Positions 1 through 64,000 of a stretch of DNA of 64,000 nucleotides are shown here, one piece after another. Position numbers and translations under genes: made by a program. The DNA comes from Planctomycetaceae bacterium. GTDB lineage: Bacteria; Planctomycetota; Planctomycetia; Pirellulales; Pirellulaceae. Position 1 is the first letter of the stretch, and each line of letters begins with the position of its first letter. The notes beneath the pieces are model-generated. The model searched no databases. It saw nothing but the letters and a program-made list of their open reading frames with translations, and was not told the origin of the DNA. The stretch lies in NCBI GenBank assembly GCA_012729315.1, contig JAAYDI010000139.1, positions 1-64,000 of the forward strand, read 5' to 3'.

Positions 1-98
1 AGGCGGGGTCCCAGATGTAATCTACAGAGGCGGGGTAGAAGGCGCACAGAGCGGCGGGGTACCGCGGGGTCAAATAATCCGATCCGTTGGCCGCTTAA

Positions 99-416
99 TC
101 CTGTCAGCTAATTTGCGCCGTCGCAGTATTGATTCGTATCGCGTGCAGAGAACTCGAAGCCTTCTACCTTGCTGACTTGCAGGCGGTGGAGCAAGGACTC
201 GGCATCTCTGGAATCGCCGCTCAGCAAAATACCCGTAGGTTCCGTGATCCGGAACGGCTGAACTCGGCGAAGGAGGAACTTCGGACGTTGACGAAACATA
301 GGTACCAGCCAGTCGAGGGCTCCCGAGCGATTGGACCGTTCCTTGACCCGGAGAACGGTCGCTCCCGCAGCTTTCGGAATCTCGTCTTGGGGATTCGCCG
401 TTTGGTAGAAGCTTAA
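99..416 (+). pseudogene. DUF4276-like protein, C-terminal fragment
   Basis: The readable frame begins just after a stop at 96-98 and runs about 105 codons to TAA. It contains IACRELEAFYLADLQAVEQG, then a basic stretch (NTRRFRDPERL), KEELRTLTKHRYQPVEGSRA and a C-terminal NGRSRSFRNLVLGIRRL. From memory this matches the C-terminal half of DUF4276 proteins (CRELE, SRAIG and RSF landmarks). The N-terminal half is missing, and the only in-frame start is a TTG at 129 without a ribosome site, so I read it as a truncated remnant. DUF4276 genes are often paired with an AAA ATPase gene, but no such partner lies here. Family assignment is by recall only. Confidence 0.5.
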
Positions 417-456
417 GAGGACCGGGCAATATCGTCACGAGTTGGAGAGTACCATA

Positions 457-644
457 GGCCACCCGGTGGCGTCGCCCGGGAGAGCTGGGACCCACGCGCC
501 GCCCGCCACCCGGGAGCCTCTCAGCAGGATGCGCACAGGCCGGCGACGAATTCACCCAAAGGTGCGGTAGGTGGTCGGCCGGCTGGCGTGGCTGCCCGCA
601 GGCGGGGCAGCCACGCCAGCAGCGTGCCGACATTGAAGTGGTCG
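457..644 (-). pseudogene. Decayed partial duplicate of fur
   Basis: This stretch aligns by eye with the 3' part of the intact fur gene and its downstream flank (about 1690-2095), in the same orientation. It carries the HTH-coding part (SRPTVYRTLGEF in the intact gene) and then jumps to the end of the gene (CASCWEAPRRR). About 195 bp between 1787 and 1982 of the intact copy are missing, and the join falls in a short shared CAGNCCGG motif. Further small indels break the frame. It is therefore a duplicated, internally deleted, frameshifted copy about 1.3 kb from its parent. It is not expected to make a working repressor. Confidence 0.75.
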
Positions 645-907
645 AAACTTTTGGAGACAACACTATTGCGTGGGCTCCGAAGAGGTTGGTAGACTACGGG
701 TGTGTACCGGTTCCGCTGCCCGCCATCTTATTGCCCGTCTTTTCCTAGTCATCAGGTCAGGGGCAGCGACCAACACGCCACACGGCGAAGGGTGTCTTCG
801 CCCTGATAGATTGTGCCGTTAGAGCGCGGATGTTCGTTCGCATTTGCGCATTGCTCTGAATCGTGAACGTCGCTTCAATGCACGCGATTCCGGAGGAGGG
901 CAAGTCT

Positions 908-982
908 ATGCGATGGCTTCTTTCACTTTGTCTTGTCGGGCTGCTCGCCCAACAAGTTGCGGGGCAAGGTTACCGATCTTAG
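908..982 (+). pseudogene. 24-codon signal-peptide-like ORF
   Basis: A strong ribosome site (GGAGGAGGG, 892-900) sits 7 nt before an ATG that opens a frame of 24 codons: basic start MRW, hydrophobic core LLSLCLVGLLA, small residues before QGYRS, then TAG. The composition is that of a secretory signal peptide with nothing after it. It may be the 5' stub of a secreted-protein gene cut short by a nonsense mutation or deletion, or a short leader. It lies directly before the secreted protein at 1057. No downstream continuation was recognised. Confidence 0.35.
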
Positions 983-1056
983 CTGAACTTCAGCCGGTCC
1001 AGTTATGCCTGGGGAGCAACAGTAAGAGACAATCGTTTACTTGAAAGGGTTTCGCT

Positions 1057-1653
1057 ATGAACAAGCTGCTGTTTATCACGAGTGCTTTGATTCTCTGGTT
1101 CAGCGTAGTGACTGTTCAGTCAGGCGAGCCAGACCCGGACTATCGAATCAATGTAGTCAGGGAATGTCTTGGACTTTCTGAAGGCCCTGCAAATGCAGAG
1201 ATGCGCGCAAACTGGTTGTTGGTCTACAAGTACATGACTCAACCTAGGACGGTAGGTGTGATGGGGGTCGGGTTTTACGGACCGCCCACATTCTCCAAAC
1301 CGGAAGGCCACCTCGGAACGAGAGTTACTCGTCTCCAGAACCCCAACGACCCTGAGCAGAAGAGAGTGGCGAATATCTTGATCGCACAGCCTGTCCCCAA
1401 GGAGCGGACTGAGCACTACGCGGCTGTTTTGAAGCAGTGCTTTTTCGAGGGGTGGGCGGTCCACATTACCAGTGCGGCAACCGATGGTGGCGTTACTACC
1501 GTTACAGCTATGTGGCTTCCTGCCGTGAGAAGCCGAACGAACGGTCGGGCCAGTATCAACAACCCGCTGGTGGAAACATGGGAAGTGAAAGGGGAGGAGG
1601 CCAGACTGCTGAAAACGACATCACAAGGAGACGCCTACATTTCAACTCTCTGA
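1057..1653 (+). CDS. Secreted protein of unknown function
   Basis: The product is 198 aa. Residues 1-22 form a typical Sec signal peptide (MNKLLFITSALILWFSVVTV then QSGE). The mature part is mixed alpha/beta in composition with no motif I recognise. Single cysteines occur in ECLGLS and KQCFF. The start is supported by AAAGGG 8-9 nt upstream. Its base composition is closer to AT than that of the flagellar genes, and it lies among remnants (DUF4276 fragment, fur duplicate), which suggests a more recently exchanged segment. The neighbour downstream is fur on the opposite strand, and the two stops face each other. Function is unknown; an envelope or periplasmic location is inferred from the signal peptide alone. 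Confidence 0.75.
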   Translation: MNKLLFITSALILWFSVVTVQSGEPDPDYRINVVRECLGLSEGPANAEMRANWLLVYKYMTQPRTVGVMGVGFYGPPTFSKPEGHLGTRVTRLQNPNDPEQKRVANILIAQPVPKERTEHYAAVLKQCFFEGWAVHITSAATDGGVTTVTAMWLPAVRSRTNGRASINNPLVETWEVKGEEARLLKTTSQGDAYISTL

Positions 1654-1726
1654 ACGATTGTCGCACTGGGCCGGTGATTAGTTGCGGCGGCGCTCGGCCA
1701 CCCGGGTCAGGCGTCGCCTGGGAGGG

Positions 1727-2233
1727 CTAGGACCCGCGCGCCGCCCGCCGCCCGCGCCGCCGGGGAGCCTCCCAGCAGGATGCGCACAGTCCGGTGACGA
1801 TCAGCCGGTGGCCGGACACGCGGAAGTGATGCGCGTACGCCACCCGATCGCGCAGTGCCAGCAGTTCGTCACTCTGAAACTCGATCAGCCGCTGGCATCG
1901 CTGGCAGTGCAGGTGGTCGTGCTGCGGATATCCGTAATCGTGTTCGTAGACCGAGCGGCCGTCGAGCTCGAATTTGCGGAGCAGGCCGGCGTCGACGAAT
2001 TCACCCAAGGTGCGGTAGACGGTCGGCCGGCTGACATGGCGTGGCTGCCCGCGGCGGGGCAGGCGGGCCAGCAGCGTGTCGACATCGAAGTGGTCGTGCT
2101 GGTTGAACACGTACTCGACCAGGATCCGCCGTTGAGCCGTTTTGCGCATGCCCCGTGCGCAGAGATACTCCTCGAACCGCTCCCACGGCGTGAGTGCGAC
2201 GGGGACACGGTCAAACGCTTTGTCCTTGGCCAT
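1727..2233 (-). CDS. fur: Ferric uptake regulator family repressor
   Basis: The product is 168 aa, the usual size for Fur-family metal-dependent repressors. The N-terminal winged helix contains RKTAQRRILVEYV (about 30-43) and the recognition segment SRPTVYRTLGEFVDAGL (68-84). The dimerisation/metal domain has HDHLHCQRC (105-113), and a second pair C150/C153 completes a CxxC-CxxC structural zinc site. I start at the second ATG of the frame because AGGGGAG lies 5 nt upstream; the longer N-terminus is unsupported. An Arg-rich tail (residues 157-168) is longer than usual. It is a single gene with flgM about 190 bp upstream on the same strand. It probably controls iron uptake, although Zur or PerR specificity cannot be excluded. 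A decayed copy lies at 457-644. Confidence 0.92.
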   Translation of the reverse strand: MAKDKAFDRVPVALTPWERFEEYLCARGMRKTAQRRILVEYVFNQHDHFDVDTLLARLPRRGQPRHVSRPTVYRTLGEFVDAGLLRKFELDGRSVYEHDYGYPQHDHLHCQRCQRLIEFQSDELLALRDRVAYAHHFRVSGHRLIVTGLCASCWEAPRRRGRRAARGS

Positions 2234-2426
2234 GGTGCTCCCCTGCGCCCACGCGACCCTCGGCACAGAGCGCCGGCTGCCGGCTCGTACGAGAAGGAAA
2301 TCAGCCACGCTGCGATGGCCTGGAATCCGCCAGTTCAGTCACCAACTCCACCTCGATTTTAGCCCCGGTGCCCCCACCCGTCCACGCGGCCTCGAAAAGA
2401 TGTGACCTGGCCGCGCGGCCCTCCGA

Positions 2427-2708
2427 TCAGACGCTGATTTCGTCCAGCAACCGGCCGACTGCAATGTCCAGCTTCTCCGGCGTCTCGTACGTTCCCGCCT
2501 CAATCGCAGCACGAATCTCGGCGACGCGATCGGCACGAACGTCGGGAATGTCCCGGATGCGGCTGACCATGTCCGCTTCGCGTGAGATATCCAACTGATC
2601 GGCTCCCATCGTGTAACCGCACTGCGCCGTCGACTGCGAAGCCGCTGCGCGGTGCGGCGCATTGATCGGCTGTGGGCCATGTACGTGAGTTGGTCCGTGG
2701 ATCTGCAT
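2427..2708 (-). CDS. flgM: Anti-sigma-28 factor FlgM
   Basis: The product is 93 aa. FlgM binds the flagellar sigma factor FliA until the hook-basal body is finished and is then exported, releasing late-gene transcription. The C-terminal sigma-binding part is recognisable: SRIRDIPDVRADRVAEIRAA followed by IEAGTYETPEKLD and AVGRLLDEI. The N-terminus (about 35 residues, His/Pro/Gln-rich) is disordered in character, as usual. The start is supported by GGGGGAGAG about 8 nt upstream. It stands alone, 12 kb from fliA, so the anti-sigma gene is separated from the main flagellar locus. No clear sigma-28 promoter was found in the 250 bp upstream. Confidence 0.82.
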   Translation of the reverse strand: MQIHGPTHVHGPQPINAPHRAAASQSTAQCGYTMGADQLDISREADMVSRIRDIPDVRADRVAEIRAAIEAGTYETPEKLDIAVGRLLDEISV

Positions 2709-3832
2709 CGTCCGTCTCTCCCCCGTGCACAGATCAGCTCGCCGTGGATGCTACCCGCACATGCAGATAAGTCAGGTTACCGCCGACAAGCGTGGTCTGC
2801 CAGTGTCCATCCAAATCTAATTCATCACGGGACGGCGCTTTGCATTCCGTCCCTTAATCATAGGTCAACGCTTTCTCGTCGGCGTCGCATTCCGTGTCGA
2901 GGGAGATGCTTCCGGTGCTGCCAAGTGACTGTCGCGAACGCGGTCACGAAAGCACCCATCTTATCGGCCCGCAAACGCGCGCCAGCCGACGGAATTCGTT
3001 GGACATCTTTCTGTACCGTTCACCCCTGCTGCTTGCGCCTGTGCAATCTTTGTCGAATGGCGGCGATACAGCACCGCAAACCGATCCTGCGTGCGGCAAC
3101 CAGGCAACGCCGTGTGGCACTGCTGCGACAACTGTCGGATTATCGCGTCATCGTCGCACCCGGGCGGACGGTCGTCCGCTCAGTGCTGGCCTCCATTCCA
3201 GCTGGCCTCCATTCCAGGATGTGCACCCGACGCACAGGAGAGGAGAAGGTGTCCTGCCAGTCCTCCATGTTGTTCGGCCTGACAACGTTGTTACGCAACT
3301 GACGCGTCGAAGGTTTGTGACGCCATCGAAAAAATCGTCGGGAACGGAGTATACGGCAACCCAAGAGGGCCAACAAGGTCAAATGAGTTGGGTGGCGGGG
3401 AGCGTCTGGGGGTTTGGGGCGTCTGGGTGGCTTGCGGGTGGCTTGTGCGTCTCGCGCATGCGACCCGCAACCGGCCTGCCCGTACCACCGCTTGGCGGCC
3501 GTCTCGACCGCGCCAACTATGCTCCTGAACGTCCCGTGCGCCGGCCACTCCCGCTCTGCCCTCGTGGTCGCGATGCCGGCTGGGGATGCGGGTGCGGGCC
3601 CGGCGCGTTAAAGTACAAGAATTCCTGCGGGAAACCGAAACAGTATTTATTGCTTCTTGCTTATTGCTATTACCAATCAGGGCAGGGCGCGAACAAATCG
3701 GACCGCCCACTCGTCTGAGAAAGTGGCGGTCGTGACATGAGCCGCTCTGACGCAGGAATCGCGGCGAACGGGATGTCGCCGCCAGGTTGTCGCAGGGAGT
3801 CGCGACGCTGTTCCCGAGGGAGACCGTCGCAA
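2709..3832. other. 1.1 kb stretch without a convincing gene
   Basis: Open frames here on both strands are Arg/Ser-rich and show no family motif or good ribosome site, so I treat them as chance. Visible structure: a 16-bp tandem duplication around 3186-3217 (GGCCTCCATTCCA twice), and a stem of TTGCGGGT (3432-3439) with ACCCGCAA (3463-3470). The stretch from 3600 to 3690 is unusually AT-rich for this window. It may hold the flgM promoter on its left side. Nothing else is seen. Confidence 0.5.
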
Positions 3833-4033
3833 ATGGCCAATGAAGCTTCGCCGCAAGTCCGGCTGATCCTGTGCGACAACGAAGGACTGGGCCGTCTGAG
3901 TGTTGGGCTGGAGTCGTTCTTTGAGTTCAGTTTTTCCCTGGCGGAAGATCTGCAGGATCTCGTGGCGCGCCACAAGGTGCACGTGCGCCCCCGCGGACCG
4001 CACAACCCGCCGCGGCGCCGCATGCTGCAATAA
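3833..4033 (+). CDS. Small conserved-looking protein of unknown function
   Basis: A 66-aa product is read from the internal ATG (MANEASPQVRLILCDNEG). It has a hydrophobic-acidic core, VGLESFFEFSFSLAEDLQDL, followed by a basic, proline-rich tail (RPRGPHNPPRRRM). The FFEFSFSLAEDL pattern reminds me of short planctomycete proteins of unknown role; this is recall, not a search. An upstream in-frame ATG at 3737 would add 32 Arg/Ser-rich residues that look non-coding. A weak GAGGGAG lies about 12 nt before the chosen start. No signal peptide or membrane segment. It is convergent with the esterase gene that follows. Confidence 0.5.
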   Translation: MANEASPQVRLILCDNEGLGRLSVGLESFFEFSFSLAEDLQDLVARHKVHVRPRGPHNPPRRRMLQ

Positions 4034-4093
4034 GCCGCACGCTGCAGTAAGCCAATAAGCCGGCGCTGCGGCAGGCGACCGTCTGTTTGCGGA

Positions 4094-6379
4094 TTACTTG
4101 CCGAGCAGCCAGTTGATGGCCGCCTGGAGCGACTGCGTGGCGTCGGCCGGGCCGGCCTGCAGAGCCTCCGGTGCGTTGGCGGCGCGGTAGGCACTGGCGA
4201 CGAGTTCCGGCGGTGCGTCTCCTTCGCCGGCCAGGAACAGCGGCGCCGGGGCGGCGACGGCCAGCATCCCGGGCAGGTCATCGTACTTGGCACCACCCGG
4301 AAGGAAGTTCGGGTCGTGGATCGCGGACACCTGGGCGAAGCGGAACCCGGCCGTATCGGCCGCCAGCCGCGCGATGCTGGTGCCCAGCAGCGCGCGGGCC
4401 GCCACGGCCCAGTGTCCAGCGCCGGGCAGGGCGAGCAGGTCGATCTCGGTGGACTGGTATTCTCCGTGCTGGAGGAACGCCGCCACGGTGGCGATGTCGT
4501 GGACCCGCTCGGCAAACACGGCCGGGTTATAGCCGAACGTGTAAGCGGCCGCCTCGCGCGGATTAGGCACGCGGCGCGTCTCCGTGAACGCTTCACCGGG
4601 CGGCAGGAACTCGCCCTGATACAGCAGGTCGACTCCGCACACACAGATACCGGCGGCCAGCAGCTGTTGCACCGCAGCGGTCGGCTGGCCGTCGGCGTCG
4701 ACCAGCGTCTGTTTCCCTTCCGGGCTGACGATCAGGCAGGTGCGGCCCGTGGGTGATTGCGGGCGCAGCAGGACCAGCGGCAACTGTTCCTGGGCGTGCT
4801 CCAGATCGGTGCCCGGCGCGAATCCGATCTGTTCGCGCGGCGTCAGCTTGCGGGTCAGCAGCCCTCGTACCGCTACGTGTGTGCCCTGCTCTTCCTGTGC
4901 CACGCACTCCCAGTGCTGGCCTGATGTGTCGGGGTCCAGCGGCCGCAGAATGGCGCGGATGCCGCGGCCCATCACGTCCTGGTACTGCCGCAGCGAATCG
5001 GCGTCGTGCGGCTCCAGAGCGCCCAGCTGCCGGGCCGCGTCCGCAGTCCACCAGGCCAGCAGCCGGCGTTCGAATTCGGGACCACCTTCTGGCTGCGGAT
5101 GCTCGGCGTCCCAAACCGTCAGCTCCTCCGCTGTCAGACGCTGGTAGTCCTCTTCCACCACCGGCTCCGACCACCCCAGCTGGAAGTGCGTATTGAGCCA
5201 GCTGTACATGGCCGCGCGGCTGACATAGTTGTAGTTGTGCAGAAAGTGAACCAGCGGCACCAGCTTCAACTGATCGGCCGCCTCGAACAGTGCGTAGTGA
5301 TTCTTGAGTTCGGGAAACCCTTTGGTTTCCATCTCCTTTGTCCAGTCGTTGGCGCCGGTCAGGAACAGCGGTTTGGGGGCGAACATCGCGGCGAACTCGA
5401 TGTTGCCTGTGCCCACGCGCAGCAGCGAGGCGTTTTCACAAGTACAGCCCCCCTGCATGGCCGTGGACACCATCACGGCCGGGCAGGCCACCTGGACCCG
5501 CGGATCGATGGCGCTCAACACAAACGTCTGCGTCCCGCCGCCGCTGGCTCCCGTGACGCCGATGCGCTGGGTGTCGACGTCGGGCAGTGCGAGGAGGAAA
5601 TCCAGGGCGCGAATCGAGTTCCAGGTCTGCAGCCCCATCGCCGACTGCAGGTGCGATTCTGCCTGCGGGCTGAACAGCCCCCAGTCCCGCGGACGGTTCA
5701 TCTCCGGCCGCTGGGTCTTGAATCCGTGGATGACGTCCAGCGTTATCTGCTGGCTGTCTGCGTAGCCAATCATGTCATAGTGGAACACGACGCAGCCCAT
5801 GCGGGCAAGCTGTACGCACCGCGACTGCAGCGGGCTGCGCCCACCGTCCGCAAAACGCTCCGCCCCCTGCACAATCTCCTTCTTGATCTCTTCGGGTCCG
5901 CAGTCGTAAAAACGCCCGTTCGTCCAGTGGCCGTGCGGGCACAACACGCCGGGGCAGCGGTCCTCCGGCTTCCCTTTCGGCCGGTAGAGGCTCCCCGTCA
6001 CGAAAAAGCCGGGGATGCTCTCGAAATACACCTTCTCGATCGTGTAATCGCCCTGGTCCCGCGGGCTGTGGATCACCGGATTAAGTGGCGTGCGAGCCGG
6101 CTCCGGCCACAGCCCGAGCGCCACGAGCAGCCGTTGCCGCACCTCGGCCGCCCGCGCCTCCCAGTGTTCGCGTGACGGCGAGACGGTGAAGGGGAAATAG
6201 CCATCGAGATCCCGCAGCGGTCCGAGACGCACGTCCGCCGGTTGCGCGCCGTCCGGCAACACACGCGGCGGTGCCGCCTGGAGTACGGTGGCGGGGATCA
6301 GCCCTGCCAGCACAATTCCCAGCAGGTTGTACAGGCAGCGGGTGCGGTCACGACCGACGAACAGACGTGTGCAGGACAT
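4094..6379 (-). CDS. Secreted acetyl-xylan-esterase-like alpha/beta hydrolase
   Basis: The product is 761 aa with an N-terminal signal peptide (hydrophobic LLGIVLAGLIPATVLQA, about 19-35). The first domain is an alpha/beta hydrolase related to acetyl xylan esterase/dienelactone hydrolase: oxyanion region PGVLCPHGHW (143-152), nucleophile elbow GVTGASGGG with Ser279, and a later APKPLFLTGANDWTKEME segment with the acid residue. It probably removes acetyl groups from plant or algal polysaccharide. The second half repeats part of the fold (DIATVAAFL, LLALPGAGHWAVAARALLG, APAPLFLAGEGD), but its elbow GAGHW lacks a serine, so it is probably non-catalytic. I prefer the ATG preceded by GGAG; an ATG 15 nt upstream is possible. 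The much longer open frame upstream overlaps the opposite-strand gene and is not used. Confidence 0.85.
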   Translation of the reverse strand: MSCTRLFVGRDRTRCLYNLLGIVLAGLIPATVLQAAPPRVLPDGAQPADVRLGPLRDLDGYFPFTVSPSREHWEARAAEVRQRLLVALGLWPEPARTPLNPVIHSPRDQGDYTIEKVYFESIPGFFVTGSLYRPKGKPEDRCPGVLCPHGHWTNGRFYDCGPEEIKKEIVQGAERFADGGRSPLQSRCVQLARMGCVVFHYDMIGYADSQQITLDVIHGFKTQRPEMNRPRDWGLFSPQAESHLQSAMGLQTWNSIRALDFLLALPDVDTQRIGVTGASGGGTQTFVLSAIDPRVQVACPAVMVSTAMQGGCTCENASLLRVGTGNIEFAAMFAPKPLFLTGANDWTKEMETKGFPELKNHYALFEAADQLKLVPLVHFLHNYNYVSRAAMYSWLNTHFQLGWSEPVVEEDYQRLTAEELTVWDAEHPQPEGGPEFERRLLAWWTADAARQLGALEPHDADSLRQYQDVMGRGIRAILRPLDPDTSGQHWECVAQEEQGTHVAVRGLLTRKLTPREQIGFAPGTDLEHAQEQLPLVLLRPQSPTGRTCLIVSPEGKQTLVDADGQPTAAVQQLLAAGICVCGVDLLYQGEFLPPGEAFTETRRVPNPREAAAYTFGYNPAVFAERVHDIATVAAFLQHGEYQSTEIDLLALPGAGHWAVAARALLGTSIARLAADTAGFRFAQVSAIHDPNFLPGGAKYDDLPGMLAVAAPAPLFLAGEGDAPPELVASAYRAANAPEALQAGPADATQSLQAAINWLLGK

Positions 6380-6508
6380 CACAGGGTACTCCATCAATGC
6401 AGGCCACGATCTCTCGCAGGCCGCTGCGGCCTGCGCGATCCGCCACCCTTTATAGGGCAACCGGCGCGCCGGTGCCACTACCAGCGTGGCCATGGTATGC
6501 TGTGCGCG

Positions 6509-6961
6509 ATGCAGAACTCCTCCGGCCAGCCAGACCCGCCACCCGCAGCGCACACGCAGCCGCCCAGCGCGCGGCGCTGGACGGACTGGCCCTGCTGCAC
6601 GCATTGCGGCCGGCCGCGGCTGACCGTCTGTCCCATCTGCGGCACGGCTGGCGATCAGTTCCGGCTGGCCGAATACCTGGCCCCGGCGGCACCCGTGCGC
6701 GGTACGCGCCGCGCGACGACCGGATCGCCAGAACCCGACGAGGTGGTGGTCGAGATCCTGCTCCTGTGCCCACAGTGCGACGAAGTCTTCCCCCCTCGCT
6801 TCTACCGGTACTGCCCCCAGTGCGGCCACGATGAGGGAACGGGGATGGACGTCCGGCCGACCGCCCCGCCACCGCTCCCCACAAGACCCCTGCTGGTCCT
6901 CGGCGGACTGATCACGTTCTTGGCCGCCCTGCTGCTCTACCTGCGCTGGGCCTTCCATTGA
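6509..6961 (+). CDS. Double zinc-ribbon protein with C-terminal membrane anchor
   Basis: The product is 150 aa. Two Cys pairs, CTHC (30-33) and CPIC (41-44), form a first zinc-ribbon. A second, CPQC (87-90) and CPQC (102-105), forms another. After a proline-rich linker comes one transmembrane segment (LLVLGGLITFLAALLLYL, about 128-145), so the ribbons should face the cytoplasm from a tail-anchored protein. It is divergent from the esterase gene, and the HD-GYP gene faces it from the right. Start choice is uncertain: ATGs at 6497 and 6509 are in frame and neither has a clear ribosome site. I know no function for this arrangement. Confidence 0.7.
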   Translation: MQNSSGQPDPPPAAHTQPPSARRWTDWPCCTHCGRPRLTVCPICGTAGDQFRLAEYLAPAAPVRGTRRATTGSPEPDEVVVEILLLCPQCDEVFPPRFYRYCPQCGHDEGTGMDVRPTAPPPLPTRPLLVLGGLITFLAALLLYLRWAFH

Positions 6962-6971
6962 TGGACCACGG

Positions 6972-8624
6972 TTACGGCGGGTTGGTCGTGCACGGTGCGC
7001 CGTGACCCGTTTCCTGGCCGTCGAGCATGCCGCGCAGCATGGCATAGCCGCGTCGCGCCGGGGGACGCCGTGGCTGGTAGCTCTTCCGCATCAGCAGCAT
7101 ATCCGGCATGATGCGCAGGAACGTAGCGACGACGTGCGGGTCCCACTGCACGCCGGCTCCCCGCCGCAGAATCTCTTCGGCCTTGGCCTGGGGCAGTGCC
7201 TGCCGGTACGGGCGGTCGCTGGTCATCGCGTCGTAGGCGTCGGCCACCGCCAGAATCCGGGCGTCGAGCGGGATGGTGTCTTCCCGCAGGCCATCGGGAT
7301 AGCCGCGGCCGTCCCAACGCTCATGGTGGTGCAACACGCCGACCAGGACGTCGTCCAACGCGTCGAGTCCGTAGAGGATGTTCCAGCCCTCTTCCGAGTG
7401 GCGTCGGATATCCACAAACTCGTCGTCGTTCAAGCTGTTGGCATTCTTCAGCAGGTTGTCATGCACGGCGATCTTGCCAACGTCATGCAGCAGTCCGGCC
7501 AGATAGATCCGCTGGCAGACTTTGGCTTTCAGGCCGAGCGCGGCACCCAGGTGTCTCGCGTACATCCCGACACGCTCGCTGTGGCCAAACGTGTAGTGGT
7601 CCTTGGCTTCCACCGCGTTGACCAGCGCCCGCACAATTTCCAGCAACAGCTGTTCCTTGTCGCGGAAGAGATCGATGTTGGCGGCGTGAGCGGCTAGGAT
7701 CGCGGCCGTCAACTGCAGCAGGCTGGCTTCGTTGGCACCGAACTCGTGGCAGCTCAGGTGCCGCGGGCTGTCCGCCGGCACATCGCACTCCGGCACATCG
7801 CACTCCGGCGCATCGCACTGGGGGCACAGCCGATTGATGGCCAGCACCCACGCGCAGACGCCCTGCGAACGCAGCATGGGAACGAGGATGAAACTCCGCA
7901 GACCACGGATGTCGTGGAACTCGGGCGCGTTCTGGCAGCCGTTGTGCACGACCGGTTGGCGCACGGCGGCGTCACGGAACTGTTCCACCAGCCGCGAGCA
8001 GACGCGGTCGCCCAGACGATTGTGGCCCTCCGATACGACGGGCCGCCCGACCAGGCAGGAGTTTCTGTCGCGTCCGGCTGACACCAGCACGACGGCTTCG
8101 GCGTGCAGCTGCTCCCGCAGCTGCGGAAAGATCGTCTGAGCCAGCTGGTTGATGTCGAGCGACAGGTCGGCCAGCGACAGATGTTCGGCCACCCGGTGCA
8201 GGAACGTCAGCTTCTCCGAGTCCGTGGCAACCTGACTGATGAGCTGGTTGCATTCGCCGCTGAGCAGCTGGACCTGCCGCTGCAGCTGGATCTGTTTCCG
8301 GACCTGTTGCAGGAGGCGGGCGAGCAGATCGGGATCGCTGGTACGCACGACGGCCGAGGCGAGCAGCGGCGGGTGGGACGCCCCTGAGAGTGGCAGCACG
8401 ACCAGCCACTGGTCGGCGCCTTTCCGCGCGATCACGTGGTCGATGCCCGGCTGCGCCGCTCGTTCAAAGAACTCCCGGTCCTCGTGGGCTGGCACGTCCC
8501 CGTCGGCCGGCGCGGGCCACAGCTGGAACTCAACGCCGAGCGTTTCACGCAAGATGGCTTCGATGGCCGGGTACTGCCCGGTCGGCAGAGCTGTATCGAG
8601 TTTCTCACTGGACGCGGCTGTCAT
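6972..8624 (-). CDS. GAF-like/HD-GYP cyclic-di-GMP phosphodiesterase
   Basis: About 550 aa. The N-terminal two thirds looks like a sensory, GAF-type region (about 130-260; GLRSFILVPMLRSQGVCAWV is typical). The C-terminal HD-GYP domain is complete: FGHSERVGMYARHLG, LLHDVGK (about 378-384), HHHERWDGRGYPDGL with GYP at about 441-443, and ILAVADAYDAMTSDRPYR. Such enzymes hydrolyse the second messenger cyclic di-GMP and usually promote motility over attachment, which fits the flagellar neighbourhood. Between sensor and catalytic domain is a Cys-rich loop (CPQCDAPECDVPECDVPADS) built by a 15-bp repeat. The start MTAASSEKLD is chosen because the longer frame overlaps upstream non-coding sequence; the ribosome site is weak. 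Last gene of the ppx-ppk-sixA run. Confidence 0.85.
   Translation of the reverse strand: MTAASSEKLDTALPTGQYPAIEAILRETLGVEFQLWPAPADGDVPAHEDREFFERAAQPGIDHVIARKGADQWLVVLPLSGASHPPLLASAVVRTSDPDLLARLLQQVRKQIQLQRQVQLLSGECNQLISQVATDSEKLTFLHRVAEHLSLADLSLDINQLAQTIFPQLREQLHAEAVVLVSAGRDRNSCLVGRPVVSEGHNRLGDRVCSRLVEQFRDAAVRQPVVHNGCQNAPEFHDIRGLRSFILVPMLRSQGVCAWVLAINRLCPQCDAPECDVPECDVPADSPRHLSCHEFGANEASLLQLTAAILAAHAANIDLFRDKEQLLLEIVRALVNAVEAKDHYTFGHSERVGMYARHLGAALGLKAKVCQRIYLAGLLHDVGKIAVHDNLLKNANSLNDDEFVDIRRHSEEGWNILYGLDALDDVLVGVLHHHERWDGRGYPDGLREDTIPLDARILAVADAYDAMTSDRPYRQALPQAKAEEILRRGAGVQWDPHVVATFLRIMPDMLLMRKSYQPRRPPARRGYAMLRGMLDGQETGHGAPCTTNPP
7777..7821. repeat. Three 15-bp in-frame tandem units
   Basis: The unit GGCACATCGCACTCC occurs twice exactly and a third time with two changes at the end and one inside. 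In the HD-GYP gene it encodes CDVPE-type pentapeptides, each with a Cys. The unit length is a multiple of three, so copy number can change without frameshift. Confidence 0.85.
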
Positions 8625-8804
8625 GCGGCGCACTCGTCGTTGCCATCGCTGCAGACCGCAGAAGTGCCATGCTGAGCGCGCGGTGATGCGGCCGATGTGT
8701 GGAGATGCCGTTGAGAACCTACGCCAGCTCCGCACGAAGTCAAGCCGCGGGGGCCGGGATTCGGCTGCCAGGTTGTGCGGGCGCACGTACATCAGGCGGC
8801 GCAT

Positions 8805-9296
8805 TCATGCCCGGCTGCGCGGCTGCCACAAATCGATCAGGGTGCCCCGCGTCCGTGTGTTCACCTCGCACCACTGGGCCACGTCCAGCTGGATATGGGC
8901 CAACGCCGCGGTGGGGAGCGGGACCGGCTGCCCGGTCAACAGGGCAACCAGCTGCTCCAGCCCGGGGTTGTGGCCGACCAGCAGCACCCGGCTGACCGTC
9001 TCGTCGAGCGTGCGGAGCTCGTCGAGGCAGGCGTCAGGGGGGGCCAGATACAGGGATTCCCGCTGTTGGATCACATCCTGACAGCCGCATTCGCGGGCGA
9101 CCCGGATGGCGGTCTTCACCGCGCGTTTGGCGGTGGAGCTGATGATCAGATCCGGCTGCAGCTGGCGCTGCTGGATCCATTGGCCGACGCGCGGCGCGTC
9201 GTGTTTGCCGCGTTTGTTCAAGGGGCGGTCGTGATCATCCCACTGCGTGTCTTTCCAGCTGGACTTGGCGTGCCGCAGGATCAGCAAGGTCTTCAT
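8805..9296 (-). CDS. sixA: SixA-type histidine phosphatase
   Basis: The product is 163 aa, typical for the SixA branch of the histidine phosphatase (phosphoglycerate-mutase-like) superfamily. The catalytic RHG-type motif is LILRHAKSSW near the N-terminus. The family-typical DHDRPLNKRGKHDA follows, then SSTAKRAVKTA, and the second histidine in LLVGHNPGLEQL. SixA removes phosphate from the HPt domain of phosphorelay kinases (ArcB in E. coli), though the substrate here is unknown. The start (MKTLLILRHAK) follows the ppk1 stop by 22 nt with AGGGTGG upstream, so it is probably co-transcribed with ppk1 and the Ppx gene. Confidence 0.87.
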   Translation of the reverse strand: MKTLLILRHAKSSWKDTQWDDHDRPLNKRGKHDAPRVGQWIQQRQLQPDLIISSTAKRAVKTAIRVARECGCQDVIQQRESLYLAPPDACLDELRTLDETVSRVLLVGHNPGLEQLVALLTGQPVPLPTAALAHIQLDVAQWCEVNTRTRGTLIDLWQPRSRA

Positions 9297-9318
9297 GGGA
9301 GCGATCCACCCTGGCAGC

Positions 9319-11421
9319 TCAGCCATTGGGTTCGGGGGCCTGGTGCGGTTCAAAGACGGTGCGCCGCGACTGCTCGGCACTCTTCACGGCCGCCACAGCG
9401 CGCTGATAGAGCACTTCCTGGCTGCGAAAGCGGTCCTTCTTGGCCGGGGCGCGGACCCGGCGTGTCGTGCCGTCGCAGCACAGCATGGCCGCTTTGACAT
9501 TGTCGCGGAGATATGCGTGGAGCGTGGCGATCAGACGCCGTTTCGCCGCCGCGTCCTCGACGGGCACGAGCAGTTCCACGCGGCGGTCGAGGTTCCGGGG
9601 CATCCAGTCGGCACTGGAAATGAACACCCGTTCGTCGCCGCCGTGAGAGAAGTAGAACACGCGCGAGTGTTCGCGGAACCGATCGACCACGCTGGCGACC
9701 CGGATGTTCTCGCTGAGCCCCGGGACGCCGGGCCGCAGGCAGCAGAGTCCGCAGACGATCAGCTGGATGTCGACCCCTTCCTGGGCCGCTTCATAGAGCG
9801 CGTCGATGATCTCCCGATCGCCCAGCGCGTTGAGCTTGGCGATGATCTGCGCCTTCTGCCCCTGCTTCTTCCACTGCCGCTCCATCTGGATCATCTCGAT
9901 CAGCTTGGGGCGGAGCCCGGCCGGTGCGGTGTCGATCTTGCGGAACCGTTGCGCGTAGGCGTGGCTGGTGACGGAGTTGAAGAAGTCGGTCGCATCCGCG
10001 CCCAGCTCCTCGTTGCACGTCAACAGGCTGACGTCGCTGTACAACCGCGCGGTCGTTTCACTGTAATCGCCGGTGCCGAAGTGCACGTAGCGCCGCAGCC
10101 CGTCGGGCTCGCGGCGCACGACGATGCACAGCTTGGCGTGGGTCCGCAGGCCCTGCACGCCATAGATCACCTGTACCGAGGCCTGTTCCAGCGTCTTGGC
10201 CCAGGCCATCTTGTGCGCATCGCGGAAACGCGACTTGAGTTCGATAATGGCCGTGACGTACTTGTCGTGCTCGGCGGCGCGGATCAGGGCCTCGACCAGC
10301 GGGCTGTCGTGGTCGGTGCCATACAGGATCTGCTTGATGGCCACTACGTCCGGATCCTCGGCGGCCTCTTCCAGCAGCCGGATGATCGGGTCGAAGCTGT
10401 CATACGGATGGTGCAGCAGCACATCCTTGTTCGAGAGGGTGTCGAACATGCTGGCGGTCAGATCGACGCTGGGAGAAGGCTGCGGGGGCCAGGTGTCGTA
10501 CTTGAGTTTCTCGAACCCGGCCAGGCGGTGCAGCTGGCCGAACGCCGCCAGGTCGAGAGGGCCGGGCACCGCGAACACGCAGGGGGTGGGAGCCGGGGAA
10601 GCGGCCAGGATGAAATCGCGCAGTTCAGTGCTGGCGCGCTGATCGATCTCCAGCCGCACGCAGTCGCGGGCCAGCGCCTCGTCGCTCAGTTCCGGCAGCT
10701 GCTGGAGCAGATCGCCGGCCAGGTCCCGCCGCACCGGCGCGTCCGCGTGCCGCGTCAGGCGGAACGGGACGCACTCCAGCAGCTCCTCGTCGGGGAATAG
10801 CCGCCCGACGAACAGGGCGATGGCATCTTCCAGCAGCAGGTAGGCATAGCCTCCTTCGCTGTAGAGCGTCAGGAACCGGTGGATGGCGGGGCCGAAGGGA
10901 ATGATCACGACGCGCTGGCCGGTCGCGTTCTTGAGCCGGATGCCCACAATCACCGTCTGGTTGGGAAGTGGGGGGAAGTGCCCCTCCGCGCCGACCGCCA
11001 GCGGCGACAGCACGGAGGCGATCTCGGTCTCAAACACCTGCTGTACCATTCGCACCTGCCGCTCCGACAGCGTGCCGGGGCGCATCCGCTGGATCCCGGC
11101 TCCCGCCAACGCCTGCTCCAGCTCCTCAAAACAGGCGTACTGGTCAGCGCACATGGCGCGCGTCCGCTCCAGGATCGCCTCCAGCTGCTGACTCGGTGTC
11201 AGGCCGGCGATGTCGGGCACCTCGCAGCCGTGGTCGACCAGCACCTTGAGCGCGCCGACGCGCACCATGAAGAATTCGTCGAGATGCAGGCTCGTCAGCG
11301 CCAGGGAATGCAGCCGTTCGAGCAACGGGATGCCGTTGTCGCAGGCTTCGTCCAGGAACCGCTGATTGTACTCCAACCAGCTCAGTTCACGGTTCAGGTA
11401 TCGCGTGGCAGTGGCTTTCAT
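9319..11421 (-). CDS. ppk: Polyphosphate kinase 1
   Basis: The product is 700 aa, the normal length for PPK1, which reversibly makes inorganic polyphosphate from ATP. The N domain opens with NRELSWLEYNQRFLDEA (10-26), the family signature. The head domain follows. The catalytic C domains contain LRTHAKLCIVVRRE with the phosphorylated His428, HFGTGDYSETTARLYSD, and the second histidine region YFSHGGDERVFISSADWMPR. All expected motifs are intact. It is preceded by the Ppx/GppA gene (75-nt gap) and followed closely by sixA, so synthesis and breakdown of polyphosphate are coupled in one transcription unit. Cytoplasmic or membrane-associated. Confidence 0.96.
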   Translation of the reverse strand: MKATATRYLNRELSWLEYNQRFLDEACDNGIPLLERLHSLALTSLHLDEFFMVRVGALKVLVDHGCEVPDIAGLTPSQQLEAILERTRAMCADQYACFEELEQALAGAGIQRMRPGTLSERQVRMVQQVFETEIASVLSPLAVGAEGHFPPLPNQTVIVGIRLKNATGQRVVIIPFGPAIHRFLTLYSEGGYAYLLLEDAIALFVGRLFPDEELLECVPFRLTRHADAPVRRDLAGDLLQQLPELSDEALARDCVRLEIDQRASTELRDFILAASPAPTPCVFAVPGPLDLAAFGQLHRLAGFEKLKYDTWPPQPSPSVDLTASMFDTLSNKDVLLHHPYDSFDPIIRLLEEAAEDPDVVAIKQILYGTDHDSPLVEALIRAAEHDKYVTAIIELKSRFRDAHKMAWAKTLEQASVQVIYGVQGLRTHAKLCIVVRREPDGLRRYVHFGTGDYSETTARLYSDVSLLTCNEELGADATDFFNSVTSHAYAQRFRKIDTAPAGLRPKLIEMIQMERQWKKQGQKAQIIAKLNALGDREIIDALYEAAQEGVDIQLIVCGLCCLRPGVPGLSENIRVASVVDRFREHSRVFYFSHGGDERVFISSADWMPRNLDRRVELLVPVEDAAAKRRLIATLHAYLRDNVKAAMLCCDGTTRRVRAPAKKDRFRSQEVLYQRAVAAVKSAEQSRRTVFEPHQAPEPNG

Positions 11422-11496
11422 AGTGATCTATCGCAGTGTGAACCAGGTGCCGACCGGTGCGTCTTCCCCCCTGCCCTGCCCTGCATTGCATTGCCC

Positions 11497-13077
11497 TCAG
11501 CGGGAGATCCGCAGCAGGACCCGCAGGCCGAATACCTCCTCGAACAGCCCCGCGTTCTGGCGGAGCGCGAGCTGTTCCAGCGACAAGTCCTCCGCACGCG
11601 CTATGGAGATCACCAGCCGGGAACCTTCCACCCGGCAGGTGAAATCGTGAATCCGCTGGCTCCGCGATTCGTCCAGCGCGACGGCGATGCGCAGCAGGGC
11701 CGCCATCTTGGAGACCGCTACCCGCTCCTCGCGCGTCAGCGTGGCGTAGCCTTCGTGGAGCGGCTGCGGGGCGGAGCGGCGGTGGTAGCGCGCGACCAGC
11801 GCCACCAGCAGCAGATTGCGCTTCCCGAGCCCGAAGATCTCGCTGTTGCGGATCAGGTACATCGAGTGCTTGTGCAGGCTGCGGTGGCTGACAAAACCGC
11901 CGATCTCGTGCAGCAGCGCGGCCACGTGGAGTACGATCTCATGCCGTAAATCCAGCTGGTGCTCGGACTGTAACTGCTCGAACAGCTGGCTGGCCAGCCG
12001 GGCCACATGGGACGCGTGCGGCTCGTCAAAGTCGTACTTGTGGCCGAGGTTCAAGGCCGACCGGACAATCTGCTGGCGGAACTCCTGCGTCCAGGCCTGG
12101 CCGACCGCCATCTCCTGCAGCAGGCCGTCCCGCAGATTCGTGTTGGTGATCAACACGTTTTCCACATTCAGCGCCCGGGCCAGCATCACGTAGCTCAACA
12201 GCGCCGGGCCAACCGTCTCGGCCTCCGGGAAACTCAGGTGGTACCGGTGCACGATCCGGTCGTCCGACAACGTGATCAACCTGGCCGTGAAATCGGCCAG
12301 CGTGTTGACCGGCAGACGGGTCAGCTGGTCGGGGCGCCAGTCCTGGAGCAGCTGGGTGGCGGCGAAGCGCACGTCCCCCCCCAGCGCGATCATCTCCACC
12401 GGCCCGTCGCTCCCCACCTGCTCCCGCACGTCATCCACCATCCGCTGAATCTGGCTTGCCATCACGTGCTGGACCTTGGCCGCCGGCGCATCGTACGCCT
12501 CCACCGCTTTGCGCAGGCGCAGGGAGCCAATTCGAAACGTGTACGCCGCGATCACGTTGCCGTGGGAGACCAGCAGCAGTTCAGTACTGCCGCCGCCGAT
12601 CTCCACCACCACGGTGCGGGCCTGAACCAGGGCCGGTTCGTTCCGCAGGTAGGACTGCACCCCCAGGTACGTCATGCGGGTGACTTCCGCTTCGTCAATC
12701 GGATCGATCACCAGTCCCGTAGCGATGTAGACCCGGTCGATGAACGCCAGCCGATTACGCGCTTCCCGCACCGCGCTGGTGGCCACCACACGCACATGCT
12801 CCGGGATCTTGATTCGATACTGCTCGACGATGTTGCGGTAGGCGCGGAGCACCCGGACGCACTCCTCCATCGTGGATTTGCGGATGACGTTGTCGGAGAA
12901 CGTGTCCTTGCCCAGGCTGACCGCCTGGGAGAGTGTATCGAGCGTGCGCACGCTCCCCGACTCGCCGATCTCGCCGATGGCCATCCGGATCGAGGTCGCG
13001 CCGATGTCGATCACGGCGACGGTCCTGATGGCCGACGGCTGGCGACTCCCAGCTGCTTCGGGCAGTTTCGCGTCCAT
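11497..13077 (-). CDS. ppx: Exopolyphosphatase / Ppx-GppA family phosphatase
   Basis: The product is 526 aa. The actin-like ATPase-fold domains begin with VAVIDIGATSIRMAIGEI (20-37, phosphate loop). They continue with VVATSAVREARNR, the conserved EIGGGSTELLLVSHG and ALGGDVRFAA. The C-terminal part has an HD-like domain (HVAALLHEIGGFVSHRSLHK and LVALVARYHRR), as in long Ppx/GppA proteins. It should release phosphate from polyphosphate chain ends and/or hydrolyse pppGpp; sequence alone does not separate these. It stands first in the ppx-ppk-sixA-HD-GYP run and 74 nt after a ROK kinase gene. Confidence 0.92.
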   Translation of the reverse strand: MDAKLPEAAGSRQPSAIRTVAVIDIGATSIRMAIGEIGESGSVRTLDTLSQAVSLGKDTFSDNVIRKSTMEECVRVLRAYRNIVEQYRIKIPEHVRVVATSAVREARNRLAFIDRVYIATGLVIDPIDEAEVTRMTYLGVQSYLRNEPALVQARTVVVEIGGGSTELLLVSHGNVIAAYTFRIGSLRLRKAVEAYDAPAAKVQHVMASQIQRMVDDVREQVGSDGPVEMIALGGDVRFAATQLLQDWRPDQLTRLPVNTLADFTARLITLSDDRIVHRYHLSFPEAETVGPALLSYVMLARALNVENVLITNTNLRDGLLQEMAVGQAWTQEFRQQIVRSALNLGHKYDFDEPHASHVARLASQLFEQLQSEHQLDLRHEIVLHVAALLHEIGGFVSHRSLHKHSMYLIRNSEIFGLGKRNLLLVALVARYHRRSAPQPLHEGYATLTREERVAVSKMAALLRIAVALDESRSQRIHDFTCRVEGSRLVISIARAEDLSLEQLALRQNAGLFEEVFGLRVLLRISR

Positions 13078-13151
13078 GTGTCTCTCGACGCCTTCTCATG
13101 CTAATACCAGAGCTGCGACCAGGCTCCACCCCGCGGTCGGCAGGAAGCGAC

Positions 13152-14147
13152 TCAACGCTGTGTCTGCCGGTACCGCGTCCACGCGGCCGCTCCCATGACC
13201 GTGGCGCCGTCGGCCAGCTTCGCTTCCACGACCCGGAACGTGTCCCGGAACGACTTCATTACCCGATTCCGGGCCGTCCGCGACACCTCGTCAATGAACA
13301 GTTCCGGCATCGCCTGCACAAGCCCACCCCCCAGCACGATGACGTCGGGGGCCAGCAGGTGGATCACGGTCGCCAGCGAGATACCGATGTGCTGGGCCGC
13401 CTTCCGCACGATCTTCTCCACCGTCTCGTCGCCCGCCTTGATCGCCGTGGCCAGGATCCCGCTGCGAATGTTGGCCAGATCGGTACCCGGTCGCTGCTTC
13501 TTGATCTGCGAACGGAAATCCGCTTTCGCCACTTCGGCCGAGATCGCCAGACGGCTGGCGACCGTCTCGAGGCAGCCGTGTTGGCCGCAGCCGCACAGCC
13601 CCCCCTTGGCCGTGACCTCCATGTGCCCCACCTCCATGCACGTGATGTTCTTCCCCTGAATGATCTCGCCGTTGTAGACGCAGCCGCCGCCGATGCCGGT
13701 CCCGGGAAAGATCCCGAACACGGTCCGCGCCCCTTTCGCGGCCCCAAACAGGTTCTCCGCGTACACCCCGGCGTCCACATCATTGACCAGGTGCACGTTG
13801 GTGCCGAACGCCGACTGCAGCGGACCGCGCAGGTCGACGTTCTTCCAGCCCAGATTGGACGCTTCCAGGACGATTCCCCGCTCGGGATCGACCGGCCCGG
13901 GGCACCCGACACCGATGCCGCAAAGCTCCTGAGGCCCCGCCTGGGCGTTCTCCAACGCCTGCTCGATGGTCTCCCGGATCCGGTCGACGCTGATCTTCTG
14001 GCCGTTTTCGCCCCGTGTCTTGCGACGCTTCTGTCCCAGCACCTGGAACGTGTCGTCAAACACGGTGGCCATGATCTTCGTACCGCCCAGATCGAACCCG
14101 ACCCACCGCCGTGACTTGTTCTTGCCCTCTTTGTCTTTTTCGCCCAT
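13152..14147 (-). CDS. ROK family sugar kinase (glucokinase-like)
   Basis: The product is 331 aa. The ATP-binding phosphate-1 motif is GFDLGGTKI (17-25). A second phosphate loop is GIFPGTGIGGGCVYNGEI. The ROK signature includes EVGHMEV and the zinc-binding GGLCGCGQHGCLE (Cys-x-Cys then Cys). The adenosine motif is VIVLGGGLVQAMPEL. All residues expected of an active ROK kinase are present, so phosphorylation of glucose or an N-acyl hexosamine is likely; the exact sugar is not decidable by eye. The start is supported by AGGA 9 nt upstream; the longer open frame runs into low-complexity GC-rich sequence. It lies between fliA and the polyphosphate genes on the same strand, with a 270-bp gap to fliA. 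Confidence 0.9.
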   Translation of the reverse strand: MGEKDKEGKNKSRRWVGFDLGGTKIMATVFDDTFQVLGQKRRKTRGENGQKISVDRIRETIEQALENAQAGPQELCGIGVGCPGPVDPERGIVLEASNLGWKNVDLRGPLQSAFGTNVHLVNDVDAGVYAENLFGAAKGARTVFGIFPGTGIGGGCVYNGEIIQGKNITCMEVGHMEVTAKGGLCGCGQHGCLETVASRLAISAEVAKADFRSQIKKQRPGTDLANIRSGILATAIKAGDETVEKIVRKAAQHIGISLATVIHLLAPDVIVLGGGLVQAMPELFIDEVSRTARNRVMKSFRDTFRVVEAKLADGATVMGAAAWTRYRQTQR

Positions 14148-14416
14148 CCGTCCGTTTCCTGTCGGAGTACTGGTCGATCGAAGCGCCCCACCTGTGGTTC
14201 GCTTGTCAAGAATAGCAGACCGGAGGCGACCTGCGAATGCGCGGTGCGCGACGAGCGGGAGGGCGCGCGCGGCGGCGTCCCGGGGGGGAGGCGGCAGGAC
14301 GAGTCGCGCCTGCCGCGGTGAGCGAGAAGACCGGGGGGGGATGGAGTGCGTTACGCTGACCTGCGGCAGCGCCGCGCGATGCGGGGCGCGCCGGGCGGCC
14401 AGCGGGGTGGCCGCCA

Positions 14417-15250
14417 TCAGGTGCCGAACTCGGGCCGCCGCCGTCTCAGTTGGGCCTGCAGGCGCTGCACAATGCTGCTGTGCATCTGGCTGACGCGGCT
14501 CTCGCTCAGGTCGAGCGTGGCCCCGATCTCCTTCATGGTCAACTCTTCGTAGTAGTACAGAATGATGATCAGCCGCTCGTTGCGGTTGAGTCCCCTGGTG
14601 ACCAGTCGCATCAGGTCGTTCTTCTGGATGCGGCGTGTGGGATCTTCACCCTTCTTGTCTTCCAGGATGTCGATTTCGCGGACGTCTTTGTAGCTGTCGG
14701 TCTCGTACCACTTTTTGTTCAGGCTGATCAGACTCACGGCGTTGGCATCGAGCATCATCTTTTCCAGTTCCGGGACGCTCAGATTCATATGATCGGCCAA
14801 CTCCCGTTCCGTCGGCTGACGCCCCAGTTTGGCTTCCAGCGTCTTGGTGGCTTCGGCCAGCTTGCTGGCCTTGGACCGCACCAGGCGCGGGACCCAATCC
14901 ATGGTGCGCAGCTCGTCGAGCATGGCACCGCGAATGCGTGGCACGCAATAGGTCTCGAACTTCACGCCGCGCGACAGATCGAACGCGTCGATGGCGTCCA
15001 TCAATCCGAATACGCCGGCCGAGATCAGGTCGTCCAGTTCGACCCCTTCCGGCAAGCGGGCCCAGATGCGCTCTCCGTTGTATTTGACGAGCGGCAGGTA
15101 GCGTTCCACCAGCCGGTTGCGAAGCTCTTTCTGGCTGCGATCCGCTTTGTACCGTCGCCAGACCTCCTGGATGTCGTCCTTGCTCGCGTCCTTGCTCGCG
15201 TTCTTAGTTGCATCCGTCGCTGCATCCTTGGGTGCAATGGTCGTGGCCAT
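14417..15250 (-). CDS. fliA: Flagellar RNA polymerase sigma factor (sigma-28)
   Basis: The product is 277 aa. The sigma-70 family regions 2-4 are clear: region 2 with LVKYNGERIWARLPEGVELD, DDLISAGVFGLMDAIDAFD and RGVKFETYCVPRIRGAMLDE; region 3 with GRQPTERELADHMNLSVPEL; region 4 with ERLIIILYYYEELTMKEIG and LDLSESRVSQMHSS. This is the FliA/WhiG group. It directs late flagellar and motility genes and is held by FlgM until the hook is complete. The first 24 residues are a low-complexity Lys/Asp/Ala repeat (KDAATDATKN, ASKDASKDD) not usual in the family. The ribosome site (GGAGG before ATG) is good. It ends the flagellar locus, after flhF and flhG. Confidence 0.94.
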   Translation of the reverse strand: MATTIAPKDAATDATKNASKDASKDDIQEVWRRYKADRSQKELRNRLVERYLPLVKYNGERIWARLPEGVELDDLISAGVFGLMDAIDAFDLSRGVKFETYCVPRIRGAMLDELRTMDWVPRLVRSKASKLAEATKTLEAKLGRQPTERELADHMNLSVPELEKMMLDANAVSLISLNKKWYETDSYKDVREIDILEDKKGEDPTRRIQKNDLMRLVTRGLNRNERLIIILYYYEELTMKEIGATLDLSESRVSQMHSSIVQRLQAQLRRRRPEFGT

Positions 15251-15355
15251 GCAATCCTCCGTGATCCATAGTGCCGCCAGCGGCAGCTAAACGCGTGAGT
15301 TCCATCTCCGAGACTCGCGTGGCGCGAGTGTCCGGGGTCCGCGCGGCGGAGCGCA

Positions 15356-15637
15356 TCATGTCACTGCGCCGGGCTGCCCCGTTGAGGCGTCGTTCGCATG
15401 TGCCGCTGAGCTGGCCGATTCGGCGGCCTGCCACTGGGCGTGAAACCTGGTTTCGGTCGCCTCGACAACAGTCCTTTCTGCAATAGAGCCGATGATGTAT
15501 CCCAGAGCTGCGAAGGCGAACAGCGTCCACGAGGCGGTCAGCAGTGTCGCATCCATGTTCCCGCCCCGCAGGAGACAGCGGGCGATCACTGTGCCGAAGG
15601 CCAGCAGGCCCAAGGTTCCAGCAAACGAGCGTCCCAT
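15356..15637 (-). CDS. Small membrane protein beside fliA
   Basis: The product is 93 aa. Two hydrophobic segments (about 6-22, LGLLAFGTVIARCLL; and 33-52, ASWTLFAFAALGYIIGSIAE) are separated by a short Arg/Gly loop. A hydrophilic Ala/Ser/Glu-rich C-terminal tail follows. The spacing between flhG and fliA on the same strand, and a pattern I recall from planctomycete flagellar clusters, suggest a real gene of the locus. It matches no known flagellar component such as FliO or FliQ. Function unknown. Confidence 0.65.
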   Translation of the reverse strand: MGRSFAGTLGLLAFGTVIARCLLRGGNMDATLLTASWTLFAFAALGYIIGSIAERTVVEATETRFHAQWQAAESASSAAHANDASTGQPGAVT

Positions 15638-15823
15638 GTCCCGCTCCGGTCTTCCCGCAGAGTCGCGCTAAAGCATCCAGATTAACGGCCGGCGGCATAC
15701 CGCCGCCTCTCTTGTATATCGGTCGACGAGGGGCATCAGGATCAATCGAAGGTCTCGTGCTGCTGTTTTTCTCCGCAGTCGATGGTGTCAGGACATTCAC
15801 AGGTCTACAATCTCCGGTCGCTT

Positions 15824-16666
15824 TCACGCGGCCGTGCGTTTGGTATTGGTTTGCGTGGCCGCCAGTGCCGCTGCCACCGCCTCCACGCCGCGTGCGGCAG
15901 GACAGGTGGGGATACTCAGCATCAGTGGGGTCGCGAGACTGGCGGCGCGGACGACTTCCGGGTCCCGCATCACGCTTCCCAGCGCCGTGATGTGCCGCTG
16001 CAGAAACCGCCAGGCCGACTGGTCCATGCGGCGATGCACGTCCGTGGCCTGGGCCGGGTCTTCCACCTTGTTGACGATCAGCCGCAGGGCGTCTGGCGCG
16101 GCGCCACCCGCCAGGGCTGTCTTGACGGTCGCGTAACAGTCCATGACGGACACCGCGTCGGGAGTCGTGACCAGCACCACCTCGTCGGCGCCGAACCAGA
16201 ACCGATGCACCGCATCGGACGAAGCGCTGCCGACATCGATCAGAACGATGTCAGCGTGCCGTCCGAGGGAGCGGATCTGGCGGACCAGCCGATGCTGGGC
16301 ATGCAGGCTGAAGGGGATTTCGTGGTCCGGAGCCCACACGCCGGGCACGACCAGAATTCCGCCCGGCCCGCGTTCCAGCACTTCGTGGATGTCCCGCCGC
16401 GCCGAGAGAATGTCTCCCAAATGCCCGCGTTCGGGCAGCCGGCACAAGGTGGCCACATCGGCCCGGTAGAGGTCGGCGTCGATCAGCACGACACGCAGCC
16501 CCTGGTCCACCAGGCTGATGGCCACATTGATGGCCAGGGTGGTCACTCCGACGCCCCCCTTGCCGCCCGCGAGCACAACGAGGCGCGGCTGAGGGCCGTG
16601 GGACTGTTGCGTGTCGCGACTGGCCTGCGACACCAGATTTCGCAGTTCGGCAGCTTGATCTAGCAT
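15824..16666 (-). CDS. flhG: FlhG/MinD-like ATPase controlling flagellum number
   Basis: The product is 280 aa. FlhG (YlxH, FleN) antagonises FlhF and limits the number of flagella. The N-terminus has a deviant Walker A (LAGGKGGVGVTTLAINVA): the signature lysine K36 is kept, but the usual P-loop lysine is Val41. Switch regions follow in VVLIDADLYRADVATLCRL and ADIVLIDVGSASSDAV (normally D-x-G/P). VLVTTPDAVSVMDCYATVK is typical of the family, as is LIVNKVED. The first 25 residues lack a clear FlhF-activating DQAxxLR motif apart from MLDQAAELRNLV, which does resemble it. It lies 20 nt after flhF, so the two are co-expressed. Confidence 0.9.
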   Translation of the reverse strand: MLDQAAELRNLVSQASRDTQQSHGPQPRLVVLAGGKGGVGVTTLAINVAISLVDQGLRVVLIDADLYRADVATLCRLPERGHLGDILSARRDIHEVLERGPGGILVVPGVWAPDHEIPFSLHAQHRLVRQIRSLGRHADIVLIDVGSASSDAVHRFWFGADEVVLVTTPDAVSVMDCYATVKTALAGGAAPDALRLIVNKVEDPAQATDVHRRMDQSAWRFLQRHITALGSVMRDPEVVRAASLATPLMLSIPTCPAARGVEAVAAALAATQTNTKRTAA

Positions 16667-16686
16667 GGCGTCCTCGTCTCCGCGTC

Positions 16687-17889
16687 TCAGCTCGTAGCGT
16701 CGATACCCAGGATGCTGCGGGTCAACTTACGGCGGTCGGCGGCAGCGATGTCGTCCGGCACATTCTGGCCGTGGGTGACGTAACTGAGCGGCAGGCGACA
16801 GCTGCGCAGCAGCGGGAGGAGAGTCCCCAGGCCGGTGGCTTCGTCGAGTTTGGTGACGACGATGGCTGTGACGCCCACATCCGCAAACTGGCGCACCGTC
16901 TTCTTCAGGTTTTCCAGACTGTTGACGCTGCTCAGCACCAGGTGCACCTCGTCAGCGCCGGCCTCGGCCAGCAGGCTGCGGAGTTCCTGGATCTTCAGTT
17001 CGTCGCGGGGGCTGCGGCCGGCCGTGTCCATCAGGATCAGGTCGAGATTGGCCAGGCGTTCGACAGCGCGGCGCATCTCCCGCGGCGTCGCCACCACTTC
17101 CATCGGCAGATCGATAATGTCGGCATACGTCCGCAGCTGTTCCACCGCGGCGATGCGGTAGGTGTCGACCGTGATGAGCCCCACGCGGCGGCGCTCCCGC
17201 AGATGGAAGTTCCCCGCCAGCTTGGCGATGGTGGTGGTCTTGCCCACCCCGGTGGGTCCGACCAGCGCGACCAGCCGGCGGTGACCCGGCGTGACACGCA
17301 GCGGACCGGTTACCTGCAGCTCGGCTTCGATCATCCGGACCAGACGCGCCTTGAGCAGGACGGCGTCTTCCAGATCGCCGGGGGCGGCCCCGTGCCGCAG
17401 CCGGTCGATCATCTCGCGCGCCAACTCCTCACTCACCTCGGCGTCGATCAAGTCGGTGAACAGGTGGAACAGGGAGGCCGGCAGGTCCGGGCCGGTTGCC
17501 GGCGCGCGGCGCTGGCACAGATCCTCCACCATCGACTGCAGGCCGTCGAGCTGGCAGCGCAGATCGTCGCGAAACTGGTCCCGGAAGCTCTGCTGGTCGG
17601 CCGGCGGAATCGGCGCCGTCTCGCGGCGCTGCACCGGCGCGCGCACACCGCAGACCTCGCCTCCTGCCCCGCCGGCCGGCGCGGCCGCCTCGAGCGGCTC
17701 GGCAAACCGGCTGGGCACATGGACCGTGGCCGACGCGGTCACCTCAATCTGGCGAACGCCCAAGAGCCGCTGCAGGAGCCCGCCACGCAGCTCCCGCGTA
17801 TGCAGCACCGCGGCGTGAGACCCGAGATCCTGGCGTACCAGCTGCAGCGCTTCCTGCATCGAGCGGGCTCGATACGTTTTGACGTCCAT
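16687..17889 (-). CDS. flhF: Flagellar SRP-like GTPase FlhF
   Basis: The product is 400 aa. FlhF is an SRP-family GTPase that sets the place of flagellum assembly. It has a B domain (MDVKTYRARSMQEALQLV), a variable linker with a basic/Pro-rich stretch (60-100), an N domain and a G domain. The G domain has P-loop VALVGPTGVGKTTTIAKLAG (207-226), RVGLITVDTYRIAAVEQLRT, LIMDTAGRSPRD and VTKLDEATGLG. All GTPase motifs are intact. The start (MDVKTYRA) is chosen for the AAGGA ribosome site 7-8 nt upstream and for its fit to the family. It follows flhA by 66 nt and is followed by flhG. Confidence 0.95.
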   Translation of the reverse strand: MDVKTYRARSMQEALQLVRQDLGSHAAVLHTRELRGGLLQRLLGVRQIEVTASATVHVPSRFAEPLEAAAPAGGAGGEVCGVRAPVQRRETAPIPPADQQSFRDQFRDDLRCQLDGLQSMVEDLCQRRAPATGPDLPASLFHLFTDLIDAEVSEELAREMIDRLRHGAAPGDLEDAVLLKARLVRMIEAELQVTGPLRVTPGHRRLVALVGPTGVGKTTTIAKLAGNFHLRERRRVGLITVDTYRIAAVEQLRTYADIIDLPMEVVATPREMRRAVERLANLDLILMDTAGRSPRDELKIQELRSLLAEAGADEVHLVLSSVNSLENLKKTVRQFADVGVTAIVVTKLDEATGLGTLLPLLRSCRLPLSYVTHGQNVPDDIAAADRRKLTRSILGIDATS

Positions 17890-17955
17890 GATGATTCCTT
17901 CTGGTGGCAAGCTTCGGGCTGGTCCGGGGAGGCCCAGGGGCGCGGCACGCGTCGG

Positions 17956-20034
17956 TTACCGCCCGCCTCCCGTCGCATCATTGACAATTCCAACCGACTC
18001 AATCTGCGTATCCCGGGTGATTTCGTTGTAGCTCAGCACGTGCACATTCGGCAGGTTGCCGGCAGTTAACTGCTTCAGGCCAGGCCGAATCTGCGGGCTG
18101 ACGAGCAGCACGGGGGGATGATGGTCCTGCGCCAGCCGGGCCAGGCCGGCGGCCAGCAGGGAACAGGTGGTTTCGACCGCCTGCGGCGACATCCGCACGA
18201 ACAGGCCGCGTTCGTTGTGCTCCAGACCCGCCGCAATCCGCTCCTCCAACGCCGGATCCAGCGTGACGACGAACAGCCGATTCTCGCTGTCGCGGTACCG
18301 CGTGCAGAGCGTGCGCGCCAGACGGTGCCGCACGTATTCCGTCAACCAGATGGGGTCCTTCGTCCGCGGCGCGTAATCCCCCAGGGTCTCGAGAATCGTG
18401 CTCAGCTGACGGATCGGCACCTGCTCGCGCAGTAGCAGCTGCAGCACCTGCTGTACGTCCCCCAGCTTCATCACGTTGGGGATCAGCTCGTCGACGACGG
18501 CCGGCGCGACCCGTTTGAGTTCGTCAATCAGATGCTTGGTCGCGTCGCGCGTGAGCAACTCGTCGGCATGCCGCCGCACCACTTCCTGAAGATGCGTGGC
18601 CAGCACGGCGGCCGGCTCCACCGGCATGTAGCCGCACATCTCGGCCCGGTCACGCAGGGCCGGCTCGATCCACACCGCCGGTTGCTGGAAGGCCGGGTCG
18701 CGGGCCTCCAGGCCCGGTACGACACCGGTCGTCATGCCGGAATCCATCGCCAGCAGCCGGTCCGGATACAACTGACCCTCGGCGACCGGGTTGTTGGCAA
18801 TCTTGATGCGGTACTGGTTCTCGTCCAGCCGCATGTTGTCGCGGATCCGCACTTTCGGCAGCACGATGCCGATGTCCGCCGCCACCGCCTGCCGTACCCC
18901 TGTGATGCGCGGCAGCAGATCGCCGCCGCGGCTCGGGTCGGCCAGGCGGATCAAGCCCACGCCGATCTCGATCTCCATCGGATCGATGGCCAGGTAGTCT
19001 TCGATCCGCTCCTCGGGCTGCTTCGCCTTCTCCGCGTCCGCCCGGGCGGCGGCCGACGCGACGGCCGCCTCCTGCCGTTTCTGCTTGGAGAGCATCACGG
19101 CCAGCGCGCAACAACCTGAGCCCAAGGTGAGCAGCGGCACGCGGGGCAGGTTCGTGAAGATCAGGATCAGGAGAAAACCACCGGCCACCGCCAGCGCCTG
19201 GGGCCGTGAAAATATCTGCTGTACGAAATCGCCCGGAAGGTTGGACTTCTGCGTGCTGCGCGTGATCAACAGGCCGGCGGCCAGCGAGATCAGGAAGGCC
19301 GGCACCTGGCTGACCAGGCCGTCGCCGATCGTCAGTTTCGTGAACAGCGAGCCCGCCTCGGCAAACGTCATGTGGGCTTCCCACACACCGATGATCAGAC
19401 CGCCGATGATGTTGATGAGTGTGATGACGATGCCCGCAATCGCGTCCCCCCGCACGAACTTGCTGGCACCATCCATCGCCCCGTAAAAGTCCGCCTGAAG
19501 TGTGATTTCGTTCCGCCGCCGCTGCGCCTCCTGCTCGTCTATCACGCCCGCGTTCAGGTCAGCGTCGATCGCCATCTGGCGACCCGGCATGCCGTCCAAC
19601 GCAAACCGCGCGGCCACTTCGCTGATCCGCGTCGCACCCTTCGTGATCACCACGAACTGAATCACCACGATGATCACGAACAGGATCAGGCCGACGACCA
19701 CCTTGTCCCCTGTCACGAACTGGCCGAAACTGGCGATCACGTGCCCGGCCGCCGTGATACCGTCGGTCTGGGCGTGCGTGAGGATCAGACGCGTCGAGGC
19801 CACGTTCAACACCAGTCGCCCAAACGTCGAGGCCAGCAACAACGAAGGAAAAATGCTGAACTCCAGCGGCGTGCGCACGTAGATCGTGGTGAGCAACACA
19901 ATGATCGCGATCGTGATGTTGCCCGCCAGCAGGATGTCCAGAAGAAACGGCGGCAATGGGACCAGAATCACCAGCACGCTGGTGATCATCCCGACAGGGA
20001 AGAGCAGATCTCGCCACCGAGACATCCGTGACAT
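17956..20034 (-). CDS. flhA: Flagellar export gate protein FlhA
   Basis: The product is 692 aa. FlhA forms the nonameric export gate of the flagellar type III secretion system. The N-terminal part has about eight membrane segments beginning VGMITSVLVILVPLPPFLLD. The conserved cytoplasmic loop (FHIPEP signature) reads RISEVAARFALDGMPGRQMA, then IDADLNAG. The C-terminal cytosolic domain follows (DPMEIEIGVGLIRLAD onward) and ends with the substrate-docking part. Length and motifs are standard. Two ATGs nine nt apart could serve as start. In most genomes flhB directly precedes flhA; here a sulfotransferase gene and a membrane-protein gene lie between them. Confidence 0.96.
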   Translation of the reverse strand: MSRMSRWRDLLFPVGMITSVLVILVPLPPFLLDILLAGNITIAIIVLLTTIYVRTPLEFSIFPSLLLASTFGRLVLNVASTRLILTHAQTDGITAAGHVIASFGQFVTGDKVVVGLILFVIIVVIQFVVITKGATRISEVAARFALDGMPGRQMAIDADLNAGVIDEQEAQRRRNEITLQADFYGAMDGASKFVRGDAIAGIVITLINIIGGLIIGVWEAHMTFAEAGSLFTKLTIGDGLVSQVPAFLISLAAGLLITRSTQKSNLPGDFVQQIFSRPQALAVAGGFLLILIFTNLPRVPLLTLGSGCCALAVMLSKQKRQEAAVASAAARADAEKAKQPEERIEDYLAIDPMEIEIGVGLIRLADPSRGGDLLPRITGVRQAVAADIGIVLPKVRIRDNMRLDENQYRIKIANNPVAEGQLYPDRLLAMDSGMTTGVVPGLEARDPAFQQPAVWIEPALRDRAEMCGYMPVEPAAVLATHLQEVVRRHADELLTRDATKHLIDELKRVAPAVVDELIPNVMKLGDVQQVLQLLLREQVPIRQLSTILETLGDYAPRTKDPIWLTEYVRHRLARTLCTRYRDSENRLFVVTLDPALEERIAAGLEHNERGLFVRMSPQAVETTCSLLAAGLARLAQDHHPPVLLVSPQIRPGLKQLTAGNLPNVHVLSYNEITRDTQIESVGIVNDATGGGR

Positions 20035-20215
20035 TGCCGTCCGATCGATTCAATGCGGAGCGCGGCCCCGCGTGAAACTCAAGGGGGAAAGCGTCGAAAT
20101 ACGTGACTGCACATGTTGTGGAGAAGAGGGGCGGAGAGTACCGCAATGTGGAGCGAGTGTCCAGATCTTTTCTTTCGTGCCAGGGGGGTGCTAGCAGAGG
20201 AGTTTGAGCTGTTCG

Positions 20216-20230
20216 GTGTTCACTGAACAC
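20216..20230. promoter_or_regulatory. 15-bp perfect dyad, operator-like
   Basis: GTGTTCA, one C, then TGAACAC forms a perfect inverted repeat in the 250-bp divergent space between flhA and the sulfotransferase gene, about 60 nt before the latter's start. Such half-sites suit a dimeric helix-turn-helix regulator. Which regulator is unknown. Confidence 0.4.
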
Positions 20231-20288
20231 TCCCCCGCCCGGTTCCGAATGGAAGGCTGGCCGATTACAATGGCCTGGGAATACAGGG

Positions 20289-21545
20289 ATGAACGGGCGC
20301 AACATGACTGGCCAGCCGGCATCGACCGAACGAACTCCGCAGGCGTCTGCCAAGACGCATCCCTATCCGGCATGGTCGCCGCGGTTCTGGCATGGGATGC
20401 GGTTTGGGGACTGGATGCGGCTGCTGGTGGAGAATCGCTTTCGCGTCCATCCGTACCGGTGGGCGATGGTCGTTTTGATCTCGTTGATCACCCCTTTCAA
20501 CACGTTGATGTCGCGCTTCCAGCGGCTGTGTTTCGGACACCGCATTGACGCGACGCCGATCCAGCCGCCGCTGTTCATTGTTGGACACTGGCGCAGCGGT
20601 ACGACGTTTCTCCACGAGTTGCTGGTGCTGGACGAGCGGTTCACGTTTCCGACGACGTACCAGTGCTTTGCTCCGGAGCATTTCCTGCTGACGGAGTGGT
20701 TTTTGGCCCGGTACTGCGGCTTCCTGTTGCCCAAGCAGCGCCCGATGGACAACGTGCGGACGGGGTGGCAGCGTCCCCAGGAAGACGAGTTCGCGCTGCT
20801 GACGATGGGCGTCCGCACCCCCTACCGCCGGATGGCGTTCCCCAACCATCCGGCTCCCGATCTGGAATACCTCAATATGGAAGGCATTCCAGCGCCCGAG
20901 TTGGAGAAGTGGTGCCGCGCGATGCGGACTTTCGTACAGACGCTGACCTATCGCAGCGCCAAGCGGGTGATTCTCAAGTCACCGACCCATACGGGGCGGA
21001 TCGCGTTGTTGTCCGAGCTGTTCCCAGGCGCTCAGTTCATTCACATCACGCGGGATCCGTACGCCCTGTTTCCGTCGACGCAGCGGTTGTGGAAGTCGCT
21101 CGATGCCGCCCAGGGTTGTCAGGTGCCCCGGCACCAGCAGTTGGACCAGTACGTCTACGACGCCTTGCTCCGTATGTACGATGGTTTTACGAAGCAGCGG
21201 GCCCAGCTGGATCCGGCCCAGATCGTGGACATTCGCTATGAGGACCTGGTGGCGGACCCGCTGAGCGTGGTTGAGGAAATCTACCGGAAGCTGAGTCTGG
21301 GAGATTTCGCGCGCGTGCGTGGTGCGCTCGAGGCATACCTGCACCGCGAGAAGTCGTACCAGACGAACCGGCACGAGCTGACGCCGGAGGTCCGCGCCGA
21401 GATCCGGCGCCGCTGGCATCACTACTTCGAGCAGTACGGCTACGATACCGCTGCCGCGGATCGCGCTCAGGGGAACGCGGCGGCGATGGGCTGCCCCGAG
21501 CGATCGCAAGGCGGCAGTCTGGGGGCCAGATCGCGGCGTGCGTAG
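20289..21545 (+). CDS. Sulfotransferase family protein
   Basis: The product is 418 aa and resembles the sulfotransferase_3 group. The PAPS 5'-phosphosulfate loop is FIVGHWRSGTTFLHELL (96-112, with G99, R102, S103, G104, T105). The 3'-phosphate site is probably KRVILKSPTHTGRI with FIHITRDPYALFPSTQRLW. A C-terminal DIRYEDLVADPL and YQTNRHELTPE are typical of this group. It should transfer sulfate from PAPS to a carbohydrate, lipid or protein hydroxyl. There is no signal peptide, so it is cytoplasmic or peripheral. It interrupts the flhB-flhA order and its last 79 nt overlap the end of the opposite-strand membrane protein. The start may instead be ATG 20304. Confidence 0.85.
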   Translation: MNGRNMTGQPASTERTPQASAKTHPYPAWSPRFWHGMRFGDWMRLLVENRFRVHPYRWAMVVLISLITPFNTLMSRFQRLCFGHRIDATPIQPPLFIVGHWRSGTTFLHELLVLDERFTFPTTYQCFAPEHFLLTEWFLARYCGFLLPKQRPMDNVRTGWQRPQEDEFALLTMGVRTPYRRMAFPNHPAPDLEYLNMEGIPAPELEKWCRAMRTFVQTLTYRSAKRVILKSPTHTGRIALLSELFPGAQFIHITRDPYALFPSTQRLWKSLDAAQGCQVPRHQQLDQYVYDALLRMYDGFTKQRAQLDPAQIVDIRYEDLVADPLSVVEEIYRKLSLGDFARVRGALEAYLHREKSYQTNRHELTPEVRAEIRRRWHHYFEQYGYDTAAADRAQGNAAAMGCPERSQGGSLGARSRRA

Positions 21546-23053
21546 ATCGCGTATCCGTCGTCGCGGTAGACACGCTGCCAGGGCGCATCCGCGCCGGCCG
21601 CCTGCAGCGGCTCCAGTCGGGCTTCGAGCGGACTGGACCGCGGCACGAGCACCACGTCGGGCGGGTAGCGGCGGAGCACCTGCTGCCAGGCGCGCGCGGT
21701 GGCGTATAGATCCCACAACTCCCGTACCTGATCGGGTGGGAAGGCCACTTCGTAGCGGCCGTCACAGCTGACCTTCACGGCTGGATGCAGCTTCCACGAC
21801 ACGAACGCGCCGGCCTCGAACGGCACCATGGCGTGGCCCTTGAAGGCCGCCGCGCGCAGATACTCCACCGCCCCTGCCGGGTACTGGAGCGACGGGTCTT
21901 CGGCCCGGGTCAGCGGCAGACGCAGATCCCAGCATCGATTGTGCGCCGCCTGCGCGATACCCAGGACGCCCAGCCCGATCCACAGGCCGCAGAGCCATCT
22001 GGCGTGTTTACAGCTGAACAGGCCGATGGCCCGGCCCGCGGTGGTCTCAGCCAGCAGCGGAGGCACGTAACTGATCCAGACCACCGCGTAGATCGACAGA
22101 TGCCGCACGTGCTGGCAGGCCAGCAGGGCGGGCACGAGGATCATGAGTAGTTCCCCGGAGCGCTGGCGCGCGTGCCGGCACAGGACGTACCCGAGCGGCA
22201 GCCAGGTGATGGCGTACGGCACCAGCAGGCGCGGAAAATGCCAGAGCGGCTGCCATTCGGCGATGAAGGGGCGGTCCATACGTACGGCGTGCCATAGATA
22301 GGGCCCGTACTGCCAGCCGTACGGGTTGACGCCCAGCAGCACCGCCATCGCCGCGGCGACGGCCCACAGATGCCGCGTGGCGCGGGTCGCGGCGCCGATC
22401 GCCCGGTGGTGGCGGTAGGCCTCGACCCAGCGCCCCAGCGCGTAGATCCCGTAAAGACCGGCGCCGACCAGGAAGCCGGCATGCAGGTTGATCCAGACGA
22501 CGTAGACCGGGATCCAGATCAGGATCCACCGCCGTCCCCCCTGCCGGTCCTGTTCCAGCAGGTGCAGCAGGCCGACGGTCCCGCACAGCGTAAACAGCTG
22601 AGCGCGCACCGAGAGGAAGCCGATGCAGCCGCAGAGGATAGCCAGCGGTGCGAGCAGTGACAGTACTGCGTCACTGGATCCGCGGCGTTTGGCCAGGAGC
22701 CAGCAGCCTGCCGCGACGGCACACGCCCCGGCATACTTCAACAGCGTCAGGCCGGTGCCCCCCAGACTCATGCTCAACACATAGAACACGGCGCCGGCGC
22801 CCCATTCATGATGGACGCACGGACTGACGGTCGGTGTGTAGGCGAACACGTCCTCGATCGGCACGCTCCTCGTCTGGAGCGCCTCGCGGAACCAGGCCAT
22901 TTCGTGGTACAGGTCTGGCGACACCCGGTGGATGGCGCTGATGCTGCCCACCCAGACGCCCAGCAGTCCGAACCAGCTGGCCCAGCGCAACCGCGGGCCG
23001 GCGTCGTGCGGGTGTTGTTCTGCGGTGTCACATGTCACGGGCGAGCCCCCCAC
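21467..23053 (-). CDS. Polytopic membrane protein, GT-C-like
   Basis: The product is up to 528 aa, with about ten hydrophobic segments in the first 370 residues and a soluble C-terminal part of about 150 residues. An early extracytoplasmic loop carries SPDLYHEMAWFREALQ and SPCVHHEWGAGAVFY, which recalls GT-C glycosyltransferase-like proteins with acidic and HEW motifs in the first loop. Family assignment is only tentative. The C-terminal part has AAFKGHAMVPFEAGAFVSWK and VKVSCDGRYEVAFPP. The listed start is GTG; a GTG 15 nt downstream with GTGGGGGG ahead of it is also possible. It is convergent with the sulfotransferase gene, with overlapping ends. The two may act together on a sulfated envelope glycan, which is inference. 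Confidence 0.8.
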   Translation of the reverse strand: MGGSPVTCDTAEQHPHDAGPRLRWASWFGLLGVWVGSISAIHRVSPDLYHEMAWFREALQTRSVPIEDVFAYTPTVSPCVHHEWGAGAVFYVLSMSLGGTGLTLLKYAGACAVAAGCWLLAKRRGSSDAVLSLLAPLAILCGCIGFLSVRAQLFTLCGTVGLLHLLEQDRQGGRRWILIWIPVYVVWINLHAGFLVGAGLYGIYALGRWVEAYRHHRAIGAATRATRHLWAVAAAMAVLLGVNPYGWQYGPYLWHAVRMDRPFIAEWQPLWHFPRLLVPYAITWLPLGYVLCRHARQRSGELLMILVPALLACQHVRHLSIYAVVWISYVPPLLAETTAGRAIGLFSCKHARWLCGLWIGLGVLGIAQAAHNRCWDLRLPLTRAEDPSLQYPAGAVEYLRAAAFKGHAMVPFEAGAFVSWKLHPAVKVSCDGRYEVAFPPDQVRELWDLYATARAWQQVLRRYPPDVVLVPRSSPLEARLEPLQAAGADAPWQRVYRDDGYAIYARRDLAPRLPPCDRSGQPIAAAFP

Positions 23054-23107
23054 GAATCACGGCGGGCGGCCACTGCGCCGCCTCCGGCCGGTGCTGAACT
23101 CTAGCAT

Positions 23108-24190
23108 TTACGCCGCGTGCTGGCCGGGAAGCGTCTTACCCTGCAGCTGGTAGACGTAGCGGAGGATTTCGGCCACCGCCGCGTACTGATCGGTCGGGAT
23201 CGGCTTGTTGAGGTCGACGTGTTTGTAGAGCGCCTGGGCCAGCGGCTTGCGTTCGAGGACCGGGATATTGTGTTCCAATGCGAGGCGGCGGATCTGCTGG
23301 GCCATCACACCGGCCCCCTTGGCCACGACGATCGGCGCCTCCATGGTGGCCGGATCGTACTGGATGGCCACCGCCAACTCGGTCGGGTTCGTGACCACAA
23401 CGTCGGCCTTGGGCACCGCCGTCTTCAGGCGGTTCATGACCAGTTGTCGCTGCACCTGCCGCCGGCGGGCGATGATGTGCGGGTCCCCCTGCAGCATCTT
23501 GAACTCCTCGCGGACCTCCTGGGTGGTCATCCGCAGGTCCTGCTCGTGCTTCCAGCGTTGGAATCCGTAGTCGAAGATGGCCAGGATCAGCAGCGCGATG
23601 CCGATCTTGAGGCAGGTGTCCAGCAGGATGTTGCTCGTGGCGCTCCCGATGTCACCCACGTCGCGCATGCTCAGAGCGAAGATCTCATCGTAATGATCGT
23701 AGACGCACCAGGCGGCGACCGCCGACACCACGGCGACCTTGAAGATGCCAAACCCCAGCCGCACCACACTGGTCAGCGAGAACAGGCGGCGGGCGCCCTG
23801 GAGCGGATCGATGCGGCTGAGGTCGGGCGCCAGCTTCTGCGGCAGGAACAGGAAGCCGACCTGTCCCAGATTCGTTACGATCCCCAGCAGCAACAGCAGG
23901 CCGAAGAAGGGCAATAGCACCCGCGCCAGGCGTGCCAGAATGCCATGGCAGGCTGTCACCGCGGTGGGCGCGTCGAACTGCAGCGCCGCCGTGCCCCCCA
24001 GTTGCTCGCGCGTCAGATCCCCCAGGAACGCGCACAGGCCGCGGCCGTAGTACATCAGCGCGAGGGTGGCGCCGACCAGCAGCGCTGCCGAGGCCAGGTC
24101 CTGGCTGCGCGCGACCTGACCCTCTTCACGCGCCTTCTGGCGGCGATACGGTGTGGCTTCCTGCGTCTTGTCGCCGAACTGTTCTGCCAT
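23108..24190 (-). CDS. flhB: Flagellar export switch protein FlhB
   Basis: The product is 360 aa. FlhB switches export specificity from rod/hook to filament subunits. The N-terminus (DKTQEATPYRRQKAREEGQV) is the family signature. Four membrane segments follow. The cytosolic part contains MTTQEVREEFKMLQGDPHI, and the self-cleavage site VVTNPTELAVAIQYDP at 265-280. The usual NPTH is NPTE here (E271). Cleavage between Asn268 and Pro269 does not need the histidine strictly, so function is probably kept, but rate may differ. It follows fliR after a 78-bp leader with AC-rich repeats on the coding strand. Confidence 0.95.
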   Translation of the reverse strand: MAEQFGDKTQEATPYRRQKAREEGQVARSQDLASAALLVGATLALMYYGRGLCAFLGDLTREQLGGTAALQFDAPTAVTACHGILARLARVLLPFFGLLLLLGIVTNLGQVGFLFLPQKLAPDLSRIDPLQGARRLFSLTSVVRLGFGIFKVAVVSAVAAWCVYDHYDEIFALSMRDVGDIGSATSNILLDTCLKIGIALLILAIFDYGFQRWKHEQDLRMTTQEVREEFKMLQGDPHIIARRRQVQRQLVMNRLKTAVPKADVVVTNPTELAVAIQYDPATMEAPIVVAKGAGVMAQQIRRLALEHNIPVLERKPLAQALYKHVDLNKPIPTDQYAAVAEILRYVYQLQGKTLPGQHAA

Positions 24191-24238
24191 CGACCCCTGG
24201 CCTGCCGCACGCCGCCCACCGGGCCGCGCAGGACGTGG

Positions 24239-24276
24239 ATGGTTGTGGTGTTATGGTTGTGGTTATGGTTATGGAC
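24239..24276 (-). repeat. AC-rich repeat leader upstream of flhB
   Basis: On the coding (minus) strand the fliR-flhB gap begins with repeated CATAAC and CACAAC units. It has two ACAAC motifs 14 nt apart. It resembles the leaders of fliE and flgD, though it is shorter. Confidence 0.5.
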
Positions 24277-25054
24277 CGGACCGCATGAAGACCGGACGCA
24301 TCATGTCGATGGCCGTGAAACTCTGCTCGTGAAACACCCGGGCGAGGATCCCCAGCGACAACAGCAGGGCCCCGAGCAGCACCGTCGCGTTCAGGCTGAA
24401 GCCCACCGCCAGGACGTTCAACTGAGGGAGCGTACGGCTGATGAGCCCCATGATCACGATCGACAGCAGGAGCGCCACCATGACGGGCGCTGCAATCTGC
24501 AGCCCCATCACGAAACTGAATGTCAGGATGTCGGTCAGTACGTCGACCAGGGAAGCCGCGAAATGCGTCTGGCCCGGCGGCATCTGCTGGAACGTCTGCA
24601 ACAGGGCCTCGAGCAGATGCTGATGCCCACCCAGACTCACAAACACCGCCAACACCAGGATGTTGAGGAACTGAGAGAACACTGACACGTTCGTGTCAGA
24701 GGTCGGACTCACTACGTCAGCGAGCGACATGCCCGACATCTGTCCCATCAGCTGGCCAGCCACCTCCAGCCCCGCAAAGTAGATGTAGACCGCCAGGCCC
24801 AATGACAGCCCGACCGCAAACTCGCCACCGACGAGCAGCAGCAGATGCAGCACGTTGCCCGGATCGTCCAGCGGCGCGTGCCAGCACAGCGGGCTGATGA
24901 TAAGCGCCATCCCGATGGCCAGCAGCGCACGGACCCGCGCCGGAATCACGGTCGAGCCCCAGACCGGCGCGAGCACGACCAGGCCGCTCACGCGGGTCAG
25001 GACCAGCACAAACACCAGGAACTGGTGCGTGTAGAGTTGCAGCAGAAGCTCCAT
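24269..25054 (-). CDS. fliR: Flagellar export gate protein FliR
   Basis: The product is 261 aa. FliR is part of the FliPQR export channel in the MS ring. It has about six hydrophobic segments, with HQFLVFVLVLTRVSGLVVLA near the N-terminus and PVWGSTVIPARVRALLAIGM as usual. A conserved interior section is LEVAGQLMGQMSGMSLADVV, and the C-terminal helix is LPQLNVLAVGFSLNATVLLG. I start at MELLLQLYTHQ. The N-terminal extension in the open frame lacks support. It lies 36 nt after fliQ. Confidence 0.93.
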   Translation of the reverse strand: MELLLQLYTHQFLVFVLVLTRVSGLVVLAPVWGSTVIPARVRALLAIGMALIISPLCWHAPLDDPGNVLHLLLLVGGEFAVGLSLGLAVYIYFAGLEVAGQLMGQMSGMSLADVVSPTSDTNVSVFSQFLNILVLAVFVSLGGHQHLLEALLQTFQQMPPGQTHFAASLVDVLTDILTFSFVMGLQIAAPVMVALLLSIVIMGLISRTLPQLNVLAVGFSLNATVLLGALLLSLGILARVFHEQSFTAIDMMRPVFMRSGP

Positions 25055-25090
25055 ACGTCGTTTCGCCTGGCAGGCCACCCGCTCCAGCGC

Positions 25091-25366
25091 CTACCCGCCG
25101 AGGATCAACCGGGGAATGTTCGTGATCAGATCCTCCGAATACGCCACCATCCGCTGGATCAGCCAGGGCAGACAGATGACCAGCGTCAACGCCATGGTCA
25201 CGATCTTGGGCACGAACGAGACCGTCTGGTCCTGCACCTGGGTCAACGCCTGCAGCAACCCGATCAGCAGGCCGACCACCACGCCCACCAGCAGCACCGG
25301 GGCGCCGACGACCAGCGCCGTGGTCAGTGCCTCGCGCGCCAGGTCTACCGCCGATTGTGCATCCAT
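25091..25366 (-). CDS. fliQ: Flagellar export gate protein FliQ
   Basis: The product is 91 aa, the family's usual size. Two membrane helices: VDLAREALTTALVVGAPVLL then VGVVVGLLIGLLQALTQV, and VTMALTLVICLPWLIQRMV. The motif QALTQVQDQTVSFVPK is typical of FliQ. The start is supported by GAGGGA 7 nt upstream. Part of the export channel with FliP and FliR. It follows fliP by 67 nt. Confidence 0.95.
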   Translation of the reverse strand: MDAQSAVDLAREALTTALVVGAPVLLVGVVVGLLIGLLQALTQVQDQTVSFVPKIVTMALTLVICLPWLIQRMVAYSEDLITNIPRLILGG

Positions 25367-25433
25367 GATGGTGTCCCTCGCGTCCTCTGCATCCGGCCCC
25401 GCCCGGACCACCCGGGCAGGATCCCTCTTCCCG

Positions 25434-26345
25434 CTAATACGGCGTGCCGAAACTCTCCAGCAGCATGCCGACCACCAGACGCCATCCGTCGACCAGCACG
25501 AACAGCATCAGCTTGAACGGCAGCGAGATCATCACGGGCGGCAGCATCAGCATGCCCATCGAGATCGTGACGCTCGCCACCACAATGTCCAGGATCAAAA
25601 ACGGCAGGTAAATCATGAAGCCGATCGAGAAGGCCACCTTCAGTTCACTCAACATGTAAGCAGGCAGCAGCACCTGCAGCGGCACGTCGTCGAACGTCCG
25701 GGGAGGCGGCGTCTCGGGCGGCAGATGGCGGTAGAACACGTGGATGTCGTCGGTGTTGCCCGCCGCGTTGATCTGCTGGGCCATGAACCGCTTGATGGGA
25801 AACGCGCCCCGCTGCCAGGCCTCCTCCAACGTCAATGAACTGCGCGGGTCCGTGTACGGTCGGATTGCCCCATCGTAGACGTCCTTCCACACGGGGGTCA
25901 TGATGAGCAGCGTCATGAAGAGCGCCAGCGAGGTGAGCACCTGGCTGGGGGGCAGTTGCTGCGTTCCCAACGCCTGCCGCAGCAGGCCCAGCACTACCAC
26001 GATCCGCACGAAGCTGGTCGTCATCAACAGCACGGCTGGTGCCAGGCTCAGCACCGTCAGCAGCAGCATGACCTGCAGCGTGGAGGTCAGACCCCGCGGG
26101 CTGGTCCACGCCTCGGGACCACTCGCCAGGAAACTTTGTGTGCCGGCCGGATCCCCGGCCGCCGACGTCTGTGCGGAGACAGCCGCCGGGAACCAGCTGC
26201 CGGTGATCAGCAGCGCCAGCGCGGCGACAACTGCTCCGCGCACGACGCGCCGCGCACTCAGACCGCTCCGCCCGGTACGCTCCGCGCGCTGCGCAGCACC
26301 GCGCCGGGTCGTGGCCGGATCGAATTCCGTCTGAAAGGCATTCAT
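25434..26345 (-). CDS. fliP: Flagellar export gate protein FliP
   Basis: The product is 303 aa. FliP forms the pore core of the export gate. The core begins [20 protein letters not shown] and [20 protein letters not shown], with [21 protein letters not shown] periplasmic loop of about 95 residues and the C-terminal [20 protein letters not shown] and [20 protein letters not shown] complete the fold. The N-terminal signal-peptide-like part is long (hydrophobic [20 protein letters not shown] at about 39-58, preceded by a basic Arg-rich stretch), longer than in enterobacteria. The start overlaps the fliO stop by 4 nt (ATGA), so the genes are translationally coupled. Confidence 0.96.
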
Positions 26346-26974
26346 GAGCGCTGCGGTGTTTTGTGGTCCAGTTGATGCAGTACCTGGCGGAACGAATCCG
26401 TGATGCTGCCCGGCTGCTGCCGCCGGCAGAGGCTCGTCACGTGATTGACTTCGTCCACATCCGTGATCTCGGTCAACGTCTCCGCATGGTCGGCGGTGAC
26501 GGAAACCAGCAGCAGCCGGCGGCCGAGCCGGATCAGCTGCAGATGGTGGCGGCTGGCCAGTGGCGTGCGTCCCAGGACCTCGATCACGTCGCTCGAGAGC
26601 GATGCCGTGGCACGGGGAAATGCGCGGCGCGAGAGCCAGACCACGAAGAAGAACAGCCCCAGCACAATCGCCAGGCTGCTCAATACGACCAGCGCCATGT
26701 TACCGCGGGTTGTGGACGTCGAGCCTGGCGCCCTGTCGCGCGCCCCCGGCTTCGGCGGCGGGATCGGAATCGCACCCTCACGCGCCGGCAACGTCGGCGG
26801 CACCATGCTGTGCCGCGCGACCGGCCCCGGTTGCTGCCCCGCCAGGTACCCCGCCGCCGGGGCCGCGGGCACCGGTTCCTGGCCAGGAAGCTGTCGCGGA
26901 CCGAGTGCCAGTCCCCACGTCACCAGAGCGATGATTGCAGCGAGCGTGATCCGCGCCATCCGTGTCCTTCCCAC
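26342..26974 (-). CDS. fliO: FliO-like flagellar biosynthesis protein
   Basis: The product is 210 aa. FliO assists assembly of the FliP complex. There is an N-terminal signal-like segment ([20 protein letters not shown]), a Pro-rich linker (30-85), a single membrane helix ([21 protein letters not shown], about 92-112), and then a small beta domain ([20 protein letters not shown] and [20 protein letters not shown]) characteristic of FliO. Gene position between fliN and fliP supports the call. The start may be ATG 26974 or ATG 26959. Confidence 0.88.
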
Positions 26975-27038
26975 GCTGAGTGACGATCCGCGACAAGCCG
27001 GAAGTCCGCCGGCAGCCTGCCTCGTCGCCGATGGTCAC

Positions 27039-27623
27039 TCAGTCTCCATCATCTCCCGAGATGAGTTCCGCAATCCGCACGCAGAAGTTGTCGTTGAGCA
27101 CCAGTACTTCGCCCCGCGCGACCAGCCGCCCATTGACAAAGACGTCGACCGGGTCGCCGGCCAGCTTGTCCAGCGCGACCACCGCGCCGCGCCGCAACTG
27201 CAGGACGTCCTCCAAATACATTTGCGTGCGCCCCAGCTCGATTCGCAGATCGAGCTCCACGTCGCGCAGCAACTCGAGCGACGCGCGCTCCGTCGTCGCG
27301 GGAGACCCTGTCAGATCCCGCAGCTCGAAGGGCGCTAGATGCGGGATCTCATTCTCGACCGGCTGGTCCACCGAACGAATCGCCTGCTCCGCCTGCGCCA
27401 AGAGTAACTGTACGTCCTCATCCATCGGCCCCGGACGCGGCGCAGTGGCGGATGCAGTGGAATGCGGCGGTGTGCCCGGGGGCGGGCCAATCTCCACCGT
27501 CGAACGAGGTCGCACCACCGACTTGGACGACGCAGCAGGCGTAGCCGCCGGATTGCTGCCCGCCGCTTGACGTAGCAGTTCCTCGATCTCGTCCTGGCAC
27601 AGATTTTCCTTGTCGTCTGTCAT
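27039..27623 (-). CDS. fliN: Flagellar switch protein FliN with FliM-like N-terminus
   Basis: The product is 194 aa, longer than classical FliN. The C-terminal SpoA domain (about 117-190) has DVELDLRIELGRTQMYLEDV, RRGAVVALDKLAGDPVDVFV and NGRLVARGEVLVLNDNFCVR, all typical. FliN forms the C-ring base with FliG and FliM and sets rotation direction. The first 20 residues, with LCQDEIEELLRQA, resemble the CheY-phosphate-binding peptide of FliM (consensus SQDEIDALL). A Pro/Ser-rich linker and a second acidic helix (MDEDVQLLLAQAEQAI, 67-82) follow. No fliM gene is present in its usual place beside fliN. Ribosome site AAGGG is 6 nt before the chosen ATG. Confidence 0.93.
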   Translation of the reverse strand: MTDDKENLCQDEIEELLRQAAGSNPAATPAASSKSVVRPRSTVEIGPPPGTPPHSTASATAPRPGPMDEDVQLLLAQAEQAIRSVDQPVENEIPHLAPFELRDLTGSPATTERASLELLRDVELDLRIELGRTQMYLEDVLQLRRGAVVALDKLAGDPVDVFVNGRLVARGEVLVLNDNFCVRIAELISGDDGD

Positions 27624-27670
27624 CGGAATCCCTTCCTCACGCACCGGGCAAGGCCACGATCCGTGACCGA

Positions 27671-28216
27671 CTACAATTCGACGAACGTGTAGTCGGCAAA
27701 GATGACCGACCGCAGCAGTGGTTTGCCCAGCAAGGCGTTACTTTTCTCTAAAAACCGCCTTTTGATCAACCCCAACCCGGCGTCTTCCAGGTCGCTCACC
27801 TCGCAATTGCGGATTTCGACAATCACCTGGTCCCGAAATCGACGCTCGTTGCGCGCAAACAGCTGGGTAAACTCCTCTTTCTCCGCCTCCGCTACCGTGC
27901 CGTACAGGTGGAAATCGGTGCGGAACGTCGTCTCCGCCGGCAGGCGATGATTGGTGATGGCGAATTTCCCCAGGTCGACTTCGACTACGGGGACCGCCGG
28001 GTTTGTGCTGTCATCCTGGCTTGCCTCGGCGTCTGTCTTGGCCTCCTGGGCTAGTTGCTCGACCTGGGCCGCCACCTCGCTGGCGCTGGGAAGCCAGAAG
28101 TAGGCGAACAGGCATTCGGCTGCCACGACGCACCCCATGAAGCCGGCAATCAGGAGGCGGGCGAGGATGGCGTTGCGAGGTTTGGCCTGGGGGGTATCTG
28201 GTTCGGCGTCGGACAT
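27671..28216 (-). CDS. fliL: FliL-like basal-body-associated protein
   Basis: The product is about 181 aa. It has a short cytoplasmic N-terminus, one membrane helix (ILARLLIAGFMGCVVAAECL, about 17-36), a Glu/Asp-rich linker and a periplasmic domain. The domain reads VVEVDLGKFAITNHRLP, FRTDFHLYGTVAE, then RRFRDQVIVEIRNC and KSNALLGKPLLRSVIFADYT. This matches the general FliL layout; FliL rings stabilise stators next to the motor. Sequence similarity to FliL is modest, so position just before fliN adds weight. Start could be ATG 28237. motA and motB, often next to fliL, are absent here. Confidence 0.72.
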   Translation of the reverse strand: MSDAEPDTPQAKPRNAILARLLIAGFMGCVVAAECLFAYFWLPSASEVAAQVEQLAQEAKTDAEASQDDSTNPAVPVVEVDLGKFAITNHRLPAETTFRTDFHLYGTVAEAEKEEFTQLFARNERRFRDQVIVEIRNCEVSDLEDAGLGLIKRRFLEKSNALLGKPLLRSVIFADYTFVEL

Positions 28217-28293
28217 GGCAAGGCTACCCGTTTGCATGGTGCGGCGGTCGGGCGACGGCCGCACGGAGCGTGAAGCAAGATGATCGTCTTGAT

Positions 28294-28322
28294 CAAACCT
28301 AGTTCAAACCTAGTTCAAACCT
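28294..28322. repeat. 11-bp tandem repeats upstream of fliL
   Basis: CAAACCTAGTT occurs twice in tandem and a third time partially (CAAACCT), in the flgE-fliL gap about 80 nt before the fliL start. On the left is a dyad CAAGA/TCTTG (28275-28290). The position fits a regulator binding site for the fliL transcription unit, but this is not shown. Confidence 0.5.
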
Positions 28323-28401
28323 GGCTTCTGGGTAGCGGTGACAGAAAAATCACTTGCGCCGAATGCGCCGGACGGTGGGGCGGGGCGGTAGCGCACGATT
28401 G

Positions 28402-28431
28402 CCCGGCGGGGCGTCAGGCCGCCCCGCCGGG
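28402..28431 (-). terminator. GC-rich 11-bp stem after flgE
   Basis: CCCGGCGGGGC (28402-28412) pairs perfectly with GCCCCGCCGGG (28421-28431) around an 8-nt loop, 25 nt after the flgE stop. On the flgE strand no U-tract follows; the T-run (TTTT) lies on the other side and would serve plus-strand transcripts. It is likely to end or attenuate the flgB-flgE transcript before fliL. Confidence 0.65.
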
Positions 28432-28455
28432 AGTTTTGCCATCTGCCGCGCGCGG

Positions 28456-30942
28456 CTATCGCCGAATGTTAAGCAGCTCATCGAGCAGCGTCTGGGAGGT
28501 CGAGATCACGCGCGAGTTGGCCCGGTACTGAGTGGAGGCCAGCAGCAGGTCGACCAGGTTCTTGCCGGTGTCGGTATTGGACAGTTCGATTGCGCCGGCC
28601 ACGATACTGCCCAGTCCGAGATCGCCCGGGTTTCCTTCCACGGGTAGTCCGGAGTTGAACCCGATTCCATACATGTTCTCGCCCCGCTGGTCGAGTCCCA
28701 CCGGGTTGGCGAACCGTACCATGCGGATCTGGCCCAGGGTGCGCGACATGCCGTTGCTGAAGACACCTATGATCTCGCCCCCTTCCCCAATGCTGTAGCT
28801 GGTGAGGGTGCCCACGGCCGAGCCGTCCTGCCGGGAGGCGGCGATCTTGCAGGCGTCGGATGCAAACCCTGAGACCTGCGAGAAGTCCAGGGCGAACACG
28901 AGTGGATTGACGGAGGGGAGGTCGGCCCGATCGATGTTCACGTTCGGGTTGTCGGCGTGGATCAGATTCCCTGCGCCGTCGAACGCGACGAGCCCCGTGC
29001 CGACGGCGATGCGATAGTTCGCACCCGGCGGATCGTTGTCGCCGCAGTCGGCGTACCACCGATACGTCGTCGCGGTGTTGTCCCGCGACTCCAGCACGGC
29101 TGTCAGGCGGACGTTCAGGGGAATGCCCAGCGAATCGTACACAATGAAATCGGACGCCACGCTCTGCCCGATACCTTCCTGGACGGAGGCGAAGCCGAAA
29201 CTGGGCGTCGCGGTCGACCCGTCGGGCAGGTTCATCTGGAACGCCGACGAGGGGATGCTCACGGAGTTGGCCGTTCCGGTGTTGGACACGACGCGCATCC
29301 GCCCGTCGTTCGTGATGCTCGCCCCCGGTGCCAGCATGCCTGACTCCCCGGGAATCTTGTTGATCGATTTGCGGATCGGGTTCACGTCGCCGGTCAGCGA
29401 CGTCTGGATGCCGGACGCCAGTGTCAGGAACTGCAGGTACTCGCCGACCGTCGTTTCGGCCGTGATCTCCATCGTCTTGGTCATCAGCGCGTTGCCCCCC
29501 TTGCGCCCCGTGTACTTCAGCGTGCCGACGTGGAACATTGGCTGGTAGTCCAGCCCATCCCGGCGCACGACGTTGGTCAGCAGCGTGCCACTCGTGATGG
29601 TCGGCCCGTCCAGGTTGATCTGGCGATTGGCCGGGTTGGTCAGATCCGAGATGTCAGCGTCGCTGCGCGAGTCGATGTAGGTCTGCTGGTCGGGCGGCAC
29701 GCTGGCGACCAGATAGTACTGCTCCACGTTGCTGGACAAATTTCGGTAGATATTGATTGTGTCGTACTTCGGAGCGTCGGGCCCGGTCGGGAACGGCGGC
29801 AGATTCTTCAGCTCAATGCGCCCGTTGACGATGGTCACGGGCCCGAGCAACTCGGACGGGCGGCTTTCCTGCGCGCCCAGTCCGGAGAAGGTCACCAGGT
29901 AGCTGTAAACGCCATTGAGTTCCGCTGTGTCGAGCGGAGTGGAGGGGGGGGCGCCGGGGTCTTCGAAACTGGCGGCACCCGGGGTGGTACTGCCGACCAG
30001 CCGGTAATTCTCCTCTGGATCACCGACCGGCACGCCGACCTTGCGGCGATAGATGTTGAGCTGGTCATATTTCGGCGTGCCCCCATCGAGCGGGCTCGGC
30101 GGCAAGTCGCTCAACAGCGGGTTGTGCCCCGCGGCATCGATGGTGACGGGCAGGGCCGTGGTGGAGGAACCCGTTTCCTGGCCTTCGTTGCTGAGGAAGG
30201 TGAAGACGTACTCGTACATGTCGCCGGGCACGAAGTCGGTGCCGGTGCCCGCCGAGGCGACGGTGGTGCCGGTCGTGGTGGGCCGCGCGACAATGTTCAC
30301 CTGAGTGGGGTTGCCCGGTGTGTGGATGTCCGGGCGGGCGATGGTCGAGTCGCCCAGGATCACGCTGTCGATGACCTCGGAAATGGTGGCCACGTCACCC
30401 GTCGGAGTCAGGTTCCCGTTGAGAAAGACATTGCGCGTCGCCTGAGCTGCAGCGGCCGATCCCAGGGGCACCGTCAGCGGCACCAGCTTCGTCGGCTGCA
30501 ACTGATAGTACTCGTCGACGCCATGACCGAGTAACCGGTTGCCGGTCACGGACACCAGCTCGTTGGCCGCATTGGGTTTGAAGATGCCGGTGCGCGTGTA
30601 CTGCGGCTCGCCCTGCCCCCCTTCCACAATGAAGAAGCCCTCCCCTTGGATGGCCATGTCCGTCGTACTGGAGCTGACTTCGACGGTGCCCTGCGTGAAA
30701 TCGGGTGCGATTTCCGCCACCTCCACGCCCAGCCCCAGCTGCCGCGGATTCGTGCCGCCGGTGGTGGCGCTCGGCTGCGAACCCTGACTGAGCGTGCGCA
30801 GGAACTGGCTGGCATAGACCACGTCGGACGCCTTGAAGCCCACCGTCTGAGAGTTGGCTAGGTTGTTGGCCGACACATCGATCTGTACTTCGGCAGCGTT
30901 GAGTCCGGTCAACGCCGTAGTCATGGCTGAGGATAGACCCAT
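28456..30942 (-). CDS. flgE: Large flagellar hook protein FlgE
   Basis: The product is 828 aa, about twice the enterobacterial hook protein. The N-terminal rod segment (SSAMTTALTGLNAAEVQIDV, SANNLANSQTVGFKASD) and the C-terminal one (GAIELSNTDTGKNLVDLLLA, QYRANSRVISTSQTLLDELL) are classical and form the D0 layer. GEGFFIVEGG (100-109) and YTRTGIFKPNA belong to D1. Residues about 240-436 are an insertion of two related modules of about 95 residues. Shared landmarks are YxYxxTF near the start, VTI, LPPxP, PKYDxxNIYR and YxLVxS. These look like beta-sandwich modules. Start is supported by GAGAGGGG 8 nt upstream. A terminator hairpin follows. Hook monomers are exported by the flagellar apparatus and polymerise outside the cell. 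Confidence 0.95.
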   Translation of the reverse strand: MGLSSAMTTALTGLNAAEVQIDVSANNLANSQTVGFKASDVVYASQFLRTLSQGSQPSATTGGTNPRQLGLGVEVAEIAPDFTQGTVEVSSSTTDMAIQGEGFFIVEGGQGEPQYTRTGIFKPNAANELVSVTGNRLLGHGVDEYYQLQPTKLVPLTVPLGSAAAAQATRNVFLNGNLTPTGDVATISEVIDSVILGDSTIARPDIHTPGNPTQVNIVARPTTTGTTVASAGTGTDFVPGDMYEYVFTFLSNEGQETGSSTTALPVTIDAAGHNPLLSDLPPSPLDGGTPKYDQLNIYRRKVGVPVGDPEENYRLVGSTTPGAASFEDPGAPPSTPLDTAELNGVYSYLVTFSGLGAQESRPSELLGPVTIVNGRIELKNLPPFPTGPDAPKYDTINIYRNLSSNVEQYYLVASVPPDQQTYIDSRSDADISDLTNPANRQINLDGPTITSGTLLTNVVRRDGLDYQPMFHVGTLKYTGRKGGNALMTKTMEITAETTVGEYLQFLTLASGIQTSLTGDVNPIRKSINKIPGESGMLAPGASITNDGRMRVVSNTGTANSVSIPSSAFQMNLPDGSTATPSFGFASVQEGIGQSVASDFIVYDSLGIPLNVRLTAVLESRDNTATTYRWYADCGDNDPPGANYRIAVGTGLVAFDGAGNLIHADNPNVNIDRADLPSVNPLVFALDFSQVSGFASDACKIAASRQDGSAVGTLTSYSIGEGGEIIGVFSNGMSRTLGQIRMVRFANPVGLDQRGENMYGIGFNSGLPVEGNPGDLGLGSIVAGAIELSNTDTGKNLVDLLLASTQYRANSRVISTSQTLLDELLNIRR

Positions 30943-31002
30943 AACAGTACCCCTCTCGTTCTTTTAGGCCTTGGTGTGGTTGTAGTTTTTCGGGTGTCCG
31001 AC

Positions 31003-31455
31003 TCAGGTCGCTGCGGCGCCCGGCGTGATCTCACGCAGATTCTTGAGTGACACTGTGTGGTCACCGACATGGACTTTGACCGTGGCCGGCTGGTTGTCTT
31101 CTCTCGGTACCACAGTCACCCGATCGACGACCCCCGAGATATTCTGGCCGTCATCGGACAGGGCGTTGACCTCCTTGCCGATCAGGCCGCTGGCGGTCGT
31201 CATGTTCTGGCCGAGCAGCACCGCGTCCAGGGTGCTGGTCAGTTTGTCGGATGCGCCGATCGACCGTAACTGGCCGATCTGCTGCAGCATCTCGCTGTTT
31301 TCCATCGGGTCGAGCGGGTCCTGGTTCTGCAATTCCGTGAGCAGCAGCGTGAGGAAGCTGTCCAGGTCCATGTCTTGGACGCTGGTGGCCCGACTCGGCG
31401 TGGTGCTGGTACCACTGGCGGCGTCAGCGGCGCTGGAGGCGGATATGGCGGTCAT
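31003..31455 (-). CDS. flgD: Hook-capping protein FlgD
   Basis: The product is 150 aa. FlgD caps the growing hook. The N-terminal signature is clear: MDLDSFLTLLLTELQNQDPL then DPMENSEMLQQIGQLRSI. The short C-terminal part (GKEVNALSDDGQNISGVVDR, VTVVPREDNQPATVKV, LKNLREI) is only the start of the family's Tudor/FNIII region, so this is a short form, as in many non-enteric bacteria. Ribosome site AGGA lies 7 nt before ATG. It sits between fliK and flgE. Its 97-nt leader carries five regularly spaced ACAAC motifs. Confidence 0.93.
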   Translation of the reverse strand: MTAISASSAADAASGTSTTPSRATSVQDMDLDSFLTLLLTELQNQDPLDPMENSEMLQQIGQLRSIGASDKLTSTLDAVLLGQNMTTASGLIGKEVNALSDDGQNISGVVDRVTVVPREDNQPATVKVHVGDHTVSLKNLREITPGAAAT

Positions 31456-31482
31456 GGGACAATCCTGTATTGGAGGGTGGCG

Positions 31483-31538
31483 GTTGTTCCGATCACGTTG
31501 TTCAGATAGTTGTCCAGATAAGTTGTTCAGATAGTTGT
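31483..31538 (-). repeat. Five ACAAC motifs in flgD leader
   Basis: In the fliK-flgD gap the motif ACAAC (GTTGT on the plus strand) begins at 31483, 31497, 31509, 31522 and 31534, i.e. at steps of 14, 12, 13 and 12 nt. Several copies share a longer unit close to ATCTGAACAAC. The fliE leader has the same number at similar spacing. Confidence 0.7.
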
Positions 31539-31552
31539 TCAGAGCATGCTGT

Positions 31553-33289
31553 TCAGATGACTACGTTGAGTCGTCCGGGCTGCGCGGCAAGGTACTGGTC
31601 CGGGGCGAGCTCGGTCGACGCTGGCCGGGCCGCGGCGGACTGCACGCGCCCGGGCGTCCGCCGCGGCGCGTGCTCGGCATCGGGTGCATCAAACGCGTGG
31701 TCTCCTCCCTGCTGCTGCGACACGTCGACGTCGAACTGGGTGACCTGGAAGCCGCGTTCCGCCAGCCGCTCGCGCAGCTGCGGAAGCTGATGCAGCAGCA
31801 GGCTCTTGGTGGCCTCGGTTTCTGCTTCGATCCGGGCAGAGAGTTGGCCGTCCCGCAGCGAGACTTCCAGCCGCAGCCGACCCAGTTCGGGCGGGCGCAG
31901 ACGCAGCCGCAGTGGTCCGCCGCGCTGCGAGGCGGCTTCGATCGCGCGCGCCACGCGCTGAATGAGTCGCTGTTGGTCGGCCGGCCTCAGGTCGTGCCCC
32001 GTCGCCGGATCCGTGGCAGAACGCTGCAGCAGCTGGTCTGAAAACCGCTCCGCTGCGTGGATGCGCTGGATGGCCGAGGGCCGCGCGTCGCCGTCCGGTG
32101 CGGCGGGCGTGGGAGCCTGCTCGCCGGTCCCTTCGACCTGGAGCCGTTCCGCCACGCTGTCGGTCGGCCGAAGAGCCGGGGGCAGGTCGCCGGCGTCCGC
32201 GCCGGCGGCATTCGCCGCCGCGGGTGGCTCCCCGCGCGCGGTCGCGCCGGCCGGTGAGGTGGCCGTGGAGCGCGCGGCGGCGGCAGGCTTTTCGCTCTTC
32301 CTTCTGCCGGCCGGCCGGGCTGCCTCTGCCGGTTCCACGGGCGCTGGCAAGCCGTCCGCCGTGGTGGCCCCCGTCAAGCCGGTCCCGTCCGTGGCCGGTG
32401 CTGGCTCGGGTGTCTGCACCGCAGTGGCCACCGCCGGGTCGGGAGTCTGTGGGGTGGAAGCCTGTTTAGTGTCCGGCTGCTGTGCCGGCTGCTGTGCCGG
32501 CTGCTGTGTTGGCTGCTGCGCCGGTTGCTGTGCCGGTTGCTGTGCCGGCTGCTGTGTTGGCTGCTGCGCCGCCTGCTGTGCCGGTTGCTGTATCGGTTGC
32601 TGTGCCGGTTGCTGTGCCGGTTGCTGTGCCGTCTGCTGCGCCGCCTGCTGTGCCGGTTGCTGTATCGGTTGCTGCGCCGGTTGCTGTGCCGTCTGCTGCG
32701 CCGGTTGTTGTGCCGGTTGCTGCACCACCTGCTGTGCCGGCTGTTGTGCCGGTTGCTGTGCCGGCTGCTGTGCCGGTTGCTGTGCCGGTTGCTGTACCGG
32801 CTGGTGTGGCGGGTCGGTGGGCGTAGTGGGCTCAGCCGCCTGGGGCGTGGAGCTGTCGGCTGTGTCTGCGAGGCGGCCGGCTTCTCCGAGGTCGTTAGCG
32901 GGGCGCTCCGCAGGCTGGCAGCCTTCCTCGGCTGCGCTGACCGGTGGAGTGTCCACCGGGGCGGTATCGGCGTCGTCGGGCGCCGGCGTTTCCGGGGGCG
33001 TCTCGGGGGTGGTGGCCGCTGCCATTGCTGCGTCGTCGGCCGCGACCGGTTCGTCGGGTGTGGGTGGTTTGTCTGCAGCGGGTGGTTTGTCTGCGGCGTC
33101 GCGCGGAGGATCGGCTGGCCGGTTCTCGGTTCGAGCCGGTGTTGCCGGCGCGGTGTCCACCGGGGCTGCCGCGGGCGCCGGCTGCAGATAGTTGGCGAAC
33201 AGGGTGTCGGTGCGCGCGCCCCCGGCGGGCATCCACGTCGTTGGCGTGGCCTCGTTCGCGTGACAGGTGTTGACGGAACGGCATTCCAT
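31553..33289 (-). CDS. fliK: Flagellar hook-length control protein FliK
   Basis: The product is 578 aa. FliK measures hook length and triggers the FlhB switch. The N-terminal two thirds is Pro/Ala/Gln/Thr-rich and disordered in character. It includes an uninterrupted QQPA-type repeat at about residues 162-272. The C-terminal Flg_hook domain is recognisable: GGPLRLRLRPPELGRLRLEV, SLRDGQLSARIEAE and LRERLAERGFQVTQFDVDVS. FliK is secreted during assembly. Start ATG has no clear ribosome site; the upstream gene ends 5 nt before, so translation is probably coupled. Position between the motE-like gene and flgD is standard. The repeat region would alter ruler length if copy number varies. Confidence 0.9.
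   Translation of the reverse strand: MECRSVNTCHANEATPTTWMPAGGARTDTLFANYLQPAPAAAPVDTAPATPARTENRPADPPRDAADKPPAADKPPTPDEPVAADDAAMAAATTPETPPETPAPDDADTAPVDTPPVSAAEEGCQPAERPANDLGEAGRLADTADSSTPQAAEPTTPTDPPHQPVQQPAQQPAQQPAQQPAQQPAQQVVQQPAQQPAQQTAQQPAQQPIQQPAQQAAQQTAQQPAQQPAQQPIQQPAQQAAQQPTQQPAQQPAQQPAQQPTQQPAQQPAQQPDTKQASTPQTPDPAVATAVQTPEPAPATDGTGLTGATTADGLPAPVEPAEAARPAGRRKSEKPAAAARSTATSPAGATARGEPPAAANAAGADAGDLPPALRPTDSVAERLQVEGTGEQAPTPAAPDGDARPSAIQRIHAAERFSDQLLQRSATDPATGHDLRPADQQRLIQRVARAIEAASQRGGPLRLRLRPPELGRLRLEVSLRDGQLSARIEAETEATKSLLLHQLPQLRERLAERGFQVTQFDVDVSQQQGGDHAFDAPDAEHAPRRTPGRVQSAAARPASTELAPDQYLAAQPGRLNVVI
32473..32805. repeat. 12-bp coding minisatellite in fliK (QQPA units)
   Basis: About 28 units of 12 bp encode Gln-Gln-Pro-Ala with variants QQTA, QQPI, QQAA, QQVV and QQPT. 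Codon variants are scattered, so the array is old and partly diverged, but long exact stretches remain. Unit length is a multiple of three, so expansion or loss keeps the frame. Confidence 0.93.
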
Positions 33290-33294
33290 GGTGG

Positions 33295-33972
33295 CTACTG
33301 TGGGCTCAGTTGCTGTCGGGCATCTTCGATCAGGCTGGCGACCGGTTCGCCAGCGCGGATAAGCTTGAGGATTTCGTAGAGCTGGTCGGCATCGGTGCCT
33401 GCTTTGAATTCGGCGACGATCTTCTTCTGTTTGTCGGCCGGCATGTTCTTGACGATGGTCACCACGTCGCCCTTGGCCTGGTCGGCGAGCATCTTCAGCA
33501 GCTGTTCCTTGGCCTGTGCCGGGCGCATGGCCTCGATGGTCCGCTGCAGGTCCTTCATCGACGACGTTTGTACCGTCTCGACCATGTCCTTGAGCCGGGC
33601 ATCGTACGCCAGCCGCTGCTGCGTGAACGCGGCCTCCTCGGTACGCACGCTGGTCTGCAGGTTGCGCAGGTCGACAAGTCCCTTGTCGAGCACCGTCTCA
33701 CGCAGGTCCAGGTCGAGGCTCTTGAGGGTTTGTGCTTCGAGCTGCGTGTCGAACGCCGGTTGTTCCTGCTCGGTGGCCTGCTTCTGGGACAGGAGCTGGG
33801 TCTGCATGGTGACTACGTCCACGCCGTGCAGCGCTGCCAGCACCCGATACAGGCGGCCGCGGTCGAGTGCGCCCTTGGCCCACAGGGCCGAGAGGGCTGC
33901 GGCCTGGGCGATGACGGTGGCCACGCAGAAATAGATGAACGCGGTGGTGCACAGGGAGATGACTTTTTTCAC
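33295..33972 (-). CDS. MotE/MgtE-N-like flagellar membrane protein
   Basis: The product is 225 aa starting with GTG. There is one N-terminal membrane segment (LCTTAFIYFCVATVIAQAAA, 7-26), a long helical periplasmic part, and a C-terminal helical repeat like the MgtE N domain: MLADQAKGDVVTIVKNMPAD, KQKKIVAEFK, then YEILKLIRAGEP. This is the layout of MotE-type chaperone/stator-associated proteins encoded beside fliJ in many bacteria. Its start overlaps the fliJ stop by 4 nt (GTGA). The precise role here is inferred from position. Confidence 0.75.
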   Translation of the reverse strand: MKKVISLCTTAFIYFCVATVIAQAAALSALWAKGALDRGRLYRVLAALHGVDVVTMQTQLLSQKQATEQEQPAFDTQLEAQTLKSLDLDLRETVLDKGLVDLRNLQTSVRTEEAAFTQQRLAYDARLKDMVETVQTSSMKDLQRTIEAMRPAQAKEQLLKMLADQAKGDVVTIVKNMPADKQKKIVAEFKAGTDADQLYEILKLIRAGEPVASLIEDARQQLSPQ

Positions 33973-34430
33973 GGTACGTCAAGCTCCGGAGTTGCCCGTC
34001 GGCTGCGCAGCGCGATTTCGTCCAGCGCGCGGATGTCGGCCTTGTGTTCCTGGCAGGCGAAGTCGTGGGCATGTTTCTCCCGCAACTTCTCCAGGATCCG
34101 TAGCTCTCGATCGGCCTCGACCAGCGTCTGCCGCCGCCGCTCGATTTCGGCTGTCAGCACCTGCCGTTGCTGGTGGATCTGCTGTAGCTGCGCGACGAGC
34201 ACCAGTTCGTAGCGGTGCGTCTGGAGCAGCTGGTCGACCTGGATCGGTCCCGGTTCGGAGCAGGTCTTGGACAGCCGCTTTGTTGCGGCGATGTCGGCCG
34301 TCACCGTCTCCTCGCGCTGCTGCAGGATCCGATCTGCGCGGTAGGCGTTGGCGAGTTCTTCGCGCCGCTGGTCGCGCGTGGCCACTCGCAGCTTGAGCAG
34401 AGATTCGAGGCGGAAGCGGAACTGGGACAT
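33969..34430 (-). CDS. fliJ: Flagellar export protein FliJ
   Basis: The product is 153 aa, almost wholly a coiled coil of charged heptads, beginning MSQFRFRLESLLKLRVATRD, which is the common FliJ start (F-x-F-R-L-E-x-L-L-x-L-R). FliJ sits in the centre of the FliI ATPase ring and couples it to FlhA. It lies 9 nt after fliI and overlaps the next gene by 4 nt. Primary sequence is weakly conserved in this family, so the call leans on the N-terminal motif and gene order. Confidence 0.88.
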   Translation of the reverse strand: MSQFRFRLESLLKLRVATRDQRREELANAYRADRILQQREETVTADIAATKRLSKTCSEPGPIQVDQLLQTHRYELVLVAQLQQIHQQRQVLTAEIERRRQTLVEADRELRILEKLREKHAHDFACQEHKADIRALDEIALRSRRATPELDVP

Positions 34431-34439
34431 GGATCAGTC

Positions 34440-35771
34440 TCAACTGGGCGTCTTGATGGCCTGGCGGCACCGCGCTGCCAGCTGGAGGAGTTCCTTGTGG
34501 GCCGTCTCTAACGTCGCCGACTCCTCGACGGCCTGCCGCAGGAAGCGATCGATTTCGGGTTTCATCAGGATGGCCGCGTCGACCAGCGGATGGCTGCCTT
34601 TGCGGTAGGCGCCGATCGAGATCAGGTCTTCGTGTTCGTGGTGCACCGCGATCAGCTCCCGCACGGCGGTGGCCGCGTCACGCTGTTCGCGCGACACGAT
34701 GTCGGGCATCAGCCGGCTGATGCTGTTGAGCAGGTCGACGGCCGGGTAGTGTCCCCGCCCCGCCATGCGGCGCGACAGGATGGCATGGCCGTCGAGCAGG
34801 CCGCGGACCGTGTCGCTGATCGGCTCGTTCGTGTCGTCCCCCTCGACCAGCACCGAGTAGAACGCGGTGATGCTGCCGCGGTTGTTCAGGCCGGCCCGCT
34901 CGACGAGTCGGGGCAGCAGGGCGAATACGGAGGGGGGATAGCCGCGCGTGGTGGGGGGTTCCCCGGCGGCCAGGCCGATCTCGCGCTGCGCCATGGCAAA
35001 GCGGGTGAGGGAATCCATCATCAGCAGCACGTCGCGTCCCTGGTCGCGGAAGTATTCGGCCACGGCGGTGGCGGTCAGCGCTGCCTGTACGCGGACCAGC
35101 GCCGGCTCGTCGCTGGTGGCGACGACCACGACGCTGCGCGCCAGCCCTGCCGAGCCCAGATCACGCTGCAGGAACTCGTTGACTTCCCGCCCTCGTTCGC
35201 CGATCAGGGCGATCACGTTGACGTCCGCCGTTGTGTAGCGCGCCATCATCCCCAGCAAGACGCTCTTGCCAACGCCCGAGCCGGAGAAGATCCCCATGCG
35301 CTGGCCGCGACCGCATGTCAGCAACCCATCGAAGACGCGGATCCCGGTGCACAACGGGGTGGTGATCCGCGGCCGTTCGACCGCCGCCGGCGGCGTGCGG
35401 TCCAGGCGCGTGCGCGCCAGCAGGCCGGGCTCGGGCGCCTGGTCGAGCGGTTTGCCGGCCGCATCGATGACGCGTCCCAGCAGCCCGTCGCCGACACGGA
35501 TGAACCGAGCCGTGCTGACCAGCCGGACGCGATTCCCGCGCCGCACGCCCGACACGTTCCCCAGCGGATAGACGACCGTGGTGGCGTCCCGGAACCCGAT
35601 CACTTCCCCCTGCACAGGGCCACCTATCTGCCGCTCGATCTCGACCAGCGCGCCCACGGGCGCGGGAAACCCGGCCACCGACGTCGCCAGGCCGTCGGTG
35701 TGCACCACGCTGCCGACCATCTCGGTCGGCATGATCTGCGGCAGCAGGTCGATCAAGGTCGTATCACTCAT
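34440..35771 (-). CDS. fliI: Flagellar export ATPase FliI
   Basis: The product is 443 aa. It is the F1-beta-like ATPase of the export apparatus. Walker A is GIFSGSGVGKSVLLGMMARY. Also visible are VIALIGERGREVNEFLQRDL, the Walker B region DVLLMMDSLTRFAMAQREIG, GEPPTTRGYPPSVFALLPRL and SITAFYSVLVEGDDTNEPIS. All catalytic motifs are intact. The N-terminal 60 residues bind FliH in relatives. Start and the end of fliH overlap by 4 nt (ATGA), indicating translational coupling. Confidence 0.97.
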   Translation of the reverse strand: MSDTTLIDLLPQIMPTEMVGSVVHTDGLATSVAGFPAPVGALVEIERQIGGPVQGEVIGFRDATTVVYPLGNVSGVRRGNRVRLVSTARFIRVGDGLLGRVIDAAGKPLDQAPEPGLLARTRLDRTPPAAVERPRITTPLCTGIRVFDGLLTCGRGQRMGIFSGSGVGKSVLLGMMARYTTADVNVIALIGERGREVNEFLQRDLGSAGLARSVVVVATSDEPALVRVQAALTATAVAEYFRDQGRDVLLMMDSLTRFAMAQREIGLAAGEPPTTRGYPPSVFALLPRLVERAGLNNRGSITAFYSVLVEGDDTNEPISDTVRGLLDGHAILSRRMAGRGHYPAVDLLNSISRLMPDIVSREQRDAATAVRELIAVHHEHEDLISIGAYRKGSHPLVDAAILMKPEIDRFLRQAVEESATLETAHKELLQLAARCRQAIKTPS

Positions 35772-36433
35772 CCGGTCAGTTCTTCCTCAATACGTGCCAG
35801 CTGGCTGGCGAGCTGTTGATCGATGTGTCCGAACTGCGTGTCGACGCGGCAGCCGCCTGGCGCGATCTGCGAGTCGGCCACGATGCTCGTCGGGGACAGC
35901 TGGCGGAATTCGGCGGCCAGTGTTTCGCGGAGCGGGCCGAGTGTCTCGTAGTCGGCCGGGTTGAGCCGAAGGGTGAGTGTCGGGCTGCTGGCGGCCAACT
36001 CGAGCGCCTCGCGGATCCACTGCTGGGAGATTTCCGGGCGCCGGCTCAGTTCCCCCCGCACCAGCCGTTGTGCGATTGCCACGGCCAGCTGGACGACCTC
36101 CTGTTCCCACTTGCGCAGCCAGCCGGTGCGCAGCTGGTCGGTCGCCTCGATGGCCTGTTGCAGGGCCGGAGCGAGCGTCTGCCAGCGGGCAGCGAGTTCT
36201 TCCCGGGCCGCCTCCCGGGCCGCCTCCCGGGCCGCCTCCCGGCCGCGTTCCGCCGCCTCGGCCGCAATCTGCTGGGACTGCTGCCGCGCCTGGGCGACCA
36301 GCTGGGCGACCTGCCGGCGCACCGTGTCGAGGTACTGGGACGCATGGGCCGAGAGATCCTCCAGATTGAACTCGGTGTGCTGGATCGTCGTCCCGCTTCG
36401 CAGAACCTTGCCGGCTTTGATTACAGATGCCAT
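35768..36433 (-). CDS. fliH: FliH-like export ATPase regulator
   Basis: The product is 221 aa. FliH dimers hold FliI and deliver it to the C ring. The N-terminal part is a long helix with Gln/Ala/Arg repeats, including four AARE units (DNA 12-bp repeats near 36197-36245), which fits the extended FliH stalk. The C-terminal part (LRTGWLRKWEQEVVQLAVAI, then AQRLVRGEL, TLRLNPADYETLGPLRETL, ADSQIAPGGCRVDTQFGHID) resembles the V-ATPase E-subunit/FliH domain, with PGGCRVDTQ typical. No clear ribosome site. It lies 83 nt after fliG. Confidence 0.9.
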   Translation of the reverse strand: MASVIKAGKVLRSGTTIQHTEFNLEDLSAHASQYLDTVRRQVAQLVAQARQQSQQIAAEAAERGREAAREAAREAAREELAARWQTLAPALQQAIEATDQLRTGWLRKWEQEVVQLAVAIAQRLVRGELSRRPEISQQWIREALELAASSPTLTLRLNPADYETLGPLRETLAAEFRQLSPTSIVADSQIAPGGCRVDTQFGHIDQQLASQLARIEEELTG

Positions 36434-36516
36434 GGTGGTAGTCGTGCACGAGTAGGTTATCGGGTAGTGGTGCGGAAGCGCCGCCCGGTGGCGGCGTGCG
36501 GCGCGGAACTGCCGGC

Positions 36517-37614
36517 TCAGGCGGCGACGGCGAATCGCGTGAGCTGGGGCAGCGCGATGGTGCCTTCATCCAGGAGTCGTTGGGCGACTTCCGCCAGACG
36601 CAGCTGTGCCCGTTCCACGTCATCCAGGCGGAGCGGGCCGAGCTGCTCCATCCTGCGTTCCAGCTGCGCCGCCTCTCGCGTGGGGAGCTGCCGCAGGATG
36701 CGGGCGACAAATTCGTGGCTGGCCCCTGCCAGCGCCAGGATCGCTGTGTTCGGACTCGAGTGGTGCAGCACGTGAGCCAGGGCGGCGTCGTCGAGCCGTT
36801 CCAGGTCGGCGAAGGTCACTGGCCGCGCGGAGGTCGCACGCTTTGCCGGTTCGTCCGCGGCGCCGTGCACGGCGGGACCGCCCGTCTCTGGCAGGTCGGT
36901 CACTGCCGCGCGCGGCGACATCTCGCTGAAATGCTGCGCCAGCGTCTGGTCGGCGCGGGCCAGGTCGGCCAGCAGCGCCTGCCGCTCGTCCGGCGCGCTC
37001 GCCTGCAGAATCGCCTCGATGGCCGCCAGGCCGCTCGGGACGACCGGTTCGAACTGCTGGCGGTTCTGCAACAGGTTCTGCATCTCGTATTCAATGTCGT
37101 GGACGACGTCGGTCGCCAGCGTTTTGAGCCGGGCGATGCGGACGAGCGCTTCCGACTGCAGCGACTGTGGCAGTTTCCGCAGCACGTTGGCGGCGCGCGC
37201 GGGGGGCAGATGCGAGATGACGATGGCGGCCGTCTGCGGATGCTCCCGCGCCAGCACCTGGGCGAGGTCCGCCGCGTCGATCTGCTTCAGGAAGCCGAAC
37301 GGCGTCGCGCTATCCTGCGGCGTGCTCCGCGGCCGGGCCGCCGCCGGCTCCGCTCCGTGCGTCTGCAGCCGCTCGGCCAGCGACGGATCGAGTTCTACGG
37401 CCGCCGCGCGGCTTGCCGCGCTGCGCGGATGGTGCGCCACAAAGTCGCGGATGATCTGCTGCTGTTCGGCCGGATCGATGTCCTCCAGCTCCATGACGGC
37501 GTGGCGGACCTGGGCGGCCGCTTCGGGCGTCATCTCGTCCAGCAGGGCGTCCGCGCTGCGCGCGTCAAGACTGGCAATCAAAATGGCGGCTTTGCGGAAT
37601 CGGTGGCGAGTCAT
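36517..37614 (-). CDS. fliG: Flagellar motor switch protein FliG
   Basis: The product is 365 aa. FliG is the rotor component that meets the stator. The N-terminal domain binds FliF (FRKAAILIASLDARSADALL, about 6-25). The middle domain has the EHPQ motif: VLAREHPQTAAIVISHLPP, then RAANVLRKLPQSLQSEALVR. The C-terminal domain has VTFADLERLDDAALAHVLHH and QLPTREAAQLERRMEQLGPL with RLDDVERAQ. An Ala/Glu/Gly-rich linker of about 40 residues before the C domain is longer than usual. The start overlaps the fliF stop by 4 nt. Confidence 0.95.
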   Translation of the reverse strand: MTRHRFRKAAILIASLDARSADALLDEMTPEAAAQVRHAVMELEDIDPAEQQQIIRDFVAHHPRSAASRAAAVELDPSLAERLQTHGAEPAAARPRSTPQDSATPFGFLKQIDAADLAQVLAREHPQTAAIVISHLPPARAANVLRKLPQSLQSEALVRIARLKTLATDVVHDIEYEMQNLLQNRQQFEPVVPSGLAAIEAILQASAPDERQALLADLARADQTLAQHFSEMSPRAAVTDLPETGGPAVHGAADEPAKRATSARPVTFADLERLDDAALAHVLHHSSPNTAILALAGASHEFVARILRQLPTREAAQLERRMEQLGPLRLDDVERAQLRLAEVAQRLLDEGTIALPQLTRFAVAA

Positions 37615-39275
37615 GCAGCATCTCCAATCCAGTTACGAAGTACGTTGGCGGCCGCGTCGGGGTCCTCCCGAACCATCGCGGTCAGTTCGTCGCGCAGCGT
37701 GGCGCTGTTGGAGGGCCCACGGCGGTTGAGAATGCTGGGCTCGGACTCCACCGGCTCTTCCACGACCTCGTCTGGCAGTTTGGTCGCGATGTTGATGGCC
37801 ACGGGGGCCACCGGAGTTGGCGGGGCGCCGGAACGCACCATGCTGCGCAGCATCAACAGGCTCACCAGACCGACCCCCACCAATGCCAGACTCTGCCAGT
37901 TCGCAGCCAACCAGGCCTGAGCCGTGGCAGCCAGGTTCGGCTCTTCCAGCGTGGCGGCCGGGAGATCCTCGTAACTGCTCACTTCCAGACGCGATGTCGG
38001 CGTCTCCCCCTCGGCCTGCGGCGGCAGCGTGTTGTTGACCGTCTTCGCGATCTTGGCGACCACCTCCTGTTCGATCTTCGCCAGGTCGGCCGCGGCCGGC
38101 GTCCGTGGCTCCTCACCGGCCGGCGTGGGATTGTCCTGCTCCCACAGCTTGCGGAAGTAGCTCTTGGGGACGAGCACGGTGGCGGTGACGGTTGTCGGAA
38201 TCAGGGCCGCTTTCCTGTGCGTGGTCAGTTCATGCCCAGCGGCGTTCCTCTGTTCCTCCCGGCTCTCGTCGAGCGTCGACTCCTGCCGCGTGAGCGTGGC
38301 AATGTCGCGCGGCGTGTTGCTGGGCACCTCGTTCGGCACGGCACCCGGCCGCCCGCCGACCGCCACCGGCCGGTTCTCGGATGTCTTGGTGTACGTGTTG
38401 GTCTCCAACGCGGTCGGCTGCGGGTCGACGGTGACCTTTCTCGACTCGTTGTCCATCTCCGGATCGAGCTCGACGTTGACTCCGACGACAACCCCCGGAT
38501 AGACGGCCAGACAGTCGTGGATTTTCTGTTTCCAGTAGTTCTCGAACCAGCGTTTGGCCTCGGCGTACGGCGTGCGGGGCCCATTGGGTTCGCGGGAGGC
38601 CATGTCGCCGCCGAAGGTGACGTTGCCGTTCAGGTCGATGATGGTGACGTCGTCCGCGGTGACGCCGAACCAGCCGCTGGCCGCCGTGCGGATCGCCTGC
38701 ACCAGGCCGGGGTCGAGCCGTCCGCCGCCGGTGGCGCGCGCCGCCACAGTCGCCTTCCGCTCAGTCTGGGGCGGGAACCCCCCCTTCTTCACCTCCCGGA
38801 ACTGCACGGTCGCCGTGTCCACACCAGTCATGGCCGAGATCACGTGGGCCAGTTTCTTCTGCTCGGCCTGGACGAATTTGAAGTCCTGCAGCGGTTTCGA
38901 GTCGATGATGCTGTTGGACTTCGCAATCGCCTCGTCGATCGCGGAGTCGAAGTTCTGGGGCAGGAAGTTGCTCTCCGACAACGCTTGCAGGTACTCGACG
39001 AGTTTCGTCCGAGGGATCTGGATCCGCCGCCCGACCACGCGGAAACTGTCCAGGTTGGCCGCCGCAAAAGCTGACTGCATGGCATCCAGCTCCGCCTGCG
39101 AAAACTCGCGGGACCCGAACAGGAACTCGTTGGCCGTGTTGAGCTGGTATGTGAACAGGTAGGTCAGGCTGACGACAATCGTGACCAACAGCATGCCAGC
39201 CGTGATGCGCGATCCCGGCGTCATGCCCTTGAACAGATCCGCCAACTGGCCCATGGCTTTGTTCAGAAAATCCAT
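37611..39275 (-). CDS. fliF: Flagellar MS-ring protein FliF
   Basis: The product is 554 aa. FliF builds the MS ring in the inner membrane. There is a first membrane helix (ITAGMLLVTIVVSLTYLFTY, about 23-42), ring-building motifs (IQIPRTKLVEYLQALSESNF, DSKPLQDFKFVQAEQKKLAH), a hydrophilic middle domain, and a second helix (SLALVGVGLVSLLMLRSMV). The C-terminal tail (NSATLRDELTAMVREDPDAA, ANVLRNWIGD) binds FliG. A good GGAGCG site precedes the ATG by 7 nt. Downstream fliG overlaps by 4 nt. Confidence 0.95.
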   Translation of the reverse strand: MDFLNKAMGQLADLFKGMTPGSRITAGMLLVTIVVSLTYLFTYQLNTANEFLFGSREFSQAELDAMQSAFAAANLDSFRVVGRRIQIPRTKLVEYLQALSESNFLPQNFDSAIDEAIAKSNSIIDSKPLQDFKFVQAEQKKLAHVISAMTGVDTATVQFREVKKGGFPPQTERKATVAARATGGGRLDPGLVQAIRTAASGWFGVTADDVTIIDLNGNVTFGGDMASREPNGPRTPYAEAKRWFENYWKQKIHDCLAVYPGVVVGVNVELDPEMDNESRKVTVDPQPTALETNTYTKTSENRPVAVGGRPGAVPNEVPSNTPRDIATLTRQESTLDESREEQRNAAGHELTTHRKAALIPTTVTATVLVPKSYFRKLWEQDNPTPAGEEPRTPAAADLAKIEQEVVAKIAKTVNNTLPPQAEGETPTSRLEVSSYEDLPAATLEEPNLAATAQAWLAANWQSLALVGVGLVSLLMLRSMVRSGAPPTPVAPVAINIATKLPDEVVEEPVESEPSILNRRGPSNSATLRDELTAMVREDPDAAANVLRNWIGDAA

Positions 39276-39367
39276 CCGCTGCGCTCCGTCACTTCCCTGT
39301 GTTTCGCAGTGGTGTGTCAGTCCCTTCAGCGCCGTTCAGCCGGCCGCTGCTGCTGCCCGCCGGCTGG

Positions 39368-39673
39368 TCAGATCCGCATCTCCTTGACTTCCTGATAGGC
39401 CGCCACGAGTTTGTTCCGGATCTGCGTCATCATGCGGAACGACATGTCGGCCTTCTGGATCGTGGTCAGGACGACCGCGGGATCGACCTCCTCACCGGTC
39501 ATCAACTGCTGCACCGCTACGTCCGCCTGCTGCTGCATCGAATTGACCTGCTGGATGCCATCGAGCAGCAGATCCTTGAACGTGGTCTGCGGCGCGCCGG
39601 CCGCCGCGTCCGCTCGCGGGACCGCCGGGGGCGACGGCACAGCAGGGATGGAAAAGCCTTGCACGGGATTCAT
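39368..39673 (-). CDS. fliE: Hook-basal body protein FliE
   Basis: The product is 101 aa. FliE links the MS ring to the rod. The conserved part is TFKDLLLDGIQQVNSMQQQA, DVAVQQLMTGEEVDPAVVLT, IQKADMSFRMMTQIRNKLVA and AYQEVKEMRI, matching the family from end to end. It starts MNPVQGFSIP after a 169-nt gap from flgC. That gap carries five ACAAC motifs. No strong ribosome site near the start (GGAG about 11 nt away). Confidence 0.95.
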   Translation of the reverse strand: MNPVQGFSIPAVPSPPAVPRADAAAGAPQTTFKDLLLDGIQQVNSMQQQADVAVQQLMTGEEVDPAVVLTTIQKADMSFRMMTQIRNKLVAAYQEVKEMRI

Positions 39674-39731
39674 GCGTTCTGGTGCTCCAGGTTTTTGTTC
39701 TTTGGGGCGTTGCTTTTAGCGTTATTTCAGT

Positions 39732-39788
39732 GTTGTCTGTAGCTCAGTGTTGTCTGTAGCGTTGTTTGTAACGTTGTCTCTGTGTTGT
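39732..39788 (-). repeat. Five ACAAC motifs in fliE leader
   Basis: GTTGT (ACAAC on the coding strand) begins at 39732, 39749, 39761, 39773 and 39784, with steps of 17, 12, 12 and 11 nt. Longer shared units include CTACAGACAACACTGA. The region is much less GC-rich than the flanking genes. Confidence 0.7.
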
Positions 39789-39842
39789 TTCTGGTCGCCC
39801 GCCCCTCCATGCGCGTTGCCGGAGGTGCCGCGCCGCGGCGTG

Positions 39843-40265
39843 TCAGCCGATGATGCGCAATGACTGGTCGCTCAGGTTCTTGGTGACTTCCATGACGCCC
39901 AGGTTCGCCTCATAGGCGCGTGTGGCGATCAACGAATCGACGAACTGACTCATCATGTCCATGTTGGGATAGGCGACGTATCCCTTCCACTTTCCTTCCT
40001 TGATGGCCAGCGGGTGGCCGGGCTGGTAGCGGTATTTCGGCTCCACCGTCTCGGTCCGCACCTCGCTGACTTTCACTCCCACCGCTCCGTCGCGCGACCG
40101 CAGCTCCTCGTCCGGCTGGAACACGACGAACCGTTCCTGGTAAGGTTGAAGTTCGCCCCGTTCATTGCGGACCGACGACATGTTGGCCAGGTTTCCCGAG
40201 ATGGCATCGAGGCGGATCCGTTGGGCCACCAAACCACTGGTACTGATGTCGAGAGCGCGCAGCAT
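39843..40265 (-). CDS. flgC: Flagellar rod protein FlgC
   Basis: The product is 140 aa. FlgC is a proximal rod subunit. N-terminal LDISTSGLVAQRIRLDAISG, NLANMSSVRNERG; middle PYQERFVVFQP; C-terminal GYVAYPNMDMMSQFVDSLIA and TRAYEANLGVMEVTKNLSDQ. All are standard. Ribosome site AGGAGA lies 7 nt upstream. It follows flgB by 11 nt. Confidence 0.96.
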   Translation of the reverse strand: MLRALDISTSGLVAQRIRLDAISGNLANMSSVRNERGELQPYQERFVVFQPDEELRSRDGAVGVKVSEVRTETVEPKYRYQPGHPLAIKEGKWKGYVAYPNMDMMSQFVDSLIATRAYEANLGVMEVTKNLSDQSLRIIG

Positions 40266-40276
40266 GTCGAAGTCTC

Positions 40277-40690
40277 CTAGACGCGTTCGCTGATGGCGGC
40301 CTGCAACAGTCGAAACTGGCTGTTCATGATCGACACGGTCAGGTTGTGCAGGTACTGGTTCTTGGCCACCTCGGTGACCTGTTGTTCGATGCCTACGTTG
40401 CTACCGTCCAGGAACAGAATGGTCTTGAGCGAATCGCGGACCTCCCGCATCGCATCATCCGGTTCGCGATCGGCGACGTCGCCCAGCGTGAACTCGCGGG
40501 GTGCCGCCTGCCGGGTGAGTGCCTCTTTCAACCGCTCCTGGAACGTGTCGACCGACAGGTCGCGCACGAGGTAGCCTGGCGTGTCCGCATTGGCGATGTT
40601 GCCCGCGAGCACGTTGTGCCGCGCCTGCGAGAAGCTCAGCACTTCCTGCAGCACGGGGATGGTCGTGTTGTTGAAGAGGTTGGGAAGCAT
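40277..40690 (-). CDS. flgB: Flagellar rod protein FlgB
   Basis: The product is 137 aa. FlgB is a rod subunit and here the first gene of the early flagellar operon. N-terminal PVLQEVLSFSQARHNVLAGN with IANADTPGYLVRDLSVD is the family signature. The C-terminal segment is NQYLHNLTVSIMNSQFRLLQ. The start (MLPNLFNN) has an excellent GGAGGGAAAG site. The longer open frame upstream is rejected. A sigma-54-type promoter lies about 140 nt upstream, giving a leader of about 127 nt. Confidence 0.96.
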   Translation of the reverse strand: MLPNLFNNTTIPVLQEVLSFSQARHNVLAGNIANADTPGYLVRDLSVDTFQERLKEALTRQAAPREFTLGDVADREPDDAMREVRDSLKTILFLDGSNVGIEQQVTEVAKNQYLHNLTVSIMNSQFRLLQAAISERV

Positions 40691-40828
40691 CAGCTTTCCC
40701 TCCGCACGGGACGCACAGTGGTGGCGGTCTGTTCCTTGACGACTCCGCAATGGCGCGGGGCGGCGAGTTCGGGCAATGGGCACGGGAGCAGGTGACTCGT
40801 CGTGGTGACCGCAGCACACGACTGCTGG

Positions 40829-40843
40829 GCAACTGCCGTGCCA
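40829..40843 (-). promoter_or_regulatory. Sigma-54 promoter upstream of flgB
   Basis: On the minus strand the sequence is TGGCACGGCAGTTGCC (one base beyond the listed interval). It has the -24 element TGGCACG, a 4-nt spacer and the -12 element TTGC, matching the sigma-54 consensus at all but the last position. Transcription would start about 12 nt further on, near 40817, and read flgB. The adjacent upstream gene encodes a sigma-54 activator, which supports the assignment. Confidence 0.75.
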
Positions 40844-41053
40844 CGGTCAGGACAATCCGGTCGGGGGCTGGCCGTCGGGCGCGACAGCGTGCGGGTAAGC
40901 ACCGGCCGGGACACGAGTTGGCGCGAGGCAGGCGAGTTGGCACGCATGGCCGGCTGCGACGCGGCGCCACCCGGCCGGCGGCTCGACCGGCAAACCCTGC
41001 CTCTGGCGATCGGCCGAAATTGCCGGTCGACACGGCGCCGGGCCGCCCCGCTG

Positions 41054-42493
41054 CTAGGCGGCGCGGAGGAATGACTTCTCGCGAGGCGCATAGCCGTAGC
41101 TCCGTAGTTTGTTGGCCAGTGTGCGAATGCCGATGCCCAGCGCCTGGGCGGTTTTTGCCCGGTGCCCCTGATAGTGTTCCAGAGTGGCCTCGATCAAACG
41201 CCGCTCCATGTCCTGCAGACTGGTGCCGACTCTGATCAGCGCCTCCCGCGCGGCCGGGCTGTCGTCGTCCTCGGTAAGCAATGGCGGCGCGTCCAGCAGC
41301 CAGGGCCGCAACTGCTCGGCCGTCACGGGGTTCTCGCCGCAGAGCACGCTGGCGCGGGTGATGATATTCTCCAGTTCCCGCACATTGCCTGGCCAGTGAT
41401 GCTGGACCAGCATGTGGAGGGCGCTGGGGTGCACGGGGGGCACCGGCTGTTCGAGCCGCCGCGCGGCGCGGTCCAGGAAGTATTCGACCAGTTGCGGGAT
41501 ATCCTCCCGGCGCTGACGCAGCGGGGGGACCTGGATCGGGACGACGGCCAGCCGGAAGTACAGGTCCTGGCGGAAACGGCCGGCTTTGACTTCGGTGTAG
41601 AGGTCGCGGTTGGTCGTCACCAGGACGCGCACGTCGACGTGCTGGGTCACGCTCGAGCCGACCCGTTCAAACGACTGTTCCTGCAGCACGCGGAGGAGCT
41701 TGGCCTGCAAGGGGAGTTCGATCTCGGTGATTTCGTCGAGCAGCACTGTGCCGCGATCGGCCAGTTCGAAGCGTCCGACGCGTGGCGCGTCGGCGCCGGT
41801 GAAGGCGCCGCGCTCATGCCCGAACAGCTCGCTTTCCATCAGTTGTGGCGAGAGCGCTGGGCAATTGAAGCTCACCAGCGCAGCCTGAGCGCGGCGGCTG
41901 GCGAGATGAATGTTGCGGGCGACCAGTTCCTTGCCGGTGCCGCTCTCGCCGGTGATCAGGACGGTCTCGTCGGTCGGGGCGACCTGCTGGATGCGCTGGC
42001 GCAGAGTCGTCATGGCAGGGCTCGTGCCGATCATCGTCACCTGGTCGCAGGTCCCGCGCGGCGGTGCCTGTGGCGCGGGGACCGCGGCGCAGCTGCGGGC
42101 CTGCTCGCCGTGCTGCAGCGCGCGTGCGACGAGCTGTTCGAGCTGGTCCGCGCCGAACGGCTTTTCGATATAGTCGAAGGCGCCCAGCCGCATGGCATCG
42201 ACAGCCGAGGCGACGGTGGCGTGCGCGGTGACCATGACGATCTGCGCATCGATCGTGCGTTCGGACAGCGCGCGCAGGAACTCGAGGCCGTTCATGCCGG
42301 GCATCTTGAGGTCGGTCACGATCACATCGGCGGACCAGCGCTCGAGTTGCTGGAGCGCTTCGACGGCGCTGCTGCAGCATTGCACGGCGTGTCCGGCGTG
42401 GCGGAGCACGTCCGCCATCGACTCGCGCGCGCTGGCATGGTCGTCGACGACCAGCACGCGGCTGACTGTGGTTGAAGTGTGGAGAGGAGTCAT
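41054..42493 (-). CDS. NtrC-family sigma-54 response regulator
   Basis: The product is 479 aa. The receiver domain has acidic pair VVDD (15-18), phosphorylation site D61 in DVIVTDLKMPG and the switch lysine in GAFDYIEKPFG. The AAA+ domain has Walker A GESGTGKE, the sigma-54-contacting loop ELFGHERGAFTGAD and LLDEITEIELPLQAKLLRVL. The C-terminal Fis-type helix-turn-helix is GHRAKTAQALGIGIRTLANK. It resembles FlgR/FleR-type regulators that turn on rod-hook genes. Its start overlaps the kinase stop by one nt. It lies immediately upstream of flgB and its sigma-54 promoter, so it is the likely activator. Confidence 0.93.
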   Translation of the reverse strand: MTPLHTSTTVSRVLVVDDHASARESMADVLRHAGHAVQCCSSAVEALQQLERWSADVIVTDLKMPGMNGLEFLRALSERTIDAQIVMVTAHATVASAVDAMRLGAFDYIEKPFGADQLEQLVARALQHGEQARSCAAVPAPQAPPRGTCDQVTMIGTSPAMTTLRQRIQQVAPTDETVLITGESGTGKELVARNIHLASRRAQAALVSFNCPALSPQLMESELFGHERGAFTGADAPRVGRFELADRGTVLLDEITEIELPLQAKLLRVLQEQSFERVGSSVTQHVDVRVLVTTNRDLYTEVKAGRFRQDLYFRLAVVPIQVPPLRQRREDIPQLVEYFLDRAARRLEQPVPPVHPSALHMLVQHHWPGNVRELENIITRASVLCGENPVTAEQLRPWLLDAPPLLTEDDDSPAAREALIRVGTSLQDMERRLIEATLEHYQGHRAKTAQALGIGIRTLANKLRSYGYAPREKSFLRAA

Positions 42494-43356
42494 CAGGCAG
42501 CGGCCTCCAGATAGCGAGAGGGCAGGCGGATGGTGAACGCGGCTCCGCCCTGCGGGCAGTTGCGCACCACCACGTCACCGCCGTGCGCGGCGGCGATCCG
42601 TTCGACGATGGCCAGCCCCAGTCCGGTGCCGCCGCTCTTGGTCGTGAAGAACGGTTCGAACAGCCGCGGGCCGTCCTCGTCCTGGATACCGGGACCGCTG
42701 TCGGCGATCTCCAGTTCCGTGCCGCGCGGGCCGGCCGTCGCCGTGACCGACAGCTCCCCGCCGTGCGGCATGACGTCCAGGGCGTTCAGGACCAGGTTGA
42801 GTGTGGCGCGGCGGAGCATGTCGCGGTCGGCCCACACGGTGAGTTGGGGAGACAGGTCGATTTCGGCGCGGATCCCCTGCGCGGCCAACTGCGGCGCCAG
42901 CGCGTCGCAGACTTCCCGCACCAGCGTTTCCAGACGAAACAATTGCCAGGACGGATCCCGCTGTGATGTGAACTGGAGTAGGTCGCTCACGATAACCTCC
43001 AAGGCTGTGAAGCCTGCGGCGATCTTGTCCAGGATCGCCACGGAACTCTCCTGACCAGCCAGATGACGACGAAGCAGACTCAAATACAACGTAATCGGGA
43101 CCAGGCTGTTGCGCACCTCGTGGGCCACGTGCGATGCCATCTGACCGAGATCTGCCAGGCGGTTCTTCCGCGCCAGTTCCCGGTTCTTGACTTCCAGCTC
43201 GTCGGTCAGCCGGTGCACTTCGCGGCGCAGCGCCTCGTGGGTCTGTTGCAGGCGATCGGTGGCCGAGTGCCAGGCCGCGAGCACAGCCTGCAGCTCGGCA
43301 TCGCCGCACGGGCTGGCGGGAACGGCAATCGGCGTTCGCCTGGTCATCGTCGGCAT
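42493..43356 (-). CDS. Soluble sensor histidine kinase, partner of the sigma-54 regulator
   Basis: The product is 287 aa. There is no membrane segment or signal peptide, so it is cytoplasmic. A helical N-terminal part (20-65) leads into the H box SHVAHEVRNSLVPITLYLSL, with His79. The ATPase domain has ATLNLVLNALDVMP (N box), ELEIADSGPGIQDED (G1), LFEPFFTTKSGGTGLGLAIV (F and G2). All kinase motifs are intact. By analogy to FlgS/FleS, it may sense the state of the export apparatus from the cytoplasm. Start chosen at MPTMTRR, with AAGGGA 7 nt upstream; the longer frame overlaps flgN. Confidence 0.9.
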   Translation of the reverse strand: MPTMTRRTPIAVPASPCGDAELQAVLAAWHSATDRLQQTHEALRREVHRLTDELEVKNRELARKNRLADLGQMASHVAHEVRNSLVPITLYLSLLRRHLAGQESSVAILDKIAAGFTALEVIVSDLLQFTSQRDPSWQLFRLETLVREVCDALAPQLAAQGIRAEIDLSPQLTVWADRDMLRRATLNLVLNALDVMPHGGELSVTATAGPRGTELEIADSGPGIQDEDGPRLFEPFFTTKSGGTGLGLAIVERIAAAHGGDVVVRNCPQGGAAFTIRLPSRYLEAAA

Positions 43357-43439
43357 GCTCGGTCCCTTCTGTCTGGGTGTGTGTCTGGGTGCGGGCCGCC
43401 GCGGCCCACCGCCGGCGGCACCCGTGTGTATGTGTTTCA

Positions 43440-43898
43440 TCACGTGTCAGAGGTCAGATCGATGTTTCCGCGCAGCGCCGCCGCCGGGCGGAGGTATGCG
43501 CGCGTCGCCTCGGCGCACGAATGGCACTCCTCGAGCCGCGCCTGCACCGCGTCCCGCCGCCGCGTCATCTCCGCCTCACTCTGCCGGTCGATCAACATGA
43601 TCTCACTCAACAGCGTTTCACACCGTTCGGCCGCCTGGCGGCACCGCTGGCGGTCGTGCGGCGTGCGCCAACGGCGCGCGTCCGGTTCCTGCTTCCGGAA
43701 CGGCTCCAGCAGCTTCTGCAGCTTCTGCAGTTCCACCAGCAGCGTCTGTTTCGCGGACAGGACACCGAGCAGCCGCTGGATGTCGCCGTCGGCAATCAGG
43801 TCGGACTGCCGGCGCGAGAGACCGCGCAGCTGCTCGAGGACGACGAGCTTCTTGCCAATCAGTTCCGCGAGCTCGTCGGTTTCGATCCGGTCTTCCAC
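43440..43898 (-). CDS. FlgN-like flagellar export chaperone
   Basis: The product is 152 aa, all-helical. Central SAKQTLLVELQKLQKLLEPF, preceded by LGKK-type helices (ELAELIGKKLVVLEQLRGLS) and followed by an Arg/Glu-rich helix, fits FlgN, the chaperone for the hook-filament junction proteins FlgK and FlgL. FlgN is poorly conserved, so the call depends on length, coil pattern and place in a flagellar regulatory operon. flgK and flgL are not in the window. No signal peptide. Confidence 0.6.
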   Translation of the reverse strand: MEDRIETDELAELIGKKLVVLEQLRGLSRRQSDLIADGDIQRLLGVLSAKQTLLVELQKLQKLLEPFRKQEPDARRWRTPHDRQRCRQAAERCETLLSEIMLIDRQSEAEMTRRRDAVQARLEECHSCAEATRAYLRPAAALRGNIDLTSDT

Positions 43899-43949
43899 AG
43901 CCCCACATCCTTTTTGTTGCTGGTGCTCCGGCGCCGTCTGGACGCCCGG

Positions 43950-46517
43950 TTACAGCTGGGCGAGCCAGCTGATGATTTCGTTCCATTCGTCCCGGTTGTA
44001 GCGGGTGGTCTGCGTGAACGCCGCATCCGGCCGCATGCGCTCCAGCGTGGCCTGCGCCTGCAGGAGCGCGCGGTGCGCTTCGGCCGGCGCGTTGAGCAGC
44101 CGGTAGCAGCTCGCCAGTTGCATGAAGGCCTCCAGCGAGGCAGGTTCCTGCTGGTACCGGTCTGTCGCCGCCAGGTAGGCCGAGATGGCCTGCTCGTAAT
44201 CCTCAAGTTCAAACTGTACGTCGGCGTGCGCGAAGTACGTGTTACGCAACATCGCCTGCTCCGTCGCCGACAGCATGTCCTGGGCTTCCGCCTGGAGCAA
44301 CCGCGCCTGTAACTGCTGGTAGGCGCTGGCGGCCGCTGCCAGATACGCACGCCTCTGCTGGTCGAGCGCATGGCGGCCGGCCGCGGCGGACTCGACCTGC
44401 ATGCCCCTGCTCGGCAGTCGGGCCGCATGCCGGTAGGACTCCGCGATCGTATACCATGCGCTGTTGGTCGCGGCGGCATCCGGGTACCGCTGCACGGCCT
44501 CCTCCAGGTGCTCGATCGCCTCCAGGTACAGGGCCTGTGCGGCGTGGAGCAGATCCAGCCCTTGCTGGCGCGCGGATTCGTCCTGGCTGTCCAGCCCCTG
44601 CAGACGACTCGTCGCCTCCTGCGCGAGCGCCTCGCGGAAGACCAGCTGCCCGTAGAGGAACAGCGAACTCTGCCACTGGAGGCTCCGCGGTGACAACTCC
44701 GTCTGGTGGAGGTTGTCGGTCAGCAGCTGTTTGGCCTGCGCGAGCCGATTGAGCTGGACGCAGGTCTGACTGGCCAGGATGCGGGCCCGGTAGCTTTCCG
44801 GATGGGTCGGATAGTGCTGCAGGCACTGGTCCAGGACCTGCAGCGCCTGGTGGTAGTTGCCGAGCGCCAGGTGGCATTCGCCTTGTGCGACGAGCGCTTG
44901 GGGATGCTGTCGGCGCGGTGCGGTCTGGAGGTACTGCTCGAGCACTTCCAGCGCCGCTTCGTAGTTCTGGCCGCGGACGAAACACTCGCCGCACTTCCAC
45001 AGGTCGTCAGGATAGTGTTGCGTCGCGTAACGCAAGGTGGCCAGTCGGTGATACGCTGCGGCTGCGAGACGCAGGTGCGCGCGACCGTCGGCCTGCACCG
45101 CTGCGTTCTGGAGGTTGCGGCGCCCGGCCGCCTCGCGCACCAGGCGGTACCCCCAGCTCTCGTGCGTCTGGGCTTCCATCTCGGCGAGCTCAGCCGGCGG
45201 GAAGATCGGCCCGCCCACGGCGCACAATGCGGCCGCTGCCGCATGCTGGTCCGCGACCTGGAACCCGTGCTGTGCCCGATGCAGGCGGCCGCACAGATCC
45301 GCCAGCGGGACCCAGAGGTTGTCGCGGTCGTCAGCGCTGGTGGCCTGCTCGATGACGTACAAGTACAGGTCCCGGGCGGCGTCAGCACGCCCCTGAGACT
45401 GATGAATCTCCGCCTCCTCCAGGCCGGCTGCCAACGCTTCGTCGGTCCCGTAGTACTGGTGGCGGACGGCACGTAATGTCTTCGTAGCCGCCGGCAGTTC
45501 CCCGCACGCGCGCTGGATCACACCGGTCAGATACCGCGCCTGCCGCACAGTGATGTCTGTTGGATCCTGCTCCGACACACGCGCGAGTACCTCCTGCGCC
45601 TGCCGGTACCGGTCGACCGGCACCTGGGGCGCGTTTGCACCCTGCCCGGCTGCATCCACCCGCAGCTGGTCGTTTTCCCGGATCAGGACGCGCGCCTCCA
45701 TGATCAGCGCCTGTGTGTGAAGCGGAGAATCCGACGCGACCGCCGCCAGCGCCGCACGACACCCGGCCAGGTCGCCCAGACTGAACATGATCTGGCTCTG
45801 TCTGAGCAGCGACTCGTCACGCTCCCGGGACGTCCACGACGGATCTTCGCTGGCCAGCTGCTCGTAGCGCAAGGCCTCGTTCAGGTTCGGCACGGTCGCG
45901 TCCCGATAAGCAGTGGCCAGCGCGCGAGCCAGTTCGTGCCGGTGCTGCGGCAGTTGCTCCCACGCCGCACACAGTACCGGCAGGCTCTCGTCGTACCTGC
46001 CGCTCTGGAACAGACTGGTGGCCAATCTGTACAGGCCCTGTTCCCTGTAGCTCGGTGGAAAGCCGCAGATGCGCGCCTCTTCCAAGTACCGGGCGGCCAC
46101 CAGGTACAGAGTCTCCCGGTCTGACCCGGGCCCGCACTGGGCGGCTTCGCGCGCGGCGATCGTCCCCAGCACAAACGGCAGATAACCTTTCTTCGTCGTG
46201 TCGTCCTGTACGATGAGCTGCAGTTGCCGCACCGCCTCGGACGCCACCTCCCGCTGCCCCGACTTGATCGCCGCCAGCGCCCGCGCCAGAGTCCGATCCG
46301 CGTCGAGCTGCACGCCCGCTGCACAGCATACGTAATACAGGACCGAGAGTCCGGACAGGCCAATGATGCTCAGGCCGCAGGCAAGCACCAGCGCCAACAG
46401 CCGATTGTGACGCAGCGCAGCGAAGCCGTGCGCCACGAGCGCAGTAACTCGCGCACGCAGCGTCCGACGCTCCGGCGTCGCGTCCGGTGTGGGGCTGGTC
46501 ATCTGCGGAGCAGACAT
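43950..46517 (-). CDS. Large membrane-anchored TPR protein
   Basis: The product is about 855 aa. A cytoplasmic N-terminus of about 38 residues is followed by one membrane helix (RLLALVLACGLSIIGLSGLS, about 39-58). The rest is some 20 tetratricopeptide-like helical repeats (for example NYHQALQVLDQCLQHYPTHP, NYEAALEVLEQYLQTAPRR, DYEQAISAYLAATDRYQQEP). It is thus an extracytoplasmic scaffold. It precedes the FlgN-like gene by 51 nt on the same strand and may be co-transcribed with the flagellar regulators, but no flagellar role is evident from sequence. Start MSAPQMTSP is chosen for GGAAG upstream. Confidence 0.8.
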   Translation of the reverse strand: MSAPQMTSPTPDATPERRTLRARVTALVAHGFAALRHNRLLALVLACGLSIIGLSGLSVLYYVCCAAGVQLDADRTLARALAAIKSGQREVASEAVRQLQLIVQDDTTKKGYLPFVLGTIAAREAAQCGPGSDRETLYLVAARYLEEARICGFPPSYREQGLYRLATSLFQSGRYDESLPVLCAAWEQLPQHRHELARALATAYRDATVPNLNEALRYEQLASEDPSWTSRERDESLLRQSQIMFSLGDLAGCRAALAAVASDSPLHTQALIMEARVLIRENDQLRVDAAGQGANAPQVPVDRYRQAQEVLARVSEQDPTDITVRQARYLTGVIQRACGELPAATKTLRAVRHQYYGTDEALAAGLEEAEIHQSQGRADAARDLYLYVIEQATSADDRDNLWVPLADLCGRLHRAQHGFQVADQHAAAAALCAVGGPIFPPAELAEMEAQTHESWGYRLVREAAGRRNLQNAAVQADGRAHLRLAAAAYHRLATLRYATQHYPDDLWKCGECFVRGQNYEAALEVLEQYLQTAPRRQHPQALVAQGECHLALGNYHQALQVLDQCLQHYPTHPESYRARILASQTCVQLNRLAQAKQLLTDNLHQTELSPRSLQWQSSLFLYGQLVFREALAQEATSRLQGLDSQDESARQQGLDLLHAAQALYLEAIEHLEEAVQRYPDAAATNSAWYTIAESYRHAARLPSRGMQVESAAAGRHALDQQRRAYLAAAASAYQQLQARLLQAEAQDMLSATEQAMLRNTYFAHADVQFELEDYEQAISAYLAATDRYQQEPASLEAFMQLASCYRLLNAPAEAHRALLQAQATLERMRPDAAFTQTTRYNRDEWNEIISWLAQL

Positions 46518-46708
46518 AACGATTCGACTTCCATGTCCAGGCGAACTCCCTTCCTGTTGGGAGAATTGCGGCAAGTTTGTACTCGAACCACCGCCCGCCT
46601 GTCAATGTGCGTTCCCGCTAGCAAGGGCTGCCGGGACCCGCTCCCAGCACTCGGGCCGACGGGGCGCGCGGCGCGTCTGTCGGGGAAACGGGGTGGCTCT
46701 GAGAACTG

Positions 46709-47458
46709 TTACAGCGCCGCTTCGGTGGTGGTCGTCATGCCAGTCACCAGTTCCATGATCCACACGTTCATGTCGTGCAGCATCTGGGGGTTGAGTTCGT
46801 CGCCACATGGATACTGGCGCAGCGTCACGTGCATGCCAGCCGTGTGGAACAGACGCAGTTCCTGGCACGTTGTCTCGACCGGGTAGTACTCCGAGTTCCG
46901 GCCCTGGGCGATGAACAAGGGAAGCTGCCGCGCCTGATCGTAATAGACGAGCGGGCAGTTGCCTGTCGGGAACGGGCCGCCGAGCGACAGGACGCCAGCG
47001 AACCGGCGCGGGTTGTTCAACCCCAGCCGGAATGCCATCGTGCCACCAGCCTGGTAGCCGGCCAGGAAGATCCGGTGCCGCGCAATGCTGAACTTCTCGC
47101 ACGCCACGTCCAGACAATCGAACACGCTCGCTTCGGCAGCCGACACGTCGGCGTCGCAGGCCGTCCAGGTAAAGCCGCTGACGCCCGCCGCACAGGCGCG
47201 CGGTCCGCGCGGTCCGATCGACACGAAATTGCGCATGCTCACCAACGGCATCACCCGCTGCAGTTGCCGTTCGTCGGCCCCCGGCCCGTGCAGCCAGATC
47301 ACGAGCGGATAGGCGTAGTTGCGTTCATAGTGCAGCGGGGCGAACAGCGAGTAATGCAGGCCCTGCTGGTGCGACTCTCGTAGTAATCCGTGTTCCAGTT
47401 GCAGGGGCTCGTGCATCTCCGCCGCGCCTTGCGCGCGAGTCAGGTGGAATCGATTCAT
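46709..47458 (-). CDS. Esterase-fold protein lacking the catalytic triad
   Basis: The product is 249 aa. The fold is that of phospholipase/carboxylesterases (predicted esterases): AYPLVIWLHGPGADERQLQR, IGPRGPRA, a long helix, IARHRIFLAGYQAGGTMAFR, FAGVLSLGGPFP and PLFIAQGRNSEYYPVE. The nucleophile serine of GxSxGG is Gln136 (GYQAGG). The acid position in the GxxDxxVP-type motif is Ser189, and the histidine near the end is Asp220 (YPCGDELNPQ). All three triad residues are therefore absent while the fold landmarks are kept. It is probably a binding or scaffold protein. No signal peptide is seen. It stands alone. Confidence 0.8.
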   Translation of the reverse strand: MNRFHLTRAQGAAEMHEPLQLEHGLLRESHQQGLHYSLFAPLHYERNYAYPLVIWLHGPGADERQLQRVMPLVSMRNFVSIGPRGPRACAAGVSGFTWTACDADVSAAEASVFDCLDVACEKFSIARHRIFLAGYQAGGTMAFRLGLNNPRRFAGVLSLGGPFPTGNCPLVYYDQARQLPLFIAQGRNSEYYPVETTCQELRLFHTAGMHVTLRQYPCGDELNPQMLHDMNVWIMELVTGMTTTTEAAL

Positions 47459-47862
47459 AGGAGCTATATCACTTCAGGAACGGCCCATGCGGCATGCGCG
47501 TCCGATGCTCTCAGCTCTCGGACACAGCCTGCCCCACGGACACGGCCATACGTTGCTGACAGATCCACTGCTGAGGCGTTGTAGAACAGCCGGCGGCGAA
47601 TGTCAATGTCACCCGCGCCCACCCGCGCCGCTTCCGATCGCGTGAACGGGGGGGCACTGCTGTCACCTGTCCCCCAGGCGTTCCCCCATCGCTTGGACGA
47701 GTCCTTCGACGGCGTTCACACGGTTCTGGAATATCGCGAGTTCGGCAGAGCCGTCAGAGCTCCAATTCGATGAATTCGATGAGAGGACAGGGCAGACAGG
47801 TCGAATATGAGGTTCCGCGATGCCAGGTCAACGAGGTAAACTCCCGGGCCCGCACCCGGGGT
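47459..47862. other. 404-bp gap without a recognisable gene
   Basis: The gap lies between the esterase-fold gene and the next membrane protein. A small tandem GAATTCGAT-like duplication near 47765-47780 is visible. No promoter, RNA gene or conserved ORF was recognised. Confidence 0.5.
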
Positions 47863-49389
47863 TCACGTGTCGGGACCGATCGGCGGCAGATCGGGCGCCG
47901 CGCGGCGCTGCCGCAGCTGTTCCAGCCTTCTGCGGTCCGACCGGTGCAGCGCCCAGGCAGCGCTCCCGACCACGATCAGCAGGCCGATGAAGCCCAGTCC
48001 GAGCCACAATCCCGGGCCCGGCCGGGAGTCGGCTGACAGGTCCCATGTCTGTGGCGCGCCGACAACGAACATCGGGCTCAGCTGGCGCTGCCGGGCGTCG
48101 TAGGCGGCCACGAGCGGATTGTGGTAGGCCCACAGTTTGTAGAACACGCCGTGCAGCAGCACCGGGCGATTCACATGGGGGGCGTCCACGAGTGGTTCCC
48201 ATGCGGCCGGCAGCTCGGTCGTACAGCAGGTGCAGGGGAAGGACTCGCGATAAACGGGGCCGGCCTGCTCCCCTGGTGCACCCCGCACCTCAATCGGCTG
48301 GTCTCCCACCGGCACCACCACGTCCAGCTGGTAGTACGCATCGATTCCGAACCGGTGCCGGACGTCTGGCTCCTCGACCACGATGCGGGTGATCCGCCGC
48401 AGCCGGCCGGTGATCTGCCGCAGCGCCCCACGCTCCTGCTGCGGTTGCAGCAGCAATTGGCGCAGCACAGCCGGTTGTGTATGGCGGGCCAGTTGCGCTG
48501 CATCGGCGCGCCCCACGGCATGTAACAGCGCATAGAAACATTCCCGTTCGTCAGCCCCCAGCGGCAGCCCGTCGCGGTCACGCACGGCGTCCCACAACCC
48601 GATGTCCATTCCCCACTGGCCCAGCAGCACTTGGGGTACATCGATGCCCAGGCTGGCCTGCACCCGATCTGGCAGCCAGGCGACGCGAGGGGCCGCGAAC
48701 AGCCATACTGGCTGGCCACTCCGTTCCGCACCCAGCTTGACGAACATCGCTACAGCCTGGACAGGCTCATGCAGCGCCGTGTGGCCTTCCCACGCCGCGG
48801 GCACCGCCCGCGCGAAAATCACGGCCGTGCCCGGCCCGCCGTCCAGGTCCACGTCGAGTTGATAGTAATGGTCGAATTCGAACAGCGACGCCTGCCGTGG
48901 CGTCAACGTCCGACGCGTCACGCTGCGCACCCGCCCGCCGACCACGAAGAAATCAGTCCGCGCGCTATCGGGCTCCGCACACAATGCCGACCAGGGCACG
49001 TCCGGACGCTGCCATCTCGCTATCTCGTCCCACCCGATCTGCGGCAAACGGTAGAGGATCTTCAGCAGCACCTCCTGATCCTCCGGGCCGATCGGCTGAC
49101 CATCACGCAGCGCACGCAGATCGCTCTCCCCAATGTCGAACAGACGCAGCAACTGGCGCGGCGCCGCGAACGGAGCCATCGGCAGCTGCTGAGCCACGGC
49201 CGACATCGCCAGCAGCCAAACACAGAGGGAATGACGGATGACGAGTGACGAAGCACGAAGGAATGACGAATGACGAATGACGAATGACGAAGGTTGGTGT
49301 GGCGATGCAACGCTGGTGGAGGAACGCACTCCGTGGTGACTCGCGCCGCTGTCCCGCACTAATTCGCCCCTCATGACGTCATTCGTCAT
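47863..49389 (-). CDS. Membrane-anchored protein of unknown function (I)
   Basis: Up to 508 aa. The N-terminus contains SSFVIRHSSF and LVIRHSL units encoded by an inverted-repeat element, followed by a hydrophobic signal segment (CVWLLAMSAVAQ). The body has two similar blocks, each with a DHYYQLDVDLDG or DAYYQLDVVVPVG motif, suggesting a duplicated OB- or beta-domain. One block is followed by FPCTCCTTELPAAWEPLVDA with a Cys cluster. A membrane helix near the C-terminus (GLWLGLGFIGLLIVVGSAAW) is followed by a basic tail. The true start is uncertain because the upstream sequence is the repeat. It follows the similarly built gene at 49412 on the same strand. Confidence 0.7.
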   Translation of the reverse strand: MTNDVMRGELVRDSGASHHGVRSSTSVASPHQPSSFVIRHSSFLRASSLVIRHSLCVWLLAMSAVAQQLPMAPFAAPRQLLRLFDIGESDLRALRDGQPIGPEDQEVLLKILYRLPQIGWDEIARWQRPDVPWSALCAEPDSARTDFFVVGGRVRSVTRRTLTPRQASLFEFDHYYQLDVDLDGGPGTAVIFARAVPAAWEGHTALHEPVQAVAMFVKLGAERSGQPVWLFAAPRVAWLPDRVQASLGIDVPQVLLGQWGMDIGLWDAVRDRDGLPLGADERECFYALLHAVGRADAAQLARHTQPAVLRQLLLQPQQERGALRQITGRLRRITRIVVEEPDVRHRFGIDAYYQLDVVVPVGDQPIEVRGAPGEQAGPVYRESFPCTCCTTELPAAWEPLVDAPHVNRPVLLHGVFYKLWAYHNPLVAAYDARQRQLSPMFVVGAPQTWDLSADSRPGPGLWLGLGFIGLLIVVGSAAWALHRSDRRRLEQLRQRRAAPDLPPIGPDT

Positions 49390-49409
49390 TCGTCATTCCT
49401 TCGTGCTTC
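49250..49409. repeat. 33-nt perfect inverted repeat with GACGAAT arrays
   Basis: Arms 49250-49282 and 49377-49409 are exact reverse complements, each containing GAAGCACGAAGG and three GAATGACG-like units, around a 94-nt spacer. Additional GACGAAT units extend both arms (49222-49293 and 49375-49436). It resembles a small non-autonomous palindromic element such as a REP or MITE. It overlaps the 5' end of one gene and lies against the 3' end of the next. Confidence 0.85.
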
Positions 49410-49411
49410 CG

Positions 49412-50872
49412 TCATTCGTCATTCGTCATTCCCCATTCCCCATGCCGCACGGACTGCTCGTCGAACTGGGGCAGCACGCTGGGCGGGGCGGCGGACGGCA
49501 TGGCGTGGCGTCCGGACCAGCGATTGGTGCGGTATACCCACACGGCCAGAACCAGGCTCACCAGCGCCGCCGCGCCGACACATGCCGCGAGGGTACGTGG
49601 GGTGAGGCCCCGCAGGCCGGCGTCGACCTCCGCCGGCGACTGCGGCGTCCAGTGCGTGATCGTTCCGAGCACGAGCGGTGTCAGGTTGAGTCCTCCGCGG
49701 GAGCCGTACAGCCAGCGTTTGAAGAAGATGCCGGTCACGGTCACCTCTTCCTGCAACGCGCGCCCCGGATTGTCGGCCGTCTGCTCGGGAAGTGGCGGAA
49801 AACCGGGGGGCAACGACTGCAGGTAGACAGCGATCGGCGAGTTACTGCCGTCATCCGGGCGCAGCCACACGACATCATAGCCATGGATGCCGACGTGTTG
49901 CTCGCGCGACGCTACGTGATAGCCCAGACGCGCGGTGCCGCGTACCCGGACCAGTCGCCCCCGGTAGGACTCGGGTTGCGAGAAGAGTTGCACGAACGAG
50001 ACCGGGGTGCCGGCATCCGCAGCGGCCGGATCCGCCGACGTCGCCGACTCGACCAGCTCCCAGCTGCGGAGCCAGGCATCGTGGTCGTGTGATCTCAGCA
50101 CCGTGTTGTCCTGTACCGCCTGCCATGCCCGCCGGTCCAATACCTGCTGCAGCTCTGCCAGCGCCCTTTGCTGCTCGTCCGTCACCGCCGCCTCGCCCGT
50201 CAGTGCGGTCAGCGCCGACAGCTGCTGCTGCCAACGCTGGTGCAGCGCAGCGAGGACGTCGCGGCACAGTTGCTGCCGTGCCGGCGCCAGCTCCGGGTGG
50301 TTCTCTGCCACCAGCTGGCGCGCACGCGCCTCGTATTCGGACCACTGCCGGGTCAGGTGCGCGAGCAGGTCGAGCCACGGCCGCTGCTGGTCCACCTCTA
50401 GTGCACGGCCGTGCCGGTGCTGCCACAACCCCTGCCGCAGCAGTTCGCGCTGTGACTGCGCCAGACTGTCACACACGGTCGACCAACTGTTCAACTGTGC
50501 CGTGGCCAGTGACCGATCGAACGAGGAGTCCAGCAGGTGCTCCAGCGCGACATGGCCCCGCGGGCCCCTCACGGTGGGCTCGGCGGACCCGTCCGTTGGG
50601 GTCGGTTGCGGCGCGGGCCGGGTATCAATCGGCCCCTGTTCCGCGGCGCGGTCCATCTGAAGGGCCGCGTCCTCCAGTCGCTGGAAGAAGTGCCAGTTCT
50701 CGGGATTTCGCGCTTCCTTCATCAGCACCAGGACTGTCATGACCAGGAAGACCAGCACCAGGAGTCGGAGCTGCATGGAGCGGGAGGAGTAGTTCGGCGG
50801 CGGTCGGCGCGGCCGACGCGGGGACGCCGGGGTGGAGGACGACTTCACATCGATCATGTGCGGTTCCAGCAT
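49412..50872 (-). CDS. Membrane-anchored protein of unknown function (II)
   Basis: The product is 486 aa. A basic N-terminus is followed by one membrane segment (LRLLVLVFLVMTVLVLM, about 35-51), a helical region with many Gln/Arg (LDLLAHLTRQWSEYEARARQ), then a beta-rich block (SFVQLFSQPESYRGRLVRVR, GTARLGYHVA, VWLRPDDG, LQEEVTVTGIFFKRWLY), and a second membrane helix (TLAACVGAAALVSLVLAVWV) near the C-terminus. The last residues (EWGMTNDE) come from the adjacent repeat element. Start may be ATG 50857 with GGA upstream. Its YRGRLVRVRGTARL block resembles that in its downstream neighbour, so the pair probably arose by duplication. Function unknown. Confidence 0.72.
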   Translation of the reverse strand: MLEPHMIDVKSSSTPASPRRPRRPPPNYSSRSMQLRLLVLVFLVMTVLVLMKEARNPENWHFFQRLEDAALQMDRAAEQGPIDTRPAPQPTPTDGSAEPTVRGPRGHVALEHLLDSSFDRSLATAQLNSWSTVCDSLAQSQRELLRQGLWQHRHGRALEVDQQRPWLDLLAHLTRQWSEYEARARQLVAENHPELAPARQQLCRDVLAALHQRWQQQLSALTALTGEAAVTDEQQRALAELQQVLDRRAWQAVQDNTVLRSHDHDAWLRSWELVESATSADPAAADAGTPVSFVQLFSQPESYRGRLVRVRGTARLGYHVASREQHVGIHGYDVVWLRPDDGSNSPIAVYLQSLPPGFPPLPEQTADNPGRALQEEVTVTGIFFKRWLYGSRGGLNLTPLVLGTITHWTPQSPAEVDAGLRGLTPRTLAACVGAAALVSLVLAVWVYRTNRWSGRHAMPSAAPPSVLPQFDEQSVRHGEWGMTNDE

Positions 50873-51038
50873 GTACGAGGCGGGCGCTTGGCCGCCTGAA
50901 CGCGGCGATCTTGCGTTCCGGTTCCTGGCGCTACAGACCTGGCACTATAGACAATGTGCCTGCGCCGGCTGCACCGGACAAGCCGTTGGGCGACCCGACC
51001 GGTGAGGCCGTCTGCGACGAAGGCGCCAACTGGGGGGC

Positions 51039-51076
51039 TATAATTCTCTCGAAGCGTTAGTTGGAGTTCTCTCCAA
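51039..51076 (+). promoter_or_regulatory. TATAAT and a 16-bp palindrome upstream of the TPR/ExbBD operon
   Basis: TATAAT (51039-51044) could be a -10 box, although no good -35 lies at 16-18 bp. Seventeen nt further a perfect dyad, TTGGAG-TTCT-CTCCAA (51061-51076), falls where an operator overlapping early transcript would be. The operon's first gene starts at 51234. A second dyad, GGCAC/GTGCC, lies at 50941-50960. Confidence 0.4.
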
Positions 51077-51233
51077 ATAGTGGTAGTTTTTAGCCAGAGG
51101 GCCGGTCGAGTGTGCACCGAGTGAACGGACGGGGGCAGGAGAGGCGGCGTTCGCCGCGTAAGTTCCTGTGGGCCAAGGGGGTACGGTGTTTCGGCACGGA
51201 TGATAAAGACACGGACGAGAAAGAAGTAGTCTA

Positions 51234-54200
51234 ATGGCACGAGCTCTCACGCGCGCATCTGGTTGGGGGATGCGGTGGGTCTGGTGGGTGGTAGTGTTCG
51301 GGGCAGGCCGGTTGGCCGCCGAAGAGCCGGCGGCCGCCTTTCTCAATGCGTTGCGCGAGCAGCAGTACAATGACGCGGCGCTGGTCTATCTGGATCGGAT
51401 GGAAGCTGATGCGCGGACGCCGGAGGCGTTTCGCCAGGAGATTCCGCTCGAACGCGGCATGACGATGATTCAGGCGGCGGTGCAGGAGCGGAACGCGGCG
51501 GCGCGCGAGAACCTGCTCAGCGCCGCGAAGGAGAATCTGGAGCGTTTTTTGCGGGAGCAGCCGGATCATCCGAGAAAGTCATCGGCACGTCGTCAGTTCG
51601 GCTTTCTGCTGCGGGAGTGGGCACGCATCAAGGTGGAGCAGGCGGCTCGGACGAGCGAGCCGACGATGCGCAAGGAGGCTGCGGCGCTGTACGACCAGGC
51701 GTACACAGTCTTCGACAACGCCGTGACGGAACTGCGGGAGCAACTGGCCAAGATACAGGGTCAGCCTGAGCGGGAGGTGGACGACAACGCCGGTGTGGAC
51801 CTCGAGGCGCTGCGGAACGAGTATCTGGACGCGCTGTTGCGGCGCGCCGAAGTGCTGGAGAGCAAGGCGGACACCGAGCCGGCGGGGTCGGCGGAGCGGA
51901 CGAAGCTGTTGACGGACGCCGTTGCGCTCTACGACGACATGTACACCAAGTACTGGAAGTTTGCGTGGGGGGTCCGCGCACGCCTGAACCAGGTGCGGAC
52001 GCTGGTGAAACTCAACGACCTGGACAAAGCGCTGCAGTGCGTCACGAAGGACGTCATCGACCAGGCGGCGACCAGTCCGCCCGACAAGGAAGTGGCGCGC
52101 AAGCTGGTGACGCAGGGGTTTGTGCTGGCCATGGACTGCTGGCTGCACGAGTCCCGCCAGGAGTATGCGCAGGCGGTGGCCAGCACGACGCCGTGGGTGG
52201 CCCAGATTCGTCCGGCGGAAGAGACCGATGCCGACTGGATCCAGCTCAAGCTGCAGTTGGCCCGTGCCAATCGCGCCTGGGCGGAGGTGCTCCAGGCCAA
52301 GAATCCGCGCGATCCGCAAGTGGTGGCAGCGCGCGACGCGGCGCGGCAGTTGGCGCGGCAGGTGGCCCGCGCGCCGGGTGGCGACCAGGAGGCGGCGCGG
52401 ACACTGCTGCGCGATCTGCCGGGCGGGGGCGCCAGGACCGATACCGCGGCCCAGCCGGTGGCCAGCACCTTTGAGGAAGCGAAGACGAATGCGGTGGATG
52501 CCATCGCCGAGATGCAGAATGAGCAGGACTTCGTGGTCCATGTGCCGGAGCGACTGGAGCGGGAGACGAACGAAGACCGCCGGGAGGAGCTGCGCGAGCA
52601 GCTGGCGGTGTCCGAGGAGTCGATAGCGCGGAACCATGCGGCAGCGATGGACAATCTGCTGCGGGCGCTGCAGCTGGCCGATGCCCAGACGCCGCTCGAC
52701 GACCTCAATCTAGTGCTGCGGCTGCTGGCGCACCTGCACTTCCTGCAGGAAGACTACTACGATGCCGCGGTGCTCGGTGAGTTCGTCGGCCGGAAGTTTC
52801 CTGGTTCGGCCGGCGCGCAGCTGTGTGCCCGCATCGCGCTGTTGGCCTATCTCAAGCTGTACGAAACGGGGGAAGCGGAGGATAAGGAGTTTGCAAGTGA
52901 CCACATAGTGTCGCTGGCGGCATACATGGTCAACACGTGGGCCGGGAGTCCGGAGGCTGCCGACGCGATCAACGCGTTGATTCCGTTTCTGATCAGTCGG
53001 GGCGAGATGGCGAAGGCCCGCGAGTACGTGGAGGGGATCCCTGAGAATTCCCCGCAGCGGGCGTCGGCCGAGCTCCGCGTGGGGGAATCCCTCTGGCGCG
53101 ACTACCTGCTGGGGATGGATCAGGTCCGGCAGTGGGAGCGGGACGCGCAGGAGCCAGACGCAGCGCAGGAGGAACTGCAGGACAACATCGCGCGGCGCAA
53201 GCCGGAGCTGGAGGAACTCAAGCAGAACGCGCTCCAGGTGCTCGAAACGGGCGTGGAGCGGATGCGGCAGGCGGGTACGGTCGACGCGACGGTTCCGCGG
53301 GCCGTGCTGGCGCTGGCACAGATCTACGTCAATCTCGATCAGGCTTCCCAGGCCATCGCGCTGCTGGACGACGAGAAGATCGGTGCGCTGGCGATGGTGC
53401 AGCGCAACGACCCGGTGCTGGATACCCCGGCCCTGCGGGAGCACGCTTACCGCGTGGCGCTCAGCGCCGTCGTGTCCGCGCTGCCGAAAGTTACCGACGG
53501 TGACGCGCGTACGGAGCTGATCGCCCGCAGCCAGCAGCTGATGCAGGCGCTGCGCACGGAAGTGGGAGACACACCCGAGGCGCAGCAGCGCCTGGTGGAG
53601 ATCTTCTACAGCCTGGCACGCGGATTGGAGACCCAGATCAAACTGCTGGAGCGGCCGGAAGATCGGCGGGCGCTGTCCGACGGATTCCGGGCGTTCCTGG
53701 ACGAGGTGCGCGGGCAGGCGACCGACCTGCGCGTGCTCAATTGGGTGGCCGAATCTTACACCGGCCTGGGAAGCGGGCTCTCGAGCGACAAGGCCTCGGC
53801 CGACGCCGCCCGGGGCTGCTACACCAGCGCCGTCGCCACGTACCAGCAGATCCTGGACCAGAGCGAGTCGCTGGGGGTGACACCCGATATGAAGCGGCAG
53901 GTGCTGGTGCGTCAGGCGCTGGCCCGCCGGGCCGTCGGCCAGTACGAGCAGGCGATCCAGACGTTCCGGACCGTGCTGGCAGAGGACGACTGCAAGGTGA
54001 ACGTGCAGATCGAGGCGGCGCTGACCTATCAGCTGTGGGGGGCGGAGCCGAAACAGGCACTGAAGTACAAAAACGCCATTGGCGGCGGCGAAGTAGATCC
54101 CCGCACGCAGCGCGCGATCATCTGGGGCTGGAACCGCATCGCCCAGGCGACCGCGCGCTACAAGGAACATCGCGAGATCTACTTCCAGGCCCGCTATCAA

Positions 54201-54431
54201 GCCGCGCACTGTTACTACGAGTATGCCACGCACATGCGGGCACCGGCCGATCGCGAAAAGTACTTGAAGTACGCCAAGGACTGCATCGTCGTCACCTACC
54301 GGCTGTATCCGAAGCTGGGAGGGGCCGAGTGGTATCCGAAGTACAACGCACTGCTCAAGAAGATCCAATCCGCACTCCGCGAGTCGCCGGTCGGGCTGGC
54401 GGCGGAAACGCCTGCGTTGGGAGCCCGCTGA
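51234..54431 (+). CDS. Large exported TPR protein
   Basis: The product is 1065 aa. A signal peptide (about 1-29: basic start, WGMRWVWWVVVFGAGRLAA, then EEPAA) directs it across the inner membrane. The rest is helical, with TPR-like repeats (AAAFLNALREQQYNDAALVY, LEQKPDHP-type turns, QYEQAIQTFRTVLAEDDCK, AHCYYEYATHMRAPADREKY). A charged coiled stretch lies at about 400-480. Such proteins act as periplasmic scaffolds. It is first in an operon with a second TPR protein and ExbB/ExbD homologues, spaced 114-132 nt apart. Comparable arrangements serve gliding motors (Agl) or Tol-like systems, but the role here is unknown. Confidence 0.87.
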   Translation: MARALTRASGWGMRWVWWVVVFGAGRLAAEEPAAAFLNALREQQYNDAALVYLDRMEADARTPEAFRQEIPLERGMTMIQAAVQERNAAARENLLSAAKENLERFLREQPDHPRKSSARRQFGFLLREWARIKVEQAARTSEPTMRKEAAALYDQAYTVFDNAVTELREQLAKIQGQPEREVDDNAGVDLEALRNEYLDALLRRAEVLESKADTEPAGSAERTKLLTDAVALYDDMYTKYWKFAWGVRARLNQVRTLVKLNDLDKALQCVTKDVIDQAATSPPDKEVARKLVTQGFVLAMDCWLHESRQEYAQAVASTTPWVAQIRPAEETDADWIQLKLQLARANRAWAEVLQAKNPRDPQVVAARDAARQLARQVARAPGGDQEAARTLLRDLPGGGARTDTAAQPVASTFEEAKTNAVDAIAEMQNEQDFVVHVPERLERETNEDRREELREQLAVSEESIARNHAAAMDNLLRALQLADAQTPLDDLNLVLRLLAHLHFLQEDYYDAAVLGEFVGRKFPGSAGAQLCARIALLAYLKLYETGEAEDKEFASDHIVSLAAYMVNTWAGSPEAADAINALIPFLISRGEMAKAREYVEGIPENSPQRASAELRVGESLWRDYLLGMDQVRQWERDAQEPDAAQEELQDNIARRKPELEELKQNALQVLETGVERMRQAGTVDATVPRAVLALAQIYVNLDQASQAIALLDDEKIGALAMVQRNDPVLDTPALREHAYRVALSAVVSALPKVTDGDARTELIARSQQLMQALRTEVGDTPEAQQRLVEIFYSLARGLETQIKLLERPEDRRALSDGFRAFLDEVRGQATDLRVLNWVAESYTGLGSGLSSDKASADAARGCYTSAVATYQQILDQSESLGVTPDMKRQVLVRQALARRAVGQYEQAIQTFRTVLAEDDCKVNVQIEAALTYQLWGAEPKQALKYKNAIGGGEVDPRTQRAIIWGWNRIAQATARYKEHREIYFQARYQAAHCYYEYATHMRAPADREKYLKYAKDCIVVTYRLYPKLGGAEWYPKYNALLKKIQSALRESPVGLAAETPALGAR

Positions 54432-54545
54432 ACGCGCATGCGGGGGGGGCGCGGCCCCGCACATAACTTCCGGTGCACAACATCTGGCGGCCACCGGCCG
54501 CCGGACGACGAAACACGAAGGGTTCAGCAACAAAAGGATGTCTCG

Positions 54546-55694
54546 ATGACCAGAGCCGAACGACCGGTGGTGAGAGGGCGTGATACAGCGTGTGGCAGAG
54601 GGGGGCAGCCGGCGGGTGGGGCGGCCGCCGCCGTGCGGCGCTGCCACGCGTATCTGCTGGGTATGACTTTCTGCCTGTTGGCCATGCCGCTTGCCGCGCA
54701 AGGCCAGCAGTCCGACTCCGTGGTGGGCGATCGCGGGGTGCCGACGTTTGGTACCATCACGGAGATCACTCGGGTCCAGATCACCGTCGACACGCCCCAG
54801 GGCAAGAAGCTGTTCCCCGTCAACGAGACGCAGAAGGTGACGTTCAAGGACGAGCCGCGCGAGCTGCGCAACGCGCGTGACGGAATTCTGCGCGGCCAGC
54901 TGGAAAACTCCCGCTCGGATCTGGAAAAGATCAGTCTGGACGGGATCACGCGCAAGGAGATTCGCCAGGACATCGAGTTTTACAAGGCCTACTGCGACGG
55001 CCGCCTGGCGCTGGTGGGAGGGGGCGACAAGGCTGCGGCCGTGAAAGCGCTCCGCGCATTTGTCGAGAATCCGGCCAACAACGCGAGTCACCACTACTAC
55101 ACCGCGATCGAACTGCTGGGCGATCTGGCCGTCGCGTTGGCCAGCTATGACAACGGTATCAAGTACTACAGCCAGCTCGCGGAAGCGCCCTGGCCTGACT
55201 CCAAACTCCGGGCGACGATTCTGGAAGCCAACGCCATGGTAGCCAGCGGCCGCTATGAGGAAGCCTTGGCCCGGTTCGATAGCGCGCTGGCCGCCAGCCT
55301 CGATGACGCGCGGGCACGGGAACAGAAACTGCTGGCCACGCTCGGCCGCGCCGTCTGCCTGGCCCGTCTCGGGAAACCGGAGGAGGGCATTGCGCTGGTG
55401 ACCCAGATCATCGATGAGAACAACTCGCAGGAAAAACCGGTGCTGTTCGCCCGGGCCTATAACGCCCTGGGCACCTGTTACCTGCAAGCCAATAAACGTC
55501 AGGATGCGCTGCTGGCCTTTCTGCACGTCGATCTGCTCTTCAATCAGGACCCGGATGCCCACGCGGAAGCGCTGTACCATCTGAGCGCCCTGTGGCAGGA
55601 GACGGGCAAGTCCGAACGTGCGCTCAAGGCGCGCAGTCTCCTGGAGAGTCGGTATTCGGGGAGTCCCTGGGCCAACAGGAAAGACAAGTCGTAG
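54546..55694 (+). CDS. Exported TPR protein of the ExbBD operon
   Basis: The product is 382 aa. The signal segment lies inside (CHAYLLGMTFCLLAMPLAAQ, about 33-52) after an Arg/Gly-rich lead of 30 residues, a long n-region. The mature part starts with a small beta domain (FGTITEITRVQITVDTPQGK and KLFPVNETQKVTFKDEP), reminiscent of planctomycete envelope proteins. TPR helices follow (ASYDNGIKYYSQLAEAPWPD, SGRYEEALARFDSALAAS, ARAYNALGTCYLQANKRQDA). Ribosome site AAGG lies about 9 nt upstream. It is probably a partner of the preceding TPR protein. Confidence 0.85.
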   Translation: MTRAERPVVRGRDTACGRGGQPAGGAAAAVRRCHAYLLGMTFCLLAMPLAAQGQQSDSVVGDRGVPTFGTITEITRVQITVDTPQGKKLFPVNETQKVTFKDEPRELRNARDGILRGQLENSRSDLEKISLDGITRKEIRQDIEFYKAYCDGRLALVGGGDKAAAVKALRAFVENPANNASHHYYTAIELLGDLAVALASYDNGIKYYSQLAEAPWPDSKLRATILEANAMVASGRYEEALARFDSALAASLDDARAREQKLLATLGRAVCLARLGKPEEGIALVTQIIDENNSQEKPVLFARAYNALGTCYLQANKRQDALLAFLHVDLLFNQDPDAHAEALYHLSALWQETGKSERALKARSLLESRYSGSPWANRKDKS

Positions 55695-55826
55695 GGATTG
55701 TACCAGCTGTGCACCTGCCACCGGTGGTGAACCGGCTTTCGCGCCGGCCGCCGATTACGGCCGACAAAGGGCCGGGCTAGAATAGTCATGATCCGAACGC
55801 ACATACGTTGTTAACGGGAGATAGTT

Positions 55827-56774
55827 ATGCGGCAACGAGCCTGGTTGGGGTGCTGGGGGGCGACCCGGGGGTGGCGGCTCTGTGCCATCCTGCTGGCCGG
55901 GATGCTGGCCTGGGCGCAGACGGACACGCTGGCGATCGCGCTGGCTCAGGAAGCGAACACGCAGGAGGGTCAGGCCGGGGATCTGCCGGCCGAGGAGCCG
56001 GCCGAAGACCTGATCGACGACGTGCCCGCGCCGGATGACGCGGCTGCGGAGCCGGCCACCGCACCACCGGCCGCCGCACCGGCCGCCGCACCGGCGGCTG
56101 CTGCACCGGCGGAGGTGGACCAGCCGACCCGGCCACCCGAGACGAGCCTGCTGTCCGAGGCGCTCCAGGCGCTGGGCTGGTTCTACACCCTCAGTTTCCT
56201 GCTGCTGTCGTTTCTGCTCGTGGCGCTGCTGGTGATGAACCTGCTGGCAGCCCGCCGGGAAAACGTCTGCCCCACCGCGCTGGTCGAAGGTTTTGAACAG
56301 CATCTGGACGACAAGCAGTACCAGGAGGCGTACGAGCTGGCCAAGGGGGACGATTCCTACCTGGGCCAGGTGCTCGCCGCCGGGCTGTCGAAACTGTCGG
56401 CCGGCTACCCGCAGGCGATCGAGGCCATGCAGGAGGTGGCGGAAGAAGAGAACATGAAGATGGACCATCGCCTGAGCTACATGGCGCTGATCGGCACGGT
56501 CAGCCCCATGCTCGGACTCTTCGGCACCGTCGATGGCATGATCCGTTCGTTCGGCGTGATTGCCCATTCGGTTGGCACTCCGCCACCGTCCGAACTGGCC
56601 CGCGGCGTCGCCACCGCGCTTTGGACGACGCTCGTCGGGCTGGCCATCGCCATTCCGGCAGTCGCGGCCTTCGGGATCATCAAGAACCGCGTCGATCGGC
56701 GTGTGCTGGAGGTCGGTATCATCAGTGAAGGGTTGATGTCGCGCTTCGAGAACGTCGGCCCGCGTAAGAAGTGA
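55827..56774 (+). CDS. exbB: MotA/TolQ/ExbB proton-channel protein with exported N-terminus
   Basis: The product is 315 aa. A signal-like helix (RLCAILLAGMLAWAQTDTLA, about 17-36) is followed by an acidic and Ala/Pro-rich linker (APAAAPAAAPAAAAPAEV near 82-97). The channel domain has a helix at about 117-140 (LGWFYTLSFLLLSFLLVALL). Then come a cytoplasmic loop (VCPTALVEGFEQHLDDKQY...) and the conserved block LSYMALIGTVSPMLGLFGTV, DGMIRSF, ATALWTTLVGLAIAIPAVAA. It passes protons together with ExbD partners and drives an envelope machine. A good GGGAGA site precedes ATG. The N-terminal exported extension is unusual compared with E. coli ExbB. Confidence 0.92.
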   Translation: MRQRAWLGCWGATRGWRLCAILLAGMLAWAQTDTLAIALAQEANTQEGQAGDLPAEEPAEDLIDDVPAPDDAAAEPATAPPAAAPAAAPAAAAPAEVDQPTRPPETSLLSEALQALGWFYTLSFLLLSFLLVALLVMNLLAARRENVCPTALVEGFEQHLDDKQYQEAYELAKGDDSYLGQVLAAGLSKLSAGYPQAIEAMQEVAEEENMKMDHRLSYMALIGTVSPMLGLFGTVDGMIRSFGVIAHSVGTPPPSELARGVATALWTTLVGLAIAIPAVAAFGIIKNRVDRRVLEVGIISEGLMSRFENVGPRKK

Positions 56775-56809
56775 TCGCAGGGAGCCAGTGGGAGAGTGGG
56801 AGTAGGTGT

Positions 56810-57256
56810 ATGCGGTTTCGACACAGACGTGACGGCCCGAAGGCGGAAATGGACATGACGCCGATGATCGACATGGCATTCCAGTTGATCGCCTTCTTCA
56901 TGTTCGCCATCAGTTTCTCCCAGAACGAACAGGATGAACGCGTCATGCTGCCGGACAGTGTGTTGGCCAAGCCGGCCAATCAGCCGCTCAAGCACCCGGT
57001 CACGCTGCACCTGACGCGGACGGGGAACGTGATCTACGGCGGCCAGGAGCTGCCGGCCCTGGAGCGTCTGCGACCGTACCTGGTGAACGAGCGGATGGTG
57101 TTGCAGGGACGCAATCGCACGATGGAGGATGCGACGGTCGTCATCCGGGCCGACCGGCTGGCGAGAGCAGGTGTCGTCCAGAAGTTGATCCAGATGTGCC
57201 AGGAAGAGAAGTTCGAGAAGTTCGCGCTGCGCGCCCAGGAAGATATCGGGCCTTGA
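56810..57256 (+). CDS. exbD: ExbD/TolR biopolymer transport protein (first)
   Basis: The product is 148 aa. The N-terminal block EMDMTPMIDMAFQLIAFFMF (13-32) contains the membrane helix and the essential aspartate D20 or its neighbour, and is the family signature. The periplasmic domain follows (VTLHLTRTGNVIYGGQELPA, ATVVIRADRLARAGVVQKLI). Partner of the preceding ExbB. GGGAGTAGG stands before the ATG. It lies 35 nt after exbB. Confidence 0.93.
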   Translation: MRFRHRRDGPKAEMDMTPMIDMAFQLIAFFMFAISFSQNEQDERVMLPDSVLAKPANQPLKHPVTLHLTRTGNVIYGGQELPALERLRPYLVNERMVLQGRNRTMEDATVVIRADRLARAGVVQKLIQMCQEEKFEKFALRAQEDIGP

Positions 57257-57299
57257 CGACCTGTCGAGGGGATACTGCGCGCTGGAGTCGAGATCGGCC

Positions 57300-57815
57300 A
57301 TGAAACTTCGTCGTATCGGCAAGGGTTCCGAATCGAAGATCGAGCTGCAGATGACGCCGATGATCGACGTTGTGTTCCAGCTGCTCGTGTTCTTCCTCTT
57401 CACCTTTCGGATTGCCACGCAGGAAGGCGACTTCAACATCAAGATGCCCTTGACGACCTACTCGTCCAGCCAGACGGTGGCCGCCGAAAGCCCGGTCGTC
57501 ATGATGCACGTGCGGCTGCGGGCGGACGGCAGCGGGCGACTGCGTCAGTCCGGCGGCATCGTGGTCAACGGCGATCGGGTGCTCGACAGCTTCGAGCAGC
57601 TGCACAATTACGTGATTGGAGTGATTGGCGGCCACGAGCCGTCGGCCAAGGCGGACGCGGAAGTCGAGCTGGACTGCGACTACAACCTGCACTACGAGCA
57701 CCTGATCGACGCGATTACGGCCGTCTCGGGCTACGTCGACAAATCCACCGGGCAGGTCAATCGCCTGATCGACAAGATCAGTTTCACACCCCCGCAGGCT
57801 GCGCCGGGTTCCTAG
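57300..57815 (+). CDS. exbD: ExbD/TolR biopolymer transport protein (second)
   Basis: The product is 171 aa. The signature is KIELQMTPMIDVVFQLLVFF (15-34) with the membrane helix and aspartate. The periplasmic part has MHVRLRADGSGRLRQSGGIV and a C-terminal DYNLHYEHLIDAITAVSGYV. It differs from the first ExbD in most positions, so this is an old pair, as in TolR/ExbD doublets of gliding (AglR-AglS type) systems. It ends the operon. A GC palindrome follows the stop. Confidence 0.93.
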   Translation: MKLRRIGKGSESKIELQMTPMIDVVFQLLVFFLFTFRIATQEGDFNIKMPLTTYSSSQTVAAESPVVMMHVRLRADGSGRLRQSGGIVVNGDRVLDSFEQLHNYVIGVIGGHEPSAKADAEVELDCDYNLHYEHLIDAITAVSGYVDKSTGQVNRLIDKISFTPPQAAPGS

Positions 57816-57832
57816 CGGGACCGGCAGCCGGC

Positions 57833-57848
57833 CCGGCGCGCGCGCCGG
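57833..57848. terminator. GC palindrome between convergent genes
   Basis: A perfect 16-bp palindrome (CCGGCGCG joined to CGCGCCGG) sits between the stop of the second exbD and the stop of the xer gene. No T-run on either side. It may slow transcription from both directions; weak as an intrinsic terminator. Confidence 0.4.
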
Positions 57849-57887
57849 CCCCCGGGTGTGCGCCGAGCGGGCGGGACGCACCGCCGC

Positions 57888-58829
57888 TCACGCCCGCGGG
57901 TGGAACTGGCTGTGCACCTTCTTGAGCCGCGACTGTTCGACATGCGTGTAGATCTGGGTCGTGGCGATGCTGGCGTGTCCGAGCAGCTCCTGGACTTGCC
58001 GCAGATCGGCGCCGCCGGCCAGCAGATGGGTGGCGAAACTGTGCCGCAGCGTGTGGGGGCTGATCGAGTCGGGCAGGCCGGCGCGCGCTGCGTACTTCTT
58101 GACAAGTTCCCAGATGGTTTCCCGCCGCAGCGGCCGGCCGCGGCGCGAGAGGAACAGCCAGGTGGGGGACGCGACCGCGTGGGCCGCCAGGCGTGCCCGT
58201 TCGTGGTCCAGGTAGTCCCGGACCGCCGCGATCGCCTGCGTGCCCAACGGGACCAGCCGCTGCTTGTTGCCTTTCCCCTGGCACTTGGCGTACCGCTCGT
58301 CCAGGTGGACGTCGGGTAAGCTCAGATGTGCCACTTCGGAGACGCGGCAGCCGGTGGCGTAGAGCAGTTCCAGCAGCGCTCGATCCCGCCGCCAGAACGT
58401 GTCGTGGCGGTTGGGTGCGGCGAGAAACCGGGTCACCATGGCTGGCGACAACACATGCGGAATGCGCTGCCACAGCTTCTGGCTGCCAAGCAGCTCCGCC
58501 AGGTTCTCCTGCAGGATCCCCTCCAGCTGCAGATAGCGCAGGTACATGCGCAAGGCGACGATGTGCCGCGCGATGCTGGCCGGGGCCAACTGCTCGGAAT
58601 GCAGCCACGCGACGAAGTCCGACAGGTCGGCAATCCGCAGCGACTGGACGTGGCGTCCGGCCAGCCACGTCTGGAACCGCCGCATGTCGCGGCGATAAGC
58701 GGCCAGCGTGTTGGCGGCCAGCCGGCACTCGCCCGCCAGATACTCGAAGAACGCCTCCGTGAACCGGCCTTCCGGGCGCTGCGGCGGCTGGGCGCGGGCA
58801 ACCAGGAGTTGGCGTTTGCGGATCGACAT
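57888..58829 (-). CDS. xerD: Tyrosine recombinase XerC/XerD
   Basis: The product is 313 aa. The N-terminal SAM-like domain has FTEAFFEYLAGECRLAANTL and AAYRRDMRRFQTWL. The catalytic residues are all present: R162 (CRVSEVAHL), K186 (QGKGNKQRLVPLG), H259 and R262 (SPHTLRHSFATHLLAGGADL), H285 (LLGHASIATTQIYTHV), Y294. It resolves chromosome dimers at dif with a partner. Whether it is XerC or XerD cannot be stated firmly. No dif site was recognised nearby. Start MSIRKRQ is read from an ATG with only a weak ribosome site. Divergent from galE. Confidence 0.93.
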   Translation of the reverse strand: MSIRKRQLLVARAQPPQRPEGRFTEAFFEYLAGECRLAANTLAAYRRDMRRFQTWLAGRHVQSLRIADLSDFVAWLHSEQLAPASIARHIVALRMYLRYLQLEGILQENLAELLGSQKLWQRIPHVLSPAMVTRFLAAPNRHDTFWRRDRALLELLYATGCRVSEVAHLSLPDVHLDERYAKCQGKGNKQRLVPLGTQAIAAVRDYLDHERARLAAHAVASPTWLFLSRRGRPLRRETIWELVKKYAARAGLPDSISPHTLRHSFATHLLAGGADLRQVQELLGHASIATTQIYTHVEQSRLKKVHSQFHPRA

Positions 58830-59058
58830 ATCGTCATGCGTCGGTGCCCGACGCGTCGCGACTGCAGTGCATTCCGCGTTCGGGTGCCGAGTTGGTCCCC
58901 CCTGCCCTGTCACGATCTCCGACCGTAACGACTGGACAAGCCTTGACGCGCGCAGCGCGCTGCAGTCTGGCGGCGATCGTCTCCCGTTGTCAACTGCCGC
59001 CCGGAACCCCTATAACGGAGAGGCGAAACGGCGGACACTGCATTGAGGAGGACGATTG

Positions 59059-60048
59059 ATGAGGGTTCTGGTCACAGGCGGTGCGGGCTATATCGGCTCG
59101 CATGCGGTGCGCCTGTTGCTGCGCGCCGGGCATGATGTGTGGGTGTACGACAATCTGTCGCGTGGCCACCGCGCCGCCGTGCCCGAAGGGCGGCTGATCG
59201 AAGGCGACCTGGTGGACCGCCCGCGGCTGGAACAGGCACTGGGCACGCACCGGATCGAGGCGGTGATGCATTTTGCGGCCTTCGCGCTGGTGGGTGAGTC
59301 GGTCGCCGACCCGGCCTTGTACTATGCCAATAACGTCGTGTCCACGCTGGCGCTGCTGGACGCGCTGCGCGCGACCGGGATTACGCGGATCGTGTTCTCC
59401 AGCACCACCGCCACCTACGGCGTGCCACAGCGGATCCCGATCACGGAGGACGAGAGTCGCCAGCCGATCAATCCGTACGGGTTCACCAAGCTGGTGATCG
59501 AACGGGCGCTGGAGGACTACTCGCACGCGTACGGGCTGGGCTTCGCCGCGCTGCGCTACTTCAACGCGGCGGGGGCCGCGCCCGCCGGCGATCTTGGGGA
59601 AGACCACCACCCGGAGTCGCACCTGATTCCGATCGTGCTGCAGGTGGCGCTGGGCCAGCGGTCGCACGTGACCATCTTCGGGGACGACTATCCGACTGCG
59701 GACGGCACCTGCATCCGCGACTACATCCACGTCGACGATCTGGGCGCCGCCCACGTCCGCGCGCTGGAGAAGGTGGAGCCGGGGCGCGGCCTGCAGCTGA
59801 ATCTCGGCACCGGGCGCGGGCACAGCGTGCGGGAAGTAGTGGACGCGTGCCGGCGCGTCACCGGCCATCCCATTCCCGCCGAGATTGGCCCGCGGCGCGC
59901 CGGGGATCCGCCGGAACTGGTGGCCGACAGCCGCCGGGCTCAGGCCACCCTCGACTGGACTCCGCACTACACCGGCATCGAAGAGATCGTGCAGACCGCG
60001 TGGCAGTGGCATCGTACGCATCCCCGGGGATTCGCGGCCGCCGAATGA
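59059..60048 (+). CDS. galE: UDP-glucose 4-epimerase
   Basis: The product is 329 aa. NAD-binding Rossmann motif MRVLVTGGAGYIGSHAVRLL (1-20). SSTTATYG (114-121) and the catalytic pair Y140 and K144 (NPYGFTK) are intact. LRYFNAAGA and GDGTCIRDYIHV-type (ADGTCIRDYIHVDDL) segments, and GGDPPELV-like AGDPPELVADSRRAQ, match GalE. It interconverts UDP-glucose and UDP-galactose for envelope sugars. GAGGAGGAC lies 6 nt before ATG. The next gene starts 4 nt after its stop, so the two are in one operon. Confidence 0.94.
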   Translation: MRVLVTGGAGYIGSHAVRLLLRAGHDVWVYDNLSRGHRAAVPEGRLIEGDLVDRPRLEQALGTHRIEAVMHFAAFALVGESVADPALYYANNVVSTLALLDALRATGITRIVFSSTTATYGVPQRIPITEDESRQPINPYGFTKLVIERALEDYSHAYGLGFAALRYFNAAGAAPAGDLGEDHHPESHLIPIVLQVALGQRSHVTIFGDDYPTADGTCIRDYIHVDDLGAAHVRALEKVEPGRGLQLNLGTGRGHSVREVVDACRRVTGHPIPAEIGPRRAGDPPELVADSRRAQATLDWTPHYTGIEEIVQTAWQWHRTHPRGFAAAE

Positions 60049-60052
60049 TCCG

Positions 60053-61291
60053 ATGCAGCAGATCCTGATCGAGAAACCGTATCGGTTCATCCCGCCCTAC
60101 CGGGGCCGGTGGTGGCCCACCCTCATCCGCGACGCCAACCTGAACGGGCTCTGGCTGCGCCGCGCCCAGGGGGTGGAGGAGTACGAACTGCGGAATGTGA
60201 CGCATCTGACCCGCTCGCTGCAGGCCGGGCACGGCATCCTGCTGACCCCCAACCACTCCCGCCTGGCCGATCCGCTGGTGATGGGCTGGCTGGCGCGGGA
60301 AGCCCGCTGCCTGGTCTACGCCATGGCCAGCTGGCATCTGTTCAACAGCGGCCGGTTCACGGCGTGGGCGATCCGCCGGATGGGCGGTTTCAGCGTGTAT
60401 CGCGAAGGAGTCGATCGCCAGGCGATCAATGTCGCGATCGAGGTTCTGGAGACGGCCGCCCGCCCGCTGGTCATCTTCCCGGAAGGAGCCGTATCGCGGA
60501 CCAACGATCGCCTGCAGGCACTGCTGGACGGCGTGGCATTTGTCGCGCGGGCGGCGGCGAAACGCCGGGCCAAAGCGGTCCGTGGCGGACGCGTCGTGGT
60601 GCATCCGGTGGCCATCAAGTACCTGTTCGGCGGCGACCTGGACGTCACCGCCGACCCGGTGCTGACGGAAATCGAACAGCGGCTGAGCTGGCAGCCGCAG
60701 AAGCAACTCCCGACCGATCAGCGGATTGCCAAGGTCGGCTTGGCGCTGTTGAGTCTGAAAGAGCTGGAGTACCTGGGGCGGACCTCCGCGGATCCGCTGG
60801 CCGACCGGATGCAGCGCCTCATCGACCGGCTGCTTTGCCCGCTGGAGGAAGAGTGGTTGGGGGCCCCCGCACCGGGCGCGGTGATTCCTCGCGTCAAGGT
60901 GCTGCGCATGAAGATCATGCCGGACATGGTCCGCGGCAGCCTGGCAGAGGCTGAACGGCAGCGTCGCTGGCGCCAGCTCTCGGATATCTACCTGGCACAA
61001 CAGATCTCCAACTATCCGCCAAATTATCTGCGCCACCCGACTGTCGAACGGCTGCTGGAGACCATCGAACGCTATGAAGAGGATCTGACCGATCGGGTGC
61101 GCGTGCACGGGCATCTGAAAGCCATCATCGACGTCGGACCACCGATACCGGTGAGCCCGGAGCGCGACCGCCACGCAACGGTCGATCCGCTGATGGCGGA
61201 AATCGAGCGGCAGTTACAGGGCATGCTGGATCGGCTCGCAGGCGAATCACGCATCTACAGCGCGCCCACCTCCCCTGCGGCGGCGCACTGA
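60053..61291 (+). CDS. PlsC-like 1-acyl-glycerol-phosphate acyltransferase family protein
   Basis: The product is 412 aa. The acyltransferase block I is NHSRLADP with H68 and D73 (HxxxxD). Block III is VIFPEGAVSR. The middle is LVYAMASWHLFNSGRFTAWA with RRMGGFSVYREGVDRQ, where family members bind the acceptor. It is longer than PlsC, with a C-terminal helical extension of about 170 residues. It probably transfers acyl groups to a glycerolipid or saccharolipid; link to galE suggests a glycolipid or lipopolysaccharide-like product, which is inference. No signal peptide; peripheral or inner membrane. Confidence 0.88.
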   Translation: MQQILIEKPYRFIPPYRGRWWPTLIRDANLNGLWLRRAQGVEEYELRNVTHLTRSLQAGHGILLTPNHSRLADPLVMGWLAREARCLVYAMASWHLFNSGRFTAWAIRRMGGFSVYREGVDRQAINVAIEVLETAARPLVIFPEGAVSRTNDRLQALLDGVAFVARAAAKRRAKAVRGGRVVVHPVAIKYLFGGDLDVTADPVLTEIEQRLSWQPQKQLPTDQRIAKVGLALLSLKELEYLGRTSADPLADRMQRLIDRLLCPLEEEWLGAPAPGAVIPRVKVLRMKIMPDMVRGSLAEAERQRRWRQLSDIYLAQQISNYPPNYLRHPTVERLLETIERYEEDLTDRVRVHGHLKAIIDVGPPIPVSPERDRHATVDPLMAEIERQLQGMLDRLAGESRIYSAPTSPAAAH

Positions 61292-61835
61292 TGCGCAGCC
61301 GTAGCTGCGGCGGCCTCCGCTCGCCTGCACCCGGCACCGGTCCGCCGCACACGGTGCTCCCCGGCAGGCATGACGTGGTGAAAGGCCCGAAGAAACGGCC
61401 CTGGTGCCGGTTTTGATATTTGTTCCACCGGTGAGTCACTTCGCATTAGCAGTTTACTTCTCACTGCGAACCCTGTGTCAGGTTGGCGACCCTGTACCAG
61501 GGGTGCGGTACCGGGATAGCTGTCGTCTGGCCGAAGGTCAGTTCTCACCGTTGCCCCAGGCTACGTTGATAGTGGTCTTCGGCCAATTGCGGGATGTAAC
61601 CGCTGCATGGTGAGGAGGTAGGCAGTCCATGCGAATGGGCCCATCCATGGCATGGATTTGTCCACTACAACCGGCTCAGAATGACCGAGCCTTTCACCGT
61701 CCCACGGCAGGCACGACGCCCGACTGGAACTCTTGAATCCCGCGGTGAACAGTGAGATCATGGAAATGCGACGTCCCCCAAACCCGAACCTCCCCCAAAC
61801 CCGAAACCTCAGGGCAACTGGACAGTAGCAAAAGG
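61292..61835. other. 544-bp gap without a convincing gene
   Basis: A possible weak hairpin followed by TTTT (near 61393-61420, CGGC with GCCG) could end the galE-acyltransferase operon. Two near copies of CCCCCAAACCCGAA lie at about 61777-61806, just before the next gene. No other conserved element recognised. Confidence 0.45.
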
Positions 61836-62129
61836 ATGGTTCGCAAACTGATCGTCACCGTGCTTGTCACTTGTCTGGGGCTGGCAGTCCTATTCCCATG
61901 GGGCGACAGCTACGCGCCAGAAGGCAACCCGTTTGCCGGCCCGCTGTGGCTGCTGAAGACTCAGGCGGCAGCCGATTTTCGAGGCGGGTGTTGCTTGATC
62001 GTTGTCTTGGTGCCCATGATGGCTGCAATTGGTATCAAGACAAATGCAGTCACAGTAGTCTTGTGCATTCTCGGCGTCTCGCTCTGGATCGCTGTTGGAA
62101 TTCTACTGGGAGTTAGTGCTGTAGTGTAA
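61836..62129 (+). CDS. Small polytopic membrane protein of unknown function
   Basis: The product is 97 aa. Three hydrophobic segments: LIVTVLVTCLGLAVLFPW (5-22), CCLIVVLVPMMAAIGI (about 52-67), VTVVLCILGVSLWIAVGILL (about 72-91). A short loop with YAPEGNPFAGPLWL joins the first two. Base composition is closer to AT than its neighbours. AAAAGG lies immediately before the ATG, closer than ideal. No family recognised. Confidence 0.55.
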   Translation: MVRKLIVTVLVTCLGLAVLFPWGDSYAPEGNPFAGPLWLLKTQAAADFRGGCCLIVVLVPMMAAIGIKTNAVTVVLCILGVSLWIAVGILLGVSAVV

Positions 62130-62545
62130 CGGCCGTAGAAATGGTGAGCGACTTGTCACGGAAAGCACGGCCGTCTTCAGGCAAGATGAGTGCGGCGACA
62201 CAGTTGTGGTCATGGGAACCACCAGGAACGGCAGCCCGATTCCGTGGAAGGAGACCAGGTTCCAGATCTGTTCCACCAGGCGCTCTTCACGCGCATGTGG
62301 CGCAAATTATGCAACTGGGGGGTTAGTTCTGCCCGGCTTCGGAACCGGTCTGTAGTGCGATCGCCGCGGCCAGCGGCGGCATCGCAGTTCCTGCCGGGCT
62401 ACGGCGGCAAGGGGGCCGTCGCGATTGTCCCGGTTGTGCGGGCGCGGCGTGTTGCGCGCGCCTACCAGACTCCCGCATCGCTGGCGCTGGCGCCGTAGAC
62501 TGGCGGCTGCGTGACGTAAACTAGCGCGGCACCAACTTCGGAGCA
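62130..62545. other. 416-bp gap without a recognisable gene
   Basis: The octamer ACGGCCGT occurs twice (near 62128 and 62166), each a palindrome on its own. The rest shows no RNA gene or conserved ORF. It may contain the promoter of the GGDEF gene. Confidence 0.4.
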
Positions 62546-63778
62546 ATGATTGTGGCTTCTATCGTGTTCGTCATCGGCACGGTCAACCTCATCCTGGGGT
62601 TCGCGTTGGCTGTGGCCCTGGAACGGCGCATCGTGGTGTACCTGCCGCGGTGGCGCGGCAGGGCTGCCGCGCTGATGCCCCATGACCTGGACGTGGTGGA
62701 TAACGTTCACGACAAATGGCGCTGGATGCTCGAACAGGCGAACGCCGAGTTCCGCACCTTCACGGAAGCGTCGGTGCATGTCCTCAATCTGGCGGTCAGC
62801 ACGTATCGCAACGACCTGCTGGACATTGAAGACCTGGTCCGCAGCGCGATCGCGAAGCGGAATCCGGAGGCGATTCACGATGCCGTGCAGGAACTGGTGG
62901 CGCTGAACGCGGAATGGGTGACGCAACAGCGCAACGTGGTCCGGATGATCGGGGAGAAACGTGCGGAGCTGGGGGCGTACGCCGACCTGGGGGACCACCT
63001 GGAAGCGGTGCTGCTGGAGCAGTCTCCGGCGATCGAACAGGTCTGCCAGGCGATCTCCGGCATCGACGCGAAGAGCGACGAGGAGGCGGGTGAGAAGATC
63101 ATCCGCGAACTGACACAGCTCGTGCGTCTGATCCACACACTGCGGGATTCGATCGCAGAGGTGATGCTGGCCATCTGTACCCGCGAGGACCGTCTGGAGT
63201 CGGTCGACCACATGCAACACACCGATCCGCTGACCGGGCTGTGGAACCGGCTGGGCGTCGAGTGCCAGTTGCACAAGTGGTGGCGGGAGGACCCGGAACG
63301 GCAGCGGCTGATGAGCATCGCGCTGGTGGACTGCGAGCGTCTGGGAAAGACGAATGAATTTGCCAGCACCCGGGTCGCCGACCGCATCCTGCAGGCGCTG
63401 GCCGACGTGCTCAAGCACCAGGTGAGTCGGGACAGCGGGTTTGAACGCGTGTTCCGCTACAACGGCCATCAGTTCCTGTTGTTCTTCGAGGACGTCGGGC
63501 TCAGCTCTGCCACCGACACGGTGGAACGCGTCCGCCAGGTCGTGGCGGCGACGTTGTTCGAGCACCGCGGCAAGCAGTACTCGCTGACAGTCTCCGCGGG
63601 GGTCACGGCGCTGCGGCCCGAGGACGACATACACCAGCTGCTCAGCCGGGCGAGCCTCCTGGTGACGCAGGCCAAGGCCGACGGCGGCAATCGCACGTGC
63701 ATCGACGACGGACCGAACGTGGAGGTTGTGCCGGTGGCGAAACAGGACGTGGCACCGCGCACCTTCAAGATCGAATGA
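62546..63778 (+). CDS. Membrane-bound degenerate GGDEF protein
   Basis: The product is 410 aa. An N-terminal helix (VASIVFVIGTVNLILGFALA, 3-22) anchors it. A long helical region (50-220) follows. The GGDEF domain begins DPLTGLWNRLG (about 227-237). The signature is RYNGHQF (304-310) in place of RxGGDEF, and the metal-loop motif is VDCERLGKTNE in place of D-x-D-x-FK-x-x-ND. Diguanylate cyclase activity is therefore unlikely; it may bind GTP or c-di-GMP or be only a scaffold. The tail YSLTVSAGVTALRPEDDIHQ with LLSRASLLVTQAKADGGNR is well kept. Its end overlaps the opposite-strand prmC end by 14 nt. Confidence 0.85.
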   Translation: MIVASIVFVIGTVNLILGFALAVALERRIVVYLPRWRGRAAALMPHDLDVVDNVHDKWRWMLEQANAEFRTFTEASVHVLNLAVSTYRNDLLDIEDLVRSAIAKRNPEAIHDAVQELVALNAEWVTQQRNVVRMIGEKRAELGAYADLGDHLEAVLLEQSPAIEQVCQAISGIDAKSDEEAGEKIIRELTQLVRLIHTLRDSIAEVMLAICTREDRLESVDHMQHTDPLTGLWNRLGVECQLHKWWREDPERQRLMSIALVDCERLGKTNEFASTRVADRILQALADVLKHQVSRDSGFERVFRYNGHQFLLFFEDVGLSSATDTVERVRQVVAATLFEHRGKQYSLTVSAGVTALRPEDDIHQLLSRASLLVTQAKADGGNRTCIDDGPNVEVVPVAKQDVAPRTFKIE

Positions 63779-64000
63779 CCGCCTGGACGACACGCGGGTG
63801 ACCGGCCAGATCAGGAGTCGTGGTGGCGGGTTCGAACCGGCCGTCACGGGCGATGATCTGGTGCACGGCGCGCTCGATCATGGGGCTGATCTCCAGCAGC
63901 AACCTGCCGCCGGACCGCAACCGGTCGGCCGCCTGTGGCACCAGGCGTTCGATGACCTCGGCGCCGGTCGGGCCCGCCAGGAGCGCCTGACGCGGCTCAT
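63765..64000 (-). CDS. prmC: PrmC peptide-chain-release-factor methyltransferase (3' part)
   Basis: Only the C-terminal 78 residues are in the window: EPRQALLAGPTGAEVIERLV, then LRSGGRLLLEISPMIERAVH and an end region DLAGHPRVVQAVIRS. This is the last part of the PrmC/HemK fold (L-E-I-S-P and PRQALL-G are typical). PrmC methylates the GGQ glutamine of release factors. The 5' part, including the NPPY catalytic motif, lies beyond the window edge. Ends convergent with and overlapping the GGDEF gene. Confidence 0.8.
   Translation of the reverse strand, partial: EPRQALLAGPTGAEVIERLVPQAADRLRSGGRLLLEISPMIERAVHQIIARDGRFEPATTTPDLAGHPRVVQAVIRS

Follow-up and report, generated by a model that had tools for sequence, protein, structure and literature searches.

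The window analysed here, i.e., the whole stretch of 64,000 nucleotides from a Planctomycetaceae bacterium (GCA_012729315.1, contig JAAYDI010000139.1, positions 1 to 64,000), carries a flagellar operon that includes flgE, the gene for the hook protein, which starts with an ATG in the ORF listing (Table 1). Pfam matches identified around flgE the genes flgD and fliK, a fliN-type gene, fliP and the gene for a T3SS-type ATPase (fliI), and fliO, flhB, fliG, fliF, fliH, and flhA were found in the same neighbourhood. A candidate ORF for fliL gave only a weak match (E 0.032, below the cut-off), and an ORF of 528 aa located beside the flagellar export genes (21467-23053) had no Pfam match at E 0.01. 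Three tandem repeats were observed in this region: a 12-base repeat of 28.3 copies within fliK (32473-32812), which makes part of the hook-length control protein rich in Q, P, and A; a 25-base repeat of about three copies between flgD and fliK (31483-31558); and a perfect 11-base repeat of 2.7 copies in the interval (28293-28322) that separates flgE from the weakly fliL-like ORF.

Table 1. The flgE gene, the parts of its product and two neighbouring hook genes, with positions in the window.
Feature	Position	Strand	Basis
flgE, hook protein, 828 aa	28456..30942	-	ORF; Pfam and NCBIfam FlgE-type matches; PDB hook matches
FlgE residues 1-184: D0, D1, and start of D2	30391..30942	-	aligned with Salmonella FlgE up to 164 (profile alignment)
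Variable linker leading into the module pair, residues 201-240	30223..30342	-	27.4% identity in 31 FlgE
Module 1, residues 242-331, predicted beta-sandwich	29950..30219	-	profile and AF2 model
Module 2, residues 344-431, predicted beta-sandwich	29650..29913	-	profile, conservation, and AF2 model
Further D3-like extra domain, residues ~440-585	29188..29625	-	alignment with module-less FlgE
FlgE residues ~587-828: rest of D2, D1, D0	28459..29184	-	aligned with Salmonella FlgE 172-403 (profile alignment)
flgD, hook cap protein, 150 aa	31003..31455	-	Pfam FlgD, 3.8e-18
fliK, hook-length control protein, 578 aa	31553..33289	-	Pfam Flg_hook, 1.5e-21

The two modules of FlgE lie inside an otherwise normal hook protein. 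Four Pfam domains, Flg_bb_rod (7-37), the FlgE/F/G D1 domain (97-147), FlgE_D2 (597-707), and Flg_bbr_C (782-826), were all recovered above the cut-off and flank the modules, in agreement with a first-pass annotation made from the sequence alone that had described normal hook parts on both sides. The NCBIfam model of the FlgEFG subfamily (TIGR03506) was also above its cut-off, the listed FlgE equivalog models being below theirs. The structure alignment of the FlgE model with the Salmonella hook chain extended over 379 residues (Z 24.5, rmsd 3.7). The profile alignment with Salmonella FlgE, from which the Salmonella-equivalent residue numbers were read by eye in printed form, thus leaves ~400 residues in the place where Salmonella has about seven. 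The border of the second aligned stretch is approximate, since a single-sequence search made this stretch start earlier, at residue 563. In addition to the module pair, these ~400 residues include the D3-like domain, which the first-pass annotation had not described and which is partly present in the FlgE of the sister order; the best PDB match of residues 434-576 in a sequence search was an unrelated kinase, with E = 1.

The local alignment of residues 241-336 with residues 344-435 had a score of 109, with 31 identical residues over 80 aligned positions. In 2000 shuffles of the second segment, the mean score was 28.6 (SD 5.3, maximum 54), the observed score being ~15 SD higher. The two related modules announced at residues 240-436 are thus well above background, and these residues correspond by arithmetic to positions 30225-29635 of the window, i.e., to within a base of the positions first given. 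The motifs quoted in support of the relationship are present in both modules (PKYDQLNIYR and PKYDTINIYR, LPPSP and LPPFP, YRLVGS and YYLVAS). The borders used here for the modules (Table 1) were set by a profile built on their relatives.

Both modules were predicted by AlphaFold2 to form beta-sandwiches, with a mean pLDDT of 93.4 for the pair and 86.2 for the whole FlgE. The repeated domain is thus present in the structure prediction, and the alignment, this confident model and the conservation of the modules across the order support two extra beta domains per subunit. We use "Ig-like" as a descriptive label for the predicted sandwich; none of the Pfam Ig or FN3 models was matched by any of 20 modules, even when E values up to 1 were allowed. 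A single-sequence PDB search with the module pair gave no match at E up to 5, so that a profile was needed to find relatives. With the module profile, we recovered in the PDB a virion-associated phage protein (8jov, E 1.3e-6) and Gp6.1 of phage SPO1 (9vel, E 3.1e-5); the same search also listed two cellulases (E 0.46 and 0.49, respectively). PHROG 511, annotated as "internal virion protein," was matched by 14 of 20 modules with E no higher than 0.1, the lowest value being 3.4e-10. The best solved structure in the structure search was again SPO1 (9vel_B, Z 8.3, rmsd 2.5 over 91 residues, 31% identity), followed by the crAssphage muzzle protein (Z 7.3), and the first antibody appeared at Z 3.8. 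In such searches, the best hit often reaches a Z of 7 to 8 even when there is no true match, and the sequence evidence for kinship with virion proteins thus weighs more than the structure score. Alpha-latrotoxin was also listed by VIA-align (Z 6.5 and 6.0), a likeness that may correspond only to a common arrangement. Foldseek recovered five models of a viral library at E <= 0.001, four of them labelled phage and one unnamed, and no PDB entry at E 0.001. Among phage records, we obtained one match, a "phage stabilization protein" of Caudoviricetes sp. (37.6% identity, 4e-5); among viral contigs, none of 18 pattern matches was confirmed by tblastn. By sequence, the nearest solved relatives of the modules are thus phage virion proteins, and the predicted fold agrees with this kinship.

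The modules are common to the FlgE of this lineage across Pirellulales, usually in two copies, in some lineages in three and once as a single copy. In a first set, comprising 71 fetched loci and the present FlgE, all scanned with the module profile (L050 was dropped because it is the same gene as L036), we found 36 different module-bearing FlgE: 31 with two modules, including the present one, four with three (L036, L038, L040, and L051) and one with a single module. The latter (L037) is the second FlgE of genome G020, which has two module-bearing flgE genes, suggesting that the module pair is not indispensable in every copy. The 35 FlgE without modules in this set were 26 sequences of the sister order or of other parts of the phylum (L052-L077, among which L067 is cut short), the divergent FlgE of six genomes belonging to the same family (L042-L047, encoded in open frames 550-608 aa long), L048, L049, and L041, a fragment starting around residue 511. 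The sister order is presumably that of Planctomyces and Gimesia, and no modules were seen in its FlgE in an alignment of eight sequences.

In a second set of 79 named loci, which partly overlap the surveyed genomes and through which alone FlgE from outside the phylum were sampled, 33 had modules. Thirty of these had two, among them Rhodopirellula europaea 6C (L089), Blastopirellula marina DSM 3645 (L110) had three, L115 had two, and the second module of L116 was cut short. The 46 others were FlgE of other planctomycetes and other phyla, plus three fragments that lack the module region itself (L112, L114, and L149). Four loci had in-frame stops in the matched range and were read in six frames, which gave two modules for L115 and none for L126, L157, and L158. 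A further 20 stretches were picked by hand, of which 19 had modules (15 with two, three with three and one whose second module was cut by the contig end); the twentieth, without modules, had been wrongly chosen. Three-module forms were found in families f1, f4, and f17.

At the genome level, 136 of 246 genomes of the order had a module match at E 1e-6 and 122 had a FlgE core match at E 1e-30. The module was present in 119 of these 122, a figure that counts its presence anywhere in the genome and not in each case within FlgE, and the FlgE of the other three (G357, G362, and G385) are cut at contig ends. Seventeen genomes had a module without a FlgE core match, mostly in very large open frames among the matches listed. 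Of the 294 genomes examined across the phylum, seven had a match at E 1e-5: five belong to this order, and in the remaining two the match lies in ORFs of 1736 and 500 aa. None of the 16 genomes of the sister family (f21) had a match at the same threshold.

The same module thus also occurs in very large proteins of Pirellulales. Five of these were looked at, and the open frames range from ~2400 to 6800 aa among the matches listed. The present genome encodes one of 4567 residues on another contig (C95, L201:5854-19554), with a module at 1067-1147 (E 8.8e-14), dockerin, GEVED, and pre-peptidase C-terminal domains identified by Pfam, and a planctomycete extracellular signature below threshold.

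We performed phylogenetic analyses on the FlgE core and on the modules. The core tree leaves out L041, L048, L050, and L067, and its midpoint root is drawn by L049, whose branch is so long that its position means nothing. In this tree, the 36 module-bearing FlgE corresponded to one side of a branch (100/99), suggesting that the insertion is old. The eight sequences of the sister order were grouped (100/99) and joined to the module-bearing ones (92/100). The six short Pirellulaceae FlgE (L042-L047) formed a separate and distant FlgE lineage (100/100), so that the absence of modules from these FlgE does not point to a loss. In the alignment, the eight sister-order FlgE cover residues 1-200, contribute 6 or 7 residues to positions 201-238, leave the module columns empty and have 95 or 96 residues opposite positions 438-560, indicating that the D3-like domain is present in part. 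In the tree of the modules only (L050 left out), the 36 last modules were again split off by a single branch (100/99), the other side of which held the first modules together with the additional module of the three-module forms. From the core tree, the modules-only tree and the sister-order alignment taken together, the simplest reading would be a single insertion before the sampled families diverged, followed by later gains and a loss. The separation of the first from the last modules throughout the order rules out a recent duplication within this genome.

We also obtained a wider tree including 20 modules of giant proteins, one of a phage, two of other planctomycete frames and 32 of FlgE. 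The last modules held together (73/84) in this tree, whose bootstrap had not settled, and the first modules scattered, with 12 of 17 placed beside giant-protein modules at a weak fork (47/73). This scattering does not distinguish a duplication inside FlgE from two separate captures. The first-pass annotation had called the module duplicated: the homology of the two copies stands, and duplication within FlgE itself does not follow from the tree that includes the modules of other proteins. The same tree would be compatible with FlgE, the giant proteins or phages as the donor.

The conservation of the different parts of FlgE bears on the role of the modules. Among the 31 two-module FlgE, mean pairwise identity was highest at the two ends (67.6% in residues 1-184 and 68.2% in the C-terminal core), followed by D2 with 58.2%; it was 45.8% in the D3-like domain and 44.7% in module 2, and fell to 35.6% in module 1 and 27.4% in the linker. 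Module 2 is better conserved than module 1, and the drop from the core (68%) to module 2 (45%) and then to module 1 (36%) is as expected of an exposed outer layer. By analogy with other hooks, we lean toward a role of the modules as an outer, D4-like layer that would widen and brace the hook. According to this scenario, a segment of ~230 residues with two tandem Ig-like modules would have been inserted, before the sampled Pirellulales families diverged, into an extra domain that the outer D2 region already had. FlgE would polymerise through its unchanged D0, D1, and D2 cores, and the modules, projecting from each subunit, would make up the hook's outermost layer, like D4 in the Campylobacter hook. 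Beside the D3-like domain, module 2 would pack and brace neighbouring subunits, and module 1 would lie farther out and be freer to vary, the outcome being a wider and stiffer hook. The outward projection, the lateral contacts, the widening and the stiffening are all proposed here by analogy. The junction of module 2 with the D3-like domain and its better conservation would fit packing; the variability of module 1 would fit exposure, and equally adhesion, escape or mere tolerance.

Support for this analogy comes from hooks that already have large outer domains. According to PMC5069557, Campylobacter D3-D4 grafted between Thr167 and Pro168 of Salmonella FlgE assembled into a bulkier hook of 25.1 nm, and the strain was motile at about two-thirds of the wild-type speed; in the same study, Salmonella with the D3 graft alone had no filaments. 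Slower swimming in one case and the loss of filaments in the other suggest that such inserts are not simply beneficial. Published work on Campylobacter gives a hook width of 280 Å for C. jejuni vs. 180 Å for Salmonella, and reports very poor motility and broken flagella in C. jejuni without D3-D4, the extra domains strengthening the hook. The first-pass annotation had suggested a thick or sheathed hook; the former is plausible by analogy, from the Campylobacter position and graft, and the latter is unsupported, nothing having been found in its favour.

The modules could instead be adhesive, as the first-pass annotation had also proposed: present in many copies on the hook, they would form a sticky collar attaching the cell to surfaces or to other cells, with module 1 setting the specificity. 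Ig-like folds often bind, and the same module is found in the giant proteins, including that of the present genome with its dockerin and GEVED domains and sub-threshold extracellular signature; furthermore, module 1 and the linker are the most variable parts. However, an Ig-like fold is by itself no proof of binding, no binding motif or ligand was identified, and the invariant residues, largely shared by both modules, appear to be residues of the fold. We regard adhesion as a rather unlikely explanation.

It is less probable still that the modules are a tolerated decoration, fixed by drift at a D2 site that accepts many inserts, with hook performance unchanged. PMC5069557 describes the outer region of FlgE as hyper-variable in both size and structure, and the motility of the Salmonella graft strain goes in the same direction, but the failure of the D3 graft alone suggests that not every insert is tolerated. 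In addition, the modules were retained across the order, and module 2 is conserved at 45% identity, like the D3-like domain. A shield against flagellum-binding phages or grazers, with a variable module 1 selected to escape recognition, could account for the greater variability of this module, for the differences in module number between lineages and for the resemblance to virion domains; we consider it quite improbable. Finally, we found nothing in favour of either a chance resemblance or an assembly artefact that joined a phage gene to flgE, and both are excluded for practical purposes by the ~15 SD of the repeat and by the same architecture in independent genomes, such as those of Rhodopirellula europaea 6C and Blastopirellula marina DSM 3645.

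Whatever their role, the insertion of the modules is real, old and widespread in the order, and represents a countable variation on a known theme; the function that we infer for them, a brace in the outer layer, is drawn from position and analogy. The hook is a universal joint, and the reasons why its outer domains differ between bacteria are mostly guessed. A single order now offers an outer hook module that can be recognised and counted, with none seen in the sister order, mostly two and sometimes three in Pirellulales. Cultured strains exist, so that the number of outer domains could be compared with the width or stiffness of the hook by ordinary microscopy. More speculatively, the order may have remodelled the outside of its hook with a domain family that is also present in phage particles, the number of modules (one, two or three) setting either width and stiffness or adhesiveness, a doubtful proposal at this stage. 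If it is true, related genera with 0, 2, and 3 modules would constitute a natural dose series.

Large extra domains of the hook are already known elsewhere, and none of the virion-like kind was found in the searches made here. In the open literature, we found nothing on these modules or on the structure or measurement of planctomycete hooks, although publication elsewhere is possible. Among the most similar systems is the FlgE of Campylobacter jejuni (PDB 5jxl, 5az4), which has a similar size (851 aa) and a D2 insert at about the same site. The insert described here lies in D2, flanked by the counterparts of Salmonella residues 164 and 172, close to the published site of the Campylobacter D3-D4 graft. 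According to PMC5069557, the Campylobacter D3-D4 is an insert of ~386 residues in which D4 forms one continuous segment inside D3; in the present FlgE, the module pair is similarly nested in the D3-like domain. The two proteins could be significantly aligned by sequence in the core only, the only stretch of the 5jxl alignment within the insert having an i-Evalue of 370. The Campylobacter domains thus have no sequence match to the modules, and the mechanical analogy rests on position. The same paper reports that the domains found at this place of D2 in Campylobacter and Caulobacter differ wholly in fold, and that DALI gave its authors no PDB match for Campylobacter D3 and D4. The D3 of Caulobacter crescentus FlgE (PDB 5ay6) is also an extra domain, but is described there as a half-barrel of 145 residues, unlike the tandem Ig-like modules. 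Both this hook and that of Helicobacter pylori FlgE2 (PDB 5npy) have extra domains, and their core or D2 can be aligned by structure with the present FlgE.

In contrast to Campylobacter D3 and D4, the modules of the Pirellulales FlgE are tandem homologues with matches to virion domains. They share their module with giant extracellular-type proteins of Pirellulales that are otherwise unrelated to FlgE, and they resemble the phage virion modules (SPO1 Gp6.1, 8jov, and PHROG 511) both in sequence and in predicted fold. However, the latter sit in phage particles, whereas the modules described here are part of a flagellar subunit; a virion-type module is thus now placed in the bacterial hook.
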